From NCBI GenBank assembly GCA_031292555.1, contig JARLGV010000056.1:1-64000 (forward strand): 64,000 nt of DNA, written 5' to 3'. Positions 1 to 64,000 of the stretch are shown here, piece by piece. The notes under the pieces are model-generated. The model was not told the DNA's origin, did not search any database, and saw nothing but the letters and a program-made list of their open reading frames with translations. Position numbers and translations under genes: made by a program. The DNA is from Fimbriimonas sp. Lineage in GTDB: Bacteria; Armatimonadota; Fimbriimonadia; Fimbriimonadales; Fimbriimonadaceae. Every line of letters starts with the position of its first letter. Positions within the stretch are counted from its first letter, which is position 1.

Positions 1-116
1 GCTGAACGCCTCCCAGGGCTGACGCCCTGGGCTTTGGGACGTCGCCCCGTTGGGGCTGAACGCCCACCAGGGCTGACGCCACTGGGCTCTGGGACGTCGA
101 CCCTTTAGGGCTGAAT
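1..116. repeat. Tandem GC-rich palindromic repeat, period about 55 nt
   Basis: The word GCTGAA recurs at 1, 55 and 110, giving two full units and the start of a third. Each unit holds CCAGGGCTGACGCC, then TGGGCT, then GGGACGTCG. In the first unit CCCAGGG (12-18) pairs with CCCTGGG (25-31). In the second only CCAG (67-70) and CTGG (82-85) pair. It ends a few bases from the stop of the rhamnosidase-like gene and probably continues left of the window. It looks like an interspersed non-coding repeat and no ORF fits it. Confidence 0.75.
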
Positions 117-121
117 CACCG

Positions 122-3100
122 TCACCGGCTGCTATAGACGTTCAACTCGTAGATCGACCAGTGGTACGTGGGATCGGACCGGGTTTGGGTGATTCGGAAC
201 CAACGAGCGTGTTGGGCGGGAAAGGAAATCGTTGTGATGCCCAACTGACCGTAGCCGATGGCTACCGGCTCACTCCAGTGCTGTCCGTCATCCGATACGG
301 ATATCGAGTAGCGATTGGGCGAGTCCCAGAGTGCCCAGGTGTTGTCCAGCACGATCCGGTTGAACGTCTGCGGAACCTTCATGTCGACCTGGAACCACTG
401 GCCCGGATGCTGCAACGACGTCATGTCTCGCCAACCGGTCCACGCGTCACCGTCGATCGCGTTCTCCGCTGAGACGTCGATTGGGATCTTGGCCCCGCTG
501 AACGGGAACGTGCCGTCCGGCACCGAAGCGCTTGCCGTCCAGCCGTGCTTGTCGAGCGCAGTTTGAGAAACGACGCGAGGATGAATCGGCTTGGGAGACG
601 CGATCGGCAAGACGCCGGTCGCTATAAATCGCCATGTGCCGGGCATCACCTTGAACTTGAGGTAGCCATCTTCGTCACCAACCCAATCCAGGCCGGCACA
701 GCCTTCCCGGTAACCGTCGCTCCAAACCACCTGTCCGTTGGCTTCGATCGACTCGATGTTGGTGAATGAACACTTGGGAATTCCTACAATGGCATGAGTG
801 CCGGATGGGGATACCACGCTCAACTCGTATCGATGAGCATCTTTGTGCATCGTCATCCGAACGAGTCCCTTGACCGACGGCACCGTCACCTTGATCGAAG
901 TGAGAAAAGCCTCCTGGGGCAAGACCTCATACGTCGTCCATCCCGCCTCGACGGGGCGCACGCCGGCGATCTGCTTGGAGAGAAGCAGGGCAGGCGGATT
1001 CCATCCGTGGTTCAGCGACGACCCTTCGTCGAACGCGTTGAGCCACGATGCCCACCAGCGATCGTAGTGTTCCCAGAGGGTCGTAAAGCTGCAGTCGATC
1101 ATCGTCTTGTACCGAGTCGACATGCGCAGCAACGCTTTGTCCGGCTTGCCCATCTTGCATAGCGCCTCGAAGACCCACCGGTCGAAGAAGCAACTCGACT
1201 TCTTCGTCGTCGCCAACACGTTGTCGCAAATCGATTCCCACTTCGAGGAATCGGCCAAGCCGGCATTCACGGCCATCGCATTGGCGCGGTCGTCCGGAGT
1301 CTGCACGTCGGTTGACTGGTAGTACTTCCCTTTCCAGAAACGCGCGTCGAACGCTTTCCTGATCGAGTCCCGGCGAGCTTCGATAACCGGGATATCCGCA
1401 TTGTGACCGGTCAAGGCGGCGAGTTTCCTCAGCGTCCCCAAGTCGATATAGGCGAAACAGGTCTCGATGACGCTCGTGTCCTTGCTGTCGTCCCCCCAAT
1501 CGAACCAAGTCCTGGCGTCTCCGAACTGATAGGTTTGCAGCAGGAACGTCTTCGTTTGGTCGTATACGGCAGCGACAGAGGCGTAATCGCCTGTCTGCAG
1601 ATAGTAGAACCAGAGACCGTATTCCCCGAGGAACTCCAAGTGCTGACCGGGATAGAACGCCGGCTCCAGTTTGCGTAGCACAAGGTCCTGGCAGAGCCGG
1701 TGGGAGTTCCGGTCGAAGATATAGAAGCACTGGTCCAACTCGGGCGTGCCATCTCCCCAGAACCCGACTCGCTCACGATCGGGGCAATCGTAGAAGTGGT
1801 CCCTCATACACAGATAGGCGGTCCGAGCCGCCTTGCGCCACAGGATATTGAAGTCGTCGTCGTTGCATTCGAACGAGCCCATGATCGACGTGTCGTATCC
1901 GGTTTGCCGGTAAAGGACTCGTCGCACCGTGAGGCCGGCGGGGATCGTGTAGATCGCCCCTTCGCCGCTGACCCACCGTTTGGCCTCATAGGTATGGATG
2001 CCTGTCTCGATCGGACAGTCCTCCGTCGGCGTCAGGTACTGCACGAGAGGGTTGCTCGAGTTCAACTTGATCTCGGCAGCCGAAGGCGAATCGACTTCGA
2101 TCCACGGTTGGAACTGGCAGTTGACGGGGATCTCGCACACCAACTTCCAAGACTTAGCTTCGCGATGGGGCAGTGCTTTCGAGAGGCGGACATACGGCTT
2201 GAGACCGTAATCCCGAATCTTCTCGGGAAGGCGGTAGCCGTTGAGCTTCAGCGCTGCCTTACCTAGCGCATCGCCGACCAAAAAGTAGGTCTCGGCATTT
2301 CCGAACTCGTGATGCCCATGGGTCACGTTCGGTGAGTCTTCCGCCTTGCGGACGAAATCGTGGGTCGGAACGAACACGACGTTTCCCTTGAACTCGGGCC
2401 TTTCCGACGCTCTTCTCTGGGCGGTTCGAAGCAGGTCCCATGCGCCGGTCGCCTTCACCCAGGGGCCGGTCAGCTCGCCAACCACAATGGGTAGGCGCGG
2501 TGCATGGAGGTCTCGCCTCACATCCTGAATAAGGTTCACCAGGTTCTGTTCGTACTCGGGAACCGCGTGCTTTGGGTCGATGCCGTCGTTCCAGCCTTGC
2601 CACCAGACGAAGCCGTCCAGGTCGTATCGCCGTCCCTTCAACTCGGGAAAGGTCTTGCCAAGCCCCGCAAGCGCTTGACGAATTTGAAGGATCATCAGCT
2701 TGTAGTATTTGCCGGTCTCTCCACCCGATGACGGCGGCCGGAAGTCTTTGATAAGGCTCTTGCCTCCCCACGCCGTCTTGATTAAGAGAACCGGTCCGTC
2801 GATCGCCTCGCCGACGACATGCCCGAACGGGAGTTCCGGTCCGAAGTGATGGGAGTCCCCATAGACCGAGAACCCCAGTCCCAATCGGCCCGCCAAAAGC
2901 GGTTGATCCTCGCGCTGGTAGCTGACCCAGACGTTATCCCGAACCGCCCACCTACCGTTGGCGTCCTGCAAGTGACTCATCATCCCCGCCTTCGCCGGGT
3001 CGGAAAGCAACGCCTTGAGCGTGCCCTTGCCATTGTTGTAGTCCGGCCCGTCAAGGTCGACGACGGCCTGACCCTCCATGTTGGACTGCCCGGCAAGGAT

Positions 3101-3232
3101 AAAAACTTTGACTCGTTCGCTATACGAATTGGCTAACGCGAGCATAGGGGCGGAAAGTACCAATCCGAGAATCCCAGTAAGTGTGGCTTTCAAAGCACCC
3201 GAATCGACGATGTGGCGTATCCTGCGACGCAT
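122..3232 (-). CDS. Secreted SGNH esterase / GH78 alpha-L-rhamnosidase-like / F5-8C fusion
   Basis: This 1036-residue protein starts with an arginine-rich signal peptide (about 1-36). Residues 41-330 look like a sialate O-acetylesterase/CE6-type SGNH domain, with GQSNM at 48-52 holding the probable catalytic Ser50, a WWQGWND block at 210-216, and an HGHHEFGN region near 305. Residues 360-880 match GH78: a beta-sandwich, then an (alpha/alpha)6 domain with the family signature DCPDRE at 482-487 and FWGDG just after. Residues 895-1036 form a discoidin (F5/8 type C) carbohydrate-binding domain. By family, the enzyme would remove acetyl groups and terminal L-rhamnose from pectic or arabinogalactan glycans in the periplasm or outside the cell. 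Joining both activities in one chain is unusual. The start lacks a strong ribosome site. Confidence 0.85.
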   Translation of the reverse strand: MRRRIRHIVDSGALKATLTGILGLVLSAPMLALANSYSERVKVFILAGQSNMEGQAVVDLDGPDYNNGKGTLKALLSDPAKAGMMSHLQDANGRWAVRDNVWVSYQREDQPLLAGRLGLGFSVYGDSHHFGPELPFGHVVGEAIDGPVLLIKTAWGGKSLIKDFRPPSSGGETGKYYKLMILQIRQALAGLGKTFPELKGRRYDLDGFVWWQGWNDGIDPKHAVPEYEQNLVNLIQDVRRDLHAPRLPIVVGELTGPWVKATGAWDLLRTAQRRASERPEFKGNVVFVPTHDFVRKAEDSPNVTHGHHEFGNAETYFLVGDALGKAALKLNGYRLPEKIRDYGLKPYVRLSKALPHREAKSWKLVCEIPVNCQFQPWIEVDSPSAAEIKLNSSNPLVQYLTPTEDCPIETGIHTYEAKRWVSGEGAIYTIPAGLTVRRVLYRQTGYDTSIMGSFECNDDDFNILWRKAARTAYLCMRDHFYDCPDRERVGFWGDGTPELDQCFYIFDRNSHRLCQDLVLRKLEPAFYPGQHLEFLGEYGLWFYYLQTGDYASVAAVYDQTKTFLLQTYQFGDARTWFDWGDDSKDTSVIETCFAYIDLGTLRKLAALTGHNADIPVIEARRDSIRKAFDARFWKGKYYQSTDVQTPDDRANAMAVNAGLADSSKWESICDNVLATTKKSSCFFDRWVFEALCKMGKPDKALLRMSTRYKTMIDCSFTTLWEHYDRWWASWLNAFDEGSSLNHGWNPPALLLSKQIAGVRPVEAGWTTYEVLPQEAFLTSIKVTVPSVKGLVRMTMHKDAHRYELSVVSPSGTHAIVGIPKCSFTNIESIEANGQVVWSDGYREGCAGLDWVGDEDGYLKFKVMPGTWRFIATGVLPIASPKPIHPRVVSQTALDKHGWTASASVPDGTFPFSGAKIPIDVSAENAIDGDAWTGWRDMTSLQHPGQWFQVDMKVPQTFNRIVLDNTWALWDSPNRYSISVSDDGQHWSEPVAIGYGQLGITTISFPAQHARWFRITQTRSDPTYHWSIYELNVYSSR

Positions 3233-3309
3233 TTGCTAAGAATGCCACGCAATCAAACATTTCCAGAACCCGCCCGTCGAATATGCGGCTATTCTCTTCT
3301 GGTTCTGAT

Positions 3310-3750
3310 ATGAGCACCCGTCTTTGTTTCGTCCGGTCGTTCAAGTGGATGTCTATGGCAATGTGTGCCGTCGTCATCGTCGGAGGCTGCAAGAAGTACG
3401 GCGGATCGATCGCCGGTCACTGGAACGACGGCCATGGCGCGGCGATCACCCTGAACGGCGACAAGACGTTTGCACAGGAATCGAAGACGATCTCCGGCAC
3501 CGGCGCATGGTCGACCGATGGAAAAACGGTAACTCTTCGGTTGCTCACGATTCACGATCAGCCGGCAGAACAAGCCGTCATGCAAATGGTCAACGACGAA
3601 AAGCGCAAGGGACCAGGGATCGTCCCCCCGGAGTTCATCGCCAAACTGAAGAATGCCATCCGCCCCGTCCACTACACGATCAACCCCGGCGGTAGTACGA
3701 TGACCACAACCGACACGCCCGAGAAGACAACGCTCACAAAGACTGACTAA
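3310..3750 (+). CDS. Small putative lipoprotein
   Basis: A 146-residue protein of unknown function. The chosen start gives a basic n-region, a hydrophobic stretch (AMCAVVIVGG) and a lipobox-like VGGC, so it is probably a lipoprotein. The mature part has the spacing of a small lipocalin/META-like beta-barrel (GxWNDGHGAAITLNGDKTF, then GTGAWSTDGKTVTL), a pattern seen in bacterial lipoproteins that test for a residual fold rather than a known enzyme. It lies between two minus-strand glycan genes and ends 47 nt from the convergent DUF4838 gene. An upstream in-frame start at 3181 exists but would place the signal sequence internally. Confidence 0.7.
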   Translation: MSTRLCFVRSFKWMSMAMCAVVIVGGCKKYGGSIAGHWNDGHGAAITLNGDKTFAQESKTISGTGAWSTDGKTVTLRLLTIHDQPAEQAVMQMVNDEKRKGPGIVPPEFIAKLKNAIRPVHYTINPGGSTMTTTDTPEKTTLTKTD

Positions 3751-3797
3751 CGCTCCTCTTTGCGCCCTTGCGTGCCATAGGTTTGCTCACCCAGCGG

Positions 3798-5489
3798 TTA
3801 GCCTTGCCCGATCCGCTTGAGGAAGGCTTCGATCGGCTCGCCCTCCCGGACGCCTCCGACCTTGAACTTCTTGCACTTGTCGCCGACCGTCTTGGCGAGA
3901 GCGGAATATCCGACACTCTTCGGATCCGTGCGCATGAGATGTACATACTCGAGGGATAGCCGAGCCTGCTGCACCGCCTCCAAGTTGGTCACGCTGCCTT
4001 GCGTCGCTTCCTCCGCCTGATCGAACAGCCGGTCGCCTTCCTGCAAAACTTCGTCGCTCAAGTACAGCGCGGTCGGCGGGTCGTAGATGCGCGCATGGGC
4101 CTTCATCGCCCGGCCCGCCGCATGGGTCAGGTCGAGCCACTTAAGGATGTACGGCGCACCTGAGCCGTAGACGCCGTTCACGAAATCCTCGATGATCGGC
4201 CTAGCCGGCTGGAACGGGTCCCACATCAGCTTGGCGAGCAGGTATGACTTCAACTCTGCCATCTCGCCGCCGCCGGAATAGTCTCCCTCGTCAAAGAACC
4301 CGACGACGCCATTCTTCTTGAACAGCGCGGTATCCCCCGCAATCTCGTCAAGGTTGGGCAGCGGATCCAGGTAGTTCGCGAAGTTGGTCGTGTAGTGCCA
4401 GATGTAGATGTTCTTGGTTACCTTCGACCAATCGAGAAGGTTTTTGTACGGAGTCGCGTTCTCGGTGCAGCCATCGAGCGGGTGGCTGAAGCAGGCGCCG
4501 ATCGGGGCGATGCGGATGCGAACGTTTGCCCTCGGCCGAACCTTGAGCGGAGGCTTCTCCGACCACTGGTAGGCAAGCGTATCGATCAGCACGTGGGGAT
4601 GCTTCTTGCCGATCGCCTCGGCGACCTTGTTGACGAACCGGATCAGAGGGCCGGATGGCGCGCCCTCCGCCTTTTCGATCGCCTTGCACTCCGGACATTG
4701 GCAGTTATAGTACGTGTCGTTCTGAGACACCGAGAAGATCGTTGCGTCGGGATACTGCTTGATCCAGTCCTCAACCCGGGCGATCGCAAGCTTGAGAACC
4801 TCGGGGTTAGAAAGGCATAGCTGGTGGTATCCCTTCACTCGCTTTCCGTCGACCATGGAGAAATACTCGGGATGCGCGTCGAAGTACTTCTCGGCCGGAG
4901 CGATGTCGCTGAACGTATGCACGAACGGGCCGTAGGAGACTTTGCCGCCCACGCTCTTATCGAGTTGTTGGCTGTTCCCGTTCGTTCGGTTCCGAACCGC
5001 CCAATCGCGATCGAACGCTTCGGTGAAGAAGGGCTCGCGGTACTCGAAAGCGGGGCTGCCCTTCATGTCGAGCTTGGTCAACGGAATCGACTGCCGGTGA
5101 GGAATCTTCGTGATCGTCCGGGTGTACCAGCGCACGCCGAGTACGTCTTCGAGATACGCGTAACAGCCGTACATGACGCCTCGAAGCGCTCCGCCCTTAA
5201 TCACAAGCCCGTTCACCGTCGTGGAGATGCGATAGTCCTCGGATTTCATCCGGGGGTCGGCCTCCAGCCGGATTGCCGTCTGAGTGCTGTCGAGCCCTTC
5301 GATCGGCAGTTTCGCACCTGAGATCTCGCCGATGTACTTCTGGAGTTCGTCGGCGCCGTGCCGCATGGAGGGCGAGGCACTTGCCGCAAGTTCGATCACA
5401 CACTTGGGCTCGCCGTCCCGCACCAAAAACTTCGCATCCTGCCCCTGCATCATCGCAGATACCAATCCAGCCGCTACGAGTGAAATCAT
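3798..5489 (-). CDS. DUF4838 secreted glycoside-hydrolase-like protein
   Basis: A 563-residue protein with a short signal peptide and a good ribosome site (GGAGGG five bases before the ATG). The N-terminal part (about 20-130) resembles the GH67/alpha-glucuronidase N-terminal domain (HGADELQKYIGEISG). The rest matches the DUF4838 family, a TIM-barrel-like family of secreted proteins in glycan-degrading bacteria. Visible family-like features are the sequences FSVSQND and CQCPECKAIE, with clustered cysteines that may bind a metal. The substrate is not known for the family. It lies in a row of secreted glycan-active proteins, which supports a role in polysaccharide breakdown but does not prove catalysis. 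Confidence 0.8.
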   Translation of the reverse strand: MISLVAAGLVSAMMQGQDAKFLVRDGEPKCVIELAASASPSMRHGADELQKYIGEISGAKLPIEGLDSTQTAIRLEADPRMKSEDYRISTTVNGLVIKGGALRGVMYGCYAYLEDVLGVRWYTRTITKIPHRQSIPLTKLDMKGSPAFEYREPFFTEAFDRDWAVRNRTNGNSQQLDKSVGGKVSYGPFVHTFSDIAPAEKYFDAHPEYFSMVDGKRVKGYHQLCLSNPEVLKLAIARVEDWIKQYPDATIFSVSQNDTYYNCQCPECKAIEKAEGAPSGPLIRFVNKVAEAIGKKHPHVLIDTLAYQWSEKPPLKVRPRANVRIRIAPIGACFSHPLDGCTENATPYKNLLDWSKVTKNIYIWHYTTNFANYLDPLPNLDEIAGDTALFKKNGVVGFFDEGDYSGGGEMAELKSYLLAKLMWDPFQPARPIIEDFVNGVYGSGAPYILKWLDLTHAAGRAMKAHARIYDPPTALYLSDEVLQEGDRLFDQAEEATQGSVTNLEAVQQARLSLEYVHLMRTDPKSVGYSALAKTVGDKCKKFKVGGVREGEPIEAFLKRIGQG

Positions 5490-5701
5490 CCAAACCCTCC
5501 GAAAGCCGAACCTCAGCGATCGGCCCTTTGGCCGAGTATGACATGCCTTGAACCTAACTCACTGTAATCCAGGGCGCCTTCCAAACTGTCCAATCGCTCC
5601 AATCCTATTCGTCAGAAGATCTGGTGACGAATCGCCGACCTTTGATCGGAATTGACGCTTCAGCCCCACTGAATCAGTCGTGGCGCAGGGTAATCAACCG
5701 T

Positions 5702-8700
5702 TTAGGTAATGGTAAGGGTCACCGTCTTTGAACTGGTTCCCGACGTTGCCGTTATGGTTGCAGTTGTCTGCGAACCTACAGAAACTGACTTGACTGCGAA
5801 TGACGAAGAGGTCTTTCCCGCCGCTATCGTCAAAGTTCCCGGAACGGGGGCCGACGAGGAACTGCTCGACAGTGAGATCACCAAGCCGCCAGTGGGAGCG
5901 ATCGACGCGATCGTAACCGTCCCGGTGCTCGACTTACCTCCTTTTATCGATGTTGGATTCATCGAGAGTGACTTGAGCTGGGGCGCGTTTACGGTAAGTG
6001 TTGTCGTCTTTGAGACAGAACCCAGCTTGGCTATAAGCATCGACGCCGTCTGAGTGGCGACCGGCAACGTCTTGATCGAGAACGTCACGGAGCTCTTACC
6101 GGCCGGAACCGTGACGGATGAGGGTGGCGTTGCAGACTTGGTGTTGCTTGACAGTTTCACCAGAATCCCGCCCTTGCCGGCCACCCCACTCAGAGTCAGT
6201 GTCCCGGTAGCAGTTGTGCCCCCAGTCAAACTCGTGGGGCTGACGGTCATCGCAACCAACTGCGGAGCCGCTATCGTGAGAACCGCCGACTGCTTGTTGC
6301 TTCCGAGGGCGGCCGAGATTGTCGCGTTTTGCTGAGACGCGACCGCCAGGGTCTTGACTGCGAACGTGGCCGATGCATTACCGACGGAAATCGTCACGCT
6401 CGCCGGCGTTGTCGCTAGCGTGGAACTGCTCGACAGTTTCACAAGAACGCCGCCGGTACCTGCCGCCCCGCTTAGCGTGACGGTTCCGGCCGAAGCCGTC
6501 CCGCCGGCGACCGTCGCCGGGTTGAGCGTAACCGAGGCTAGAGTTGGCGGCGTGACCGTTAGGTTCGCGCTCTTTGTAACCGCTCCGCTGACTGCGGTAA
6601 TCGACGCAACTGCCTGAATAACAACCGACTTGGTCTTAACCACGAACGTCGCCGAACTCTGACCTGGGAGCACCTTCACCGAGCCTGGCACCGTAACCAA
6701 GCCGTTCCCGCTCGACAATGAAACAAGTAAGCCACTGGGCCCGGACGGGCCACTGAGCGATACCGTGCCTACCGAATTGCTGCCGCCCACAACCGAAGTT
6801 GGGTTTAGGGAGACCGATGCGAGAGCCGCCGGGCTAATCGTTAGCGACGCGGTCTTCGACGAACTTCCGACGGTGGCGGTAATGACAACGGTGGATTGGC
6901 TGTCCACGCCTACCGAGTTCACCGCAAACGTACTAGATGTGGCCCCTGCCGACACGATAACGGTTGCCGGGACGGTCGCATCTGCGCTGCTAGCAGTTAG
7001 CCCGATCAACATACCCCCCGAAGGAGCAGCCTGCGAAAGTGTGACAGTACCAGTTGACGCATTCCCGCCCTGAACCGAAGTTGGGCTGAGGGAGACGCCG
7101 GTGACCTGGGCTACGCTGACCGTCCCCAGCGCATAGACGTAACCGTCATCCGACCCGATATAGACCGCTCCATCCAGGCCGATGGCAGGCGACGACTCCA
7201 CGCCTTGACCTGTCGTAAATGCCCACAATTGGACTCCATATCTACTTAGGGCATAGACGTTTTTGTCCTGCGACCCTATGTATAGGGTCCCGTCCGCTCC
7301 GATCGCCGGTGAGCCGTCGATCGCAGCTGCGGTTTTGAAGCTCCAAACCTTCTTCCCACTCGGGCTCAACGCGTAGAGATTGCCGTCATCCGAGCCAATG
7401 TAAATCGTGCCGTCGGGATCGACCGCCGGCGAGGCCCCTTGACGACTGCCGATGGAATAGACCCATTTGAGCCCTCCTTCTGGACTGAAAGCATACAGGT
7501 GATTGTCGGTCGAACTAACAAAGACAGTGCCGTCCAAGCCGATCGCCGGATCGGAGATGATGGGGTTGCCTGTCTGGTAGCTCCATTTCGCAGAGCCATC
7601 TGGGTTTATGGCGTAGAACTTACAGTCGTAGGACCCAAGGTATATGGTTCCGTCCAGTCCTATGGCAGGTGAGGAAACAATGGCTGATCCAGTGGGGAAA
7701 GTCCACTTGAGGGCGCCAGACGAACTTAGGGCATAGACGTTGCTGTCGGTACAAGCCTGGTATACAGTGCCATCCGATCCGGTTGCCGTTGACGAAACAT
7801 TATAGCCTCCCGTTTGGTAACCCCATTTCTGTGTGCCGTCCGGCCGAATAGCATAGAGGTATTGGTCGCCTGAACCGACATAGATCGTTCCGTCCGATCC
7901 GATCGTCGGCGTCGCTCCAATCTGCCCCCCCGTATTGAACGCCCATTTCTGAGTACCTCTTGGATCGATCGCATACACGTGGCCGTCGGAAGACGTTGCA
8001 TAGACGGTTCCGTCTGAACCAATCGCTTGTGACGAACCCAAGTCGGTGCCAGTCGAGAACTTCCATCGAAGCGATCCGTTTGAGGCCGATCCCACGCCAA
8101 CGCTCATGTTAAGGTTGTTCTGGTGATAGCGCGGCCAGCAACCTTGGCCAGGCGTTGTTACGGTCAAGGTGGCCGTGGCAGACTGTGACGCGGACTGTGC
8201 CGTAATCGTTGATGCGGTTGTACCTGTAACGTTGTTCGCCAAGATTGAGAACTTGGCCGTCGTAGCCCCTCCCTCCACGATGACGAATGCTGGGACCGTC
8301 GCGGCGGAGTTGCTACTCGAGAGACTTACGGTATCGCCCCCGGCGGGGGCCGCCTTTGAGAGAGTCACGGTACCCACTGCGAGCGCTCCGCTATGGACCG
8401 TCGATGGGCTCGTCGTCAGACTGACGGCCGCCACCGTGCCTGACGTGCCGATCGCATACAGGTTATCGTCGTCCGACCCTATGTAAATCGTTCCATCGGC
8501 TCCAATCGCCGGGGACGAGACAGAATAGTTGTTGACATTGAGCATCCACTTCGAGGACCCATCTGGATTGACGGCGTGGAACATGAAGTCGCCACCGGCC
8601 CCAAAGTAGATCGTGCCATCAGAACCAACGATCGGGGACGATTCATAGCAGTTGAACATCCTGGACCACTTAAGGCCACCGCTTTGGCTAAAGGCATAGA

Positions 8701-9658
8701 GATAGAAATCGGTCGAGGCGACATAGATCGTGCCATCGGGGCCGATCGCAGGGGAGGTGAAGATGCCGTTACCGGTCGCAAAGCTCCATTTCTTGGTCCC
8801 ATCGGGGTTAATTGCGTAGACGTTCTTGTCCATCGACCCCACATAGATCGTGCCGTCCGATCCCACCGCGGGCGAGGATTGAAGCTGATCGCCGAAGACC
8901 TTCTGGTCGTTCGTCTGGAAGCTCCATTTCTTGGTCCCATCTGGCTTGAGCGCATAGAGGTAACCGTCGAAGGACCCTACGTAGATCGTTCCATCAGAGC
9001 CGATCGCTGGTGTTGAGTCCACGAAATCGCCCGTCGTGAAGCTCCAATTCAGGGTTCCATTCGGCTTCACCGCATAGACCTTGTTGTCGTCTGCCCCAAT
9101 ATACAGGGCTCCATCCGGCCCGATGGCGGGAGACGACAAAATGGGTCCGCCCGTCTTGAAGCTCCAGTCAATCGACCCGTTTGGATTGACTGCCAATAGG
9201 TTGCCGTTCGTGGAACCTATATAGATCGTGCCATCTGATCCAAGGGTTGGCGAAGACATGTCGCCGCCGCCTATCGCCAAACGCCATCGACTCGATCCGT
9301 CCGAATCGAGGGCATAGAGGTTGCCGTCGAGCGACGCAACGTAAATCGAACCGTCCGCGGCAATTGCCGGGGACGCGGTCATCCAATCCCCTGCCCCAAA
9401 GGTCCACTTCTTCACCCCGTTGGTGCCGGTGACCTTCCCCATTCCCGTGTTGAGGCTGTTCTGACGAAACTTTGGCCAGGCGCTCACCTGAAGCGCGGTC
9501 GGATGTGGGCGACCACCTGCCTGTGGGGCATCGACAAACTGAGTTGGACCAATCGCTCGGTTGGCAAGCGACCTCGAAAAAGAAGCAGTAGCAGCGCCCA
9601 GAGACGTGATGGTCAGAACAAGGGCGCCAACGAAAAGGGAAACCTGCCGACGTGCCAT
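5702..9658 (-). CDS. Giant secreted protein: two PQQ-like beta-propellers plus Ig-like repeats
   Basis: Start chosen at the internal ATG (9658) that has GAGG ten bases upstream and begins a clean signal peptide (MARRQVSLF...). The 1318-residue product has a first propeller (about 50-425, eight blades of the form GTIYVGSxDGxLYAxxPDGxxKW), one Ig-like module with TVHSGALAVGTVTLS, a second propeller (about 525-885, nine blades) and five C-terminal Ig-like modules beginning SLxPTSVxGG. Each propeller opens with a WPxFxQNxLNxxxG cap. There is no sortase, PEP-CTERM or type IX signal at the end. The role is unknown; surface adhesion or glycan binding is a guess. It lies downstream of a related WD/Ig protein on the same strand. 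Confidence 0.85.
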   Translation of the reverse strand: MARRQVSLFVGALVLTITSLGAATASFSRSLANRAIGPTQFVDAPQAGGRPHPTALQVSAWPKFRQNSLNTGMGKVTGTNGVKKWTFGAGDWMTASPAIAADGSIYVASLDGNLYALDSDGSSRWRLAIGGGDMSSPTLGSDGTIYIGSTNGNLLAVNPNGSIDWSFKTGGPILSSPAIGPDGALYIGADDNKVYAVKPNGTLNWSFTTGDFVDSTPAIGSDGTIYVGSFDGYLYALKPDGTKKWSFQTNDQKVFGDQLQSSPAVGSDGTIYVGSMDKNVYAINPDGTKKWSFATGNGIFTSPAIGPDGTIYVASTDFYLYAFSQSGGLKWSRMFNCYESSPIVGSDGTIYFGAGGDFMFHAVNPDGSSKWMLNVNNYSVSSPAIGADGTIYIGSDDDNLYAIGTSGTVAAVSLTTSPSTVHSGALAVGTVTLSKAAPAGGDTVSLSSSNSAATVPAFVIVEGGATTAKFSILANNVTGTTASTITAQSASQSATATLTVTTPGQGCWPRYHQNNLNMSVGVGSASNGSLRWKFSTGTDLGSSQAIGSDGTVYATSSDGHVYAIDPRGTQKWAFNTGGQIGATPTIGSDGTIYVGSGDQYLYAIRPDGTQKWGYQTGGYNVSSTATGSDGTVYQACTDSNVYALSSSGALKWTFPTGSAIVSSPAIGLDGTIYLGSYDCKFYAINPDGSAKWSYQTGNPIISDPAIGLDGTVFVSSTDNHLYAFSPEGGLKWVYSIGSRQGASPAVDPDGTIYIGSDDGNLYALSPSGKKVWSFKTAAAIDGSPAIGADGTLYIGSQDKNVYALSRYGVQLWAFTTGQGVESSPAIGLDGAVYIGSDDGYVYALGTVSVAQVTGVSLSPTSVQGGNASTGTVTLSQAAPSGGMLIGLTASSADATVPATVIVSAGATSSTFAVNSVGVDSQSTVVITATVGSSSKTASLTISPAALASVSLNPTSVVGGSNSVGTVSLSGPSGPSGLLVSLSSGNGLVTVPGSVKVLPGQSSATFVVKTKSVVIQAVASITAVSGAVTKSANLTVTPPTLASVTLNPATVAGGTASAGTVTLSGAAGTGGVLVKLSSSSTLATTPASVTISVGNASATFAVKTLAVASQQNATISAALGSNKQSAVLTIAAPQLVAMTVSPTSLTGGTTATGTLTLSGVAGKGGILVKLSSNTKSATPPSSVTVPAGKSSVTFSIKTLPVATQTASMLIAKLGSVSKTTTLTVNAPQLKSLSMNPTSIKGGKSSTGTVTIASIAPTGGLVISLSSSSSSAPVPGTLTIAAGKTSSSFAVKSVSVGSQTTATITATSGTSSKTVTLTIT

Positions 9659-9872
9659 ATACGAAACCTCGCTTGCATTTGTCAGCTTCGCAGTTTCTCT
9701 ATGAGAAGTCAATAGTGGAATTATCTAGGGTCACGGGTGGGGTGAGCCAAGCCGATCGCGAGATCATATTCCCACTCCTGTGTCAGGGGTTGCGAGGGAT
9801 TCCCGAGACACGCGAATCCCATCGCCGCACACAAGGCAGTTGCCCACCCTTCGACCCGACCCTACGATGCTG

Positions 9873-12800
9873 CTAGGAGACGGTAAGCGCCGCCGTCTTG
9901 GATACGGTGCCAAGCGAGCCAGTGATCGTCGCCGAGGTCTTCGCGGTCACTTTCGCCGTCTTCACGGTGAAAGTCACCGAGGTCTTTCCGCTCGGGATCG
10001 TCACCGACTTGACTACCGTGGCCGCACCTACACTGCTTGACAGCGCGACTACCGTGCCTCCAGCCGGCGCGATTGATCCGATCTTGACGGTTCCTGTGCT
10101 AGACGAACCACCCTTGACCGATGTCGGGCTCAACGTGACCGACACGAGAACGGGAGCCGTGATCGTGAGTTGAGCGGTCTTGGAAGAGCCGCCATAGCTT
10201 GCGCTGACCGTTGCGGTAGCCGAGGCTCCGACCGCAATCGTCTTCGACGTGAATGTTGCCGATAGCTTTCCAGCCGCGATTGTTACGCTCGCAGGAACAA
10301 TGGCCGCCTTGGAGTTGCTCGACAGCTTAACGATCGCTCCGCCAGATGCGGCAGGACCGCTTAGCGAGATCGTTCCCGTCGACGATGTCCCTCCCGCAAC
10401 CGTCGTGGGACTGAGAGACACCGACACCAAGGTGGGTGGAGTGACCGTGAGAGGCGTAGTTACAACAACTGTTCCGTCCTTCGCGGTAATCGTCACCGAT
10501 TTTTGGGCGGAAACGGCAACCGTCTTCGCGGTAAAGGTCGCCTGGCTGAGACCACTGGCAATCGACACGGTCGCCGGCACCACCGCAGTCGTTGAACTGC
10601 TGCTTAGCGAAACGACGGTGCCCTTTGGACCAGCGTTACCGTTGAGGCTCACAGTTCCGGTGGAGTTCGTTCCGCCCGCAACCGTCGCGGGGCTCAGGCT
10701 AACAATCGACAACGCGGCAGGAGTGATCGTCAAGGTCGCGTCTTGGGACGCACCGGAGAGGCTTGCCGTGATCGTGGCAGTTGCTCGCTGGTCGACTCCC
10801 ACCGTATTGACGGCGATAGTGCCTGACCTCTGACCTGCGGCAATGGTCATGGATGAATGAACCGTTGCCGAGGCACTGCTGCTCTTTACCGAAACAGTGA
10901 CACCGCTCGGACCGGCCTGCCCATCGAGAACAACAGTCGCCGTTGAAGTGCTGCCGCCTGCGATCACGCTCGGGTTCAGGTTTATCGCGCTCAACGGCGC
11001 CGGGGTTAACGTGATTGCCGAGGTCTTCGAGCCGCTTCCGCTTCCTGCCGTCACGTTGACGCTCGTTTGCGCATCGACTCCACTGGTGGTGACGACAAAT
11101 ATCGCAGTCGTTGCCCCAGCTGCCACCGTAACCGTCGTCGGAACGGAGACGCTTGCGCTATTCGTAGACAGGCCGACTGAAAAACCGCCGGTTGGAGCCG
11201 CCTGCGAGATGGTCACCGTACCCGTCGATGTACCTCCTCCCGTCACGGTCGTCGGATTGAGGGAAAGCCCGGACACAGAGATGCTATTTAGGGGTGGAAT
11301 CGGAGCTACGGAGAACCCTCCACTCGAGGTCCCCAGAGCGATCGATCCACCGGCAGGGGAGACAGCAACGGGTCCGACATTCCCAATGCCGAATGTGGTG
11401 GTCAGAGCGAAGTCGCTTGCGTCAAAGACCTGCAGGCCGGCGTCGCTACTTAACAACATCTCCTTCCCGTCGGTCGAAAAGGCAACTGAGGCCACGGCTG
11501 TGGTTCCTGCCGCTAGCTTTGGCGAGGAGGCCAACTTGCCCGTTGCCACATTCCAAACTTCCATCACTCCTCCGCTATCGGTTTGACCGGCGTCAGCAAG
11601 GTTCGCGCTGTCTGAGGTGAAGGCGATGGAGGCGATCTGGACTGTTGAGTTGAGAGTGAAGATTAGCGCGCCGCTCGATGCGCCGAAGAGCTCCAAACCG
11701 CCGCCACCCAAGGCCAATGTTTTTCCGTCTGGTGAGAACGCTACCGAATGGGGGAAGTTGTCTGAAGTTGTCAGGGTCTTAGTCTTTGTACCGGTCGCGA
11801 CGTCCCAAAGCTCGAGCACTCCCGCATATTGCCCTCCGGTAGTCGAGTACTGGCCGGCAACCGCCAAGGTCTTGCCATCCGGTGAAAATGCCATCGTCTT
11901 GATTTCCACGTTGGCATGCGTGGCGAGGGAGGCCCTCAGAGTTCGTGCCGACACGTTCCACAGCTCCAGCACAGCCTTGGAGGCGCTGCCATATCCGCCA
12001 ACAGCCAAGGTCGTCCCGTCGGGCGAGATCACTGCCGACGCGACCGACTGGCAAGCCGTGGTCAAACTCGCCTCCAGAGTCCCCGTCGCCTCATTCCAGA
12101 GATCCAAGATTCCAGCGCTCTTGGTGGAACCGTCGTACCCTCCAGCCACAAGCGTTTTGCCGTCGGGCGAGAAGCCCAGAGTAAAGGTATTGTAGAAAGA
12201 CGGAAGTGCGGTGGACGAGACCTGCGTCGCTGATGCCACATTCCAGATTTCCTTGACTCCATCGTACTTGTTGTCGATCCCGCCGACAAACACGAACTTG
12301 GAGTCAGGCGAGAAACTGGTTGTCCTTACTGCCGCGTTGGCATCAGTCGCCAACGAACCGACCTGCGTGTTTGTGGAGGTCGTCCACAGCTCGAAAACTC
12401 CCTTATTTGCTGAACTGACTCCGCCATCGCTGAGAGTCTTGCCGTCGGGCGAGTAGGCCACCGAGCTGACGGTCTGAGTCGCCGCTGTTTTGAGCGAAGC
12501 GCTGAGACTTGCCAACGAGACGTTCCATAGCTCCAAAACTCCGCCGGTCGCATCGCCACCGCCTACAGCAAGGGATCCGGCGTCGGGTGATAAGGCGACC
12601 GACAGGACGTCGGTTGCCGCCGTCTTCAGCGTTCCGCTGAGGGTTCCGGCTGCCACGCTCCACGACTCCACTACGCCGGTGCTCGACCCGGTCGATTGGT
12701 TGGCCGCCAGTCCACCGTCAAAAAGGAGCTTGCCGTCGGCCGAGAACGCCACGGAGTTAACCGCAGTCGCACCGGTCGTAAGCCATTTTGTCAGCGTCGC

Positions 12801-13325
12801 GCTCTGAACATTCCACAGCTCGAGGACTCCCGTTCCAACTCCTCCAAACGGGGCATTCTGCCCACCTACCGCCAAGAGTTTCCCATCTGCGGTAAAGGCA
12901 ACCCCAAAGGCGCTTGTCGCCGACGTGGCGATTCGGGTGACCAGTTTGCCGGTCGATGCGTTCCAGATCTCGACGACACCGATGTTGGTGCCTTGACTGG
13001 TTTTGTAGAGCCCGCCGTCAGCGATCATCGCTCCGTCCGCTGAGAACGTAACCGCATTGACGGTGGAGGCCGCCGTCGGAAGGCTCAATGCCGCATTGGT
13101 TGCCGTGGTGAGGATCTCGAGCCCTCCCGAACTCCCCAACGCCACTTTGGCGCCGTCATGCGAATAGGATGAGCACGTTGGCAACGTGAGTTCACTATGA
13201 GTCCAATTCGCGGTGAAGTTCGTTTGGGCAGAACACACGGCGGGCAAAATGGCCAAGGCTCCAGCAACTGACAAGAACGCGACACGAGGCAAGACAAGAA
13301 TGCGAAAGGAGTTATGTTGGGACAT
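9873..13325 (-). CDS. Secreted WD40-like repeat protein with Ig-like modules
   Basis: A 1150-residue protein with a signal peptide ending near VCSAQ. Residues 30-660 hold about a dozen WD-type repeats of the form SVAFSPDGKTLAVGG...GVLELWNVATGTL, probably forming one or two propellers. Residues 680-1150 are five Ig-like modules with the SLSPTTVAGG signature, closely related to those of the neighbouring propeller gene. The two genes are in the same direction with about 210 nt between them and probably arose by shuffling of the same modules. The function is unknown. The repeats make long antisense ORFs that I regard as shadows. Confidence 0.85.
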   Translation of the reverse strand: MSQHNSFRILVLPRVAFLSVAGALAILPAVCSAQTNFTANWTHSELTLPTCSSYSHDGAKVALGSSGGLEILTTATNAALSLPTAASTVNAVTFSADGAMIADGGLYKTSQGTNIGVVEIWNASTGKLVTRIATSATSAFGVAFTADGKLLAVGGQNAPFGGVGTGVLELWNVQSATLTKWLTTGATAVNSVAFSADGKLLFDGGLAANQSTGSSTGVVESWSVAAGTLSGTLKTAATDVLSVALSPDAGSLAVGGGDATGGVLELWNVSLASLSASLKTAATQTVSSVAYSPDGKTLSDGGVSSANKGVFELWTTSTNTQVGSLATDANAAVRTTSFSPDSKFVFVGGIDNKYDGVKEIWNVASATQVSSTALPSFYNTFTLGFSPDGKTLVAGGYDGSTKSAGILDLWNEATGTLEASLTTACQSVASAVISPDGTTLAVGGYGSASKAVLELWNVSARTLRASLATHANVEIKTMAFSPDGKTLAVAGQYSTTGGQYAGVLELWDVATGTKTKTLTTSDNFPHSVAFSPDGKTLALGGGGLELFGASSGALIFTLNSTVQIASIAFTSDSANLADAGQTDSGGVMEVWNVATGKLASSPKLAAGTTAVASVAFSTDGKEMLLSSDAGLQVFDASDFALTTTFGIGNVGPVAVSPAGGSIALGTSSGGFSVAPIPPLNSISVSGLSLNPTTVTGGGTSTGTVTISQAAPTGGFSVGLSTNSASVSVPTTVTVAAGATTAIFVVTTSGVDAQTSVNVTAGSGSGSKTSAITLTPAPLSAINLNPSVIAGGSTSTATVVLDGQAGPSGVTVSVKSSSASATVHSSMTIAAGQRSGTIAVNTVGVDQRATATITASLSGASQDATLTITPAALSIVSLSPATVAGGTNSTGTVSLNGNAGPKGTVVSLSSSSTTAVVPATVSIASGLSQATFTAKTVAVSAQKSVTITAKDGTVVVTTPLTVTPPTLVSVSLSPTTVAGGTSSTGTISLSGPAASGGAIVKLSSNSKAAIVPASVTIAAGKLSATFTSKTIAVGASATATVSASYGGSSKTAQLTITAPVLVSVTLSPTSVKGGSSSTGTVKIGSIAPAGGTVVALSSSVGAATVVKSVTIPSGKTSVTFTVKTAKVTAKTSATITGSLGTVSKTAALTVS

Positions 13326-13456
13326 GACGCGAAGGGACCTCGATCCGGATCAGGGGCCATTATCCTGCATTGCGTTGAAACTGGAAATGATAAATGTTGC
13401 TAAAATTTGCAAATAATTCTTATGGCTTTTACGGATCTTGAGCCTTAAGCGCTTAA
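13326..13456. promoter_or_regulatory. AT-rich leader with the palindrome TTAAGCGCTTAA
   Basis: The gap upstream of the WD/Ig gene is AT-rich, unlike its surroundings, and probably holds that gene's promoter, reading leftwards. A perfect 12-bp palindrome, TTAAGCGCTTAA (13445-13456), touches the stop codon of the DUF2961 gene. It could be a regulator site or chance. I saw no second copy. Confidence 0.3.
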
Positions 13457-15463
13457 CTACTTCAAGACCACGCAGTCCAAGCCGAAGTAGAAACGCGACC
13501 CGGTCGAGCGGGGGTTCGTCCCCGTGACCGCCGCCGAGAGGACGTTGTCTCCCATTGACAGATCGAACGTGCCGAGATCGATCGGGCCGGAAAGGACCGG
13601 CTTCTCGCTCCACAGGTCTACCTCCTTACCGAACATTCCGTTGATTGAGAATCGGACGATTCCGTAGTCGTAACTCCTCGTCGCGTAGAGGATTACATGG
13701 CATCGGCCCGCTTTGGCGACTGGGAAGGCCAGAGCGAGTTTGCCGCCCGGTTGGGTGGATTCGAGGAAGAGCTGCATGTTGTTACTCCAACTGCCATCGG
13801 TCAGCGCACCGGACTGAGTCGAGATCTTAATTTCGTCAGACTTCGAAAGCACCTTCATGCTCTCGCATTCGATCGCGCCCTTGATCCCGATGCTCCACTC
13901 CGGAAGTGCGGCTGCCGCGTCTAGCGGAGACGCAGTTCGGTTCGACGTGGCGCCCGGTCGGGCGTACCAGAAGGTCGCAGCGGAATACCCGACCTTGCAG
14001 TCGGCCCAATCCCACACTTCCATGTCGAACCGGAGCGATTTATGAAAGAGGATGCCGTCCAGGCCACGAATGCGCGAGGTCGTCGTATATCCCATCCAGT
14101 TCTCGCGCCCTTTCAGGTCGCGCGTCGGCATCGCAACGTAAGCGGAGGAGTAGTGCTCCGCCATGCCCCAGGCAAACCCGTAGTAATCTTCAGTGCCCGT
14201 GCCGATGTGCGATGGGAAGGCCTCACCGTCTTGATAGACTTTCTCGTCGCCTTCGCCATACCAGCCGGCGGCCGGACTGAAGACCGTTAGCGTGTCACCC
14301 ACATAGATGCCCGAGCCGGTGGCGGTCAAGTAGTTCCAATCGCTCATCGGCCGCGTGGCTAGCGGATACTGGTTTCGCCAGCTACCGTGAAAGTGCATGG
14401 ACCGGGAATCCCAGTTCCAAGGACCGAATTGCGCGGCAACCCGCAGCCGCATCCGACCAGAGCCATAGTTGTGAATGCGAATCTCTCCCGTTCGCTCGTA
14501 CGGCATCGGCCAGACGCACGCCATCGTCCCCTTGTCGTCAACAGCACGGAAGCGATCCCAAACCGGGTGATCGTGTACGCCGCATCCGAAGAACTCGCCG
14601 ACCGGACACCAGACCGTCGGCTCCCCGTCGAATGTCATCGATACAACGAGCGACCGCAACGCCTGGAGGTCTGGCTTATTCGCAAACGTCAGTTTCAGTC
14701 CGGTCAAGGCATGGGCGCCCTTTGGTCCACGCACCACAAACTCGCGGCCGGGCCCGAGATTGACCTCGCTGTCCTTGCCTCCGGTCACGGCTGGCTGCTT
14801 GTCCAGATCGGCCCCGACCGCCTCAACGGTGGATTTCGCCTCGGCCAGCGCCGACGGCGAGAAGCTCTCAACGTGCGTATCCGCCGGATAGGCCCGATAG
14901 CTGAACGCGTAGTAGAACGGAACCTCACTCAGCGTGACCCTGCAACTCTTTGCAAACGGGATTGGGAAATAGCTGTCGCTGCCGACACCATCCGTGACGC
15001 CCGGCTCGGGCCACGAAATGAACGCGAAGGGAGGCTTGAACTCGAGCTTTCCGCGCATCAGATCGTTGAAAGGCTCCTCGATGACCGGTTCGTCCGATCC
15101 GTCCAGGTAGAAGCGCACCAGCATCTTGTCTTTGTCCGACAGAAGCGGGGTCCAGATCCGGGTGATCGCACCCGGTCCCTCGTGCTCCATCACCACCCAT
15201 TCGGTCTTGCCGTGACGCTGCTCCGTGCGAATGAACTGCTCGTAGTCCTTGTTCGCGAACCAAGTTTTGCTGTCGTTCGGATCGGTCTTAAGCCGGTCGT
15301 AGCTGGTCGCCTGAAGCTGCTTGTACGGAACCTCGGGCAGGCGAGCAATGCCGGATCGGTCCGCCATCTCCTTCAGCAGAGACCCAATCGTAACCGTCGG
15401 AGCGGTCCGGCCAGAAAGCGCAACGGCGAACCCAAGAAATACGGACAGCATCCGAAAAAGCAT
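13457..15463 (-). CDS. DUF2961 (GH172-type) secreted glycosidase-like protein
   Basis: A 668-residue protein with a short signal peptide. The central part matches DUF2961: YKQLQATSYD, MEHEGPGAITRIWTP, VRFYLDGSDEPVIE and GTGTEDYYG near the middle. DUF2961 members have been shown to be GH172 enzymes acting on fructofuranosyl or arabinofuranosyl bonds, so a furanoside substrate is likely. The C-terminal part (about 540-668) looks like an added beta-sandwich that may bind carbohydrate. It follows the same strand as the WD/Ig gene but is separated from it by an AT-rich gap. Confidence 0.85.
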   Translation of the reverse strand: MLFRMLSVFLGFAVALSGRTAPTVTIGSLLKEMADRSGIARLPEVPYKQLQATSYDRLKTDPNDSKTWFANKDYEQFIRTEQRHGKTEWVVMEHEGPGAITRIWTPLLSDKDKMLVRFYLDGSDEPVIEEPFNDLMRGKLEFKPPFAFISWPEPGVTDGVGSDSYFPIPFAKSCRVTLSEVPFYYAFSYRAYPADTHVESFSPSALAEAKSTVEAVGADLDKQPAVTGGKDSEVNLGPGREFVVRGPKGAHALTGLKLTFANKPDLQALRSLVVSMTFDGEPTVWCPVGEFFGCGVHDHPVWDRFRAVDDKGTMACVWPMPYERTGEIRIHNYGSGRMRLRVAAQFGPWNWDSRSMHFHGSWRNQYPLATRPMSDWNYLTATGSGIYVGDTLTVFSPAAGWYGEGDEKVYQDGEAFPSHIGTGTEDYYGFAWGMAEHYSSAYVAMPTRDLKGRENWMGYTTTSRIRGLDGILFHKSLRFDMEVWDWADCKVGYSAATFWYARPGATSNRTASPLDAAAALPEWSIGIKGAIECESMKVLSKSDEIKISTQSGALTDGSWSNNMQLFLESTQPGGKLALAFPVAKAGRCHVILYATRSYDYGIVRFSINGMFGKEVDLWSEKPVLSGPIDLGTFDLSMGDNVLSAAVTGTNPRSTGSRFYFGLDCVVLK

Positions 15464-15641
15464 GACTCATTTTTCATCGCGGAGGACGCGTGGCTGGCAA
15501 CCGACCCTACGAACTGCCTTGCCCCAGTGGATCCTAAGGTTCGAGGGGCGCAGCGACCGGCGGCACGAATATGAAGACCTTAGGGTCAATTTGCGGATGA
15601 GCGACGTAGTCCACGTGTTTCCGTCGGTGGAACGAAAGCTC

Positions 15642-16541
15642 CTAGTACAAGCGCTCCAATCGATATATCTCATCGGGACGCATTTTTACTTCGCCAACCG
15701 GTCCGTAGAGGTACTCAAACTTAAAGGACCCATTCGATCCGTATACGAGCGGAATCTCTCCAGCAGCCCTATCGAAACGCCGCCCTGGCGAAGCTGGGTC
15801 CAGCCTGATGGGACAGCTTCGGTCCTCGCCGGTGGCAAACCGTGAGTAGTTCGGCATATATTCACCCAGCCACTGATTGTCCCGATCGGGATGGTCCGTG
15901 TAGTTCAGTATGTCGTTGACCGACTCGACGATTGGAATGCGCCTTTCGGCTTGGGCCGCCTGGTCGAACTGGAGGAGTGCCGGCTCCCAAAGCTGCATTC
16001 GTCGCGCGTGCAACACCCAGTACTCAAGGTGATGGTAGGGCCGTGCCGGCACAAGAAAGATCGCCAGGCATAGGGGAACGCCAACGACGTGGGAGATCAG
16101 GCACCGGACGAAGACTTGGCGCTCGTACGGCTTGGCCAGGATCGTCTGACGTTGCGCCCAGAAGGGGCATTCAATGAAAACAGATATCAACCCGTACCCG
16201 AGCAGCAGCTCGAACACAAAAAGCAGTGGGTTGGGGTTCAATCCCGTCTGCAACGGAAAGAAGGGGCAGTAGAAGTCGGGAGGGAACACCACGGGACAGA
16301 TCACCGCGCTTGCCACGTTGCTCAGTGCGGACAAGGCCAAGCTCTTTGGCCAACTCCGTCCGGTTGCGACACCAATGAACCAAGCCTCAAACACCACAAA
16401 GACGATCGCGGCGGCCGCCCCAGCCCAAAAATCGACGATGGCCAACGTCGGGGCGGTTGACCCATCCGCTAAAGCAGGGTGGCTTAAGGACAGCAGCGCG
16501 ATGATCGCTCCCGTCCGCATCTCGATCTTCTGGGCGACCAT
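15642..16541 (-). CDS. Hypothetical multi-pass membrane protein
   Basis: About 299 residues. I chose the first ATG (16541), with GTAGG upstream; a GTG at 16583 and another ATG at 16520 are alternatives. A signal-like segment ending PALADG is followed by about four hydrophobic stretches (IVDFWAGAAAAIVFVVF, ALSALSNVASAVICPVV, LLFVFELLLGYGLISVF, CLISHVVGVPLCLAIFLV). The last third is polar and acidic, with FDRAAGEIPLVYGSNGSFKFEY, and may lie outside the membrane. I do not recognise a family or a partner gene. Confidence 0.65.
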   Translation of the reverse strand: MVAQKIEMRTGAIIALLSLSHPALADGSTAPTLAIVDFWAGAAAAIVFVVFEAWFIGVATGRSWPKSLALSALSNVASAVICPVVFPPDFYCPFFPLQTGLNPNPLLFVFELLLGYGLISVFIECPFWAQRQTILAKPYERQVFVRCLISHVVGVPLCLAIFLVPARPYHHLEYWVLHARRMQLWEPALLQFDQAAQAERRIPIVESVNDILNYTDHPDRDNQWLGEYMPNYSRFATGEDRSCPIRLDPASPGRRFDRAAGEIPLVYGSNGSFKFEYLYGPVGEVKMRPDEIYRLERLY

Positions 16542-16821
16542 CGGACCTACAACCCCCGATGCCAAGCCAAGTGAATGGCGCACTTCACGACACCATGCTA
16601 TCAGCCTGAGGTAAGAGCGCGGTTAGCAACAGACGAGAGTTCTGTAGCGATTCATCCCAAGCGTCGACAGGTCGTTTCAGTATCTACGTTGAGGGCGATA
16701 AGCGTAGGGCCACAAGATCGGAACCAAACGCGGCGTTCGCAGCGATTTGCCGCGATTCACTCAGCCTTGTACCCAAGCAAGACGTTGGAACCCTGCGCCT
16801 AGAACTCGTCCAAGTTCACGG

Positions 16822-16841
16822 ACCTACCGCAGATGGTAGGT
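16822..16841 (+). promoter_or_regulatory. Hairpin in the amt leader
   Basis: ACCTACC (822-828) and GGTAGGT (835-841) can pair as a 7-bp stem with a 6-nt loop, ending 24 nt before the amt start. There is no T run. It may be a protein site or an mRNA structure near the ribosome site (GGGAGTGG). The evidence is the inverted repeat alone. Confidence 0.35.
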
Positions 16842-16865
16842 TCTTGATTACGCGGGAGTGGTTCA

Positions 16866-18086
16866 ATGACGATCGACACCGGTAACACCGCTTTTATGGT
16901 GTTATGCAGCAGCCTGGTCATGTTAATGACACCGGGGCTTGCTTTCTTCTATGGCGGACTGGTTGGGCGCAAAAACGTGCTCGCCATCATGATGCAGAGC
17001 TTTGTATCCATGGGATGGACAACCGTCCTCTGGTTCGCATTCGGGTATTCCCTTTGCTTTAGCGGCGATGTGGGCGGGGTTGTAGGCAACCTCGATCAAG
17101 CTTTCCTTCGGGGCGTGACCCTGAACACGCCGTCGCCGATGAACAACACGATTCCTCTCTTCGTGTTCATTGCCTATCAGATGATGTTCGCCATCATCAC
17201 GCCTGCCCTGATTACCGGCGCATTCGCAAACCGTGTGACATTTAAGGCGTACATGCTCTTCCTGACCGGTTGGCTGCTGTTCGTATACTTCCCCTTCGTG
17301 CACATGGTATGGGGCGGAGGGATTCTCCAGAAGTGGGGAGTTCTCGACTTCGCGGGCGGCATCGTCGTTCACAACATCGCGGGAATGGCGGCCCTCGCAT
17401 CGGTCTTGTTTGTAGGCAAGCGGAAAGTGCTGGATCGGGGTCCGCATAGCGTTCCTTTGGTGGCTCTCGGTACCGGACTGCTATGGTTCGGATGGTATGG
17501 GTTCAACGCGGGAAGCGAGTTTCGCGTCGATTCGGTCACAGCCGTCGCGTTCATCAACACCGACGTGGCCGCCTCGTTTGCCGCGATCGCGTGGATGATG
17601 ATGGACTGGATGAACGCCAAGAAGCCCAAGCTCGTAGGGCTCCTTACCGGAGCAGTCGCGGGTCTCGCCACCGTCACCCCGGCGGCCGGTTATGTTTCGC
17701 CGACGTCGGCGGTAATCATCGGAATCATCTCGGGACTGGTCTGCTACTTCGCGGTCGCGCTCAAGAACAAGCTCCACCTCGATGACGCCTTGGACGTGTG
17801 GGGCGTCCACGGCGTAGGCGGTTTGCTCGGCATCGTCCTACTCGGAGTGTTCGCGTCCCTCGAGTTCAATCCAAAGGGCGCCGACGGATTGCTCGCCGGA
17901 AACAGCACCTTTTTCTTCAAGCAGTTGGTCGCAGTCGTCGTTTCCTCAGTTTGGGCGTTCGGCTTCACCTACGGGATGCTCTGGCTGATCAACTTATTCA
18001 CGCCCGTCCACGTGGCTGACGACGTCGAGGAGACTGGGCTCGACGAGGCCCTGCTGGGCGAAACCGCCTACCTGGAGCCCGTTTAG
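16866..18086 (+). CDS. amt: Ammonium transporter of the Amt/MEP family
   Basis: A 406-residue protein with about eleven membrane helices. Typical Amt sequence is plain throughout: MLMTPGLAFFYGGLVGRKN at the N-terminus, HMVWGGG, the family signature GTGLLWFGWYGFNAGSE, and DVWGVHGVGGLLG near the C-terminus, which carries the pore histidine. The tail GLDEALLGETAY corresponds to the usual GLDxxxHGExAY. It moves ammonium across the inner membrane. No glnK (PII) gene is adjacent, though amt genes are often paired with one. The first residues give no separate cleaved signal. It is followed by a hairpin separating it from a convergent small gene. Confidence 0.95.
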   Translation: MTIDTGNTAFMVLCSSLVMLMTPGLAFFYGGLVGRKNVLAIMMQSFVSMGWTTVLWFAFGYSLCFSGDVGGVVGNLDQAFLRGVTLNTPSPMNNTIPLFVFIAYQMMFAIITPALITGAFANRVTFKAYMLFLTGWLLFVYFPFVHMVWGGGILQKWGVLDFAGGIVVHNIAGMAALASVLFVGKRKVLDRGPHSVPLVALGTGLLWFGWYGFNAGSEFRVDSVTAVAFINTDVAASFAAIAWMMMDWMNAKKPKLVGLLTGAVAGLATVTPAAGYVSPTSAVIIGIISGLVCYFAVALKNKLHLDDALDVWGVHGVGGLLGIVLLGVFASLEFNPKGADGLLAGNSTFFFKQLVAVVVSSVWAFGFTYGMLWLINLFTPVHVADDVEETGLDEALLGETAYLEPV

Positions 18087-18095
18087 TCCGTTTCC

Positions 18096-18136
18096 ATCGT
18101 GGCGGACGCTGAGGGAAATGCTGCGTCCGCCACGAT
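18096..18136. terminator. Terminator-like hairpin between convergent genes
   Basis: ATCGTGGCGGACGC (18096-18109) and GCGTCCGCCACGAT (18123-18136) form a perfect 14-bp stem with a 13-nt loop. It lies 10 nt after the amt stop and 18 nt from the stop of the convergent small gene, so it can serve both. Neither side has a clear T run, so termination strength is uncertain. Confidence 0.7.
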
Positions 18137-18154
18137 CAAAACTGGGTGACAGTT

Positions 18155-18521
18155 TTAACCCTTCTTCTTCGAAGGCTTCGGCCTAAGATTGGCCGTGTAT
18201 TCGTATCCCTTCCGGAAGTACAGCGCCAGGTCTGCCGTCGACTCCGGCAACGATTGAGGGACCGTCACGTACTCCTTCTGGACGATGCCGTATGCCTCGA
18301 CCAATTTCGATTCGTACTTTTCCAGGAACGGCTCCCTCTCGTCGGTCGGAAGACGTAGCGCCAGATCGCCCGATGGCGTGAAGTAGCTAAACATATGCCC
18401 ATTAACCGACGTATAGGGGACGCTAGCTCCCTTTGCCTCAACTTCCGGTACGGTGGGCGACCAGTTGACGGAAAGACTCCAGCGTTCTCGGTGCGATTTG
18501 CTTCTTGTCAGGGCTACTCAA
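18155..18521 (-). pseudogene. Frameshifted small TfoX-like/DUF protein
   Basis: The intact C-terminal part (79 codons from the ATG at 18394) reads MFSYFTPSGDLALRLP...KEYVTVPQ...LRPKPSKKKG, a pattern I recall from small conserved proteins sometimes labelled TfoX/Sxy-like. The frame stays open upstream (VEAKGASVPYTSVNGH), which fits the family, but has no usual start codon. The missing N-terminus is found one frame over: TTG at 18521 starts MSSPDKKQIAPRTLESFRQLVA, and removing one base from the GGG run at 18455-18457 joins the parts into a 121-residue protein. So the gene is either broken or carries a one-base sequence error. A TTG at 18533 is an alternative start. Confidence 0.75.
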
Positions 18522-18796
18522 CAGAGTGTCCAAGTGTGGTTTCTCTTACCATTCTGCCTCCAGAGCCAGTGTAACGGGCTCTTGATGAAATTACATAACA
18601 ACAAAGGGCCACTTTGCAGTTCAATGTCCCAAATACACATAGACATACGTCGATCATAAAATCTAGGGACGCGGAACCCATTGCATGCGACTCCATGGAT
18701 GACCCTCCAAACTCAATATGTAGGACTTTCCAGATCTAAGACGACTGGACGGTTCTACCCCCCTTCGTCCCGGATGGGAGTATCAGGAGGAATCGC
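18522..18796. other. Intergenic region with small hairpin and probable cytochrome promoter
   Basis: No convincing gene. AGAGCC and GGCTCT near 18561-18581 can form a small stem. The region just before the cytochrome gene has a good ribosome site, AGGAGGAATCGC, ahead of the ATG at 18797. AT-rich DNA at 18590-18660 is the most likely promoter area. Confidence 0.4.
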
Positions 18797-19123
18797 ATGA
18801 AGCGTGTAATCACAGTTAGCGCGATGGCTGCTTGTGCCGTATTGGCATACGCGGTCGCCAGTTTCAGCAATGTGTTCGTCAAGACTTATAACGTCGACGC
18901 GAACTCGCCCTTGGGGAAGGCCTCTTGCTCCGTTTGCCATGTCGGAAAGCACGGCGGCAAGCTGAACCCGTATGGCAAAGATATGCAGTCCACGATGAAG
19001 GCCGAGCACAGCCACAAGCTGACCGCCGAGATTCTGCACAAGCTGGACAATATCGATTCGACGAAGACGGGCAAAAAGAACATCGAGAAGATCAAGGCCG
19101 GGCTAAACCCGGGTGTGGACTAG
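18797..19123 (+). CDS. Small secreted monoheme c-type cytochrome
   Basis: A 108-residue protein with a signal peptide (MKRVITVSAMAACAVLAYAVASFS) and one heme c motif, CSVCH, at 49-53. It continues HVGKHGGKLNPYGKDM, a form seen in small periplasmic cytochromes with an LNPYG turn. It would carry one electron in the periplasm. It begins a two-gene unit: the multiheme cytochrome starts 22 nt after its stop. This suggests it is an electron partner of that protein. The ribosome site is strong (GGAGGA). Confidence 0.85.
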   Translation: MKRVITVSAMAACAVLAYAVASFSNVFVKTYNVDANSPLGKASCSVCHVGKHGGKLNPYGKDMQSTMKAEHSHKLTAEILHKLDNIDSTKTGKKNIEKIKAGLNPGVD

Positions 19124-19144
19124 TCGAGGGCGGCGCCCGATAGC

Positions 19145-20944
19145 ATGACAAAGTCTGCGTTAACGTACTTCCTCGAAAAATCGAGACTTCGAGTCGCCGC
19201 ATTCGGTGGGCTCGCCCTTTCGGTCCTGGTGGTCGGCTGCATCGCCTTGGCCGGCCAGGGCCCTCACCCAAAGCCGCAAGCGGTCGACTCGGACAAGATC
19301 GACCCTCAGAACAGCGACGCCTGCATGGAGTGCCACTCAGACAAGCAAGAGAACTTCGCGGCGGTAAACGACAAGGCTCTGGCGAAGTCACCTCACAAGG
19401 ACCTCAAGTGCCAAGATTGCCACACGTCGATCGATGCCGCACCACACACCGATGCGATGCGGAGCGACAAGCCGTCCTGCGGCAAGTGCCACGCCGACGA
19501 AGATGACGCATACCATCTGTCGTCGCACTCTCACCCAGACAAGGCGAAGGGAGACCATCCGACATGCGCAGCGTGTCATATCGATGGCGACATCCATGCC
19601 GTGCGACCGATCAAAGCACTATCGCGTGCGGACAAGGCCCTACTGTGCAGCAGCTGCCACAAAGAGAAGGCGCGCATGGGTCGGTACGGAGTCGATTCCG
19701 ATGCGGTCGAATCTTACGACGAGAGCTTTCACGGCAAAGCGGTATTGAAATTCGGGAACCTGAAAGCGGCGATCTGCATGGACTGCCATGGTGTTCACGA
19801 CGTTCTTCCCCCGCAGAATGCAAAGTCGCATACGAATCGGGCGAACGGAGACAAACTCTGTTCCAAACCCTCGTGCCACCCCGGCGCCAATGTGACTTTC
19901 GCGATGTCTGGCGCCAACCATCTTCGCCTGATGGTGAAGCGTGGTCCCGTGCTACGATTGGTCGACCTGTTCTTCCGCGTTCTCACGGGTGGAATGATCC
20001 TCTTCCTTACTGGAGGAGTCGCGCTCGATCTTCGTAAAAAGGTCTTTGCCAAGACACCACCGAGAAGCGGGAGAATTCCTGCCCTGCTCACCTCCCTGAG
20101 CTTCTTAGGGATGGTCGTAGCGTTGGGATTCGCGGCGCTCGGACAGATCCTTGTGGCGACCTACTGCTTCTCGGCTTCGTTCGTGGTTTTGGCGAGCGGC
20201 TACGCGATCTACTTTGCCACCCGCAAGAAGAACGGCGTGCATTCAGCATCGAGCGAGCAGTTCATGAGATTCGATCGTGTCCATCGATGGCAGCACGTCG
20301 TCCTCATGATCTGCTTCATCATGCTGATCGCAACGGGACTGCCGCTGAGGTTCGCTCAAGTCGACCTACTGCATCGCCCGTGGGCGTACATCGGCGGGCT
20401 TGAGGGTGCACGAATCATCCATCGAATCGGAGCGGGAACGCTGATTCTTGTGTGGACCTGGCACATTCTCGATCTACTCTGGCGATGGAAGAAGCAGGGG
20501 TTCAGAATAAGTTCGCTGACGATGCTCCCCAACTTGAAGGACGTCAGGGACTTCTTCGTGACGAGCCTCGCCTATGTCGGCCTATCCAACGAGACTCCGC
20601 GCAACGACCGGTTCCACTTCCGTCAGAAGATGGACTACCTGGCCGAGTATTGGGGTGTGCCGATTATGGTCCTCAGCGGGTTCGTGCTCTGGTTCCCAAT
20701 CTATTGGGGAGACCGGCTGCCCGAGCAAGCAGTTGCGGTTGCCTTGGTGGCTCACGGTTGGGAAGCGACACTCGCGTTCAGCGCCATCATCATGTGGCAC
20801 CTCTACAACGAGCACTTCAACCCCGATAACTTCCCGATGAGCAAGGTTTGGCTGACCGGAACGCTCACTCGGGAGGAGATGGAGCGCGAACACCCGATCG
20901 AGCTCCAACGCATCGACGGCGCTCGAAGCGACGACATCGAGTAG
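19145..20944 (+). CDS. Seven-heme cytochrome c fused to a cytochrome b membrane domain
   Basis: A 599-residue protein. After an N-terminal hydrophobic anchor (about 15-38, including VVGC) come seven heme c motifs: CMECH, CQDCH, CGKCH, CAACH, CSSCH, CMDCH and the longer CSKPSCH (CX4CH). This part resembles cytochrome c3/NrfH-type multihemes. From about 265 on there are membrane helices typical of a di-heme cytochrome b (b561/formate dehydrogenase gamma type): a conserved FDRVHRWQHVV, then further histidines at IIHRIGAG, WTWHILD and IMWHLYNEHF. Such a protein could pass electrons between the quinone pool and periplasmic acceptors. The terminal partner is not visible here. Confidence 0.85.
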   Translation: MTKSALTYFLEKSRLRVAAFGGLALSVLVVGCIALAGQGPHPKPQAVDSDKIDPQNSDACMECHSDKQENFAAVNDKALAKSPHKDLKCQDCHTSIDAAPHTDAMRSDKPSCGKCHADEDDAYHLSSHSHPDKAKGDHPTCAACHIDGDIHAVRPIKALSRADKALLCSSCHKEKARMGRYGVDSDAVESYDESFHGKAVLKFGNLKAAICMDCHGVHDVLPPQNAKSHTNRANGDKLCSKPSCHPGANVTFAMSGANHLRLMVKRGPVLRLVDLFFRVLTGGMILFLTGGVALDLRKKVFAKTPPRSGRIPALLTSLSFLGMVVALGFAALGQILVATYCFSASFVVLASGYAIYFATRKKNGVHSASSEQFMRFDRVHRWQHVVLMICFIMLIATGLPLRFAQVDLLHRPWAYIGGLEGARIIHRIGAGTLILVWTWHILDLLWRWKKQGFRISSLTMLPNLKDVRDFFVTSLAYVGLSNETPRNDRFHFRQKMDYLAEYWGVPIMVLSGFVLWFPIYWGDRLPEQAVAVALVAHGWEATLAFSAIIMWHLYNEHFNPDNFPMSKVWLTGTLTREEMEREHPIELQRIDGARSDDIE

Positions 20945-20945
20945 G

Positions 20946-20977
20946 AGCCATCCCAGAGCAGCACTCTGGGATGGTTT
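20946..20977 (+). terminator. Rho-independent terminator after the cytochrome unit
   Basis: CCATCCCAGAG (20948-20958) and CTCTGGGATGG (20964-20974) form a perfect 11-bp stem with loop CAGCA, followed by TTTCG. It starts two bases after the stop codon of the multiheme cytochrome. Confidence 0.85.
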
Positions 20978-21030
20978 CGCCACTATCGTTAACGCCTTCC
21001 AAACGAAGGCAACCTATACTAATAGGCGTT

Positions 21031-21927
21031 ATGCGCCATTCTGAGACGACCAAGCCTGGGAATCGCCACTCAACTGGAACAACGCTCGTGACCGGCGCCC
21101 TATTGGTCTCCGCTTCTCTTCTGGTTGTTGTCTTGGGCGGATGCGGCGGCGGAGGCATCCAGGGCAGCGCCTATGGAACATCCGTTGAACACCTCGTCGC
21201 CGTCGACAAAGGACTGCTCCTATACGCCAACGACTACGACAACGTACTCCCCGAAACGAACACTTGGATGGACGCTCTCGCGCCGTATACACGAGACGAG
21301 GGGCTGTACCATTCACCGGCTGTCGCCATCGGGCAATACGGCTATGCCATGAACGCGTCGATCGTCGGGCATTCGGCAACCGCCTTCTCTGACCCGGCAA
21401 CCGTCGAGACTCTCTTCGACTCTACCGACCTGCGTCGGAACGCAACCGACCCAACCTCGACCGAACCAAGGCCAGCACGCTACGGCACGCGAAACACGAT
21501 CGCCTATTTGGACGGCCATGTGCAGGACCAATCGACGGTACCAGGCGCTTCGTCCCCTTTTGCTCAATCACAGGCTCACTTGGCGGCGATCGACGCTGGC
21601 ATGCTCATGTATTCCAACGACTACGATGACGTTCTGCCGCTTGCCGGAAATTGGGAGGACGGCATGTTGCCTTACGTGAAAACGGAAGCGAATTTCCATT
21701 CGCCTGCCGTTGTGAAGAAGAACCCAAGCGACTACGGATATGCATTCAACTCGACGATCGCGGGCCAGCCGCAAACCAGTATTGTCACGCCGGCGACGAC
21801 GATTTCGTTCTTCGACTCCACCGACCTGACGCGTAACGCCACCGCTTCCACCGCCACTCTGCCCAAACCTCCCCGCTACGGATCAAAGAACACGATTGCA
21901 TACGCAGACGGTCATGTTCAGAAGTGA
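21031..21927 (+). CDS. Lipoprotein with two tandem pilin-type DGH head domains
   Basis: Start at 21031 gives 298 residues: a hydrophobic segment (TGALLVSASLLVVVLGGC) with lipobox LGGC, then two copies of one domain. Copy 1 (about 50-165) runs from AVDKGLLLYANDYDNVLP to NTIAYLDGHVQ; copy 2 (about 183-298) runs from AIDAGMLMYSNDYDDVLP to NTIAYADGHVQ. The copies share SPAV, YGYAxN, FDSTDLxRNAT and PRYGxxN. The same DYDDxxP and DGHV marks occur in the heads of DUF1559-like prepilins of this phylum. Here the prepilin helix is absent and a lipid anchor takes its place. The role is unknown; a surface or periplasmic partner of the pilin system is an inference. Confidence 0.8.
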   Translation: MRHSETTKPGNRHSTGTTLVTGALLVSASLLVVVLGGCGGGGIQGSAYGTSVEHLVAVDKGLLLYANDYDNVLPETNTWMDALAPYTRDEGLYHSPAVAIGQYGYAMNASIVGHSATAFSDPATVETLFDSTDLRRNATDPTSTEPRPARYGTRNTIAYLDGHVQDQSTVPGASSPFAQSQAHLAAIDAGMLMYSNDYDDVLPLAGNWEDGMLPYVKTEANFHSPAVVKKNPSDYGYAFNSTIAGQPQTSIVTPATTISFFDSTDLTRNATASTATLPKPPRYGSKNTIAYADGHVQK

Positions 21928-21948
21928 GGCCGCTTACCTAGCCTACAA

Positions 21949-22410
21949 CTACTTGGGTGCGCATTCGTCGGCCTCTTTTTGGCCGATGCCGATCATGAAG
22001 CGATTCCACGAGTTGATCACGTTGACCATCGCGAGGAGATCCACGTATTGCTCGGCATCGAACACATGACGAACCCTTTCGTACAGATCGTCCGACACAC
22101 CGCCATCCGCAATCCGTGTGACCGACTCCGCCAACTCGAGGGCCAAGCGCTCCAACTCAGAAAAGCAAAGCGCGTCGCGCCATGCGCTCAACATGTAGAG
22201 ACGGTGCTCCGACTCACCCTTTTCACGCGCGATGCGCGTATGCATCCCAAGACAAAAGGCACAACCGTTGATCTGAGAGACACGAATATTGACTAATTCT
22301 CGCAGGCTGGGATCGATGGAGCTTCGACCTAGCGAGCGGCTGAATGCCAGCATGTCGGTGTAGACCTTAGGGTTCGCTTCGGTGAAATTGAGGCGGCTAT
22401 TTGGGACCAT
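21949..22410 (-). CDS. AhpD/carboxymuconolactone decarboxylase-family protein
   Basis: 153 residues from the ATG at 22410 (a longer start at 22455 would add 15 residues). The core has the AhpD-type redox pair CAFC followed by LGMH, preceded by LRELVNIRVSQINGC. By family it may reduce peroxides or related substrates through the CXXC pair. The tail ends NSWNRFMIGIGQKEADECAPK. No AhpC or OxyR gene is near. It is convergent with the DGH lipoprotein. Confidence 0.85.
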   Translation of the reverse strand: MVPNSRLNFTEANPKVYTDMLAFSRSLGRSSIDPSLRELVNIRVSQINGCAFCLGMHTRIAREKGESEHRLYMLSAWRDALCFSELERLALELAESVTRIADGGVSDDLYERVRHVFDAEQYVDLLAMVNVINSWNRFMIGIGQKEADECAPK

Positions 22411-22570
22411 TACGGATATTGATTCTAGCGGGGCGCCGTAACTTCCGGAGAGCACAGTGCGCCTACCTTGTGGCGTTTCAGTTCGACACTGCTCGTCTCA
22501 AGAATTCCACGACCGTGGGCACAAACAGCAGTCTCGTTTCAGTAGCATTGGAGAACGTCGTGGACAACTC

Positions 22571-23170
22571 ATGAAGATACAAACCATAGCAGTCGTCGCC
22601 TTTGCCCTCCTCTGTTCGGTCGCATTTGCCCAGCAGGGCCCTCCTCCCCGCGACCTGATGCTTACCAAAAAGATATTCTTCGCACTTGGACCCAAAACGA
22701 TCACCGAGATCAAGCTGACCGATGCCGAAAAGACGAAGATTCTCGATGCATTCGATGGCGGACTCGAAGTCGATGGCAACCGTATCAGCCTTCGCCTAAC
22801 TGGCGGTCAAGACCTCGCAGCCATGGAAGCCGAGGCGCTGAAGGTGCTCGACAAGGACCAAACCAAGCGACTGCAAGAGCTATGGATACAATACATCGGC
22901 GGCCTGGCGATCGCCGACGACACGGTGGCCAAGCAACTTGGCTTGTCGGACGAGCAGAAGAAGAAAGCCGACAAACTGGTTGACAAAGGCGGGTCCGAAG
23001 CATCGGAACTTCTTACCGGAGAGCCGGATCCGTCAGTTGGCAAGAAGATCAACGAAATACGATCGAAGTATGGAAAGAAGATACTGGCCCTCTTGACCGA
23101 CGATCAGGCAAAGACATTCGAGACGCTCAAAGGCAAACCGTTCAAGTTCGGCGACGGGCCCCAGAACTGA
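22571..23170 (+). CDS. Secreted protein of unknown function
   Basis: 199 residues with a clear signal peptide (MKIQTIAVVAFALLCSVAFAQ). The mature part is lysine-rich and helical with repeated phrases of the form LTDAEKTKILDAF, LSDEQKKKADKL and LLTDDQAKTFETLKGKPF, the pattern of CpxP/Spy-like or planctomycete-type secreted helical proteins. No catalytic motif is seen. It lies upstream of the sulfatase, 36 nt away, possibly in one unit. Confidence 0.7.
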   Translation: MKIQTIAVVAFALLCSVAFAQQGPPPRDLMLTKKIFFALGPKTITEIKLTDAEKTKILDAFDGGLEVDGNRISLRLTGGQDLAAMEAEALKVLDKDQTKRLQELWIQYIGGLAIADDTVAKQLGLSDEQKKKADKLVDKGGSEASELLTGEPDPSVGKKINEIRSKYGKKILALLTDDQAKTFETLKGKPFKFGDGPQN

Positions 23171-23206
23171 GTCAATCCGGGCCTCGGCTCCTGCCCATAA
23201 TAGGCA

Positions 23207-24535
23207 GTGTTGCCGATTCTCAGCCCGGTTCCGAACGTTCTTCCGCAAAAGCCGAACATCGTTCTGATGCTGATCGACGATCTCGGTTGGCGAGATCTGG
23301 GTTACACGGGCAGCGATCTCTATCGCACGCCGAATATCGACCGGATCTCCGCTGCCGGCGTTCGATTTGACCGCGCCTACAGTGCCCATCCCGTATGCTC
23401 GCCGACCCGAGCCGGACTGATGACCGGCAAGAACCCGGTACGTCTTGGAATCACCGACTGGATACCCGGCGATCGTCCCGACGACCGCGTACTCGTAACT
23501 CCGGAGATCCAAAGCCACCTATCGCTCTCCGAAAACACATTGGCCAAGCTGCTCAAGAAGCAGGGCTACCGAACCTATAGCGTCGGGAAGTGGCATCTGG
23601 GTGGCGCCGGCTATCTGCCGACCGACCAAGGATTCGATGTGAACATCGGCGGCAGCCACGTCGGGCAGCCGGGCTCCTATTTCGCCCCGTTCGGAAAGGA
23701 CGTAACGCCTATGCCGGACGACGTCAAGCCGGGCGAGTTCCTCACCGACCGGCTGACCGACGAAGCCATCAAGCTTGTGGATCGCCCAGGAAACGAACCG
23801 TTCTTTCTGTACTTCCCGCAATATGCGGTTCATACGCCGATACAGGCGAAGCCGGAGGACATCGAGCGGTTCACCGGCCCCTCGAAATCCTCGAAAGTCC
23901 ACCACAACGCCAAGTATGCGGCGCTGATCTGGAACCTGGACCAGAACGTCGGACGCTTCATAGACCACCTCGTAGCGTCTGGCAAGATGGCGAACACGCT
24001 CTTCATCTTCACATCAGACAACGGCGGATTGCTGCCGGTCACCAATAACGCACCGCTAAGAGAGGGCAAAGGGTTTCCGTATGAAGGCGGCGTCCGGGTA
24101 CCGGCGTTTGCCTACTGGCCAGGACATATCCCAAGCAGATCTTTGATTCATGAGCCCGTGATCACGATGGACATATCTGCCACCGTACTCGAAGCGGCCG
24201 GATCCAAGGCGAAGGCGCGCGATGGCGTATCTCTCTTGGGCGCGATGCTTGGCCGCCCATTCCATCAGCGACGTCCGTTCATCTGGCACTACCCGCAGTA
24301 CCACAGTTCGGGCAACACGCCTTGCAGCGCGATGATTGACGGTGATTGGAAGCTGGTTCATCACTACGAAGACGACAGCAACGAACTTTACAATATTAAG
24401 GAGGACCCCGGTGAGGACCACAATCTTGCCGCCAAGATGCCCGAACCCGCCAGCAGGCTATGGCTCCGCCTCAAGCGTTCACTGGATTCAATGGGCGCCC
24501 AGTACCCGACGCGCCGGCCCGGGAAGGTTCAGTAA
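23207..24535 (+). CDS. Type I sulfatase (arylsulfatase family)
   Basis: 442 residues. The sulfatase signature CSPTRAGLMTG has its formylglycine-precursor Cys at 64, and the metal-binding aspartates lie in LIDDLGW (24-25) and SDNGG. The start is GTG (23207) or the adjacent TTG; an in-frame TAG just upstream rules out extension. No signal peptide is present, which is odd since related sulfatases are usually exported. It would hydrolyse sulfate esters, perhaps on sulfated glycans. It overlaps the convergent M23 gene by 7 nt. Confidence 0.9.
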   Translation: MLPILSPVPNVLPQKPNIVLMLIDDLGWRDLGYTGSDLYRTPNIDRISAAGVRFDRAYSAHPVCSPTRAGLMTGKNPVRLGITDWIPGDRPDDRVLVTPEIQSHLSLSENTLAKLLKKQGYRTYSVGKWHLGGAGYLPTDQGFDVNIGGSHVGQPGSYFAPFGKDVTPMPDDVKPGEFLTDRLTDEAIKLVDRPGNEPFFLYFPQYAVHTPIQAKPEDIERFTGPSKSSKVHHNAKYAALIWNLDQNVGRFIDHLVASGKMANTLFIFTSDNGGLLPVTNNAPLREGKGFPYEGGVRVPAFAYWPGHIPSRSLIHEPVITMDISATVLEAAGSKAKARDGVSLLGAMLGRPFHQRRPFIWHYPQYHSSGNTPCSAMIDGDWKLVHHYEDDSNELYNIKEDPGEDHNLAAKMPEPASRLWLRLKRSLDSMGAQYPTRRPGKVQ

Positions 24536-25449
24536 GTCTCGCCCTCGATCGGCTTGAACGGCTTGCCATCCGGCCTTTTGAATGTAACTGGATGCGTCAC
24601 CTGCCTTTTGCCGCTCAAGGCGTTTATCACGGCAAAGTGAAGGTGCGGACCACTCGAAAAGCCCGTATTGCCGGACAACCCGATTGGCTGACCAACCTGC
24701 ACAACGTCGCCAATTCTAACTAGGGCTGAGTTGTGTCGGCAATGCGCATATTCGCCGTACGTTCCATCGGAATGCCGAATCAGGATGTAGTTGAAATCGT
24801 GCTTCAGCTTTACGTCCGGACCACCCTTCGAACAATCCATCCTGACGCCGACAACCGTACCGGCACGAGCCGCACAGATGGTAGTCCCCTCCGGCATCCT
24901 GAAATCGATCGCCTCTTCGTCCTGAGAACCAGGTCCGTGGCTGAACTTTCCATGAGGCCCTTGTGCGATCTCGCAGCGAATGCCCTTGTAGGGAAGCGAG
25001 TACAGGTATCCGTCCGGCCGCCCGTGAAGAATATGGGCCCACTTCCAGTCGTAGTGCCAATGGTAACTCCATGGGCCGGAATCGCTAGAGGGGTGAAAAG
25101 TCAACAACGGATGGACGCCGAGCCCGGTAAGTTCCAAACGAACTGGTACGTCGCAACTGTCGGACGTCGAAACCCCCTTAGGCGGGTGACCTGGCACAGT
25201 GATGACTCCCGTCAGAGGCTTGCCGTCAAATCCGGTGCGCGTCAGACGCATCGAGAGATCGACCGTGATATCCGATGCGTTATTCATTTGGGCTAGCACG
25301 GTTACCGAATCGCCATTTCGGCGGTCGTAGAACCGAACTCGTTCGACGCTCGCCGGCGTCCGCCTAGGCAGGAACCTGGGGATTCTTGGCACGCACCCAA
25401 CCGCCACGAGCCCCACCAAGACAACACCAAGCGACCGCCGAAGGAACAT
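24529..25449 (-). CDS. M23-family metallopeptidase lipoprotein
   Basis: 306 residues from the ATG at 25449, giving a lipoprotein signal with VAVGC. The C-terminal half (about 170-300) is a peptidase M23 (LytM) domain: HGPGSQDEEAIDF with the first zinc ligands, GEYAHC, and HLHFAV with the last ligand. It would cut or bind cell-wall peptide cross-links. Residues 35-165 are a beta-rich domain that I do not recognise. It shares its 3' end with the sulfatase in convergent overlap. Confidence 0.85.
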   Translation of the reverse strand: MFLRRSLGVVLVGLVAVGCVPRIPRFLPRRTPASVERVRFYDRRNGDSVTVLAQMNNASDITVDLSMRLTRTGFDGKPLTGVITVPGHPPKGVSTSDSCDVPVRLELTGLGVHPLLTFHPSSDSGPWSYHWHYDWKWAHILHGRPDGYLYSLPYKGIRCEIAQGPHGKFSHGPGSQDEEAIDFRMPEGTTICAARAGTVVGVRMDCSKGGPDVKLKHDFNYILIRHSDGTYGEYAHCRHNSALVRIGDVVQVGQPIGLSGNTGFSSGPHLHFAVINALSGKRQVTHPVTFKRPDGKPFKPIEGETY

Positions 25450-25531
25450 AGATGGACAGCAGTTTAGCCGAACACGTGAGGGGGCCTGGCTTGCCACGAG
25501 GGTAACGTTAGTGGCGTACAAGTGGTCGACA

Positions 25532-27394
25532 ATGAACAGGCAGCCGGATCCGAGAGTTCAAAGGTGGCTAGCGGAGGCTTGGAAGGCCAATCAAGAGGGT
25601 CGCCTTGAGGATGCCGATGGCCTTCTTGTGAGAGCGCTTTCTCTGAATCCCAACGACCTGCGCACGCTCCTCGCTTCGGCAACCGTTGCATATCGAATGG
25701 GCCGGGCCGAAACGGCGATGGAACGGATACAACGAATCCTCGCGATCGAACCGAATCTACCGCCCGCCCTTAACTGGATGACTGTCCTGCTATTGGAGCA
25801 GGGCCGAGCGGAAGAGGCCCGGCCCTATGCGGAGCGCTCGACGCGAGCGGACCCGAAGAACGAGGAATCATTCAGTCTGCTTGGCCGCTGCCTCCTGGAG
25901 CTTCGGCGAAACGACGAGGCGCTCGTGCAGTTCGATCGCGGTCTAGCGATCCGACCGTCCGATGCCTCGCTACATTACGGCAGAGCCGCTGCCCTTGAGC
26001 GCTTGAACCGCCCATCCGACGCCGAGATGTCATGGCGCGCAGCCGTGTCCATCGCCCCCGAGCCGGACGGGCTCCTAAAGGTCGCTGAATTCGACCGGGG
26101 CCTTGGTAAGGTCGAAGACGCGATCAAAGCCTGTCGACGAGCGATCGGCAAGTCGCCGGACCATTTGGGCGCTCACCGGCTCCTGGCACGGATCTTGACT
26201 GAGGAAGGTCGCATGGACGAGGCAACTCCCTACTGGGAACGCTCCCTTCACCTCGGCGGCGATCCGACTGAGGTGACGGTCAGCCATGCATATGCGCTTC
26301 TTACCGCCGGCCAGTTCGACAAAGGGATTTCTGAGTTTAGGCGAGCCATCGAAACGGCTCCCAGTCGGTGGGAGCCGTTTCAGGGAATCGTGTCGGCCAA
26401 GCGATTTTCGGAGGACGACCTCCCTCTCTTAGCTCAAATGAAGGCGGTCGCAGACGACCAAAATGCCTCGATAGACGCCAAGATCAACCTGAATTATTCG
26501 TTAGGAAAGGCGTTCGACAACCTGGGCAGCTACCACGATGCGATCGACCGATTCGATCTAGCCAATCGACTGAAATACGAACAGGCGGGATTGGCGAACA
26601 CGTTCGACGCGGACGCACTCCATCAGGAGACCAAGGACAAGATACGGACGTTCACATCAGTTCACGCGTCGGGAACGGATGGCGAACGCCATCCATCCGA
26701 TACCCCAATCTTCGTCTTGGGAATGATGCGATCGGGAACGACGCTCGTCGAGCAGATCCTCACGTGCCACCCCGAGGTCGGCGGATCGGGCGAGCAGCCG
26801 TTCTGGCGAGAGTGGGAGCCGGTGCTTGCCGATTGGAAGGCAGGCAAGCTCCACTTGGATCGTGCTCGAGACCTGTCCGAGCGATACGTGAGGACACTGA
26901 AGACAATTGCCCCCGGCAAGCGCTTTATCGTGGACAAGAACCCGGCGAACTGCATGATTGCCGGACTCCTTCACCTCGTATACCCCGACGCGAAGATCAT
27001 CCACACGATCCGCCACCCGGTCGACACCGCACTCTCGATCTGGATGACGCCGATGCAGACGGTGGCGCCGTTCGTTTGTAATCGGACGCACATCGTCCTT
27101 GCTTACCGCCAATACCGGGAACTCGCCGAGCTCTGGCGCCGCTTCATCCCGGCCGACCGGTATATGGAGGTCAGCTATGAGGATATTGTCCAGGATCGCG
27201 AGAAATCGACCAGGGCCTTGATCGCATTCTGTGGGCTGGATTGGGACGAGCGATGCATGCACCCTGAACAAAACTTGCGCGCTGTCAAAACGCCGAGTTT
27301 TTGGCAGGTCAGGCAACCGATTTACACTTCCTCGCTTGAACGTTGGCGGCGGTACGAGCCCTGGCTGGGGGAGTTCCGAGAGTTGATGCATTAG
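25532..27394 (+). CDS. TPR protein with C-terminal sulfotransferase domain
   Basis: 620 residues from the ATG at 25532 (a GTG at 25511 is possible). Residues 10-350 hold about nine tetratricopeptide repeats. From 390 on is a sulfotransferase: FVLGMMRSGTTLVEQIL (PAPS 5'-phosphosulfate loop), then HPEVGGSGEQPFW, and a 3'-phosphate-type segment near IIHTIRHPVDTALS. It would transfer sulfate from PAPS to an unknown, probably bound, acceptor. A perfect 12-bp stem-loop lies inside the coding sequence at 26352-26380. The adjacent sulfatase could act on the same chemistry in reverse. Confidence 0.85.
   Translation: MNRQPDPRVQRWLAEAWKANQEGRLEDADGLLVRALSLNPNDLRTLLASATVAYRMGRAETAMERIQRILAIEPNLPPALNWMTVLLLEQGRAEEARPYAERSTRADPKNEESFSLLGRCLLELRRNDEALVQFDRGLAIRPSDASLHYGRAAALERLNRPSDAEMSWRAAVSIAPEPDGLLKVAEFDRGLGKVEDAIKACRRAIGKSPDHLGAHRLLARILTEEGRMDEATPYWERSLHLGGDPTEVTVSHAYALLTAGQFDKGISEFRRAIETAPSRWEPFQGIVSAKRFSEDDLPLLAQMKAVADDQNASIDAKINLNYSLGKAFDNLGSYHDAIDRFDLANRLKYEQAGLANTFDADALHQETKDKIRTFTSVHASGTDGERHPSDTPIFVLGMMRSGTTLVEQILTCHPEVGGSGEQPFWREWEPVLADWKAGKLHLDRARDLSERYVRTLKTIAPGKRFIVDKNPANCMIAGLLHLVYPDAKIIHTIRHPVDTALSIWMTPMQTVAPFVCNRTHIVLAYRQYRELAELWRRFIPADRYMEVSYEDIVQDREKSTRALIAFCGLDWDERCMHPEQNLRAVKTPSFWQVRQPIYTSSLERWRRYEPWLGEFRELMH
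26352..26380. other. Terminator-like hairpin inside the TPR-sulfotransferase gene
   Basis: AAACGGCTCCCA (26352-26363) and TGGGAGCCGTTT (26369-26380) pair perfectly over 12 bp with a 5-nt loop, and the right arm ends in TTT. It lies at the boundary between TPR repeats and the linker before the sulfotransferase domain. It encodes ETAPSRWEPF in frame. Confidence 0.75.
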
Positions 27395-27422
27395 TGTTCT
27401 TTCCGGATGCTATGCTGAACTC

Positions 27423-28412
27423 ATGATCGCGCTAGCTGCCGCGTTCGTCTTGGCCGGACAGGCGTTGCCATTCACCGGAGTCAACTTGTCGGGTGGCGAA
27501 TTCTACAAGCCCAAAGTTGGGAAGACTCCGGTATATCTCAAGGACTTCGTCTATCCTTCGGCTGCTGAGTTCGACACATTCGCCTCCAAAGGAATGAATG
27601 TGTTTCGTATCGGGTTTCTCTGGGAAACCCTTCAGCCTGAGCCGCTCAAGCCCCTTGTCGCCCCAGAAGTCGCCCGACTCGCGGATTGCGTCCACTTGGC
27701 GACCGCCCGCAAGCTGATCGTACTCATCGATCCGCACAACTACGCTCGATACTACGACCGGCTCGTGGGGACGCCCGAAGTGTCGGACGAGGTGTTCGCC
27801 GATTTCTGGCGGCGGTTGGCAACCGTTTTCAAGGGAGATGACCGCGTCTGGTTCGGGCTTGTGAACGAACCTTACGGAGTTTCCGCCGATCGCTGGGTGA
27901 CTTCCGCCAATGCTGCGATCCGCGCGATCCGCCAGTCCGGAGCAAAGAACCTCATCCTCGTTCCCGGCGTAGCCTGGACGGGAGCCTGGACCTGGAACGC
28001 CAAGTATTATGGCGTTCCCAACGGACAAGCCATGGATCGTATCGTCGATCCTGGCAAGCACTATGCGATTGAGGTTCACCAGTACCTCGATGCAGATTCG
28101 AGCGGAACCAAACCGTCTGTCGTTAGCCGAACGATTGGCAGCGAGCGCCTGAAGGACTTCGTCGACTGGTGCCGGGCACGCAAACTCAAGGCGTTTCTTG
28201 GCGAGTTCGCGGCGGGGGACACCCCCGATGGCCAGGCAGCAATTGAAGACATGCTCAACGCGATGGAGCGCGATCGTGACGTATGGTTGGGATTTACATG
28301 GTGGTCCGCTGGTCCGTGGTGGGGCGACTATATGTTTGGCCTGGAACCGAGGGAAGGCAAAGATCGACCGCAAATGGCGTGGCTTTCCTCCCATTTGCAG
28401 CCTAACCGGTGA
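27423..28412 (+). CDS. GH5-family endoglucanase-like enzyme
   Basis: 329 residues with a short signal sequence. GH5 hallmarks are visible: FRIGFLWE, the acid/base motif GLVNEPYG with Glu149, IEVHQYLD, and the nucleophile motif AFLGEFAAG with Glu261, then the closing WWSAGPWWGDYMF. By family it would cut beta-glucans or mannans; the exact substrate cannot be told. The start at 27423 has no good Shine-Dalgarno. It precedes a prepilin gene. Confidence 0.9.
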   Translation: MIALAAAFVLAGQALPFTGVNLSGGEFYKPKVGKTPVYLKDFVYPSAAEFDTFASKGMNVFRIGFLWETLQPEPLKPLVAPEVARLADCVHLATARKLIVLIDPHNYARYYDRLVGTPEVSDEVFADFWRRLATVFKGDDRVWFGLVNEPYGVSADRWVTSANAAIRAIRQSGAKNLILVPGVAWTGAWTWNAKYYGVPNGQAMDRIVDPGKHYAIEVHQYLDADSSGTKPSVVSRTIGSERLKDFVDWCRARKLKAFLGEFAAGDTPDGQAAIEDMLNAMERDRDVWLGFTWWSAGPWWGDYMFGLEPREGKDRPQMAWLSSHLQPNR

Positions 28413-28694
28413 CGGTTATTCAGCGACCATTGCAAGAAAGGACGTTTGCACTACAGCAATCGACTATTTTGAGATTCCAACCGTCATAGTTGTGAAGTTG
28501 ATTGGGTCGAGCATTGGCTCGATGATAGCCAAGATTAAATTAAAGGCTTTATACTTTGATCGTATTTTAACCGTTGGCTCGATACGGCCAAGGGATTGCC
28601 AGGCTGTCGGAGATTGTGGTTCGCCTTGAGGAAAACCAGGTCAACTATGCTTGAAGCGATCGAGTTCATCTAAGTGTGAATGGGGGTTCAACAC
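28413..28694 (+). promoter_or_regulatory. AT-rich leader with paired TTGGC/GCCAA palindromes
   Basis: The gap between GH5 and the prepilin has two inverted repeats, TTGGC-N9-GCCAA at 28514-28532 and TTGGC-N8-GCCAA at 28574-28591, 60 bp apart, each containing TTGGCTCGAT. Between them the DNA is AT-rich and holds TATACT (28550-28555), a possible -10 box. This looks like an operator pair around a promoter for the prepilin. The binding protein is unknown. Confidence 0.45.
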
Positions 28695-29489
28695 ATGACA
28701 AGTTTCACCAATAATCGACGCGGATTCACGATCGTCGAATTGTTAGTGGTTATCGCCATCATCGCGGTTCTTGCCGCGATTCTTTTCCCGGTCTTCGCTC
28801 GTGCCAAAGAGAGTGCGAAGCGGACGTCAGCGCTCGCCCAGTGCAAGCAAATCGGCACCGCACTGAAGATGTACCTGGACAACAACGACGACAAGTATCT
28901 GCCGTCCACCAACTACGGCCTACCTGAGACTGCACCTGGGCGCATGTGGCAAATCCCGCTGGAGGGGCTCGTAAAGGACAAGACCATCTTCTCCGCGCCG
29001 GGAAGCGACGGCCAGTTCGCCGAAACGTGGGAAGACCGAGGCCTTATGTCGATCGGCTATAGCAGTGCTACCGCGATCGACAAATCGCAGGGCTGCCCAG
29101 ACAACCAAACGGACACCAAAGGATGCCTCTCGTTCCAGAGCGCCGCGTCGTTCAGTAACGGTGAGAACACAGCCGAAGTGGGCCTTCTAGCCGTAACCCC
29201 AAATGGGCCAACGGCGAACAACTATCGCGGATACGAATTTAGCCCCTACAATGGTCCCGAGAACACCGAAAAGCCCAAGCTGAGCCCGCCTCTGGCGAGC
29301 GACCGAGATCTCGTGAAGGAGATGTCGAACCTGCCAGCCGACGCCATCAAGCCCGTTTACTGCCGGTACATGAGCAGCGGGAACGACGATGGCTATTCGC
29401 CGGTGGTCTTTGCCGACGGCCATGCCAAGGACTTTAGCGCGAAAGCAATCACCGATGGTTCGACTGGAATCATCTGGCGTTTCCGCTAA
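28695..29489 (+). CDS. Prepilin with N-terminal methylation motif and DGH head
   Basis: 264 residues. I prefer the second ATG (28695), eight bases after GGGGG. The leader ends in RRG, followed by [18 protein letters not shown], the class III prepilin signature with the Glu at +5. The head ends with FADGHAKDF, the H-X9-DG-type pattern of DUF1559-like prepilins. It would be processed by a prepilin peptidase and form a pilus or pseudopilus. It follows the GH5 gene but has its own leader. A strong terminator follows. Confidence 0.9.
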
Positions 29490-29506
29490 TCTTCCCAGGC
29501 AATCGT

Positions 29507-29548
29507 CAAAGAGGGTCAGCCGCCCTACCTGGCAGCTGACCCTCTTTG
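29507..29548. terminator. Bidirectional terminator
   Basis: CAAAGAGGGTCAGC (29507-29520) and GCTGACCCTCTTTG (29535-29548) form a perfect 14-bp stem with a 14-nt loop, followed by TTT on the plus side and flanked by A-rich sequence on the other. It separates the prepilin from the convergent giant propeller gene. Confidence 0.85.
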
Positions 29549-29557
29549 TTTCCGCGC

Positions 29558-32500
29558 TTATGGGGTGACCGTGAGGGTTGCCGTCACCGGCACACCGTTT
29601 ACCGATGCCGTTATGGTCACGGTTTGTGTCGAACCCACCGCTGAAGTGTCGATCGTGTATGTCGCATGTGACGTTGCCGACGATACCGACACCGATCCAG
29701 GCAGTGTCGCCACCGAGGTATTGGAACTGGACAGCGCGACCACTGTCCCCGACGGACCCGACTTGCCGTTCAAATTGACGGTGGCCGTCACCGTGTTACC
29801 GCCCGAAACCGTCGAAGGGTTCAGGGTTATGGAAAGCACCCATGCTGGCAGTAGGGTCAATACGCACGTCTTCGTGGTCGAACCCAAAGTCGCCGTAATC
29901 GTAACCGGCAGGTTTGAATCCACGCCCAGCGTCTGGACGGTGAAGGTGATGCTGACTGCCCCAGCCGGAACCGTGACGTACGACGGCACAACAACGCTCG
30001 GATTTCCGGAACTCAGAGACACGGCCAATCCGCCGACTGGAGCCGGCGATCCGAGCGTAACTTTGCCCGTAGGATAGTCGCCACCGACGATCTGCAACTG
30101 CGACGTCGATACCGACGACAGCACCGGTGGGTTGACGGTTAGGTTGGCGGTCGACGATTTGCCCTGGTTGGTGGCAGTGATGGTTACTGACTGGGCAGTC
30201 GATACGGCGCTCGTCGTTATCGCAAAGGTGGCATGAGATGTGCCAGAAGGCACCGTGATGGAGGCGGGAACAAGAGCTGCCCCGGAGTTTGAGCTCGAAA
30301 GAGCGACGACCGTCCCAGATGGCCCTGCTTTGCCGTTGAGATTGACGGTTCCAACTACGCTTGCCGCGGATCCTCCGACGACAGATGTCGGCGCGACCGT
30401 CACCGACATCACCCAAGTCGGAATCAGAGTAAGGGTGCAGGTTGCCGTAGTAGAGTTCAGGTTGGCCGTGATCGTCACAGGAGTGCTCGAGTCCACGCCC
30501 AACGTCGTCACCGTGAACGATGCACTGGTTGAGCCGGCCGGGACAGTTATCGAGCTTGGAACAACGACGCTCGAACTGCCCGAACTGAGCGCAACGACCG
30601 TTCCTCCCGACCCGGCGGCCGAGTAGAGCGTCACCGTTCCCGTCGGCGCATCCCCGCCGACGATCGAGGTCGGCGAAGTCGAGACGCTCGCCAAGCCTCC
30701 GCTATTGACGACGACGGTGAGAGTTGCGGTTGCCGACAGGCTGTGAGCAGACGCTGTCAACGTGACAGTCTGGGTGCTCGCCACCGAATAGGTGGTGACT
30801 CCAAAGGAAGCGGTGGACGTATTGGCCGCAACCGTCACCGACGACGGAACCGAAGCCGACGAAGAGTCGGAACTGGAAAGTGTGACGACCGTTCCAGACG
30901 GTCCAGCCTTGCCATTCAATCTCACTGAACCCACCACAGCAACCGCCGATCCTCCCGCCACTGAGTTGGGCGACACCGCCACCGACAGGACTCCCGCCGG
31001 TAAGAGAGTTAGGCTGCACGTCTTCGTCGTCGCGCCTAGCGTCGCCGTGATCGTAACCAATAGGTTTGAATCGACGCCGGAGGTGGTAACCGAGAAGTTC
31101 GCGGTGGATGAGCCAGCCGGGACGGTCACCGATGACGGCACGACGACGTTGCCGCTATTTGAACTCAACGACACCACCGTTCCGCCCGTAGGCGCAGGTG
31201 CATTCAACGTGACCGTTCCGGTCGGAGAGTTGCCTCCGACGATTTGGAGTTGGGAGGTGTACACGCTGAGAAGACCGCTCGGGTTGACGGTCAGAGCGGC
31301 GGTTGACGATTTTCCTTGTGCCGTCGCCGTCAAGGTCGCCGTCTGCTGAGCCGACACAGAATGAGTCGTTACCGTGAAGGTCCCGTGGGAAGTCCCTGCC
31401 GCGACAGTTACGGTTGTTGGAACCGATGCCGCTCCTGGAATAGAGCTGCTTAACGTCACGACCGAACCGGAGGGACCGGCCTTACCGTTGAGGTTGACAG
31501 TTCCCGTCACCGAGGTCGGCGAGCCGCCGACCACAGTGGAAGGAGTGACCGCTACGCTGTAGACCCCCGCCGGCAGCAACGTAAGCGTGCACGATTTGGT
31601 CGTCGAACCCAAGGTCGCGCTAAGCGTCACCGGCGTGCTGGAGTCGACGCCCAAGGTCACAACCGTAAAGGAAGCCGAGGTCGCGCCAGCGGCGATCGAA
31701 ACCGTCGAAGGCACCGTCGCGTTGGCGCTGTTGGAACTCAACGCCACGACGAAGCCTCCGGTTGGCGCCGGCGCTGCCAAGGCGACCGTCCCAGTGGGAT
31801 AGTCGCCACCGACGATCGAGGAGGGCGATGTGGAGATGCTCGCCAAATTCGCGGGATTGACCGTCAGGTTGGCCGACACCGAGGTGGCGCCTTGGGTAGC
31901 CGTGATAGAAACGACCTGCACTGCGGCCACTCCAAATGAGTTCACCGTGAACGTCGCCGTCGTTTGTCCGGGCGCGACCGTCACGCTCGACGGCACCGAT
32001 GCCACCGATGTATTCGAACTCGTCAGCGTCAACACGACGCCCGACGGGCCGGCCGGTCCATTAAGGGTCACGGTCGCAATCGATGACGCTCCGCCTGGAA
32101 CGGATGTCGGATTCAGACTGATCGAACCCACCGTCGCCGGAGTCACGGTCAAAGTTGCAGACTTGCCTACACCCCCCGACGTGGCAGTGACGGTTGCTGT
32201 CGCCGTGGTTGAAACGACCGATGTGGTGATCGAGAAGGTCGCCGAGGTCTGCCCCGCCGCGACGATCACGAAAGCAGGAACAACGGCCGAAGGATCGTTG
32301 CTCGATAGGCTCACGACGTCGCCGCCAGGGGGCGCAAACGATGCGATCGTGACCGTTCCGGTCGATGGGGCGCTCCCAACTACCGTCGACGGATTCAAGC
32401 TTAGGCTTGCGACGGGGATCGTGTCGACCTGGGTGCCGATCGTATAGATTCCCCCGAAAGCGCCCTCCAAATAGAGAGCACCATCCGATCCGATTGCCGG

Positions 32501-34888
32501 AGGCCCCGCGAAGATATCAGTCGTTCCAGAGTTCGTCCAGGCGAGTACGCCCGTGGACGTGATTCCGAAGATCCCACCGTACTGACCGGCGACATAGACG
32601 GAGCCGTCGGCCCCGACGGAAGGCGAGCAGTTGCCGGTAAACGAGTCCCCGGTCTGAAAGTTCCAAAGAAGCGATCCACTCAGGCTGAGAGCATAAACGC
32701 CCCCGTTTGAGCCGGCCACAACGACAGCGCCACCCGGCATGAGGGCGGGAGAACCGCCGAACGAGTCGTTGGTCTGATAGCTCCATAGCAACGCTCCTGT
32801 CGAACTGATGGCATAGACGCCGCCGTTTCCGCCTGCGACATAGATCGTGCCGTCCGGGCCGATTACCGGTGCGCCGCCAAAGGAATCTCCTGTCGCCGCG
32901 TTGCTCCACAGGAATGAACCGGAGGAGTTCATGGCATAGACTCCGCCCATCGATCCTGCCGCATAGATCGTGCCGTCCGGTCCGACTGCCGGCGATCCGT
33001 CGAAGCTATCGCCCGGCGAGACGGACCACTCTAGCGATCCGGCGGAGGAAACAGCGTAGACACCGCCGAAGTATCCGATGGCGTAGATAGAGCCATCCGG
33101 GCCAATCGCTGGAGACCCCGTGAAGCTGTCTCCCGTGGATACAGACCATTGCGATGTTCCGGTGGGAGAAGCTGCAAACATACTCCCGAAATTGCCGATG
33201 CCATAGAGAGTGCCGTCCGAACCTATGGCCAGCGAACCGCTGACGCTATCGCTCAATGGCGCATTCCACAGCTCCCTCCCCGTTCGCGAAAGGGCAATCA
33301 GGCCCGCAGTCGAACCGCCGATATATATGGCGCCATCGGACCCGATGGTGGGTGATCCGTAAAGCTGATCCCCAGTCTGATAGGCCCAGCGAAGGGCGCC
33401 GTTGGAGCCTCCACCAACCCCAATGCCTGTATTCAAGTTGTTCTGGCCGAACTTTGGCCAGGGCGATCCAACCTGATAAGTGCCAACCGGAGTAATCAGG
33501 ATTCCCGTGCTCAGTTGGACGCCGCCCTCTGACGCGGTCAATGTCACCGAGCGGTTCGAGCCAACCGGATAGGTTGTCACCGCAAATGTCGCTTGAGTGG
33601 CTCCCGGGGCAACCGTCACCGAACTCGGTACCGATGCGGCACTGGGATCAGAAGATGTCAGTGCCACGATCGCGCCGGAACCTCCGGCCACACCGCTTAG
33701 AGTAACCGTGCCCGTCACCACGGTCGAGGATCCTCCGGTGACCGAACTTGGGCTTACTGAGAAGCCGGACAGGGCGGGCACAGTCGCGGTCCCGAGCGCG
33801 TAGACTCCGCCGTTTCCCCCTACGACGTAAACTGTGCCAGCTGACCCGATCGCGGCCGATCCGTAAAAAGACTCACCGGTTTGATAGGACCAAGCGAGAC
33901 TACCGGTCGATGAGATGGCGTACACGCCTCCGAAATAGCCCTCGACGTATACGGTTCCGTCTGAAGCCAATGAGGGTGAACCATTCAGCGAGTCACCTGT
34001 CTGGCAACTCCATACTAGCGACCCGCCACTACCGATCGCATAGACCGCACCGCTCGTCCCCGCCGCCAAAATCGTGCCAGAAAGCCCGAGGGCAGGCGAA
34101 CCATTGAGGGCATCGCCAGACTGGTAACTCCATGACAGCGTTCCTCCTGCAGCGATCGCATAGATGCCGCCGTTCTGTCCAACGGCGTAGGCTGTCCCGT
34201 CTGATCCGATTGTCGGCGCGCCGAACAGCGTGTCGCCCGTCTGGTAGCTCCAAACAAGCGATCCAGCAGAGCTGACCGCGTAGACGCCACCGTATGCGCC
34301 GGCGACAAAGAGTGTCCCGTCATTGCCGATTGCTGGCGCGCCGGAAAGCGAGTCTCCGGTTTGGTACGCCCAGACGGCAGCCCCATTCGAAGAGAGGGCA
34401 AACAGTCCTCCGTTAAGGCCCTCAACGTAGATCGTACCATCCGAGCCGAGCGCCACCGATCCATTGAGGAAGTCACCCGTCGACGAAGTCCACACGATCG
34501 CACCGCTGGAATTCACGGCATAGACAGTGCCCGATGAACCGGCGAGGTACACAGTTCCGTCAGTTCCGATAGCGGGCGTCCCATAGAACTGGTCACCCGT
34601 CGGGCAGTTCCATTGGATCACTCCTCCTGGGTTTGCCGCATAGAGCACACCATCTATGCCACAGAAATAGAGCGTGCCGTCCGCGCCGATGGAGGGAGAG
34701 CCGTAGTATTGGCTCAGGCTCTGAAGACTCCAATTCAATAGGCCATTGGACCCACTACTGAGTCCCAAGCCCGTGCCCAGGTTGTTTTGCCCAAACCGCG
34801 GCCAGGGCGATCCAGACTGATATTGGCCAAGGGCCAGAACGCATAGGGAGGTTAAGCAAAGAACGACAAGCAAGCGCAAACGGGACAT
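29558..34888 (-). CDS. Giant secreted double-propeller protein with paired Ig-like repeats
   Basis: 1776 residues from the ATG at 34888, which has GAGG upstream and opens a signal peptide (MSRLRLLVVLCLTSLCVLALG). Two PQQ-like propellers (about 25-375 and 470-835), each opened by WPxFGQNNLxTGxG, are separated by one Ig-like module and followed by ten more. The last eight Ig-like modules alternate between two kinds: one with STSPSSIVGGDYPTG and ending LTLLPAG, the other with VVGGSPTSVTG and ending LTVNPSG, so four tandem pairs of about 191 residues make up the tail. No anchoring signal is seen at the C-terminus. Function unknown. Confidence 0.85.
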   Translation of the reverse strand: MSRLRLLVVLCLTSLCVLALGQYQSGSPWPRFGQNNLGTGLGLSSGSNGLLNWSLQSLSQYYGSPSIGADGTLYFCGIDGVLYAANPGGVIQWNCPTGDQFYGTPAIGTDGTVYLAGSSGTVYAVNSSGAIVWTSSTGDFLNGSVALGSDGTIYVEGLNGGLFALSSNGAAVWAYQTGDSLSGAPAIGNDGTLFVAGAYGGVYAVSSAGSLVWSYQTGDTLFGAPTIGSDGTAYAVGQNGGIYAIAAGGTLSWSYQSGDALNGSPALGLSGTILAAGTSGAVYAIGSGGSLVWSCQTGDSLNGSPSLASDGTVYVEGYFGGVYAISSTGSLAWSYQTGESFYGSAAIGSAGTVYVVGGNGGVYALGTATVPALSGFSVSPSSVTGGSSTVVTGTVTLSGVAGGSGAIVALTSSDPSAASVPSSVTVAPGATQATFAVTTYPVGSNRSVTLTASEGGVQLSTGILITPVGTYQVGSPWPKFGQNNLNTGIGVGGGSNGALRWAYQTGDQLYGSPTIGSDGAIYIGGSTAGLIALSRTGRELWNAPLSDSVSGSLAIGSDGTLYGIGNFGSMFAASPTGTSQWSVSTGDSFTGSPAIGPDGSIYAIGYFGGVYAVSSAGSLEWSVSPGDSFDGSPAVGPDGTIYAAGSMGGVYAMNSSGSFLWSNAATGDSFGGAPVIGPDGTIYVAGGNGGVYAISSTGALLWSYQTNDSFGGSPALMPGGAVVVAGSNGGVYALSLSGSLLWNFQTGDSFTGNCSPSVGADGSVYVAGQYGGIFGITSTGVLAWTNSGTTDIFAGPPAIGSDGALYLEGAFGGIYTIGTQVDTIPVASLSLNPSTVVGSAPSTGTVTIASFAPPGGDVVSLSSNDPSAVVPAFVIVAAGQTSATFSITTSVVSTTATATVTATSGGVGKSATLTVTPATVGSISLNPTSVPGGASSIATVTLNGPAGPSGVVLTLTSSNTSVASVPSSVTVAPGQTTATFTVNSFGVAAVQVVSITATQGATSVSANLTVNPANLASISTSPSSIVGGDYPTGTVALAAPAPTGGFVVALSSNSANATVPSTVSIAAGATSASFTVVTLGVDSSTPVTLSATLGSTTKSCTLTLLPAGVYSVAVTPSTVVGGSPTSVTGTVNLNGKAGPSGSVVTLSSSIPGAASVPTTVTVAAGTSHGTFTVTTHSVSAQQTATLTATAQGKSSTAALTVNPSGLLSVYTSQLQIVGGNSPTGTVTLNAPAPTGGTVVSLSSNSGNVVVPSSVTVPAGSSTANFSVTTSGVDSNLLVTITATLGATTKTCSLTLLPAGVLSVAVSPNSVAGGSAVAVVGSVRLNGKAGPSGTVVTLSSSDSSSASVPSSVTVAANTSTASFGVTTYSVASTQTVTLTASAHSLSATATLTVVVNSGGLASVSTSPTSIVGGDAPTGTVTLYSAAGSGGTVVALSSGSSSVVVPSSITVPAGSTSASFTVTTLGVDSSTPVTITANLNSTTATCTLTLIPTWVMSVTVAPTSVVGGSAASVVGTVNLNGKAGPSGTVVALSSSNSGAALVPASITVPSGTSHATFAITTSAVSTAQSVTITATNQGKSSTANLTVNPPVLSSVSTSQLQIVGGDYPTGKVTLGSPAPVGGLAVSLSSGNPSVVVPSYVTVPAGAVSITFTVQTLGVDSNLPVTITATLGSTTKTCVLTLLPAWVLSITLNPSTVSGGNTVTATVNLNGKSGPSGTVVALSSSNTSVATLPGSVSVSSATSHATYTIDTSAVGSTQTVTITASVNGVPVTATLTVTP

Positions 34889-35050
34889 CGGGCAAGCCTC
34901 AAACAAACACTAAAGATTCCGAACAGTCTACAGGCAACTCTAAATAAATCCAAGTGAATGATTGTGCTTCCTGGTTCTGCAGCAACATTACACACTTACC
35001 CCGCCAGGTTGGAGTCAATCAAACCGAATCTCTCAGGTTACGAACCGACG

Positions 35051-35929
35051 TTAGTTCCTTCCGCCCGTAGTCGCAACGCCCTGGATGAACGTCTTTTGGG
35101 CGAAGAAGAACAGAACGATTATCGGCACCGTGAACAGCGTGGCGGCTGCCATCAACTGCGCCCACTTGCCGTCGTAGCTCGAATAGAACTGCTGGAGACC
35201 ATAGGCAAGGGTGTATTTGAGGGGGTTGTTGATGTAGATCAACGGCCCCATGAAGTCGTTCCAGGTTCCCAGGAACTGGAAGAGCGCGCAGGTCGCCAAC
35301 GCGGGCTTCGAAAGGGGCAACACGATCCGAGAGAAAATGGCCCATTCGCCGGCTCCATCCAGCCGCGCCGACTCTGCCATTTCCGTGGGGATCGTCCGGA
35401 AGAACTGAGTAAGCAAGAAGATGAAGAACGCCCCTCCCGTGAAACTCGGAATTGTCAACGGCAGGTAGGTTCCATACCATCCCAGCCACCGGTAAAGGGC
35501 AAACTGCGGGATCATCGTTACCTGGCCCGGCAACGCCATGGTGGAGATCATCACCATGAACCAGAAGTCGCGACCCCGAAATCGCATTCTCGCGAATCCG
35601 TAAGCGACGATCGCGCTCGACGCGACGGCGCCGACAATGGTAGTCGCGCAAAGCCCAAGCGAATTGAACAGGTAGACCTGGAAAGGAACGGTCCTCAGTG
35701 CCTCGGGGTAATTCTGCGGATGGATCGGGTGCGGAATCAAACTGGCGAGCGAAAACGCAGAGGCTCCCGTTTTGGCAGCGCCATAGATATCTGAATCCAG
35801 CTTGAGCGAAGTCGAGACCATCCAGATGAATGGAAGCATCGCCGGCACGCAGAGACACAGTAGCGCGAAGTGAATCGCCAGCTTTTGCGGAACAGTTGGA
35901 GCGCCGGGCGTGAGCTTCCTACTGCGCAT
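35051..35929 (-). CDS. Carbohydrate ABC transporter permease (MalG type), second system
   Basis: 292 residues, six predicted helices. The EAA loop is plain: PTEMAESARLDGAGEW...LPLSKPAL, which docks the ATPase. It is the last gene of the block and overlaps the binding protein gene by 11 nt; GGAG seven bases before the start lies within that gene's end. It would take up a sugar together with the adjacent MalF-type permease. Confidence 0.9.
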   Translation of the reverse strand: MRSRKLTPGAPTVPQKLAIHFALLCLCVPAMLPFIWMVSTSLKLDSDIYGAAKTGASAFSLASLIPHPIHPQNYPEALRTVPFQVYLFNSLGLCATTIVGAVASSAIVAYGFARMRFRGRDFWFMVMISTMALPGQVTMIPQFALYRWLGWYGTYLPLTIPSFTGGAFFIFLLTQFFRTIPTEMAESARLDGAGEWAIFSRIVLPLSKPALATCALFQFLGTWNDFMGPLIYINNPLKYTLAYGLQQFYSSYDGKWAQLMAAATLFTVPIIVLFFFAQKTFIQGVATTGGRN

Positions 35930-37265
35930 AGCCCAACTCCTTCCTTCGACTGACTTCCTGGTCCACAGCCGTTTGCAGGCCCTCGATCGCCTTCTTTGGA
36001 GTGAGGGTGCCGCGTACCGCCGAATCCTCCATCTTGCCGATCTGATCAGACAGATACTGCTGAAACGGCACGGGCGGAAGCACCTCCATGTTCTCGCTGG
36101 GCATCAAATCGACGAACGTCTTAAACTGCGGGTACTTGCGAAGGTACGCCTGATAGATCGGAGATCGTGTGATTTCCGGTGTCAACGGCAGCCATCCCCC
36201 CCAGGTGTAGAACTCGGCTGCCCGGTTGGGATTGGTTAACCCCGACCAGAACTTGATGAATTCCCAGGCTCCCTTCGCCTCCTTGGCGCCGCGTGGAACG
36301 ATCATGAAATTCCCGTTCGACCAACCGGCCGCACTACGACCGCCCACCGGCGCAGGCACTGCGATCGTACGGTATTCCAGTTCTGGCGCGTACTTGCGAA
36401 GCTGTTCGACGCGCCACTGACCGTCGACCGTGAAAGTGTACGCCCCTCCGATAAACGGCCAACCGCCGGATGCCGAGTTCATGTCGAGACCCGACGTGTA
36501 TTTGACGACGTTTTCAAATCCAAGTCGCTTTCGTGCCTCTACGAGAAAGGTTAGAGCTCGCAGGTTTTCGGGCTTGTCTATGGTGAGCCGACTATGGGCG
36601 CGGTCATACATACTCCCGCCAAAGATCGGGGTGAACATCTGAATATTATCGGGCGCCCACCCGAGGTGAACGAGGTTGCCTTGCTTATCGAATCGGTTGA
36701 GCTTCTGGCTAACCTCGAAGAGGCCCTCAAGCGTGTTCGGCAAGTGGTCTGGATCGATGCCGGCTTTCCTGAGTTGGTCGGGCAGGTAGTAGATCGCCCA
36801 CATATTGATGCCGGTCGTCAATCCGTAGAGTCGTCCCTTGTAGGTCCCCAGTTTTTTGACGACCGGATACGCCTCGGTATCGAAAAGCCGCTTCTCTTCG
36901 GGACTCATCAATTCGTCGAGCGGCCGAAGCAGGTTCGCATCGGCCCACGGCGGAATGATGGGCGACCATTGCGCCATAACGTCCGGTGGGTCGCCGCCAA
37001 GCACGCCGAGGATGAACTTCGAATCGCCGGAACTGGGTACGGAGAGCGCCTCGACCTCATATTCGTCCTGGCTCTTGTTGAATCGATCGACGATCTTGTC
37101 GACGACATCCTTCCACTCCGCCGTCCACATATGCCAGAAACGAACGTGCTTTCGGGCATGGTGGGTGTACTGAGCACGCAACTGGGAGGTCCAGAACACC
37201 GCCACGAACACGATCAGCGCCGCGACAAACACTCTGCCTATCCAAACCGATTTTGGCTGATCCAT
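35919..37265 (-). CDS. Sugar ABC transporter binding protein, second system
   Basis: 448 residues, family 1 extracellular solute-binding fold. The N-terminus is a hydrophobic segment (VFVAALIVFVAVFWTSQLRAQ) that may act as signal or anchor; no lipobox cysteine is seen. Family-type sequence: GVLGGDPPDVMAQW, YKGRLYGLTTGINMWAIYY, and FIKFWSGLTNPNRAAEF. It would bring an oligosaccharide to the permeases. The gene sits between its two permease genes, an unusual order. 219 nt of non-coding DNA lie upstream and may hold an internal promoter. Confidence 0.9.
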   Translation of the reverse strand: MDQPKSVWIGRVFVAALIVFVAVFWTSQLRAQYTHHARKHVRFWHMWTAEWKDVVDKIVDRFNKSQDEYEVEALSVPSSGDSKFILGVLGGDPPDVMAQWSPIIPPWADANLLRPLDELMSPEEKRLFDTEAYPVVKKLGTYKGRLYGLTTGINMWAIYYLPDQLRKAGIDPDHLPNTLEGLFEVSQKLNRFDKQGNLVHLGWAPDNIQMFTPIFGGSMYDRAHSRLTIDKPENLRALTFLVEARKRLGFENVVKYTSGLDMNSASGGWPFIGGAYTFTVDGQWRVEQLRKYAPELEYRTIAVPAPVGGRSAAGWSNGNFMIVPRGAKEAKGAWEFIKFWSGLTNPNRAAEFYTWGGWLPLTPEITRSPIYQAYLRKYPQFKTFVDLMPSENMEVLPPVPFQQYLSDQIGKMEDSAVRGTLTPKKAIEGLQTAVDQEVSRRKELGYAQ

Positions 37266-37484
37266 CTCAGTCGAATGCCAACCTGAACCTTCAGTCGGCT
37301 AAGCTCTCCTCCGCATCGCTCCCGCTATCCAAATCATCGGCACGAACCCATCATGCCGTCACGCGGTCCGGTATCACTTCACTACTCCAATGCTCCTGCA
37401 CTCCGGATCACCGAATCGACGGCACAAAGTCATCGGCAGGCACATCATCTCTGGCGACACGCCCGCATTCCTCAACCAGCCAAT
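37266..37484. other. Intergenic gap inside the sugar operon
   Basis: The longest gap in the block. No gene, hairpin or clear promoter was recognised. It could carry an internal promoter for the second binding protein and MalG-type gene. Confidence 0.4.
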
Positions 37485-38360
37485 CTATCCTCCATAGTGC
37501 ACCCACTTGCGCTGGGTTCGGAATAGGAGGGCAGTGATCACCACTACGATCAAGAAGAGTATCCAGGCCATGGCGCTCGCGTAGCCCATGTCCATGTAAC
37601 GCCAGGCTCGGTTGAACAAGTAGAGCGCGTAGAACGTCGTGCTCTCCTCGGGACCGCCGTTCGTCATGATGAATGCCTGGGTGAAGTACTGGAACGCCCC
37701 GATCACCCCCATCACCAGATTAAAGAAGATGACCGGCGTGAGCATCGGGAGCGTGATCTTGCGCATCCGGACGAAAGGCCCCGCCCCGTCGACAATCGCC
37801 GCCTCGTAAAGGTAGACCGGAATATCCTTCAGCCCGGCAAGATAAATCACCATGCTCCCGCCGACTCCCCACAGCGACATCAACACCAAACTGCTGAATG
37901 CCCACTTGGTATCCGCGAGCCATGCCGGCCCGATGATGCCGAGCCTCTTTAGCAGCGCGTTCACTAACCCGATTTGAGGGTTGAGAATCCAAACGAATAC
38001 GACCGAAGACGCCACTGCCGGCACGATCGACGGCAAGAATAGGACCGTTCGATAGACTGCGATCCCTCGCACATTGCAGTTTAAAAGCAGCGCGAGCAGC
38101 ACGCCGGCGACGACTCCCATCGGTACGGCGACCGCCGCATATTTGAGCGTAATGAAGAGCGACTTCCAGAATAGGGCGTCGTTGGCAACCAATGCCCGGT
38201 AGTTGGCGGCCCCGACCCAAACCGGCGCGGTGACGATGTTCCATCGGTTGAACGACAGCCAGATGCTGGTCACGAATGGAGCCAGCGTGAATACGAGGAA
38301 GCCGATGAGCCAGGGACTGATGAACAGATAACCCATCAAATCCGAGCGCCATCGCCGCAT
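37485..38360 (-). CDS. Carbohydrate ABC transporter permease (MalF type), second system
   Basis: 291 residues with six predicted helices, opening RSDLMGYLFISPWLIGFLVF, typical of MalF/UgpA permeases. The EAA-type loop includes YEAAIVDGAGPFVRMRKITLPML. It lies 84 nt after GH2 and is separated from its binding protein by 219 nt. No nucleotide-binding ATPase gene is in the block. Confidence 0.9.
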   Translation of the reverse strand: MRRWRSDLMGYLFISPWLIGFLVFTLAPFVTSIWLSFNRWNIVTAPVWVGAANYRALVANDALFWKSLFITLKYAAVAVPMGVVAGVLLALLLNCNVRGIAVYRTVLFLPSIVPAVASSVVFVWILNPQIGLVNALLKRLGIIGPAWLADTKWAFSSLVLMSLWGVGGSMVIYLAGLKDIPVYLYEAAIVDGAGPFVRMRKITLPMLTPVIFFNLVMGVIGAFQYFTQAFIMTNGGPEESTTFYALYLFNRAWRYMDMGYASAMAWILFLIVVVITALLFRTQRKWVHYGG

Positions 38361-38444
38361 AACTCATACTAGCAAGATTCACGATCGCACGGCGTGTTTC
38401 GACTGCCGGTTATCGGTGGTTCGTGACGGGTAGGTGGCCTCAGT

Positions 38445-41090
38445 TCAGGGCTCTCGAACAAAGACCTTGTCTAGTTCGGCGATTGTCAGCGTCTGCTTGG
38501 GTTTGGCCGACGCAGAAAGGTACATACGGATCGAGTATTCCAGCTGGCGGGCTGCTGGCCGGTCGGTCAGATCGTCGAAGTCGATCATCGAAACGACTAG
38601 CCGCCCCGGCCCGACTGCCGCTTCGAAGATCGTTCCAAGTTTGTGGTTGCGCTCATAGCGATCGATGATCTGCAGTTCGGGGCGAAATTCAGCGGGCAAA
38701 TCGTCGAGAACGATCGCTTTCGACTTCGTCAGGACGTCCCACCACTGCCAATCGGTGTGGTGGGCGGTGGGAAATCCGCCAAACACTGGATGGCGATCGT
38801 CGATCAACGTCCCCATCGTGCCGACCTGTTCCTTGAAGTGGATCGGCGACCAGAATGCAGGCGCAAAACGACCAGGGATTCCACTCCATGTCCGGCTGGG
38901 GTTGATGCGGAGCCAAACGGTGCGCCCCTCCCTCAAAGCCACCCGCACGTCGTTTCGGTAGAACGGAGCAACAAGAATGTCAGGCAAATCGACGGTAGGC
39001 AAAGATTCCGGATAGACCCACAACGACCACCGGTTCACCGCGCCTTGACTGCAGGTCAACTGAATCTCGTATCGAGCTGGGGTGGGCAGGTCCCCCAGTC
39101 TAAACTCCACTGTCCCGAAGGGTGTTGCCTCGCCAGACAATAGATCCTTGGCTCCCAATGATCCAGAACGAAGTACGGTCCCGACTGAATCGCTTACCTG
39201 CCAACACAACTCAGCCGAAGTCCGAGGTCCGCACTGGAAGACCGACGCCTCTGCACGATAGGTCTCATCGCTCAGCCAAGTGGTTTTGCTATAGGCGAGC
39301 AACGGCACCGTCGGGGCGCAGAACTGCCGGAACGACTCGGCATCGATGAACCCCTTATCCCGCCAAAAAACGTCTAGCATCCCCACCGTCGCAGTGCCTT
39401 GCCCTGGGAAATCGGTCAGCCCCAGAAGTTGATACCCCACAAGGCCGCGAGTTCGAAGCAGGGTTTCGATCTCCTCTTTGTATAGCAGCGCACTCAACCT
39501 GCCGGACGCATCGACGAAGGCGGGAGCCTGATCCTCCATCCCACGTTCGCGCAGCATGTCCGCGATCATGTGAAAGTTGCGCGCGACCAGCACCCCGTCG
39601 TAAGCGCAAGCACGATGCACGTCCGGAAAGACCGCCCATTCAGCCACTTCGTGTGAGATGACGGGCCGGTCGAACTGATCCGCCGCCTCGTTGCACGTCA
39701 CGAGCGTGTTAGGACTTTCCCGATCAAATCGAGAACCGACTCCGAACCACGTACTGCCCCGCAATGGCCGATTCTCCGGTCCAGGTTTGCCGTTGTCTGC
39801 CTGCACGAAATAGTCGCATACCGGGCTCAAATGGGTTCCTTGGGATGAAAAGGTGTAAAGCCGATTGGGGAATGCGGCCCTCAACTCGCATAGGAGATCG
39901 TCGACTTCCGGCTCTGGTCCGTAGAAGGCAATCTCGTTACCCAAGGCAAACAAGGCAAAGGATGGATGTTGGCTGTACTCTTGCAGGATTCGATGCGATT
40001 CTCTCCGGCAAAAGTCCATCAGGTCCACGTCGGATGAGATCGGCCAAAGCCCAGTCCAGACAGGCAGTTCGACCTGAAGAATCATTCCCACTTCGTCGGC
40101 GGCTGCGAACGCCGCCTCAGGCGGACACCAAGAGTGGAGACGCAGGTGGTTCAAACCGAAGGACTTCGCTTTGAGCATCAACTCCTTCCAAGGATCTTGC
40201 GTCATCGGTGGGTATCCGGTTCGAGGGAACACGCAACACTCCAGAGTGCCGCGCAAGAACAAAGGTTCGTCGTTCAAGAGGATCTGCTTGCCACTGCGAG
40301 CTATCGATCGATGGGCGGCAAAGAAGACGCGAGATTGGCCATTCAATTCCACGCCGACTTCAAGTCGTTCAGGCGACTGATCCGACCAAGGACCACAGCC
40401 GGATTCGATCCGGAACGAGAACGGTTCTCCGGCTACGACGGTAAATTCGGCGCGAGCCGTGCCGACTGATGCGGCCAAGGTGCCCGAGATGCCCGTTAGT
40501 CCTTCGACCCGGATGTGATCCGATCCACTGACAACCTTCACGTCCTCAAGGCTTTGATCGAACCGCGTAAGCGAGATCTCTCCGACGACGCCGTTCCAGT
40601 TCGTTTGCGTCCAATCCGTGAGCGCATGGCCGATCCGGCCCACCGGTATGCGGGGCGTGTTATCGATACGCAACGTGATCCGCACCTGACGCGCATCGGT
40701 TTCAGGAGTGAATCGGTAGCGGTGGGGGACCGATAGGCTGTCACAAGAGCCCACAGGCACACCATCCACCCACAAGTCGCTGAACCAATGGACGCGCTCC
40801 AGGTACAGGGTCAGTTCCGTACCCGGCCAATCCTCGGGGATGTCGACCACTCGGCTGTACCATGCCGCGCCCGTATACCGGACTTTCCGGCTTAGTCCGC
40901 TAAGGTCTCGCGGGTCCAGATTCGGTTCACCGATCCCGTTTTCGTCAAGCGATCCTGGCAAACGGACGCACCCCGGCAGCCGTTCGGCGTACCACCGTTC
41001 TGCGACCCCGACGCCATTCGCGTCCAACGCGATTTCCCACGTTCCCGATAGGTCGATGCACCGTATAGGAATCAAGCTGCCTCCCTCCAA
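38445..41090 (-). CDS. GH2-family glycosidase (beta-galactosidase/beta-glucuronidase type)
   Basis: 881 residues. Domain order is that of GH2: sugar-binding jelly roll (about 10-180, TGAAWYSR...DLWVDGVPVG), an Ig-like part, then a TIM barrel (about 265-560) with acid/base Glu386 in FALGNEIAF and nucleophile Glu481 in PVISHEVAEW. No signal peptide is seen, so it probably acts in the cytoplasm on imported oligosaccharides. The start is uncertain: ATG at 41090 gives the listed length, but its first codons hold AGGGAGG placed at the right distance for a TTG start at 41075. Confidence 0.9.
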   Translation of the reverse strand: MEGGSLIPIRCIDLSGTWEIALDANGVGVAERWYAERLPGCVRLPGSLDENGIGEPNLDPRDLSGLSRKVRYTGAAWYSRVVDIPEDWPGTELTLYLERVHWFSDLWVDGVPVGSCDSLSVPHRYRFTPETDARQVRITLRIDNTPRIPVGRIGHALTDWTQTNWNGVVGEISLTRFDQSLEDVKVVSGSDHIRVEGLTGISGTLAASVGTARAEFTVVAGEPFSFRIESGCGPWSDQSPERLEVGVELNGQSRVFFAAHRSIARSGKQILLNDEPLFLRGTLECCVFPRTGYPPMTQDPWKELMLKAKSFGLNHLRLHSWCPPEAAFAAADEVGMILQVELPVWTGLWPISSDVDLMDFCRRESHRILQEYSQHPSFALFALGNEIAFYGPEPEVDDLLCELRAAFPNRLYTFSSQGTHLSPVCDYFVQADNGKPGPENRPLRGSTWFGVGSRFDRESPNTLVTCNEAADQFDRPVISHEVAEWAVFPDVHRACAYDGVLVARNFHMIADMLRERGMEDQAPAFVDASGRLSALLYKEEIETLLRTRGLVGYQLLGLTDFPGQGTATVGMLDVFWRDKGFIDAESFRQFCAPTVPLLAYSKTTWLSDETYRAEASVFQCGPRTSAELCWQVSDSVGTVLRSGSLGAKDLLSGEATPFGTVEFRLGDLPTPARYEIQLTCSQGAVNRWSLWVYPESLPTVDLPDILVAPFYRNDVRVALREGRTVWLRINPSRTWSGIPGRFAPAFWSPIHFKEQVGTMGTLIDDRHPVFGGFPTAHHTDWQWWDVLTKSKAIVLDDLPAEFRPELQIIDRYERNHKLGTIFEAAVGPGRLVVSMIDFDDLTDRPAARQLEYSIRMYLSASAKPKQTLTIAELDKVFVREP

Positions 41091-41135
41091 TAGTCACCTA
41101 ACTCCAAAGTAATTCTGTGGCGTACGGCGCCAGTC

Positions 41136-44100
41136 TCACCCACTCATCTCCTGGCACAGATCCTGGGCGGCGGCATGGTTGGGGTCACTAGATAGGACAT
41201 CGCCCACCATCGCACGAGCTGCATCCCGGTCTCCGAGCCCCCAAAGTGCCTGCGCGCTAAGGAACCTCGCGGTGATCGACTGACGGGCCAGCAGATCTTC
41301 GCCGAACAACAGGAGCGTCGGAAGGGACGTCGCAAAGTAGTCGATTTTCGCGGGAGAAACTTCCAACTTCTGGGAGTAGGCAAGCAAGTCCCGAAGCAGA
41401 GTGTCCGCATCGTCGTTAGAGCCCAGACGCCGTAAGGCAAGCGCCCGGAAATACGTCATCTCCGAGAACGACCGGACCGCCATCTCCTGAAAGTCGCCAC
41501 GGAACTCCGCCGCCCGCCGCCACAAGCCGCGCGCTTGTTCCTCATCTCCAATGTCGCTCACGGCATCGCCCAGTGCGACCCACAAATCGCTTGCATTGGC
41601 AAGCAAGTGCCGCGCTTCCCCAAGATTCTCAGGGGCCGTCAACGCATGCTCCAGCAGTCGTACGCGCTCCAATCCGGTTACCTTGGCCGCAAGCAACCGA
41701 AACGTACGAGCATGCTGACTGAGTGCGATTCCTTCCCCGCCTTCCCAAGGGGCAAATCGCCTACTCTCCAGAATGTCTCGGCTCTTCTCCGGCTGACCGG
41801 TCGCGTTGTAAAGCGAGCACACCTCAAGGGCCAGATCGTCACGCACGAGAATGAGGTCGGGGCGCCCTGCCAGTTCATCAAGCCGCTTCTCCGGACTGAC
41901 TCCGAGCCGCTTCAATAGCTGGTCACGCTCGAAAAGTAAGCGCGCATCAGCCGGGTTTGCGGCGAGAGCATGATCGTAGGCTTCCTTGGCACGGTCCACT
42001 TCGCCGGTCACATTGAAGAACAGAATGCCCAGATTGCGCCAAACGATCGAGTTGCCTGGGTCGATCTCCGCCGAGCGCATCCAGCACTTGTAGGCATCTC
42101 CATATCGCCTTCGGTCGTAGTACAGGTTGCCAAGCAGATATTGGGCGGTGGAGTCCATTCCGTTTCGAGCGATGGCGCGCTCAAGGACACACATCTCCTC
42201 CAGGCGGCAGGGGAAAACGTAGTCGACGTCAGTCCACAGCGGAGTCTCTCTCCCCAAATCCGCTAGGACGTACGAAACCATGGAGTGGGGAGGAGCCATA
42301 CGCAGAATGGCAATCGCATCCTCGTCCAAATCGGCCGCTATGTAGTCGAACGCCAAGTCGAGGTAATTCTGGGGATCTCCGCGCATTGACCGATTAAAGG
42401 CATCAAGGTAGGCGGGATCGGCAAGGCTCGCCTCATAGAGAGCCCCATGGTCCATGGGGTCGATGGTGAGAACGGCGGACAGTACTGCGAGCACCTCATC
42501 CCCGCGGCCCGACTGCCTGAGTAGCGCTGCCTTCAAGTGGTGCACCGAATTGGCGTCACCCAAACATAGCAGGGCTTGGTTCAATAAGCCGAGAGCCTTG
42601 TCAAACTCGCCTTGGCGACATGCAAGACGTGCCATTGCGAAACTTGCCGGGCCCTTGCAGCCGTAGTTCCATGCCGCCTTTGCGAAGGCGTCGTAGGCGG
42701 GTTCGAGCCTGCCTTGGAACACGAGCGCCAAGCCCAAATCGTAGTGCGCCTCCCCGTCTCGCGGGTTCGGGTTCCGCTCCTTCTGCCGGCCGATCGCGCT
42801 CGCCAGGTGTTCCACCGCCGCCTCGAATTCGCCCCGCCCGAGATGCCAGCGACCCAGCGCATGCCGGCACCGGGAATCACCCGGGTCTCGTCGAATCGCC
42901 TCATGCCAATAATCTGCCGGAGACCGGGTCGCATGCCGGTACTGCTCCAAGTGCACTCCAACCAGATACAACTCGTCGTTCGTTGGCACGTCGGCGGGAA
43001 GCGCCGGTTCGGCGGCCGGCTTGGGGGCCGCAGCATCAACGACATCGCCGATCAGTGGCGAATAGTGCAGAAGTTCGCGTCCCGAGTCCAGCAGCCTCAC
43101 CTCTACCGCATCGCCGTTTGGCGTTTCGATCTGTTCGACAAGAGGCTGTTCCGGCGTCAAGGCCAGTACCTTGCTCCAAACCACCTCGCCGTTCTCTAGG
43201 ACCTCGACGACCGCATCCGGTATGGCTCGGGTGACACAGACCCCAAGTCTCAATATCCGTTCGTTCCATGTGACCGCTAGCGCCGCGTCCGTGTTTGCGA
43301 TGTGCGGCGGACCGATCTTGCGGATCGGATACCAGAACTGGCTAAATGTCTTCGTCTCGTGGGGCGCCAAGTACGAGAAGTCAGGCTGATTGTCGGTATA
43401 AACCCCCGCCATCAATTCGACATACGGCCCGCCGGACTCGGTTAGGTTTCGGTCCCAGGCGTACCCGAATTCGTGGTTTCCCCACGTCCACTGCTTCTTC
43501 CCAGGGGAGATCCGTCGATCGGCAAAATGTACGAAGCCCGCTTCAACCGAGTGATCATAGCCGCCGAAGAAATCGAATGCGGTGTCGAGCACCATGTACG
43601 AGGTCGGCACTGGGATGTTCGCATACCAATCCAGCCGATCGGGAGGGTAGGTGCCGTCCGGCACGAACTGCCTGGGCATTTCATCCTTCGGCACACCGTC
43701 CGTGCCCCGCTCTCCATATCGGACACCGTAGTAATCGCCCGAGACGTGGGGAAACGTTACTGTCGCACGCTTCGCATGGTCCCCCACGTATCGCACATCA
43801 GGAGGGAAGAACGACTGATACCGCTCATGCACCTTTGCCGCCACGTTCGCCCACCATAGGAACGTCTGCACGTAAGGGGTTCGATTGTAGAGGCGCACTT
43901 TGAGTTCGATCACCGACGATCCTGGGCGGAGGCAGATGCCGTGCATACCCTTCATCCGGTTCATCGGCTCGTGTTCGCTTAGCCAGATCGTCTTGCTGCC
44001 GTCCTCACCCTCCTCGATCGTCCACTCGCATGGCATGTAGGTACTTGGCCGATGGTGCTGGGGCCAGTTGAACTCGACCCCGCCAGATATCCATGGCCCG

Positions 44101-44462
44101 GCCAACCCGACCAAAGCCGGCTTGATCACGTCCTGCCGATAGAAGAAGTCGTACTCAGCCTGTTTGTCGTACCCGACCTGGATACGGCCACCGATTTCCG
44201 GCAGCACCATCAAGTACACATGCTCGTTCTCGACGTGCAGAGCACGATACTCCTGATCGACAATCTCGGTAGAGACTCTATCGGTAAACGGCAACGGATA
44301 GACGCGCCCACTGCTGCCCTGATAGACCCGCTTCTCAAGGAACATTGGGTTCTTGTCGGCAGGCATCGCCGGATATGTTGGGATCGCGACCGTCTCCTCC
44401 CACGCCTCAACGCCAGAGGTCACACTGCGCATCGCATCTGATTTTCGTGCTTCGTCTTTCAT
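41136..44462 (-). CDS. DUF5107 protein with C-terminal TPR array
   Basis: 1108 residues from the ATG at 44462, which overlaps the GH30 stop as ATGA and has AAGGA upstream. Residues 20-330 match DUF5107, a beta-sandwich family found with glycan-degradation genes (VLPEIGGRIQ, WISGGVEFNWPQHHRPSTYMP, ENGWxxxx-like region near KTIWLSEHEP). Residues 470-1100 are a long TPR array. No signal peptide is seen. A role in the sugar pathway is inferred only from position; DUF5107 proteins are often next to glycosidase genes. Confidence 0.85.
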   Translation of the reverse strand: MKDEARKSDAMRSVTSGVEAWEETVAIPTYPAMPADKNPMFLEKRVYQGSSGRVYPLPFTDRVSTEIVDQEYRALHVENEHVYLMVLPEIGGRIQVGYDKQAEYDFFYRQDVIKPALVGLAGPWISGGVEFNWPQHHRPSTYMPCEWTIEEGEDGSKTIWLSEHEPMNRMKGMHGICLRPGSSVIELKVRLYNRTPYVQTFLWWANVAAKVHERYQSFFPPDVRYVGDHAKRATVTFPHVSGDYYGVRYGERGTDGVPKDEMPRQFVPDGTYPPDRLDWYANIPVPTSYMVLDTAFDFFGGYDHSVEAGFVHFADRRISPGKKQWTWGNHEFGYAWDRNLTESGGPYVELMAGVYTDNQPDFSYLAPHETKTFSQFWYPIRKIGPPHIANTDAALAVTWNERILRLGVCVTRAIPDAVVEVLENGEVVWSKVLALTPEQPLVEQIETPNGDAVEVRLLDSGRELLHYSPLIGDVVDAAAPKPAAEPALPADVPTNDELYLVGVHLEQYRHATRSPADYWHEAIRRDPGDSRCRHALGRWHLGRGEFEAAVEHLASAIGRQKERNPNPRDGEAHYDLGLALVFQGRLEPAYDAFAKAAWNYGCKGPASFAMARLACRQGEFDKALGLLNQALLCLGDANSVHHLKAALLRQSGRGDEVLAVLSAVLTIDPMDHGALYEASLADPAYLDAFNRSMRGDPQNYLDLAFDYIAADLDEDAIAILRMAPPHSMVSYVLADLGRETPLWTDVDYVFPCRLEEMCVLERAIARNGMDSTAQYLLGNLYYDRRRYGDAYKCWMRSAEIDPGNSIVWRNLGILFFNVTGEVDRAKEAYDHALAANPADARLLFERDQLLKRLGVSPEKRLDELAGRPDLILVRDDLALEVCSLYNATGQPEKSRDILESRRFAPWEGGEGIALSQHARTFRLLAAKVTGLERVRLLEHALTAPENLGEARHLLANASDLWVALGDAVSDIGDEEQARGLWRRAAEFRGDFQEMAVRSFSEMTYFRALALRRLGSNDDADTLLRDLLAYSQKLEVSPAKIDYFATSLPTLLLFGEDLLARQSITARFLSAQALWGLGDRDAARAMVGDVLSSDPNHAAAQDLCQEMSG

Positions 44463-46285
44463 TCGTCCTTGACGGAGTTTAGCAAGGGCGGATTGGGATA
44501 CAACGGTGCGGCAGGAGCAAACGCCCATCTTTCCTCGGCAGCGCCCGACCAGTCGGATGCCACTACATCCGGCCATCCGTTCCCGCGGTTCTGGTTTTCG
44601 GTCAGGACCATTGTTGAGTAGCGGTAACTACTCATACGATAAGTTCCATCCGGCTGTGGGGTCAGCGACCAGGGTATCGTCGTGTCGCCGTTGTCCTCCC
44701 ACTGCAGGACCGGATAGTGGTTCGCGCTCGAGTCCCAGAGCGAGGCGTACAATCCGGACTCGCGGTTGCAGAGCTTGTACCATCCAGGGCTCTCGCCCTC
44801 GACGCGCCATTGCTGTGAATAAGCGCCGTTCGCCGCCGAAGTAGCCAGAAGTTGACCATTTGACCATGATGCGCCGGGATCACCCAGTAATCTCGTCGAC
44901 GCGTGTGAAGCAATCGTCTGGAACCCGTCGAATTCGTGGCCTCCAAACGTGCATCCATCGATCACGAAGGTTGTCACCGAGTTGGCCGGCAATTCGGCCG
45001 TGAACGTGTCGTTCGCGACGGGTATTGCCGCGAGGCTGGCCAGATTCTCGGTTGGCGAGGTCTGAGTTACGGAAACAGTGGCGCCCACATTCGTGAAGGC
45101 GGAGAGATCGTAGGTCAGCGACTGGGCCGAATCGCTTACCGTTACCATCACAATCTTCGTTCCGCTCTGCACACATACCGTATTCGGGTCGCTAACATAA
45201 ATGAACTGGGCGCCGGGTCGAATGAAGTTTGAGAACTGGCCAAATGTGTAGTACTTGCGGTTGATCGTGTAAGTATGCGAGTGGTTATTCAGGTCCATGT
45301 CGATGCACCCCCACCCATAGCCGCCGTCGATGATCTGCCAGTAAACCCAGGCCGATGGCATCATCACTTTAAGGTCGGTGACCATCTGGTGGGCGGTTTG
45401 CATGCCGGACGCATCCCCGTCGCCGTACTCGCTCATCCATAGTCGCTTGGAGTCGCGAACAGCCCGGTGATTCACCCAATGCTGAGAACTGCCAGAGTAG
45501 CAATGGGTGTTCAGCCGCATCACATAGCCCTTCGCCTCCGAAGAGAGCGAGTCCCAAGAAGAGACGGCCCAAGAGTTGTACGACTCGTCGCACGCGCTCA
45601 CTCTTGTCTTGAGTTTTGCCCCCGCCAAAGCAGCCCCTGTCGCAACGATCAGGTTGGATTGATTCTCCCCGGCGCTGAACCGGCAACCCTCTTGACGATT
45701 GCCGTGGGTCCACCAGGGCGATCCGGGCTCGTTCATCGGATCAAGCGATTCGAACTGGATTCCCCAGTGAGATTTGAAGTACTTCGTGACGTTGACCAGA
45801 TAGGCGGCAAAGGCGTCGAGCTTTTCTGGCTTGAGGTTGTCCTTGCCTCCATAGCCTCCGGTGACCGAGCCGCTTACCGTCATGAAGTAGGGCGGCGAAT
45901 TCGAGAACGCTTCAAACTTGTTTGCACCAAGCTTCTTTCCCCGCTGCAACACCCATCTCTGGGCGGCATCGGCGTTCCAATCGTATGAGCCGTCTGGATG
46001 CATGTAGCCCGGTACCCGGGCGCGCTGCTCCATGAAATTGAGGCCGGGCGCCTCTCCTCCTCCGATGTTGTAGCGAAGAACGTTGAGTTGAAGCCCGCCG
46101 ATCACTTTGTCGACAAGAGTCGTTCTCAATGGTTCCGGATAGGCGCCAACGATGTGGGACCACCACGCAAGCGAAGTACCAAAACCCTCCCATGTTTGAT
46201 ATCGAATCGAAGGATCGACGAATGCGGTGTTGGCCGCCGTTGTATTGAGTGCCCCAACCATAAGCAATAACATCCCGTTAATCAT
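44459..46285 (-). CDS. GH30-type enzyme (beta-1,6-galactanase-like) with ricin-type lectin domain
   Basis: 608 residues from the ATG at 46285, two bases after the stop of the upstream permease gene. After a signal-like N-terminus comes the GH30 pattern TWEGFGTSLAWW, familiar from subfamily 5 endo-beta-1,6-galactanases. Catalytic sites: Glu186 in PMNEPGSPWW (acid/base) and Glu286 in LWMSEYGDG (nucleophile). The C-terminal part (about 480-600) resembles a ricin-type beta-trefoil lectin. It would cut beta-1,6-galactan side chains of arabinogalactan outside the inner membrane. It is translationally tied to the DUF5107 gene. Confidence 0.88.
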   Translation of the reverse strand: MINGMLLLMVGALNTTAANTAFVDPSIRYQTWEGFGTSLAWWSHIVGAYPEPLRTTLVDKVIGGLQLNVLRYNIGGGEAPGLNFMEQRARVPGYMHPDGSYDWNADAAQRWVLQRGKKLGANKFEAFSNSPPYFMTVSGSVTGGYGGKDNLKPEKLDAFAAYLVNVTKYFKSHWGIQFESLDPMNEPGSPWWTHGNRQEGCRFSAGENQSNLIVATGAALAGAKLKTRVSACDESYNSWAVSSWDSLSSEAKGYVMRLNTHCYSGSSQHWVNHRAVRDSKRLWMSEYGDGDASGMQTAHQMVTDLKVMMPSAWVYWQIIDGGYGWGCIDMDLNNHSHTYTINRKYYTFGQFSNFIRPGAQFIYVSDPNTVCVQSGTKIVMVTVSDSAQSLTYDLSAFTNVGATVSVTQTSPTENLASLAAIPVANDTFTAELPANSVTTFVIDGCTFGGHEFDGFQTIASHASTRLLGDPGASWSNGQLLATSAANGAYSQQWRVEGESPGWYKLCNRESGLYASLWDSSANHYPVLQWEDNGDTTIPWSLTPQPDGTYRMSSYRYSTMVLTENQNRGNGWPDVVASDWSGAAEERWAFAPAAPLYPNPPLLNSVKDE

Positions 46286-46287
46286 CG

Positions 46288-47169
46288 TCAGCCCTTCATA
46301 CCCGTGGTCGCTATGCCTTGAATAAACGTCTTCTGCGCGAAGAAGAACACGATGATCACTGGCGCCACCACGATGAGCGATGCCGCCATCAGCAGGTTCC
46401 ACGGTGTTCCGGTGTGCTGGCTCTGGAAGAACTGGAGCCCCATCGAGAGCGTGAACGTCTGCTGATCTGTCAGATACAGAAGCGGTCCCATGAAGTCGTT
46501 CCAGGCCCAAAGGAACGTGAAGACCGCAATGACGACGAGCGCGGGCCGGGCAAGGGGGACAATCACATCGATGAAGGTTCGCCACTCGGAGGCGCCGTCC
46601 AACGTCGCCGCCTCGCTCAGTTCCATCGGAATCGTGCGAAGGAACTGGCGCAACAGGAAGATGTTGAAGGCGCTGCCAAAGAACGTAGGAACCCAGAGTG
46701 GCCGGAAGGTGCCGATCCAACCGAAATCTCGAAACAGAGCGTACATCGGGACCATCAGCACCGGTCCGGGAACCATCATCGTTGCCAAAGTGATGCCGAA
46801 GAGAAGTTCCCTTCCCCGCCAGCGAATCCTGGCAAAGGAATAGGCCACGAGCGAGTTAGAGACGACCGAGCCGATGACCGCCAAGATCGTCACGAAGAGC
46901 GTGTTCTTTCCGTAGACGAGGAACGGAATGTAGCCAAGGTCCTTGCTGTTGTAAGCAAACGCTTCCGTGAAGTTATGCCACAGGAGCTTGGAGGGGAACC
47001 AGACTGGCGGTGAGGTCATCGTCTCGTCGATGGGCTTGAGTGCCGTCACCACCATCCACACGAGTGGCAGCATAAAGAAGACGGAGAGGATGATCAATGT
47101 CGCCTGAATCAGCGCTTGCCGAAAGAGATGGCGTCTTCGCTTGCTCATTGATTGACTCGACTTGACCAC
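46288..47169 (-). CDS. Carbohydrate ABC transporter permease (MalG type), first system
   Basis: 293 residues, six predicted helices, EAA loop PMELSEAATLDGASEWRTF. The start is GTG at 47169, one base after the MalF-type stop and five bases after GGAGG. An ATG at 47148 is a weaker choice. It closely resembles the MalG-type protein of the second system (shared ending VFFFAQKTFIQGxATTG), which points to duplication of the transporter. Confidence 0.9.
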   Translation of the reverse strand: MVKSSQSMSKRRRHLFRQALIQATLIILSVFFMLPLVWMVVTALKPIDETMTSPPVWFPSKLLWHNFTEAFAYNSKDLGYIPFLVYGKNTLFVTILAVIGSVVSNSLVAYSFARIRWRGRELLFGITLATMMVPGPVLMVPMYALFRDFGWIGTFRPLWVPTFFGSAFNIFLLRQFLRTIPMELSEAATLDGASEWRTFIDVIVPLARPALVVIAVFTFLWAWNDFMGPLLYLTDQQTFTLSMGLQFFQSQHTGTPWNLLMAASLIVVAPVIIVFFFAQKTFIQGIATTGMKG

Positions 47170-47170
47170 C

Positions 47171-48049
47171 CTATCCTCCCTCGTAGTGCACGTGTTTAGA
47201 ACTCAGCTTGAGCGCGAGGAGGGTCAGCGAGAGGGTGATTGCGAACATCACCCAACCCATTGCGCTTGCGTATCCCATCCGCTGATACTGAAAGGCGGTG
47301 TCGTACAGATACATTGAGAAGAAATAGGTGGACCGAGCCGGCTGGCCGCCTGGAAACATGACATAGGGAAGCGCGAAGGTCTGAAGCGACCCAATGATCC
47401 CCATGATGACGTTGAACAGGATCACTGGTGAGATCATTGGGATGGTGACGTGGCGGGTCTTGCCCCATGCTTTGGCGCCATCGATATCGGCGGCCTCATA
47501 AAGCGATTGAGGCACGTCCTGTAGACCCGCCAGGTAGATCACCATCGCGTTGCCGGTTCCCCAGACTGAAATGATGACGAGCGTCCACTTTGCCCATGCC
47601 GGCTCAGTCAACCAAGGGGGCGGCGGCAGGCCAATATGCCTTAGTCCCTCGTTCAGAAGACCGTATTGACCATTGAATACCCACAGCCACAGTACTCCAA
47701 GCGCCACCATCGGCACGAGGGAGGGAATGTAAAAGATCGTTCGATAGAACGCCATCCCTTTCGTCTTCGAGTTCAACAGAAGGGCTAGCAGAATCGCGAA
47801 TACGGTAGCGAGTGGCACCGACGCGGCCGCGAAAAGCAGCGTGTTCTTAAGCGATTGGTGAAAGACCTGGTCACCCATCAACTCGCTATAGTTCGAGCCG
47901 CCGATCCAGCGAGGACTGCTAAGGATTGAGAAATTCGTGAAGCTGTAATAGAACGAAGAGATAAGTGGGTACGCGAGGAAGACGGTGAAACCCAGAATCC
48001 ACGGCATCGCGAACAGGATTCCCATGCGTTGGTTGTGTCGGGCGTTCAT
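47171..48049 (-). CDS. Carbohydrate ABC transporter permease (MalF type), first system
   Basis: 292 residues from the ATG at 48049, which overlaps the stop of the binding protein gene as ATGA; a longer start at 48082 is less likely. Six predicted helices; opens QRMGILFAMPWILGFTVF. EAA loop YEAADIDGAKAWGKTRHVTIPM. The end GAGGGAGG provides the ribosome site of the next gene. Membrane half of a sugar importer. Confidence 0.9.
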   Translation of the reverse strand: MNARHNQRMGILFAMPWILGFTVFLAYPLISSFYYSFTNFSILSSPRWIGGSNYSELMGDQVFHQSLKNTLLFAAASVPLATVFAILLALLLNSKTKGMAFYRTIFYIPSLVPMVALGVLWLWVFNGQYGLLNEGLRHIGLPPPPWLTEPAWAKWTLVIISVWGTGNAMVIYLAGLQDVPQSLYEAADIDGAKAWGKTRHVTIPMISPVILFNVIMGIIGSLQTFALPYVMFPGGQPARSTYFFSMYLYDTAFQYQRMGYASAMGWVMFAITLSLTLLALKLSSKHVHYEGG

Positions 48050-49368
48050 TGGTTCAACACCTGCTTCCGGTAGTTGGCCCACTGCTCGGCCAGCCTCGAT
48101 TCGGCATGGTCGAGGGCAGCCTGAGGTGTCGCTTGGCCGAGGTCCATCACGTCCACTGCATTTCCGACCTCCTGGCTGATTTGACTCCAGATTCCCAGCT
48201 TTACCGGTCCAACTGCGCGCGGGCTCCTGGCAAGCCTGTCGAAAAGCCGGATGAATTTGTTGGGGTGGTTTCTAAGAAACCCTTCTGATACTTTGGCCAA
48301 GGGCGTGTTGCAGTATTGGGAAGTGCAGAGCCTCTCCATCACATCCTGACGCTGGACGTATTTGATGAACTCGAACGCCTCTTTCGGGTGCTTGGCCCCT
48401 TTGGGGATCATTAGCGTGTTCAGGTTGAGCACGGTATATCCCTCGAGATCGGGACGACCGTCGGGATAGGGCAGTGGCACCGCAAACCAGTCGATCTTTG
48501 GGTTATATAGCCGAATATAGTTGCCGAACCATGGCCCATCCATCATACTGGCGAGCTTGCCGGAAAGGAACGGGTTCTGAGGCGAGGAGTAGTTGCCGAA
48601 ACCACTACGAAAAGCTTGTGTCTCGCGAACTCCGAAGCGCAAGGCGAACGAATGCACCCAACTCCACGCCTTCAGATTGTCTGCCGAGTTGACCGACGGC
48701 CCGTTTGCGTCCACGAAGCTCGCCCCGAACATGTAGGGCCACGAGCCCGAGCCGAACCCGTCTCGTGGCAAAAACGCGGCACACTGGAGAGATCCGTCCG
48801 GGGCCCGTTTGCTGACCTTGGCAATGAAGCGCTCGAAACCGGACAGGGTCTTGGGAAACTTCTCTGGCGAATCGAATTCCGGAGGCATCAGGCTCTTGTT
48901 GACGTACAGCGCCGACGTGCCCGGTGACGTCGGGAAAGCATAGAGGTGTCCGTGATACGTCATCTCCTTCCAGTAGGAGGAGATGTAGTCCTTTTCGCCG
49001 AGGCCGGCCTCGTGTGCCATGTCGTCGAGAGGAAAGAGCGCCTTGGCATCTGCGAATTGGACGACCTGATCGCTCCAAAGCCCGGCAAGGTCGGGCGGAT
49101 TTCCCCCGCTAGTGGCAAGAAGCGTCTTTTCCGCGATTCCGGAGATGCTGAGATACTTGATCTCGATGCGGTTTTGTGAGGCGTTGAACGAGTCGACGAC
49201 TTGCTTCATCGCCTTCATTTCGTCGCCGGTCCATTTTTCCCAATAGGTGACGACGACCCGATCCGCGTTCGTTTGACGGCTGGCGGCGCGCTCGCTTCCA
49301 ATAAGCGCAACCAGTCCAGCCGCAACGATGCAGACCGAAGTCAGTCCCTTTCCTACTCCGGCGACCAT
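48046..49368 (-). CDS. Sugar ABC transporter binding protein, first system
   Basis: 440 residues, family 1 solute-binding fold: VVVTYWEKWTGDEMKAM, TSGGNPPDLAGLWSD, FLSGKLASMMDGPWFGNY. A signal sequence is present (GLTSVCIVAAGLVALIGS) but has no clear lipobox. AAGGGG precedes the ATG. It would deliver an oligosaccharide released by the GH30 enzyme to the two permeases encoded just downstream. Confidence 0.92.
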   Translation of the reverse strand: MVAGVGKGLTSVCIVAAGLVALIGSERAASRQTNADRVVVTYWEKWTGDEMKAMKQVVDSFNASQNRIEIKYLSISGIAEKTLLATSGGNPPDLAGLWSDQVVQFADAKALFPLDDMAHEAGLGEKDYISSYWKEMTYHGHLYAFPTSPGTSALYVNKSLMPPEFDSPEKFPKTLSGFERFIAKVSKRAPDGSLQCAAFLPRDGFGSGSWPYMFGASFVDANGPSVNSADNLKAWSWVHSFALRFGVRETQAFRSGFGNYSSPQNPFLSGKLASMMDGPWFGNYIRLYNPKIDWFAVPLPYPDGRPDLEGYTVLNLNTLMIPKGAKHPKEAFEFIKYVQRQDVMERLCTSQYCNTPLAKVSEGFLRNHPNKFIRLFDRLARSPRAVGPVKLGIWSQISQEVGNAVDVMDLGQATPQAALDHAESRLAEQWANYRKQVLNQ

Positions 49369-49395
49369 GTCTATGCCCCTTTCGGTATGTGGCTG

Positions 49396-49650
49396 CTACT
49401 TGCCGCCGGTGCCGATCACAGGTGCGCCCACGCCGGCGGGTCCGCCGCCTGGCGCCGCAGGTGCTCCGGTCCCCGGTCCCTTCTTGCTCGCATCCTTTTC
49501 CAACCAGGGCGGAACGCCCGGCGTGTACTTGATCTGGCCGTGGTCAAGCGACCCGGAGTCGTTAACCATCTTCATCCCGAAGTAGCCGATCACCGCGATG
49601 ATGGCGATAGCCGCCACGACGATAATCGGTGTCTTGATCTCTGTTTTCAT
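49396..49650 (-). CDS. Small membrane-anchored protein with Gly/Pro/Ala-rich tail
   Basis: 84 residues: a short lysine-containing start, one membrane helix (PIIVVAAIAIIAVIGYFGM), then a polar part with YTPGVPPWLEKD and a tail of Gly, Pro and Ala (APAAPGGGPAGVGAP). Genes of this look follow prepilin genes in Armatimonadota as I recall, but that is memory and not shown here. It sits between the prepilin and the first binding protein and probably shares their transcript. Confidence 0.75.
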   Translation of the reverse strand: MKTEIKTPIIVVAAIAIIAVIGYFGMKMVNDSGSLDHGQIKYTPGVPPWLEKDASKKGPGTGAPAAPGGGPAGVGAPVIGTGGK

Positions 49651-49709
49651 ACTTCAACCGTGAATGCGTGCCGGGGGCCGGGCGAGGTGCCCAGCCCCCG
49701 AGTCGTCGC

Positions 49710-50498
49710 CTACTGGCGCTTGTCCCACATGCCGGCGGGCCACGGCCAGTTGACCGGGTCGTTCGGCCAGTAGCTCGGCATGGCCGTGTTGGCCTGGTTG
49801 CCCTGCGCCTTGAGCGTAGCGCTCTTCTGCATGAACTTGGCATGGCCATCGCAGAAGGCGTAGTTGGTGCCGTTCGTGAACATGGTCGAACCTCCGCCCG
49901 TCATGTTGAACTCACTGTAGTTGAACCAGTCCTCAGTCGCCCAACCTTCGCACCATTGGTGGTACCAGTTGGGTCGAGGCGCGATGAGAATCGTGCTGGC
50001 TACCGACGGGATCGAGGTGGCGTTGCCGCTACCGTCGTCGCAAGTCGGCGACATGTTGCATTGCTCCGACCCGGCGCCCCACCAGATTCCGCTTGAGTTC
50101 GCCCACGACGGATAGAGGTAGTTCATGCTGTACGTGACCGCACGAGTCTGCGTTCCGGGAAGACAGGTTGGGTCGGTTCCTTCCGTTCCTCGCCCCCAGT
50201 TGTCGACCGGGGACTTCCACATGGCGACGTTCTTTACGTACGGACCGACTTGTTGATGCCAAGGCAGCCACTCGGAGTTCCAACCCCAACAGAAAGGCAT
50301 TCGATCGTCGTTGTCGGTGTTGTACATCACAACGGCAAGGCCAAGCTGCTTGTTAGCGGACAGGTCGACAGTCTTCTTGGCCGCAAGCTTGGCTTGGGCA
50401 AAGACCGGGAAAAGGATAGCGGCCAAAATAGCGATGATCGCAATTACGACCAACAGCTCAATGAGCGTGAAGGCTTTAGAGAGATGAGTTTTATTCAT
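49710..50498 (-). CDS. Prepilin with DGH head, in the sugar operon
   Basis: 262 residues. Leader MNKTHLSKA, then [21 protein letters not shown] and FPVFAQAK, the typical prepilin of this phylum, with GGAG in front of the ATG. The head includes AFCDGHAKFMQ and many Trp and Cys residues (WGWNSEWLPW), which suggests aromatic faces that could stack against sugars, an inference. It overlaps the end of lacI by 8 nt, so it is translated from the same message as the regulator and the transporter genes that follow. Confidence 0.9.
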   Translation of the reverse strand: MNKTHLSKAFTLIELLVVIAIIAILAAILFPVFAQAKLAAKKTVDLSANKQLGLAVVMYNTDNDDRMPFCWGWNSEWLPWHQQVGPYVKNVAMWKSPVDNWGRGTEGTDPTCLPGTQTRAVTYSMNYLYPSWANSSGIWWGAGSEQCNMSPTCDDGSGNATSIPSVASTILIAPRPNWYHQWCEGWATEDWFNYSEFNMTGGGSTMFTNGTNYAFCDGHAKFMQKSATLKAQGNQANTAMPSYWPNDPVNWPWPAGMWDKRQ

Positions 50499-51555
50499 GG
50501 ATTGCTCCGTTGCAACGGACAGCGGGCCCCAAAGAAGTGCCCGGTGAGAAAGTAACTGGGAGAACCTCCTCGCGGAGGTGGCCCGAGTAACCGTTAATGT
50601 AGTCGTCGAGAAGCCTTACAGCCATCCGCGCGAGCGTAGGCTGATGGACACGGATCGAGGCGGCAATGTGACGAGTTGACGACGGCCAGTGCAAACCGTC
50701 GTAACCCACCACCGAAAGCTGGTTGGGAATGGCAATGCCGATTTGCTCGCACGACGCCAGCACCCCATAGGCGAGACGGTCGTGCCAACAGAACGCGGCG
50801 GTCGGAGGCTCGGCTTCGGACATCAACGACTTGAGTGGCTCGCGTGCATCTTCTCCGCTCGGTATCAGCCAGCGGTCGGGAACCGGAACGCGCGCCTCTT
50901 CGAGATAGCGTCGCAGCAGTCGAATTCGGATATCTGCATCGCGCGCCTCGCCGGCGGGCGCAGTGAAAAGGGCGATTCGACAGTGCCCGGCAGCGATGAG
51001 CTCCTGGGCAATTATCCGCATGCCCGCTTCAACATCATCGGAAATCGAGGGAAACAGCCTGGCCGGGTCCCGTCCATTCAGCACGACTACAGGAAGGGAC
51101 GACTTGTGAAGCAGGGCCAACAGCGGGTCGTTAGGCTGCGGAGCGAAGAGAATCAGACCATCTGCCAAGCCGCCGTTCAGGAATTGATAGATCTCCTTGG
51201 AGCTTCGGTTGAAATTGCAGTGTACGAGGATGTCGTAGCCCGCTTCGCCTCCGGCCATTTCGATCGCGGAGGAGAGGGTGTCCATGTATACGTCGGCCTC
51301 TTCGCGATGGCGGAAAGTACTATAAAACGATAGCACATGCGTGCGCCCTCTGCGTAGCGACCGGGTTAGCAGATTCGGAGCATAGTTCAGGTCTTCCGCC
51401 GCCCTTCTGACCCTGGCCCGAGTTTCTTCGGCGATACGCCGATGCCCGGCTTTTCCGGATAGAACCAAGGACACCGTCGACACCGACACACCCGCCCGAG
51501 TTGCAACCGCAAGGAGCGTGGTTCGTTCAGTCTGTCGATCGGCAGCCTTCAGCAT
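50491..51555 (-). CDS. LacI-family transcriptional regulator
   Basis: 354 residues from the ATG at 51555. A GTG at 51564 is in frame but falls in the operator. The HTH is typical: LLAVATRAGVSVSTVSLVLSGK, followed by ARVRRAAEDLNYAPN with the hinge helix. The rest is a periplasmic-binding-type sensor fold (VVVLNGRDP, PTAAFCWHDRLAYGV, QLSVVGYDG). It probably represses its own operon until a sugar binds. First gene of the 12-gene block. Confidence 0.92.
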   Translation of the reverse strand: MLKAADRQTERTTLLAVATRAGVSVSTVSLVLSGKAGHRRIAEETRARVRRAAEDLNYAPNLLTRSLRRGRTHVLSFYSTFRHREEADVYMDTLSSAIEMAGGEAGYDILVHCNFNRSSKEIYQFLNGGLADGLILFAPQPNDPLLALLHKSSLPVVVLNGRDPARLFPSISDDVEAGMRIIAQELIAAGHCRIALFTAPAGEARDADIRIRLLRRYLEEARVPVPDRWLIPSGEDAREPLKSLMSEAEPPTAAFCWHDRLAYGVLASCEQIGIAIPNQLSVVGYDGLHWPSSTRHIAASIRVHQPTLARMAVRLLDDYINGYSGHLREEVLPVTFSPGTSLGPAVRCNGAIHE

Positions 51556-51563
51556 CGTAGGCA

Positions 51564-51598
51564 CTCAAACATTTGAGCAACCTGCTCAAATGTTTGAG
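51564..51598 (-). promoter_or_regulatory. Twin palindromic operator upstream of lacI
   Basis: CTCAAACATTTGAG (51564-51577) and CTCAAATGTTTGAG (51585-51598) are the reverse complement of each other, each with CTCAAA/TTTGAG half sites, with starts 21 bp apart (two helical turns). They sit just before the lacI start. TACACT (51600-51605 on the other strand) is a possible -10 box. Self-regulation by the encoded LacI protein is inferred. Confidence 0.75.
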
Positions 51599-51599
51599 C

Positions 51600-52308
51600 A
51601 GTGTAACACGGATTTCTGCCTGACGCTACTCGTTTGTCAGGGAATTCATGGATTTCTTCGATCCGAATCGCAAGAACGGCTTCTCAGATGTCCTCGGAGG
51701 ACGAAGTCCGATTGATGGAACGGGGGACAGAACCCTCTTGAACGGCATTGCATTCGGTGCAGTTCGACGTGGGCCGCCAAGCAATTCACCGCCTAGAGGG
51801 GTGCGCTACACCATTGACCGACTCCAGGTACTTAACTACTTCAACTCCGTAGCCACGCTGCGCGAGGTTCGCTACCTCCGACCTTGTGGTATGCCGCAAC
51901 GATGTCGGAAGCATGGCGTCTGGCGACAATCACCGGCAATGGGTTTGCTACGCGTCATTTCGTGGCATTTCTTTCGACACGGAGGAACCTTCGACGCGAA
52001 CGCCTGCCGTCCCAGTGAGCCGACACTATGGCATTCAAGGATGCAGTGAGCGTGATGGAATCTTGGATTTGCGATCGTCTTCCTCGTCGCCCCCGTTGCG
52101 ATCTTTGCGAATTTACGTGCCATAAAATTGCCCAATCGAGATCGCCTCCAACCTCAGACTTACGTTGACGGCACAACTAGCTGAAGAAGGACCTCACGCA
52201 AGGGCCGTAAGGTCGCTATGCGGACGGGACGGGTAGAACCCCCATAATTCTTCGTGAAACACGTGCCGGTGACGCGAACACCGACCCGGGCTTGGGCATC
52301 CTAATGCC
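51600..52308. other. Region with no recognised gene
   Basis: About 700 nt between the lacI operator and the next gene. ORFs exist on both strands (for example 51648-52049 plus), but none has a recognised motif, signal peptide or convincing ribosome site. GTCCTCGGAGGAC at 51689-51701 is a small palindrome. A stretch near 51775-51830 has a faint tRNA look in reverse but does not fold as one. It may be remnant coding DNA. Confidence 0.4.
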
Positions 52309-54594
52309 ATGGTGTCGATGCTGATCGCCGTTGCTGTGCTTGCGGCACGCCAAGGGTTCTCCGGTTCGAATTTGGTGACGAACCCCGACCTTGCCCGTGA
52401 TTGGGACGGCTGGACCCCACTTTGGTGCCGCGAAGCGGGATCTGGAAAGGCAGCGATCGTCGATGGGCGTTCGGCAGGCTCGCGCGCGATCCATGTCAAG
52501 AGCGAATCCCAAAAGGACTGGGCGCTTTCCCAGCAGCAGTCCGTCTCCGTACAAAGCGGAAGCGTTTACGAGATCTCAGCCTGGATGAAGACACAGGGAG
52601 GGGGCGGGACGATTTCGGTAGTCACCCGAGACAAAGCGGGCGAAACCCTTCAGTGGGAGGTCGGACGTGCCGCGCCCAAGAAGCCTGACTGGCAATATAT
52701 CCACCGGCGATTCCCGATCCCGGCCGAATGCAAGACGGTCCAGTTCCGCATTGTCGGCTATGGCCAAGGAGAGACGTGGGTCGCCTCTCCCGCGATGTTC
52801 TTGACGGAATCCAAGTCGAGCCTTTCCATTCCCCCATTGGAGATTGCCGGAGGGTCACTCCATCTGAAGATAAGCCCCGACGGCTCGATCGTAGCCACGC
52901 CAAAGTCCGGAAAGCCCTGGCACTACCGACCGTGGTCGGGAGTGTACGCGTTGCGTTCGATCAAGGCAGAGGACAAGCGCACTGCCAGGCTCGAAGTAAT
53001 CGACTTCGATAACGACCTGACCATCACGATGCACATTCAGGTCGACGCTCAAAAGCCAGAGGCGTCGATCGTCTGCGAGGCGTCTGGCCCGATGGACACT
53101 GAAATGGCGATTCCGGGCAGCCCTGTAACCGAGCCGGGCCAATGGCTGGTGCTGCCATTGAACGAAGGTGTCCGACTCCCGGTCGAAGATTCGACTTTCA
53201 GCGGCTGGTCAATGATCACCTACGGGGGACACGGCCTATGTATGCCGTGGAGCGCGGTCGTCGATCCCAATAGTGGCGGAGGGACCATGACGATCATCGA
53301 GACGCCTGACGACTCCGACATGCAGTTCCGGCAGGAAGGCGGATGTATGACGTTCCAGCCTCGGTGGGAAGCGTCTCGCCAATCGTTTGGATACACAAGG
53401 AAGCTCCGGATGTGCTTCTTCAATCGCGGCGGGTTCGTTGCCATGGCCAAGCGATACCGTGCTTACGCGAAGGAGAAGGGGCTGTTCAAGACGCTCGCCA
53501 CCAAGCGCAGCGAGAACCCCAACGTTGATCGGCTCATCGGAGCGGTCAACGTCTGGAACTGGGACATGGACAAGGTCGCCCTTTGTACCGAGTTGAAGCG
53601 TATGGGCATGGATCGGGTTCTCTGGTCTGGAGGCGGAACCGCCGACGAGATCAAGAAGATAGCCGCGATGGGCTACCTGCCCGGACGATACGACATCTAC
53701 CAGGACGTCTGGGACCCCAAGCACTCGCTGAGTTGGCAGCCGACTGAGGGCTGGCCCGAGGACTTGGTCATCGAACCAAACGGAGATTGGATGAAAGGGT
53801 GGGCTCACCCCGATAAGCACCCCGATGGATCAATCACCTGGTACCAGGGAGGCGTGATCAGCTCAGGTCCCGGTTTGGCGCGAGCGAAGAAGAAGATCCC
53901 CGCCGACATCGCACAGATCCCTTATCTGGCGAGATTCATCGACACCACAACCGCGAGTCCGTTTCGTGAGGACTACAACCCTGCCCATCCCCTGACCCGA
54001 TCGCAAGACCGGGCCAACAAGATGGCGCTGCTCGACTTCTGCTCCAAGGACATGAAGCAGGTCGTCGGCACTGAAACGGGGATCGACCCCTCCGTTCCGT
54101 ACATCGAGTACTACGAGGGCATGATGAGCCTCGGGCCGTTCCGGCTACCCAATGCCGGAACGTTCATGATGGAGTATCAGAAGCCAACCCCCGACTTCCT
54201 GAAATTCCAGGTCGGCTCGATGTACCGCATCCCGCTGTGGGAGTTGGTCTACCACGACTGCACCGTCGCCCAATGGTATTGGGGTGACGCCACCAACAAG
54301 GCACCCGAGGTCTGGGACCAGCGCGACCTTCTGAACATCCTGTACGGCACCGCGCCGTTGCTGATGTTCGATCGGGACAAGTTTGGTCGGGAGAAGGGCC
54401 GCATGCTACAGACCTACAAGAACGTCTGCGAGTGGGTGCGAAAGATCGGCTACGACGAGATGCTCAACCATGAGGATCTGACGCCCGATCACTCGGTGCA
54501 GCGAACGTCCTGGAGTTCCGGCCGGTCCGTAACGGTCAATTTCGGCTCAACTCCCTATCACGGTATCCCACCGATGTCGTTCGAGACGAAGTAG
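52309..54594 (+). CDS. Secreted CBM-bearing glycosidase-like protein (DUF5696/GH101-129-like)
   Basis: 761 residues. After a short signal-like start, residues 20-165 look like a CBM4/9-type jelly roll ([15 protein letters not shown]...[10 protein letters not shown]). From about 180 on is a large domain that I place near DUF5696 or GH101/GH129-like glycosidases, from phrases such as [17 protein letters not shown], a barrel-like run [16 protein letters not shown], and the acidic stretches [17 protein letters not shown]. Catalytic residues are not certain. It is followed at once by a hairpin and a prepilin. Confidence 0.65.
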
Positions 54595-54600
54595 TAGGGC

Positions 54601-54627
54601 GCGGGGTGCGGACGGACCGCACCCCGC
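54601..54627 (+). terminator. GC-rich hairpin between glycosidase-like gene and prepilin
   Basis: GCGGGGTGCGG (54601-54611) and CCGCACCCCGC (54617-54627) form a perfect 11-bp stem with a 5-nt loop, starting 7 nt after the stop. No T run follows, so it may attenuate rather than end transcription. It contains the GTG at 54606, which makes that start of the prepilin unlikely. Confidence 0.7.
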
Positions 54628-54650
54628 ACCAATATGCCATCATCTCAATA

Positions 54651-55427
54651 TTGTTTAGTACCCTATCGAATACCCGCAAACTCACTGCATTCACTTTGAT
54701 TGAACTTCTCGTTGTGATTGCGATCATCGCGATCCTTGCCGCGATTTTATTCCCCGTCTTTGCCCAAGCAAAGAGTGCGGCGAAGACGGCGGCATGTGCC
54801 TCCAACCTCAAGCAGGTCGCAACGGCCCTAACCCTCTATCAAGGCGATTTCGACGACGCCTATCCGAACACAGGAGACCCTTACCTCTGGTTCGGACAGC
54901 ACTTCCGCTGGCCGATCATGCCCTACCTGAATATCGGGCAGAAGGAGAACGGTTCGACGTACAAGGCGGCCGCCGGCGGCGCCCAGATCCTCCAGTGTCC
55001 CGAGGATGTTACTGCTCAGGGCACCTTCGACAACACGTCGTACGCCTATTCGGCCACGTTGTACCATTCGCCGGATCAGGTCGCCGAATTCACGATCAGC
55101 TCGTTAGTCAACGCCCAATCGTCCAACGAACTCACCTGCATCACGCAGACCGGTTCGGCGATGTCCCAGCCCGCGTCCAAAGTCGTGGTCGAAGAGTGGC
55201 TTACGAATCACCGCCATCCGGCCGCGCCGATCGGCTTCTGGGGACTGCAGACCGATATCACTCAGCCCGGCGTCAACCAGTGGACTGGAGCCCGCAACGC
55301 CGCCTTCGGAGACGGTCATGTCAAGTTGATGCAAGCCGGTGCGCAAACCCCTTCCGTCCAAAACTGCCCCGACATGAACCTAACTCCGGGCGGCATCGCA
55401 GGTTCCGATCTGCGATCGATCGGCTGA
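54651..55427 (+). CDS. Prepilin with DGH head, behind a glycosidase-like gene
   Basis: 258 residues using TTG at 54651; no ATG precedes the helix in frame, and the upstream GTG (54606) lies in a hairpin stem. The leader LSNTRKLTA precedes [18 protein letters not shown] and FPVFAQAK. The head ends [14 protein letters not shown]. No clear ribosome site is seen. It would be processed by prepilin peptidase and join a pilus or pseudopilus. It is the third prepilin of the window that lies next to a glycan-active enzyme gene. Confidence 0.88.
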
Positions 55428-55448
55428 CACATTGGATACAATAGCGCG

Positions 55449-56051
55449 ATGCCAGAGAATCGCTGGGTCAAGCCGATCGTCCTTGAGGGCGACGGCATTC
55501 GAATGGAGCCGCTCGTAATCGGCCATGCCGCCGGATTGGCGGCCATTGCCGAACCGGATCTGTTCCGCTATTTCGCCGGCTTCCGCCCCGAGGGCCGAGA
55601 CGTTGAGGCTGGAGAAGCTTTCGTCAGGAGCGTGCTGGGGCAGCCGAACAAAGTCGCCTTTGCGGTCGTCGATCGAGCGACAACCCAGGTAATCGGCTCG
55701 ACCTCCTTCATGGATATCCGGTCCGAAAGCCGAGGCCTCGAAATCGGGTCGACATGGATAGCCACCCCGGTTCAAGGGACTGCCGTAAATCCGGAGGCAA
55801 AGCTCTTGATGCTCACGCACGCCTTCGACCAACTCGGCGCCATCCGCGTTCAGTTCCGAACCGACGCCCGCAACCTTAGGAGCCAACGCGCCATCGAAAA
55901 ACTCGGCGCCAAACGGGATGGCATCTTTCGGCACGACACGATCATGCCGGACGGTTACCTACGGGATTCGGTCTTCTATTCGATCCTTGCCGAGGAATGG
56001 CCAGCCGTAAGGGATTCTCTCGTGTCCCGCCTTGGCGGCGAAGTCGCGTAG
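55449..56051 (+). CDS. GNAT acetyltransferase (RimJ/RimL-like)
   Basis: 200 residues with a GNAT fold: RMEPLVIGHAAGLAAIA at the start, GSTSFMDIRSESRGLEIGSTWI in the core, and RNLRSQRAIEKLGAKRDG with the usual acetyl-CoA-site features of RimJ/RimL-type enzymes. It would acetylate an amine, perhaps a protein N-terminus or small molecule. It starts 22 nt after the prepilin stop, so the two may share a message by chance. Confidence 0.85.
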   Translation: MPENRWVKPIVLEGDGIRMEPLVIGHAAGLAAIAEPDLFRYFAGFRPEGRDVEAGEAFVRSVLGQPNKVAFAVVDRATTQVIGSTSFMDIRSESRGLEIGSTWIATPVQGTAVNPEAKLLMLTHAFDQLGAIRVQFRTDARNLRSQRAIEKLGAKRDGIFRHDTIMPDGYLRDSVFYSILAEEWPAVRDSLVSRLGGEVA

Positions 56052-56137
56052 CCGTCGGCAAGCCACTGGGGAACCAAACGCGGATGTGAAGCGATAGACA
56101 GGAGTATTCGTCGCCGGTAGGCGACCCATCGTGCAAC

Positions 56138-57469
56138 ATGGCCAAGTCTCACCTACTTCCACTTCCCGCACTCCTCATTGCTGCCGCCACTTGCTTTGCC
56201 GCTCAGGCGTCCCAATCAGCAGACGGCGCCTGGGAAGGGGTTTGGAAGAAACAAGGCGACAGCCTTGCCGTTCGTGTCGAGATGCACGTCCAGAACGGGA
56301 GTTGGAGCGGGTCGTTCGCGTCGCAAGACATGGGTGTGCTCGATATTCCGTTCCAGCACATCGTAGTCAATGAACCTCAAGTCTCCTTCGACGCTGTAGG
56401 AGATTTCACGACCACTCATTTCAAGGGAAAGCTATCGGGCGACCATCTCTATGGGGCCCTCGAGGAGTCGCTCAACCGGCCATCCGCCTCTGACGTTCCG
56501 GTCAAGGGCACCTTTGAGCTCCACCGATCCAAATCGATTGCGAGGCCCTACGACATCCAGCCCATCAAGTTCAAGAACGGCGATGTCCAACTAGCCGGCG
56601 ACCTACTGGTACCTAAAGAAGGCAAGAACCATCCGGGCGTGATCCTCGTTGCCGGATCGATGGCGCAGACCAGGGGGGCGATGATGTTCGTTGCCGACTC
56701 GCTTGCACGGGCAGGAGTCGTGTCACTCGTCTACGACAAGCGGGGCACGGGCGAATCGACCGGAGACTGGCACGATGCATCCAATGAGGACCTCGGAGCT
56801 GACATTAGCGCCGGCGTCGACCTACTGGCAACGGTTCCGTCGGTCGACCCCAAGCGAGTGGGAGTCTACGGCCACAGCCAAGGCGGCATGATCGCGCCGT
56901 TCGTCGCCGTCGTCAACCCTCGCGTCAAATTCCTGATTTCGGCCGGTGGCTACGGTGGCCCCCAGTTCGAACAAGATCTCGCTCGCGTGAACCGGCTCTT
57001 GTCTCAAACCGGATTCTCAAAGGCGGATCAGAAGCTGGCAATGGACATCTATGGCCAGTTCATCCAGACTGCCAAGACCGGCAACATTCTCGTTCGGCGT
57101 GCCTTCCTAGGCAGCCTCAAGCGTTACGAGGGCAAAGAGTGGCTCGATTGGCTCGGAATTCCGCCCGAAAACGGTTTCTGGTGGAAGCTGTATCCCAAGA
57201 CCGCCGATTTCGATCCGCTCAAGTTCTGGGCAAAGGTCGCCGTGCCCGTGCTGCTTCTGCACGGCGAGTTGGACGACACCTGTCCGATTCATCCCGGCCT
57301 CGATCGAACCGTCCAAGTCCTCAACGAAACCGGTCACAAGGATGTGACGGTCAAGGTTTTGCCCAGCGCTGATCATGCATTGCGCCTTGTACCGAAGCCT
57401 GGCCAAGTCTGGTCCCGGCTCGCCCCAGGCTTTCTCGGCACGCTATCGGCCTGGATCTTGGCCCGGTGA
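56138..57469 (+). CDS. Secreted alpha/beta hydrolase (S33-like esterase)
   Basis: 443 residues with a signal peptide (LLPLPALLIAAATCFAAQA). An N-terminal beta-rich part (about 30-135) precedes an alpha/beta-hydrolase fold: nucleophile elbow GHSQGG with Ser at about 249, an early oxyanion region VAGSMAQTRG, acid in GELDD and histidine in SADHA near the C-terminus. The order fits a serine esterase or peptidase of the S33 type. Substrate unknown. Confidence 0.85.
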   Translation: MAKSHLLPLPALLIAAATCFAAQASQSADGAWEGVWKKQGDSLAVRVEMHVQNGSWSGSFASQDMGVLDIPFQHIVVNEPQVSFDAVGDFTTTHFKGKLSGDHLYGALEESLNRPSASDVPVKGTFELHRSKSIARPYDIQPIKFKNGDVQLAGDLLVPKEGKNHPGVILVAGSMAQTRGAMMFVADSLARAGVVSLVYDKRGTGESTGDWHDASNEDLGADISAGVDLLATVPSVDPKRVGVYGHSQGGMIAPFVAVVNPRVKFLISAGGYGGPQFEQDLARVNRLLSQTGFSKADQKLAMDIYGQFIQTAKTGNILVRRAFLGSLKRYEGKEWLDWLGIPPENGFWWKLYPKTADFDPLKFWAKVAVPVLLLHGELDDTCPIHPGLDRTVQVLNETGHKDVTVKVLPSADHALRLVPKPGQVWSRLAPGFLGTLSAWILAR

Positions 57470-57564
57470 TTTGTCAGACCCGAAATCGCTCTCAATTGTC
57501 AAGGGAGATGAACGGCGAGCCCCGATTGCCCCGCAGGTGAGTGAGAATGAGCTCAGTCCACCGA

Positions 57565-57958
57565 TCAGGCGATCGTCCTAAGCCATGGAAGTCCTTGGAG
57601 TTTGGCGTCCACGGTTGCCAGTGCCGCGTTGCACTGGAACGCAGTCGCGGCGATGAACCGGTTCGCCGGATCGTCATGGATGAACTTGAGCGTGCGCGAC
57701 AGGATCGCGATCTCCTCGTCGATCGGCTTCACGTGGACGGGTGCGGCCGCTAGCCACATTCGAACCGTGTCCTGCGGGTAGTACATGCTGACGAGCCGCC
57801 CCCTTTTCGATGAGGAGCATGGTCTCCCATAGCGAGGCAATCGAAAGGACCGATTCTCTTCCGATCTGGCTTGCGACCGAATCGGACAACCGAGGGTCGC
57901 CAAGGTGAAACCAGACCCAGAAGTGAGTATCCAGTACGATTACATCATCGCATCGCAT
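57565..57958 (-). pseudogene. vapC: vapC-type PIN toxin, frameshifted
   Basis: From the ATG at 57958 the frame encodes VIVLDTHFWVWFHLGDPRL and SIASLWETMLLIEKG, with the PIN aspartate and glutamate, then goes out of frame. The rest (RLVSMYYPQDTVRMWL...DDPANRFIAATA) is in another frame. Removing one C from the run of five at 57799-57803 joins the parts into a full PIN domain. So the toxin is either inactive or carries a one-base sequencing error. Its start overlaps the antitoxin by 19 nt, the usual arrangement. Confidence 0.82.
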
Positions 57959-58176
57959 TCGATGCAGAGTTCAGTGGAATCCACGAGAATGTCCCCCACG
58001 ATCTTCACAGCATCCTTGAACAGTCCCCGCTGGTATGAGATCTGCGACGGAGCCGGCAAGATCGTCGCCAGAGGTTTGCCGTGCTTGAACACTTCGATCG
58101 GTTCGCCCGTCAATCGAGCCTCTTCGAGAAGCTGAAGGCAATGGCTCTTGAACTCAGTGACCTTGACACGCTTCAT
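57940..58176 (-). CDS. vapB: Phd/YefM-type antitoxin
   Basis: 78 residues from the ATG at 58176. MKRVKVTEFKSHCLQLLEEA is the typical Phd/YefM beginning, followed by TGEPIEVFKHGKPLATILP. It would bind and neutralise the PIN toxin encoded next to it and repress the shared promoter. A longer frame upstream of the ATG has no support. Confidence 0.88.
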   Translation of the reverse strand: MKRVKVTEFKSHCLQLLEEARLTGEPIEVFKHGKPLATILPAPSQISYQRGLFKDAVKIVGDILVDSTELCIECDAMM

Positions 58177-58640
58177 CAATGACCTATTTTCGGCCACTAT
58201 GGTCGAAACGGATCGACGAACGACATACCTGTGGTTTCGTAGCCAACGCGCATGCCCTCCGAATTCACCGTGCTGCCCCCAAGTTGTCGTACAGCCGCGA
58301 TAGTCGCGCAATCCCAATGGGAATAGCTAGGAACTGCCATGAGATCGAGAGCCAGTCGCAGGACCGCGGTCGTAGACTTCGTCCCGAGTCAATCGATCTG
58401 AGGCAACAAACGAAACGACTGAATTTGGAATCATCACTTCACGGTACTTCAACTTCTCGATTTCGCTTTCGGCCATCAGGTTTGGGAGAATGGTCCCTAT
58501 AGGTTCTGATCCAGATGTGCCTTGTTGTACGGCCACTTCTTGACCTCAATGATTATCCTCGTCATTAGATGATTTCGGGAGTTTGTTCCAGAGTCCCTCT
58601 GACAATACGCCTACGCGGTTTCGCCCAGGCTCAATCGCAA
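58177..58640. other. Region with no recognised gene
   Basis: About 460 nt between the antitoxin and the terminator of the next gene. A minus-strand frame at 58327-58536 (residues MAESEIEKLKYREVMIPNS) and a 22-codon frame (MTRIIIEVKKWPYNKAHL) overlap. They may be remnants of a broken gene, but I recognise no family. Confidence 0.4.
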
Positions 58641-58673
58641 CAAAGCGGTAGCGCCGGAGGCGCTACCGCTTTG
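58641..58673. terminator. Terminator after the Ig-repeat protein
   Basis: CAAAGCGGTAGCGCC (58641-58655) and GGCGCTACCGCTTTG (58659-58673) form a perfect 15-bp stem with a 3-nt loop. It lies just after the stop of the minus-strand gene and ends in a short T run on that strand. Confidence 0.85.
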
Positions 58674-58692
58674 CTATCGATCGCGACCCACG

Positions 58693-60348
58693 CTAGTCCA
58701 GCGTGAGCGGGAACGTGATCGTCACTCCGTTGTAGGAGGCGGTAATCGTCGCCATCGTACCCTTGGGTGTGCCAGGAGCGACTTTCATCTTGAATGTCGC
58801 GGACGACTGCTTGTACGGTATGTTGATCGTCGCCGGAGGTGTGATCGCCGGGTTGGATGACGTCAAATTGACCGTCACGCCGGACGGCCCGGCTGCGCCT
58901 TGAAGAACGACCATCCCAGACGCCTGGTAGTCGGCCGACTTGCAGGTCAGATAGCCCAGGATTGCCGGCTTGATCTGGTACCGAGCCATCACCTTGTAGC
59001 CACCGAGAGACGCGCTAACCGTGACCGTTTTAACCGAGTCGACGCCGTTCGTCTGCAGGGGGAACGCTACCGCCGACTGATTTGCCGGCAGTTGGACGGA
59101 TCGAGGGACGGAAGCGTAATCCGAGTCACAATTCAGTCCCAGGTTCAGCGCGAAGGGATCGACTCCCGCAAGATGGACTGCCGGGCGAACGACGTTTCCG
59201 CCATAGATCACACCATCGACCGGACCGAGCCTCAATTCGTTATCCGGCTGCAGGACGAACGCCTGCTGATGCCACAGCCGACCAACCTTGTGCATACCGA
59301 ATCCGCAGATAGCGCCCTGAGGGTTGATCGAAGTCGCCTGCTGGAATTTCCAGAGCGGATCGTTCACGAGAGAACTGACCGCCGTCGGAACCCATGCGCC
59401 GTTTTTGAATTCCCAAACCGTCGCGATCTGATTTGAGCTTGCATCGAGCGTATAGCCCACCACTCGCGTTCCGTAGTAGTCGACCCCCAGTCCGTGGGTC
59501 TCGTAGAACTGATTCTGGACGCCGGGAAGGTCACTCCAAATGCCAGTTTGCTTGTTGTATGTCGTACTCCAGTAGAACGTGTTCGAAGCATTCGGAATCG
59601 TCGTAATGACGTCGCACGGGACCGTCACGCCTCCACCCGTGGAAATCGCATTTGGCTGCAAGTAAATCGCCTGACCTGGTCCAACGACGTAGCTCTTTGC
59701 TCCGCCTGGGGTCACAAACGCCAACTCCGGGATATGGTAGTAGTTCGTTGGCTTCAGGTTGCTTGCCACCATCAAGCCGTTCTCGTTGACTCCGCCGGCA
59801 ACAAGGTTGTCCCAGTCACTCGTGCGTGTTTGAGTCGCCGGGTCCCATATGAACATATGGGAGTGGGGACCATCGGTTTCTTCTCGGTTATACGTGCCTA
59901 CCGCGATGCCCGTATGGGTAATCCCGGCTGGCGTGCTTTGATACGTGTACGTGAGGCCCTTCTGCATGTTGTAGGTTGGGCCACCCAGTTTGTAGTAGAG
60001 CGCCACCGGGTGGCCGCTGATCCAGGCCATGCCGACGGTGGACAGGTCGTTATTCACTCCGGTCAGGGCGTACGTGTTTCCCTGCTGGGGCAGATTCAAG
60101 GCGTAGCTGAACTGTCCGATGCCGCCAAGCAGGCCGGTGAAGTCGTTTTGGTTGGAGTCGAAATTTGCCGAACCGCCGATCTCCAGATAGGAGTTGATCG
60201 CGTAGGCAGCGTCTTGCAGATTGTCGATTCCCGAAATGGGGGTTGCCGTGTAGGTGGGCCAGTCCGCTCTTGCAGCCTGCGGTAACACCATTGCCGAGGC
60301 AGCAATCACCGTTGTTGCTGCGATAGATTTCCAGTTTGTGCGTTGCAT
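58693..60348 (-). CDS. Secreted repeat protein with C-terminal Ig-like modules
   Basis: 551 residues with signal peptide (IAATTVIAASAMVLPQAARA) and a good ribosome site (AAGGAGAG). The N-terminal part (about 30-380) has loosely repeated HAF/kelch-like blocks (GMAWISGHPVALYY, ATVWEFKNGAWVP, GAICGFGMHK). The last third (about 390-551) resembles the Ig-like modules of the propeller genes but with changed openings. Function unknown. Confidence 0.75.
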   Translation of the reverse strand: MQRTNWKSIAATTVIAASAMVLPQAARADWPTYTATPISGIDNLQDAAYAINSYLEIGGSANFDSNQNDFTGLLGGIGQFSYALNLPQQGNTYALTGVNNDLSTVGMAWISGHPVALYYKLGGPTYNMQKGLTYTYQSTPAGITHTGIAVGTYNREETDGPHSHMFIWDPATQTRTSDWDNLVAGGVNENGLMVASNLKPTNYYHIPELAFVTPGGAKSYVVGPGQAIYLQPNAISTGGGVTVPCDVITTIPNASNTFYWSTTYNKQTGIWSDLPGVQNQFYETHGLGVDYYGTRVVGYTLDASSNQIATVWEFKNGAWVPTAVSSLVNDPLWKFQQATSINPQGAICGFGMHKVGRLWHQQAFVLQPDNELRLGPVDGVIYGGNVVRPAVHLAGVDPFALNLGLNCDSDYASVPRSVQLPANQSAVAFPLQTNGVDSVKTVTVSASLGGYKVMARYQIKPAILGYLTCKSADYQASGMVVLQGAAGPSGVTVNLTSSNPAITPPATINIPYKQSSATFKMKVAPGTPKGTMATITASYNGVTITFPLTLD

Positions 60349-60521
60349 TGAACTCTCCTTTGGCTCGGACCATCGATGTCTGAGCGGTATGGGAAGAGTT
60401 ATGAGCTTGCAGTGTGACAGGACCGTGACACCCGCGTGACAACCCGAACATGGGGACTATCGGCCCAGTCGAAGTTGAATTATAGAGTTCTACAACTCGG
60501 TCCAAATCGAATGGAGGGTCG

Positions 60522-61523
60522 TCAGGAAGTCGTTTTAATGCCAAACCACTCCGCCAAATGGGGAATTGCCTTTCGGCCCCAGAAGACGTGCTCGCCAGGG
60601 AAATGCTCCGACGCGAAAGAAGCGGGAACCCCGGCATCGGCGTAGATTGCCCTAGCCGTTCCACAGGCTCGCAGAAATGCGTGTGCAGGAAAGATCGGAT
60701 CCTCGGTGCCGCTCTCTACGAAGAGCTTGCGCGGGGCGATCAGAGCCGCCATATCGGGCATCTCGACCACCTTGGCCAGCCCGGGCGCGAAATTGTCGAC
60801 GCAGTGTTCGATGCTCAGGATCGAGTCGAAGAAAGTGTTGAAGTAGCCGCTCACCACTGCCGCGGCGAATCGCTCGTCCAAGCACGCTGCCCAGAACGAC
60901 GTGAGGCCGCCTCCCGAAATCCCCAGGACCGCTATCCGTTCTGGATCGACCTCCGGTCTTGTGCGTAATAGATCGAGCGCACGCATCGCGTCGAACGCAC
61001 GCCAGCCGATCATCGTCTCGCCGAGCATCAGCGCCGCCATGCTGTCCCGCATACACGAACTTCCACGGTCCTCGCTTCCCGGCGTCATACGCCGTCCAAA
61101 GCTCGCTTGCTCGATCGCCACCACAACGAATCCGGCTCCAACGCACTGCAGGGCGAACTGGTTCTGGTAATCGTGCGGCAGCTCGCCGACGAGCACGTCG
61201 ACTCCCGGCCCATGGCCAGGGACGCACACGACAGCCGGATTCAGGCCAGTGATTCCGTGAGGAGTTAACACGTAGGCAAATACCCTCATACCCGGCTGCG
61301 ACACGAACGTGATCGTCTCCCGATCGTAACCGTCCATCGAGCGTCGCTCGATGACTTCAATATCGAGCGACGTGCCCATCTGCTTGGGCAACCCAATGCA
61401 CTCGCTAAGTCGCGCGCGGAGCTCGTGTTTCCAAGCCTCGCCGCAGCCTTGCTGCCAAGCGAATTCCCTCGAAAGCCCGGATACCCGATCGTTCGCATAC
61501 TGAAGGGTGTTCAAAGTCGCCAT
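60522..61523 (-). CDS. Alpha/beta hydrolase (acetylxylan-esterase-like)
   Basis: 333 residues from the ATG at 61523, with GGAGG six bases upstream. Typical of large alpha/beta hydrolases acting on acetylated glycans: VVCVPGHGPG, nucleophile elbow GISGGG, and ESGTEDPIFPAHAF near the C-terminus. No signal peptide. It may deacetylate sugars taken up by the cell. A longer frame in front (to 61700) overlaps a repeat. Confidence 0.82.
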   Translation of the reverse strand: MATLNTLQYANDRVSGLSREFAWQQGCGEAWKHELRARLSECIGLPKQMGTSLDIEVIERRSMDGYDRETITFVSQPGMRVFAYVLTPHGITGLNPAVVCVPGHGPGVDVLVGELPHDYQNQFALQCVGAGFVVVAIEQASFGRRMTPGSEDRGSSCMRDSMAALMLGETMIGWRAFDAMRALDLLRTRPEVDPERIAVLGISGGGLTSFWAACLDERFAAAVVSGYFNTFFDSILSIEHCVDNFAPGLAKVVEMPDMAALIAPRKLFVESGTEDPIFPAHAFLRACGTARAIYADAGVPASFASEHFPGEHVFWGRKAIPHLAEWFGIKTTS

Positions 61524-61884
61524 ATGATCCTCCCCATAGTGCCCGAATTGATCGACTGAGCGCATCCCTCTTTGGTGGGTGGCGCTGCGTAGCACCAACG
61601 GCGCGTCCCTATAGGAGCCTTGGTGAAGCCCAAGGGACGTAGCGTGGGGTTCGAACGGGCCGAAGGCCCGTGCCATCCCAGGGTTCGTTGGCAACACCAC
61701 ATTCCCACCGCAACGCCAGACATACCTCTTGAGACGTCCTCATTGGGTGTCGTTCGGCCAGGCAAACGACTGCACGGGCATTGGCCCGTTCGGGTGCGCG
61801 AATACCGAAAGCAACCCGCGCAAAGTGCGTTACCGAACATCTCGACTTCGAATTCGTCTGGCCATCCATCTCCGGTTACGGGCC
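61524..61884. repeat. Divergent intergenic region with inverted repeat of a palindromic element
   Basis: The gap holds CGAACGGGCC...GGCCCGTGC (61652-61673), itself palindromic, and its near copy in reverse at 61772-61792, with one gap and two changes. It also has GGGACGT next to it, as does the repeat at the window start, though the rest differs. No gene is convincing. Confidence 0.55.
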
Positions 61885-62850
61885 ATGACGATGCGACTCT
61901 CTCATCTACGAATCATCATCCCGAGGCTTGTACCATTGACCGGAGTGCTGCTATGCTCGTGCGCCGGTTCCATGCAGAAAGATTCGAGTGCCATCCTTAC
62001 CTACCGCCTTTCTAGCGTCGGATTCGACTGGACCATACATGCCCATGTACCTGCCAACGTCCGCCGAGGGGCCCCGCTCGTCGTCGTGCTCCATGGGGCG
62101 ATGGGGTCGGGAGACGGGTACCTCACCAAGAACCGGTGGATCGAGGAGAGCGACGCGAACGGGTTTGTCGCCATCGCTCCGGACGGACTTCCCGCCCGAC
62201 CCCGGCTTAGGCCCCAGGCGAAACTGAACCCACGGCTGTGGAACAGCGGTGAACTGAACGTTTCCTCGCCGAGATCGCGCGTCGACGACGTGGAGTTCCT
62301 CAAAGAGATGATTGAGGACGCGGTCACCCGGTTTGGCGCGGACCCGAAGAGGGTGTTTATGACCGGACACTCGAACGGAGCCGGTATGACATTTGTGTTT
62401 GCCCACGGACATCCCGAAATGCTCGCCGCCATCGCACCGGCTCTCGGCCAGAATCTCACTTCGGTTGCTCCCCTCAAGAACGGTGTACCGACCCTCTATC
62501 TCTTGGGGACAGCCGATCCGCTCAATCCGATCGAAGGCGGCACGCGTCACTTACTTTGGGGGAACGCGCAGCAAGTGCCTCCAATTCAACAGTCGATCGA
62601 CGACTGGAAGCAAGCGCTCGGAATCAACGACCACCCGACCGTCGTCCGCGACGACGAATCGGTGAAAGCCATGCTCTACCCGCCCGGAATGAACCACGCG
62701 ACGTTCGAGGTTCGGTTCCTGAAAGGCCAGGGCCACGGCTGGCCCGGCGGCCAGGCTTCCGGGCTGCCCGAGTCCCTAATCGGCCCAAGCCTCGGCAAGA
62801 TCGATGCCACCCACGAGATCTGGACATACTTCGCCCGCTTCATGAAGTAG
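61885..62850 (+). CDS. PHB-depolymerase-like esterase lipoprotein
   Basis: 321 residues from the ATG at 61885. A signal with lipobox-like LLCSC precedes an alpha/beta-hydrolase core of the PHB depolymerase/feruloyl esterase (CE1, LpqC) type: PLVVVLHGAMGSGDGY, nucleophile elbow GHSNGAGM with Ser near 162, and a final histidine in GQGHGWPGG. By family it cuts esters of polyhydroxybutyrate or of phenolic acids on plant glycans; the latter fits the setting. Confidence 0.85.
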   Translation: MTMRLSHLRIIIPRLVPLTGVLLCSCAGSMQKDSSAILTYRLSSVGFDWTIHAHVPANVRRGAPLVVVLHGAMGSGDGYLTKNRWIEESDANGFVAIAPDGLPARPRLRPQAKLNPRLWNSGELNVSSPRSRVDDVEFLKEMIEDAVTRFGADPKRVFMTGHSNGAGMTFVFAHGHPEMLAAIAPALGQNLTSVAPLKNGVPTLYLLGTADPLNPIEGGTRHLLWGNAQQVPPIQQSIDDWKQALGINDHPTVVRDDESVKAMLYPPGMNHATFEVRFLKGQGHGWPGGQASGLPESLIGPSLGKIDATHEIWTYFARFMK

Positions 62851-62885
62851 CCGCCCCTCCGCAAAAGCCAGCTGACGATGTCGGT

Positions 62886-64000
62886 TCAGCGACCGGTCGA
62901 CGCCAGAGTAAGCACTGTCACCGATAGCGGAGGAAGCGTGCCTGACCATCGGTTCTCATGAAGATGAGTATCCGGCTTCGAATCCCAATGAGGATTCAAA
63001 TCGCCATCGCTTTTTCCCCAGAAGACGTGGACTGCGGCAGACATATAGCTGGTCGTACCGTCGATGCGCACGTTAACATCGCGAGAGACCAGTTCTCGGT
63101 TGGCAAGCCAAACCGTCATTCGCTTACCGTCCTTCGAACGAGACGCATAGACATCGTCGTCCGTGGTTGCTAACATAACGGGCTCTGCAAATTGCCCCCA
63201 CAGAGCAAGCGCCCTGCCCGTCGGATGCAAGTCGTTTCTTGGCCCCAAGGCGTAGAAAGGGGATGACGACGCCTTGTCGTCATCCATCCATCGCGTGGTC
63301 CAGACCATCGCAGACGCAACCCGCGGTGCTTCTGCAAGATGACCCAAGGTCGCAAAGGTGACCAGCGCGTGGCCAATATCATTTTGGTCCGGCCATCCGC
63401 CCTCCGAATAGTCTTTGGCATTCGTCTCGGCTACCACAACCCGGAGACGCGATCGTTCAGCGGGCGGCGCATACCGGTCGATCGCCTGAGAAGCGGTCCG
63501 GGCCGTCTCAATCAGGTCCGGTTTGGTGAGAAACCGTGCATAGCTGCCCCACTCCCAACCCGTGTATAGGCTCACGCTTAGGAAGTCAATATACGGGGCA
63601 GCCGACGGAAGAAACGTGGACCACCAGCCATCGTTATCGCCGCTGGCCCCTACCTGAATCGTCGGATCAATCGCTTTCATGGCGCGTGAGAATCGCTTCA
63701 CCGTCTCCGCAACCGCAAGCGGGTCCAGTTTGTGGTTCCAGTTCTCGTTCCCGATCTCCCAATAACGGACGCCATATTTCTTGGTCACCTGCGAGTAACG
63801 AACCCAAGAGACTGCGTTCTCCAGCCACTGCTCGCTGGTGCGCCCGGCCTGCTTCTCGGCGTCAAAGCCGACCACCACGAAAGGTTCGCATCCAACCGAC
63901 CGTGCCAATTGGATATATGCATCGAAATCCATGCGTTTGCCTTGCACGGTCGCATACCATCCAAGCGATATCGGCTCCGCCTTCTTGTACGGAGGTGACG
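62886..64000 (-). CDS. GH51-like alpha-L-arabinofuranosidase, partial
   Basis: The gene runs off the right edge, so its N-terminus is missing; the frame is open to the last base (visible upstream residues include YKKAEPISLGWYAT). The shown part has a TIM barrel with acid/base motif YWEIGNENWN and nucleophile motif VVVAETNA, as in GH51/GH39-type arabinofuranosidases, and a C-terminal beta-sandwich. It would release arabinose from arabinan or arabinogalactan. It is convergent with the esterase. Confidence 0.8.
   Translation of the reverse strand, partial: SPPYKKAEPISLGWYATVQGKRMDFDAYIQLARSVGCEPFVVVGFDAEKQAGRTSEQWLENAVSWVRYSQVTKKYGVRYWEIGNENWNHKLDPLAVAETVKRFSRAMKAIDPTIQVGASGDNDGWWSTFLPSAAPYIDFLSVSLYTGWEWGSYARFLTKPDLIETARTASQAIDRYAPPAERSRLRVVVAETNAKDYSEGGWPDQNDIGHALVTFATLGHLAEAPRVASAMVWTTRWMDDDKASSSPFYALGPRNDLHPTGRALALWGQFAEPVMLATTDDDVYASRSKDGKRMTVWLANRELVSRDVNVRIDGTTSYMSAAVHVFWGKSDGDLNPHWDSKPDTHLHENRWSGTLPPLSVTVLTLASTGR

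Follow-up and report, generated by a model that had tools for sequence, protein, structure and literature searches.

The gene at 21,031 to 21,927 on the forward strand of the window (the whole 64,000-nucleotide stretch of Fimbriimonas sp. DNA that was analysed) encodes a predicted lipoprotein of 298 amino acids with two tandem domains homologous to prepilin heads. The best explanation, to which we assign a probability of roughly 60%, is that it is a secreted lipoprotein whose two compact DUF1559-type heads would form a membrane-tethered binding module for the capture or sensing of extracellular ligands. Each of the two heads starts at α1-C, the C-terminal half of the pilin helix. With neither a prepilin-peptidase site nor the helix's membrane half, the protein cannot be incorporated into a filament. 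Instead, the lipid anchor would keep the heads at the membrane, where they may bind or sense an extracellular or periplasmic ligand, each molecule offering two binding units. The glycine after the lipobox cysteine would, by the E. coli +2 rule, place the protein in the outer membrane, which is an extrapolation. The protein belongs to a wide Armatimonadota class in which the prepilin head has become an independent extracytoplasmic domain mounted on different anchors.

The tandem-head lipoprotein gene

The reading frame begins with ATG, ends with TGA and is matched by five full-length homologues from the same genus. Residues 1-38 (21,031 to 21,144, forward strand) form a putative signal peptide, in which a positively charged N-terminus and a hydrophobic stretch lead up to the lipobox Leu35-Gly-Gly-Cys38; a glycine-rich stretch follows the lipid cysteine. 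The original prediction had named a lipobox, and this was borne out: the cysteine is kept in all six homologues, and the genome encodes the signal peptidase II LspA (PF01252, E 1.2e-35). Head copy 1 comprises residues 45-165 (21,163 to 21,525, forward strand; own-genome profile match E 2.6e-43) and head copy 2 residues 174-298 (21,550 to 21,924, forward strand; AlphaFold pLDDT 97.9, pTM 0.91). The two are 52% identical over 123 amino acids (E 2e-46), and each of the motifs SPAV, YGYAxN, FDSTDL and IAYxDGHVQ is found in both, so that the claim of two copies of one domain holds as well.

No family of Pfam, NCBIfam or PHROGs recognises the protein. Specifically, it has no match to PF07596 (DUF1559; Pfam cut-off 23.3 bits) and no model match to TIGR04294 (H-X9-DG), and both PF07963 and TIGR02532, which describe the N-methylation signal with its GFxxxE peptidase site, are absent. 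In a genome-wide scan, the N_methyl match on this contig nearest to 21,031 lies at 28,710, indicating that no upstream prepilin helix had been missed. Pfam matches to SBP_bac_8 and CD24 were under the cut-off and were discarded as chance, and phmmer against the PDB returned only chance-level matches, the best being hydrogenase small subunits. A scan for promoters and terminators found nothing.

Homology to prepilin heads and predicted fold

A profile of 41 heads was aligned profile to profile (hhalign) with a profile of 36 prepilins from the genome of the tandem lipoprotein. The match has a probability of 99.8 and an E of 8.8e-28, covers 122 of 123 columns and extends over prepilin residues 31-213. 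With the helix removed on both sides, the probability is still 98.9 (E 1.1e-17), while a reversed profile and ten column shuffles, run as controls, gave nothing. By this profile homology, the domain of the tandem lipoprotein is a prepilin-type head, and not the unrelated domain that had been considered as a refutation. At an E of up to 1, PF07596 matches 14 of the 41 heads, and the helix-less relatives from L178, L187 and L162, described below, score above its cut-off.

Three prepilins elsewhere in the window served for comparison, at 54,606 to 55,427 (forward strand; N_methyl and DUF1559, outside the locus), 28,680 to 29,489 (forward strand) and 49,710 to 50,498 (reverse strand; a match to the H-X9-DG model). 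The heads of the window's prepilins share with the tandem lipoprotein the motif order PY.K, P, SY..N, PA.T, DGH. The resemblance to these heads that had been claimed therefore stands at the level of homology and motif order, but not for the exact words FDSTDL and YGYAxN, which are not common to them. Several other features of the window are recorded here in their own right. Between 46,288 and 50,498, a prepilin with a DGH head and a LacI-type regulator gene adjoin sugar ABC-transporter genes (identities from translations), as if the pilin were part of a sugar-use locus. At the edge of the window, positions 12-57 match the Acido-Lenti-1 RNA (RF01687, 46.5 bits). The segments 29,558-34,906 and 5,702-13,325 encode very long, secreted-looking proteins with PQQ- or WD-like repeats and Ig-like SLNPxxVxGG tails, as read from translations.

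The protein had been described as lacking the pilin helix, which is correct for just one half of that helix. Roughly the first 30 residues of the mature form are missing; they hold the GFTLIE peptidase site and make up the half that serves in the membrane and in assembly. The α1-C half (L..I..GMLMYSNDYDD) is kept in both copies. In copy 2 it corresponds to residues 176-197 (21,556 to 21,621, forward strand) and to prepilin mature residues of about 31-53, as placed by hhalign and by the models, with helix 3-24 in the head and helix 3-53 in the prepilin. For copy 2, AlphaFold predicts a helix of 22 residues and, after it, strands at YGYA, ISFFD, IAY and VQ. The prepilin at 54,606 was modelled with a pLDDT of 71; its model is weak in the loops and contains strands at matching places after its one long helix. 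In both models a helix comes first and is followed by four strands or bridges, whose order agrees. The retained α1-C belongs to the folded domain in the head model.

When the prepilin model was compared by VIA-align, the only PDB chains listed were type IV pilins, the best being PilA4 (Z 5.1, rmsd 3.4, 116 aligned residues). The isolated head gave nothing meaningful with Foldseek and VIA-align against the PDB and BFVD, with no Foldseek E under 7 and a top VIA Z of 2.6. This lack of structural matches does not speak for a new fold.

The known DUF1559 (PF07596, SBP_bac_10) prepilins with an N_methyl (PF07963) helix, found in the Armatimonadota and Planctomycetes, share the head profile, the motif order and the α1-C helix with the tandem lipoprotein. 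In contrast to them, the lipoprotein lacks the class III signal and the membrane half-helix, falls below Pfam detection and carries compact heads (about 120 amino acids, compared with 180-280), two per chain, on a lipid anchor. The C-terminal N..AYxDGHV segment is shared with the H-X9-DG family, but the histidine nine residues before DG is replaced by tyrosine in all 12 tandem head copies.

Conservation, selection and genomic neighbourhoods

The full-length two-head lipoprotein with its lipobox occurs in five other genomes of the genus, six in all. In the five relatives the cysteine follows a hydrophobic stretch, although MAFFT places two of them three columns off. The gene is intact in every one of the six genomes, with the motifs preserved in both copies, and the dN/dS of the closest pair (L107 and L108) is 0.13; judged by these substitution rates, it is under purifying selection. 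These data already weaken the idea that the protein is a retired pilin, a relic that arose when the export helix of a head was lost and a lipobox happened to be acquired, and that has been retained without a specific role. In favour of this idea, signal and anchor types vary within the family, and in the L110 cluster discussed below two of four heads carry GFTLIE or GFTLFE and two do not, but a relic of this kind is very improbable.

The dN of the closest pair is 0.10, higher than in six flanking genes (0.01-0.06). This faster evolution, together with the tandem surface-type domains and the glycine-rich stretch after the lipid cysteine, would suit a surface adhesin or structural spacer, in which the two heads coat or stiffen the envelope or bind matrix carbohydrate without signalling. 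However, related architectures with a kinase, a sigma factor or a response regulator suggest that at least some members of the family transmit information, and we regard an adhesin or spacer as unlikely.

Five distinct neighbourhoods of the gene were examined, and none is common to the homologues except between the two closest relatives. An operon with the upstream cytochrome genes was discarded because the homologues have other neighbours. The original prediction had also proposed that the protein serves the pilin system as a decoy, receptor or adaptor. In such a role, the lipid-anchored heads would dock onto pilin or pseudopilin filaments or a secretin, as decoy, cap, receptor or adaptor, by means of retained head-head contacts. 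In favour of this, the heads are true homologues of those in some 89 DGH-head prepilins encoded by the same genome, and they retain α1-C, which is found beneath the head in a filament. Yet no pilus gene lies beside the lipoprotein in any of the five neighbourhoods, α1-N, the driver of filament packing, is absent, and the closest head relatives occur in non-pilus contexts, with the head reused across the phylum in non-pilin proteins, where it is joined to signalling or redox domains. The analysis thus gave the proposal no support, and a partner of the pilus system is a conceivable but unlikely reading.

The tandem copies also differ from other heads in a cysteine pair, which is absent from all 12 and replaced by serine at both places in nine of them. 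Among 99 other heads, 59 have both cysteines, 23 neither and 17 one (Fisher p 2e-10, uncorrected for kinship). This joint presence or absence, far more frequent than chance would give, suggests a disulfide in the other heads. The tandem lipoproteins, lacking both the cysteine pair and the histidine of these heads, may differ from them in function. The tree is compatible with a single origin of the tandem lipoproteins, and it does not single out a sister group or their nearest membrane-anchored relatives.

Heads on other anchors in the genome and the phylum

A survey for proteins with such heads but no pilin helix had been proposed, and such proteins were found. In the lipoprotein's own genome, the head profile gave 105 matches. 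An N_methyl helix immediately precedes 89 of them, one further match is the tail end of a protein with that helix, and the other 15, in 14 proteins, have no such helix. Besides the tandem lipoprotein, 13 proteins thus carry a head without a prepilin signal, compared with about 89 prepilins; the profile was built from signal-less heads, so its scores favour these. They include proteins anchored by plain membrane helices, a zinc-ribbon protein and an M56 peptidase fusion, and some of the heads on plain helices still show a prepilin-like stretch of 10 residues. Across all contigs of this genome, there are 122 matches to the prepilin N-methylation motif but a single match to a prepilin peptidase, so that one processing enzyme serves an unusually large set of prepilins.

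Strong matches to the head profile are found in 66 of 121 genomes of the Armatimonadota. The heads occur on plain membrane helices, in other lipoproteins and in fusions to a kinase, an ECF sigma factor, thioredoxin, an M56 peptidase and DUF3352. For example, a protein kinase (L178:2187-4286) and an ECF sigma factor (L179:2319-4376) each possess a C-terminal pilin head. A secreted protein (L187:1394-3037) has two nearly identical heads, in tandem and without a prepilin signal as in the tandem lipoprotein, but followed by thioredoxin. The lipoprotein from L162 is likewise lipid-anchored without a prepilin signal, but it has a single head that keeps both cysteines. An orthologous response regulator, assigned to the NarL type from its sequence, is immediately followed by a membrane-anchored head in 12 of 44 genomes, and these 12 represent nine genera (L154:5882-7133; also L148, L147 and L191-L198). 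Four related genomes have two to four heads in a row beside rpsF and ssb, genes named from their translations. Within one of these clusters (L110:4802-7144), two of the four head genes encode GFTLIE or GFTLFE and two do not, and because signal-bearing and signal-less heads are mixed there, anchors change within a cluster.

Because heads are fused to signalling domains or lie behind response regulators, a role in binding or sensing suits the protein better than one as a decoy for pili. A broader version, which we offer only tentatively, is that the head has been recruited throughout the phylum as a general extracytoplasmic sensor or binding domain off the filaments, placed on kinases, sigma factors, redox proteins and lipid anchors and in operons with response regulators. 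Pili and signalling proteins of one cell might then read the same class of ligand, with the two-head lipoprotein as a free binding-protein arm. Binding proteins and the pilin system are also connected in the archaeal sugar-binding proteins with class III signals (the 'bindosome'). The direction is reversed in that system, where a binding protein acquired the pilin signal that a pilin head has lost here.

Signal-less forms are foreshadowed in the 2014 genome paper on Fimbriimonas ginsengisoli, which reports 79 PulG-like genes, 65 of them with the N-methylation motif (PMC4072686); 14 without the motif are already implied by these two counts. Passages of that paper on these genes give no account of helix-less forms, lipid anchors or fusions, and a search of open-access papers found no literature on helix-less, lipid-anchored or fused pilin heads. 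Large DUF1559 families are known in the Planctomycetes (PMC2754498, PMC10632474).

DUF1559-type prepilins are present in dozens of copies per genome in the Armatimonadota and Planctomycetes, and the role of their head is a standing question. Lipid-anchored and fused heads separate the head from filament assembly. A soluble unit of 125 residues with a confident model lends itself to expression, structure determination and ligand screening. Versions with a kinase, sigma factor or response regulator supply readouts, and the function of a very large pilin family would thereby become testable.
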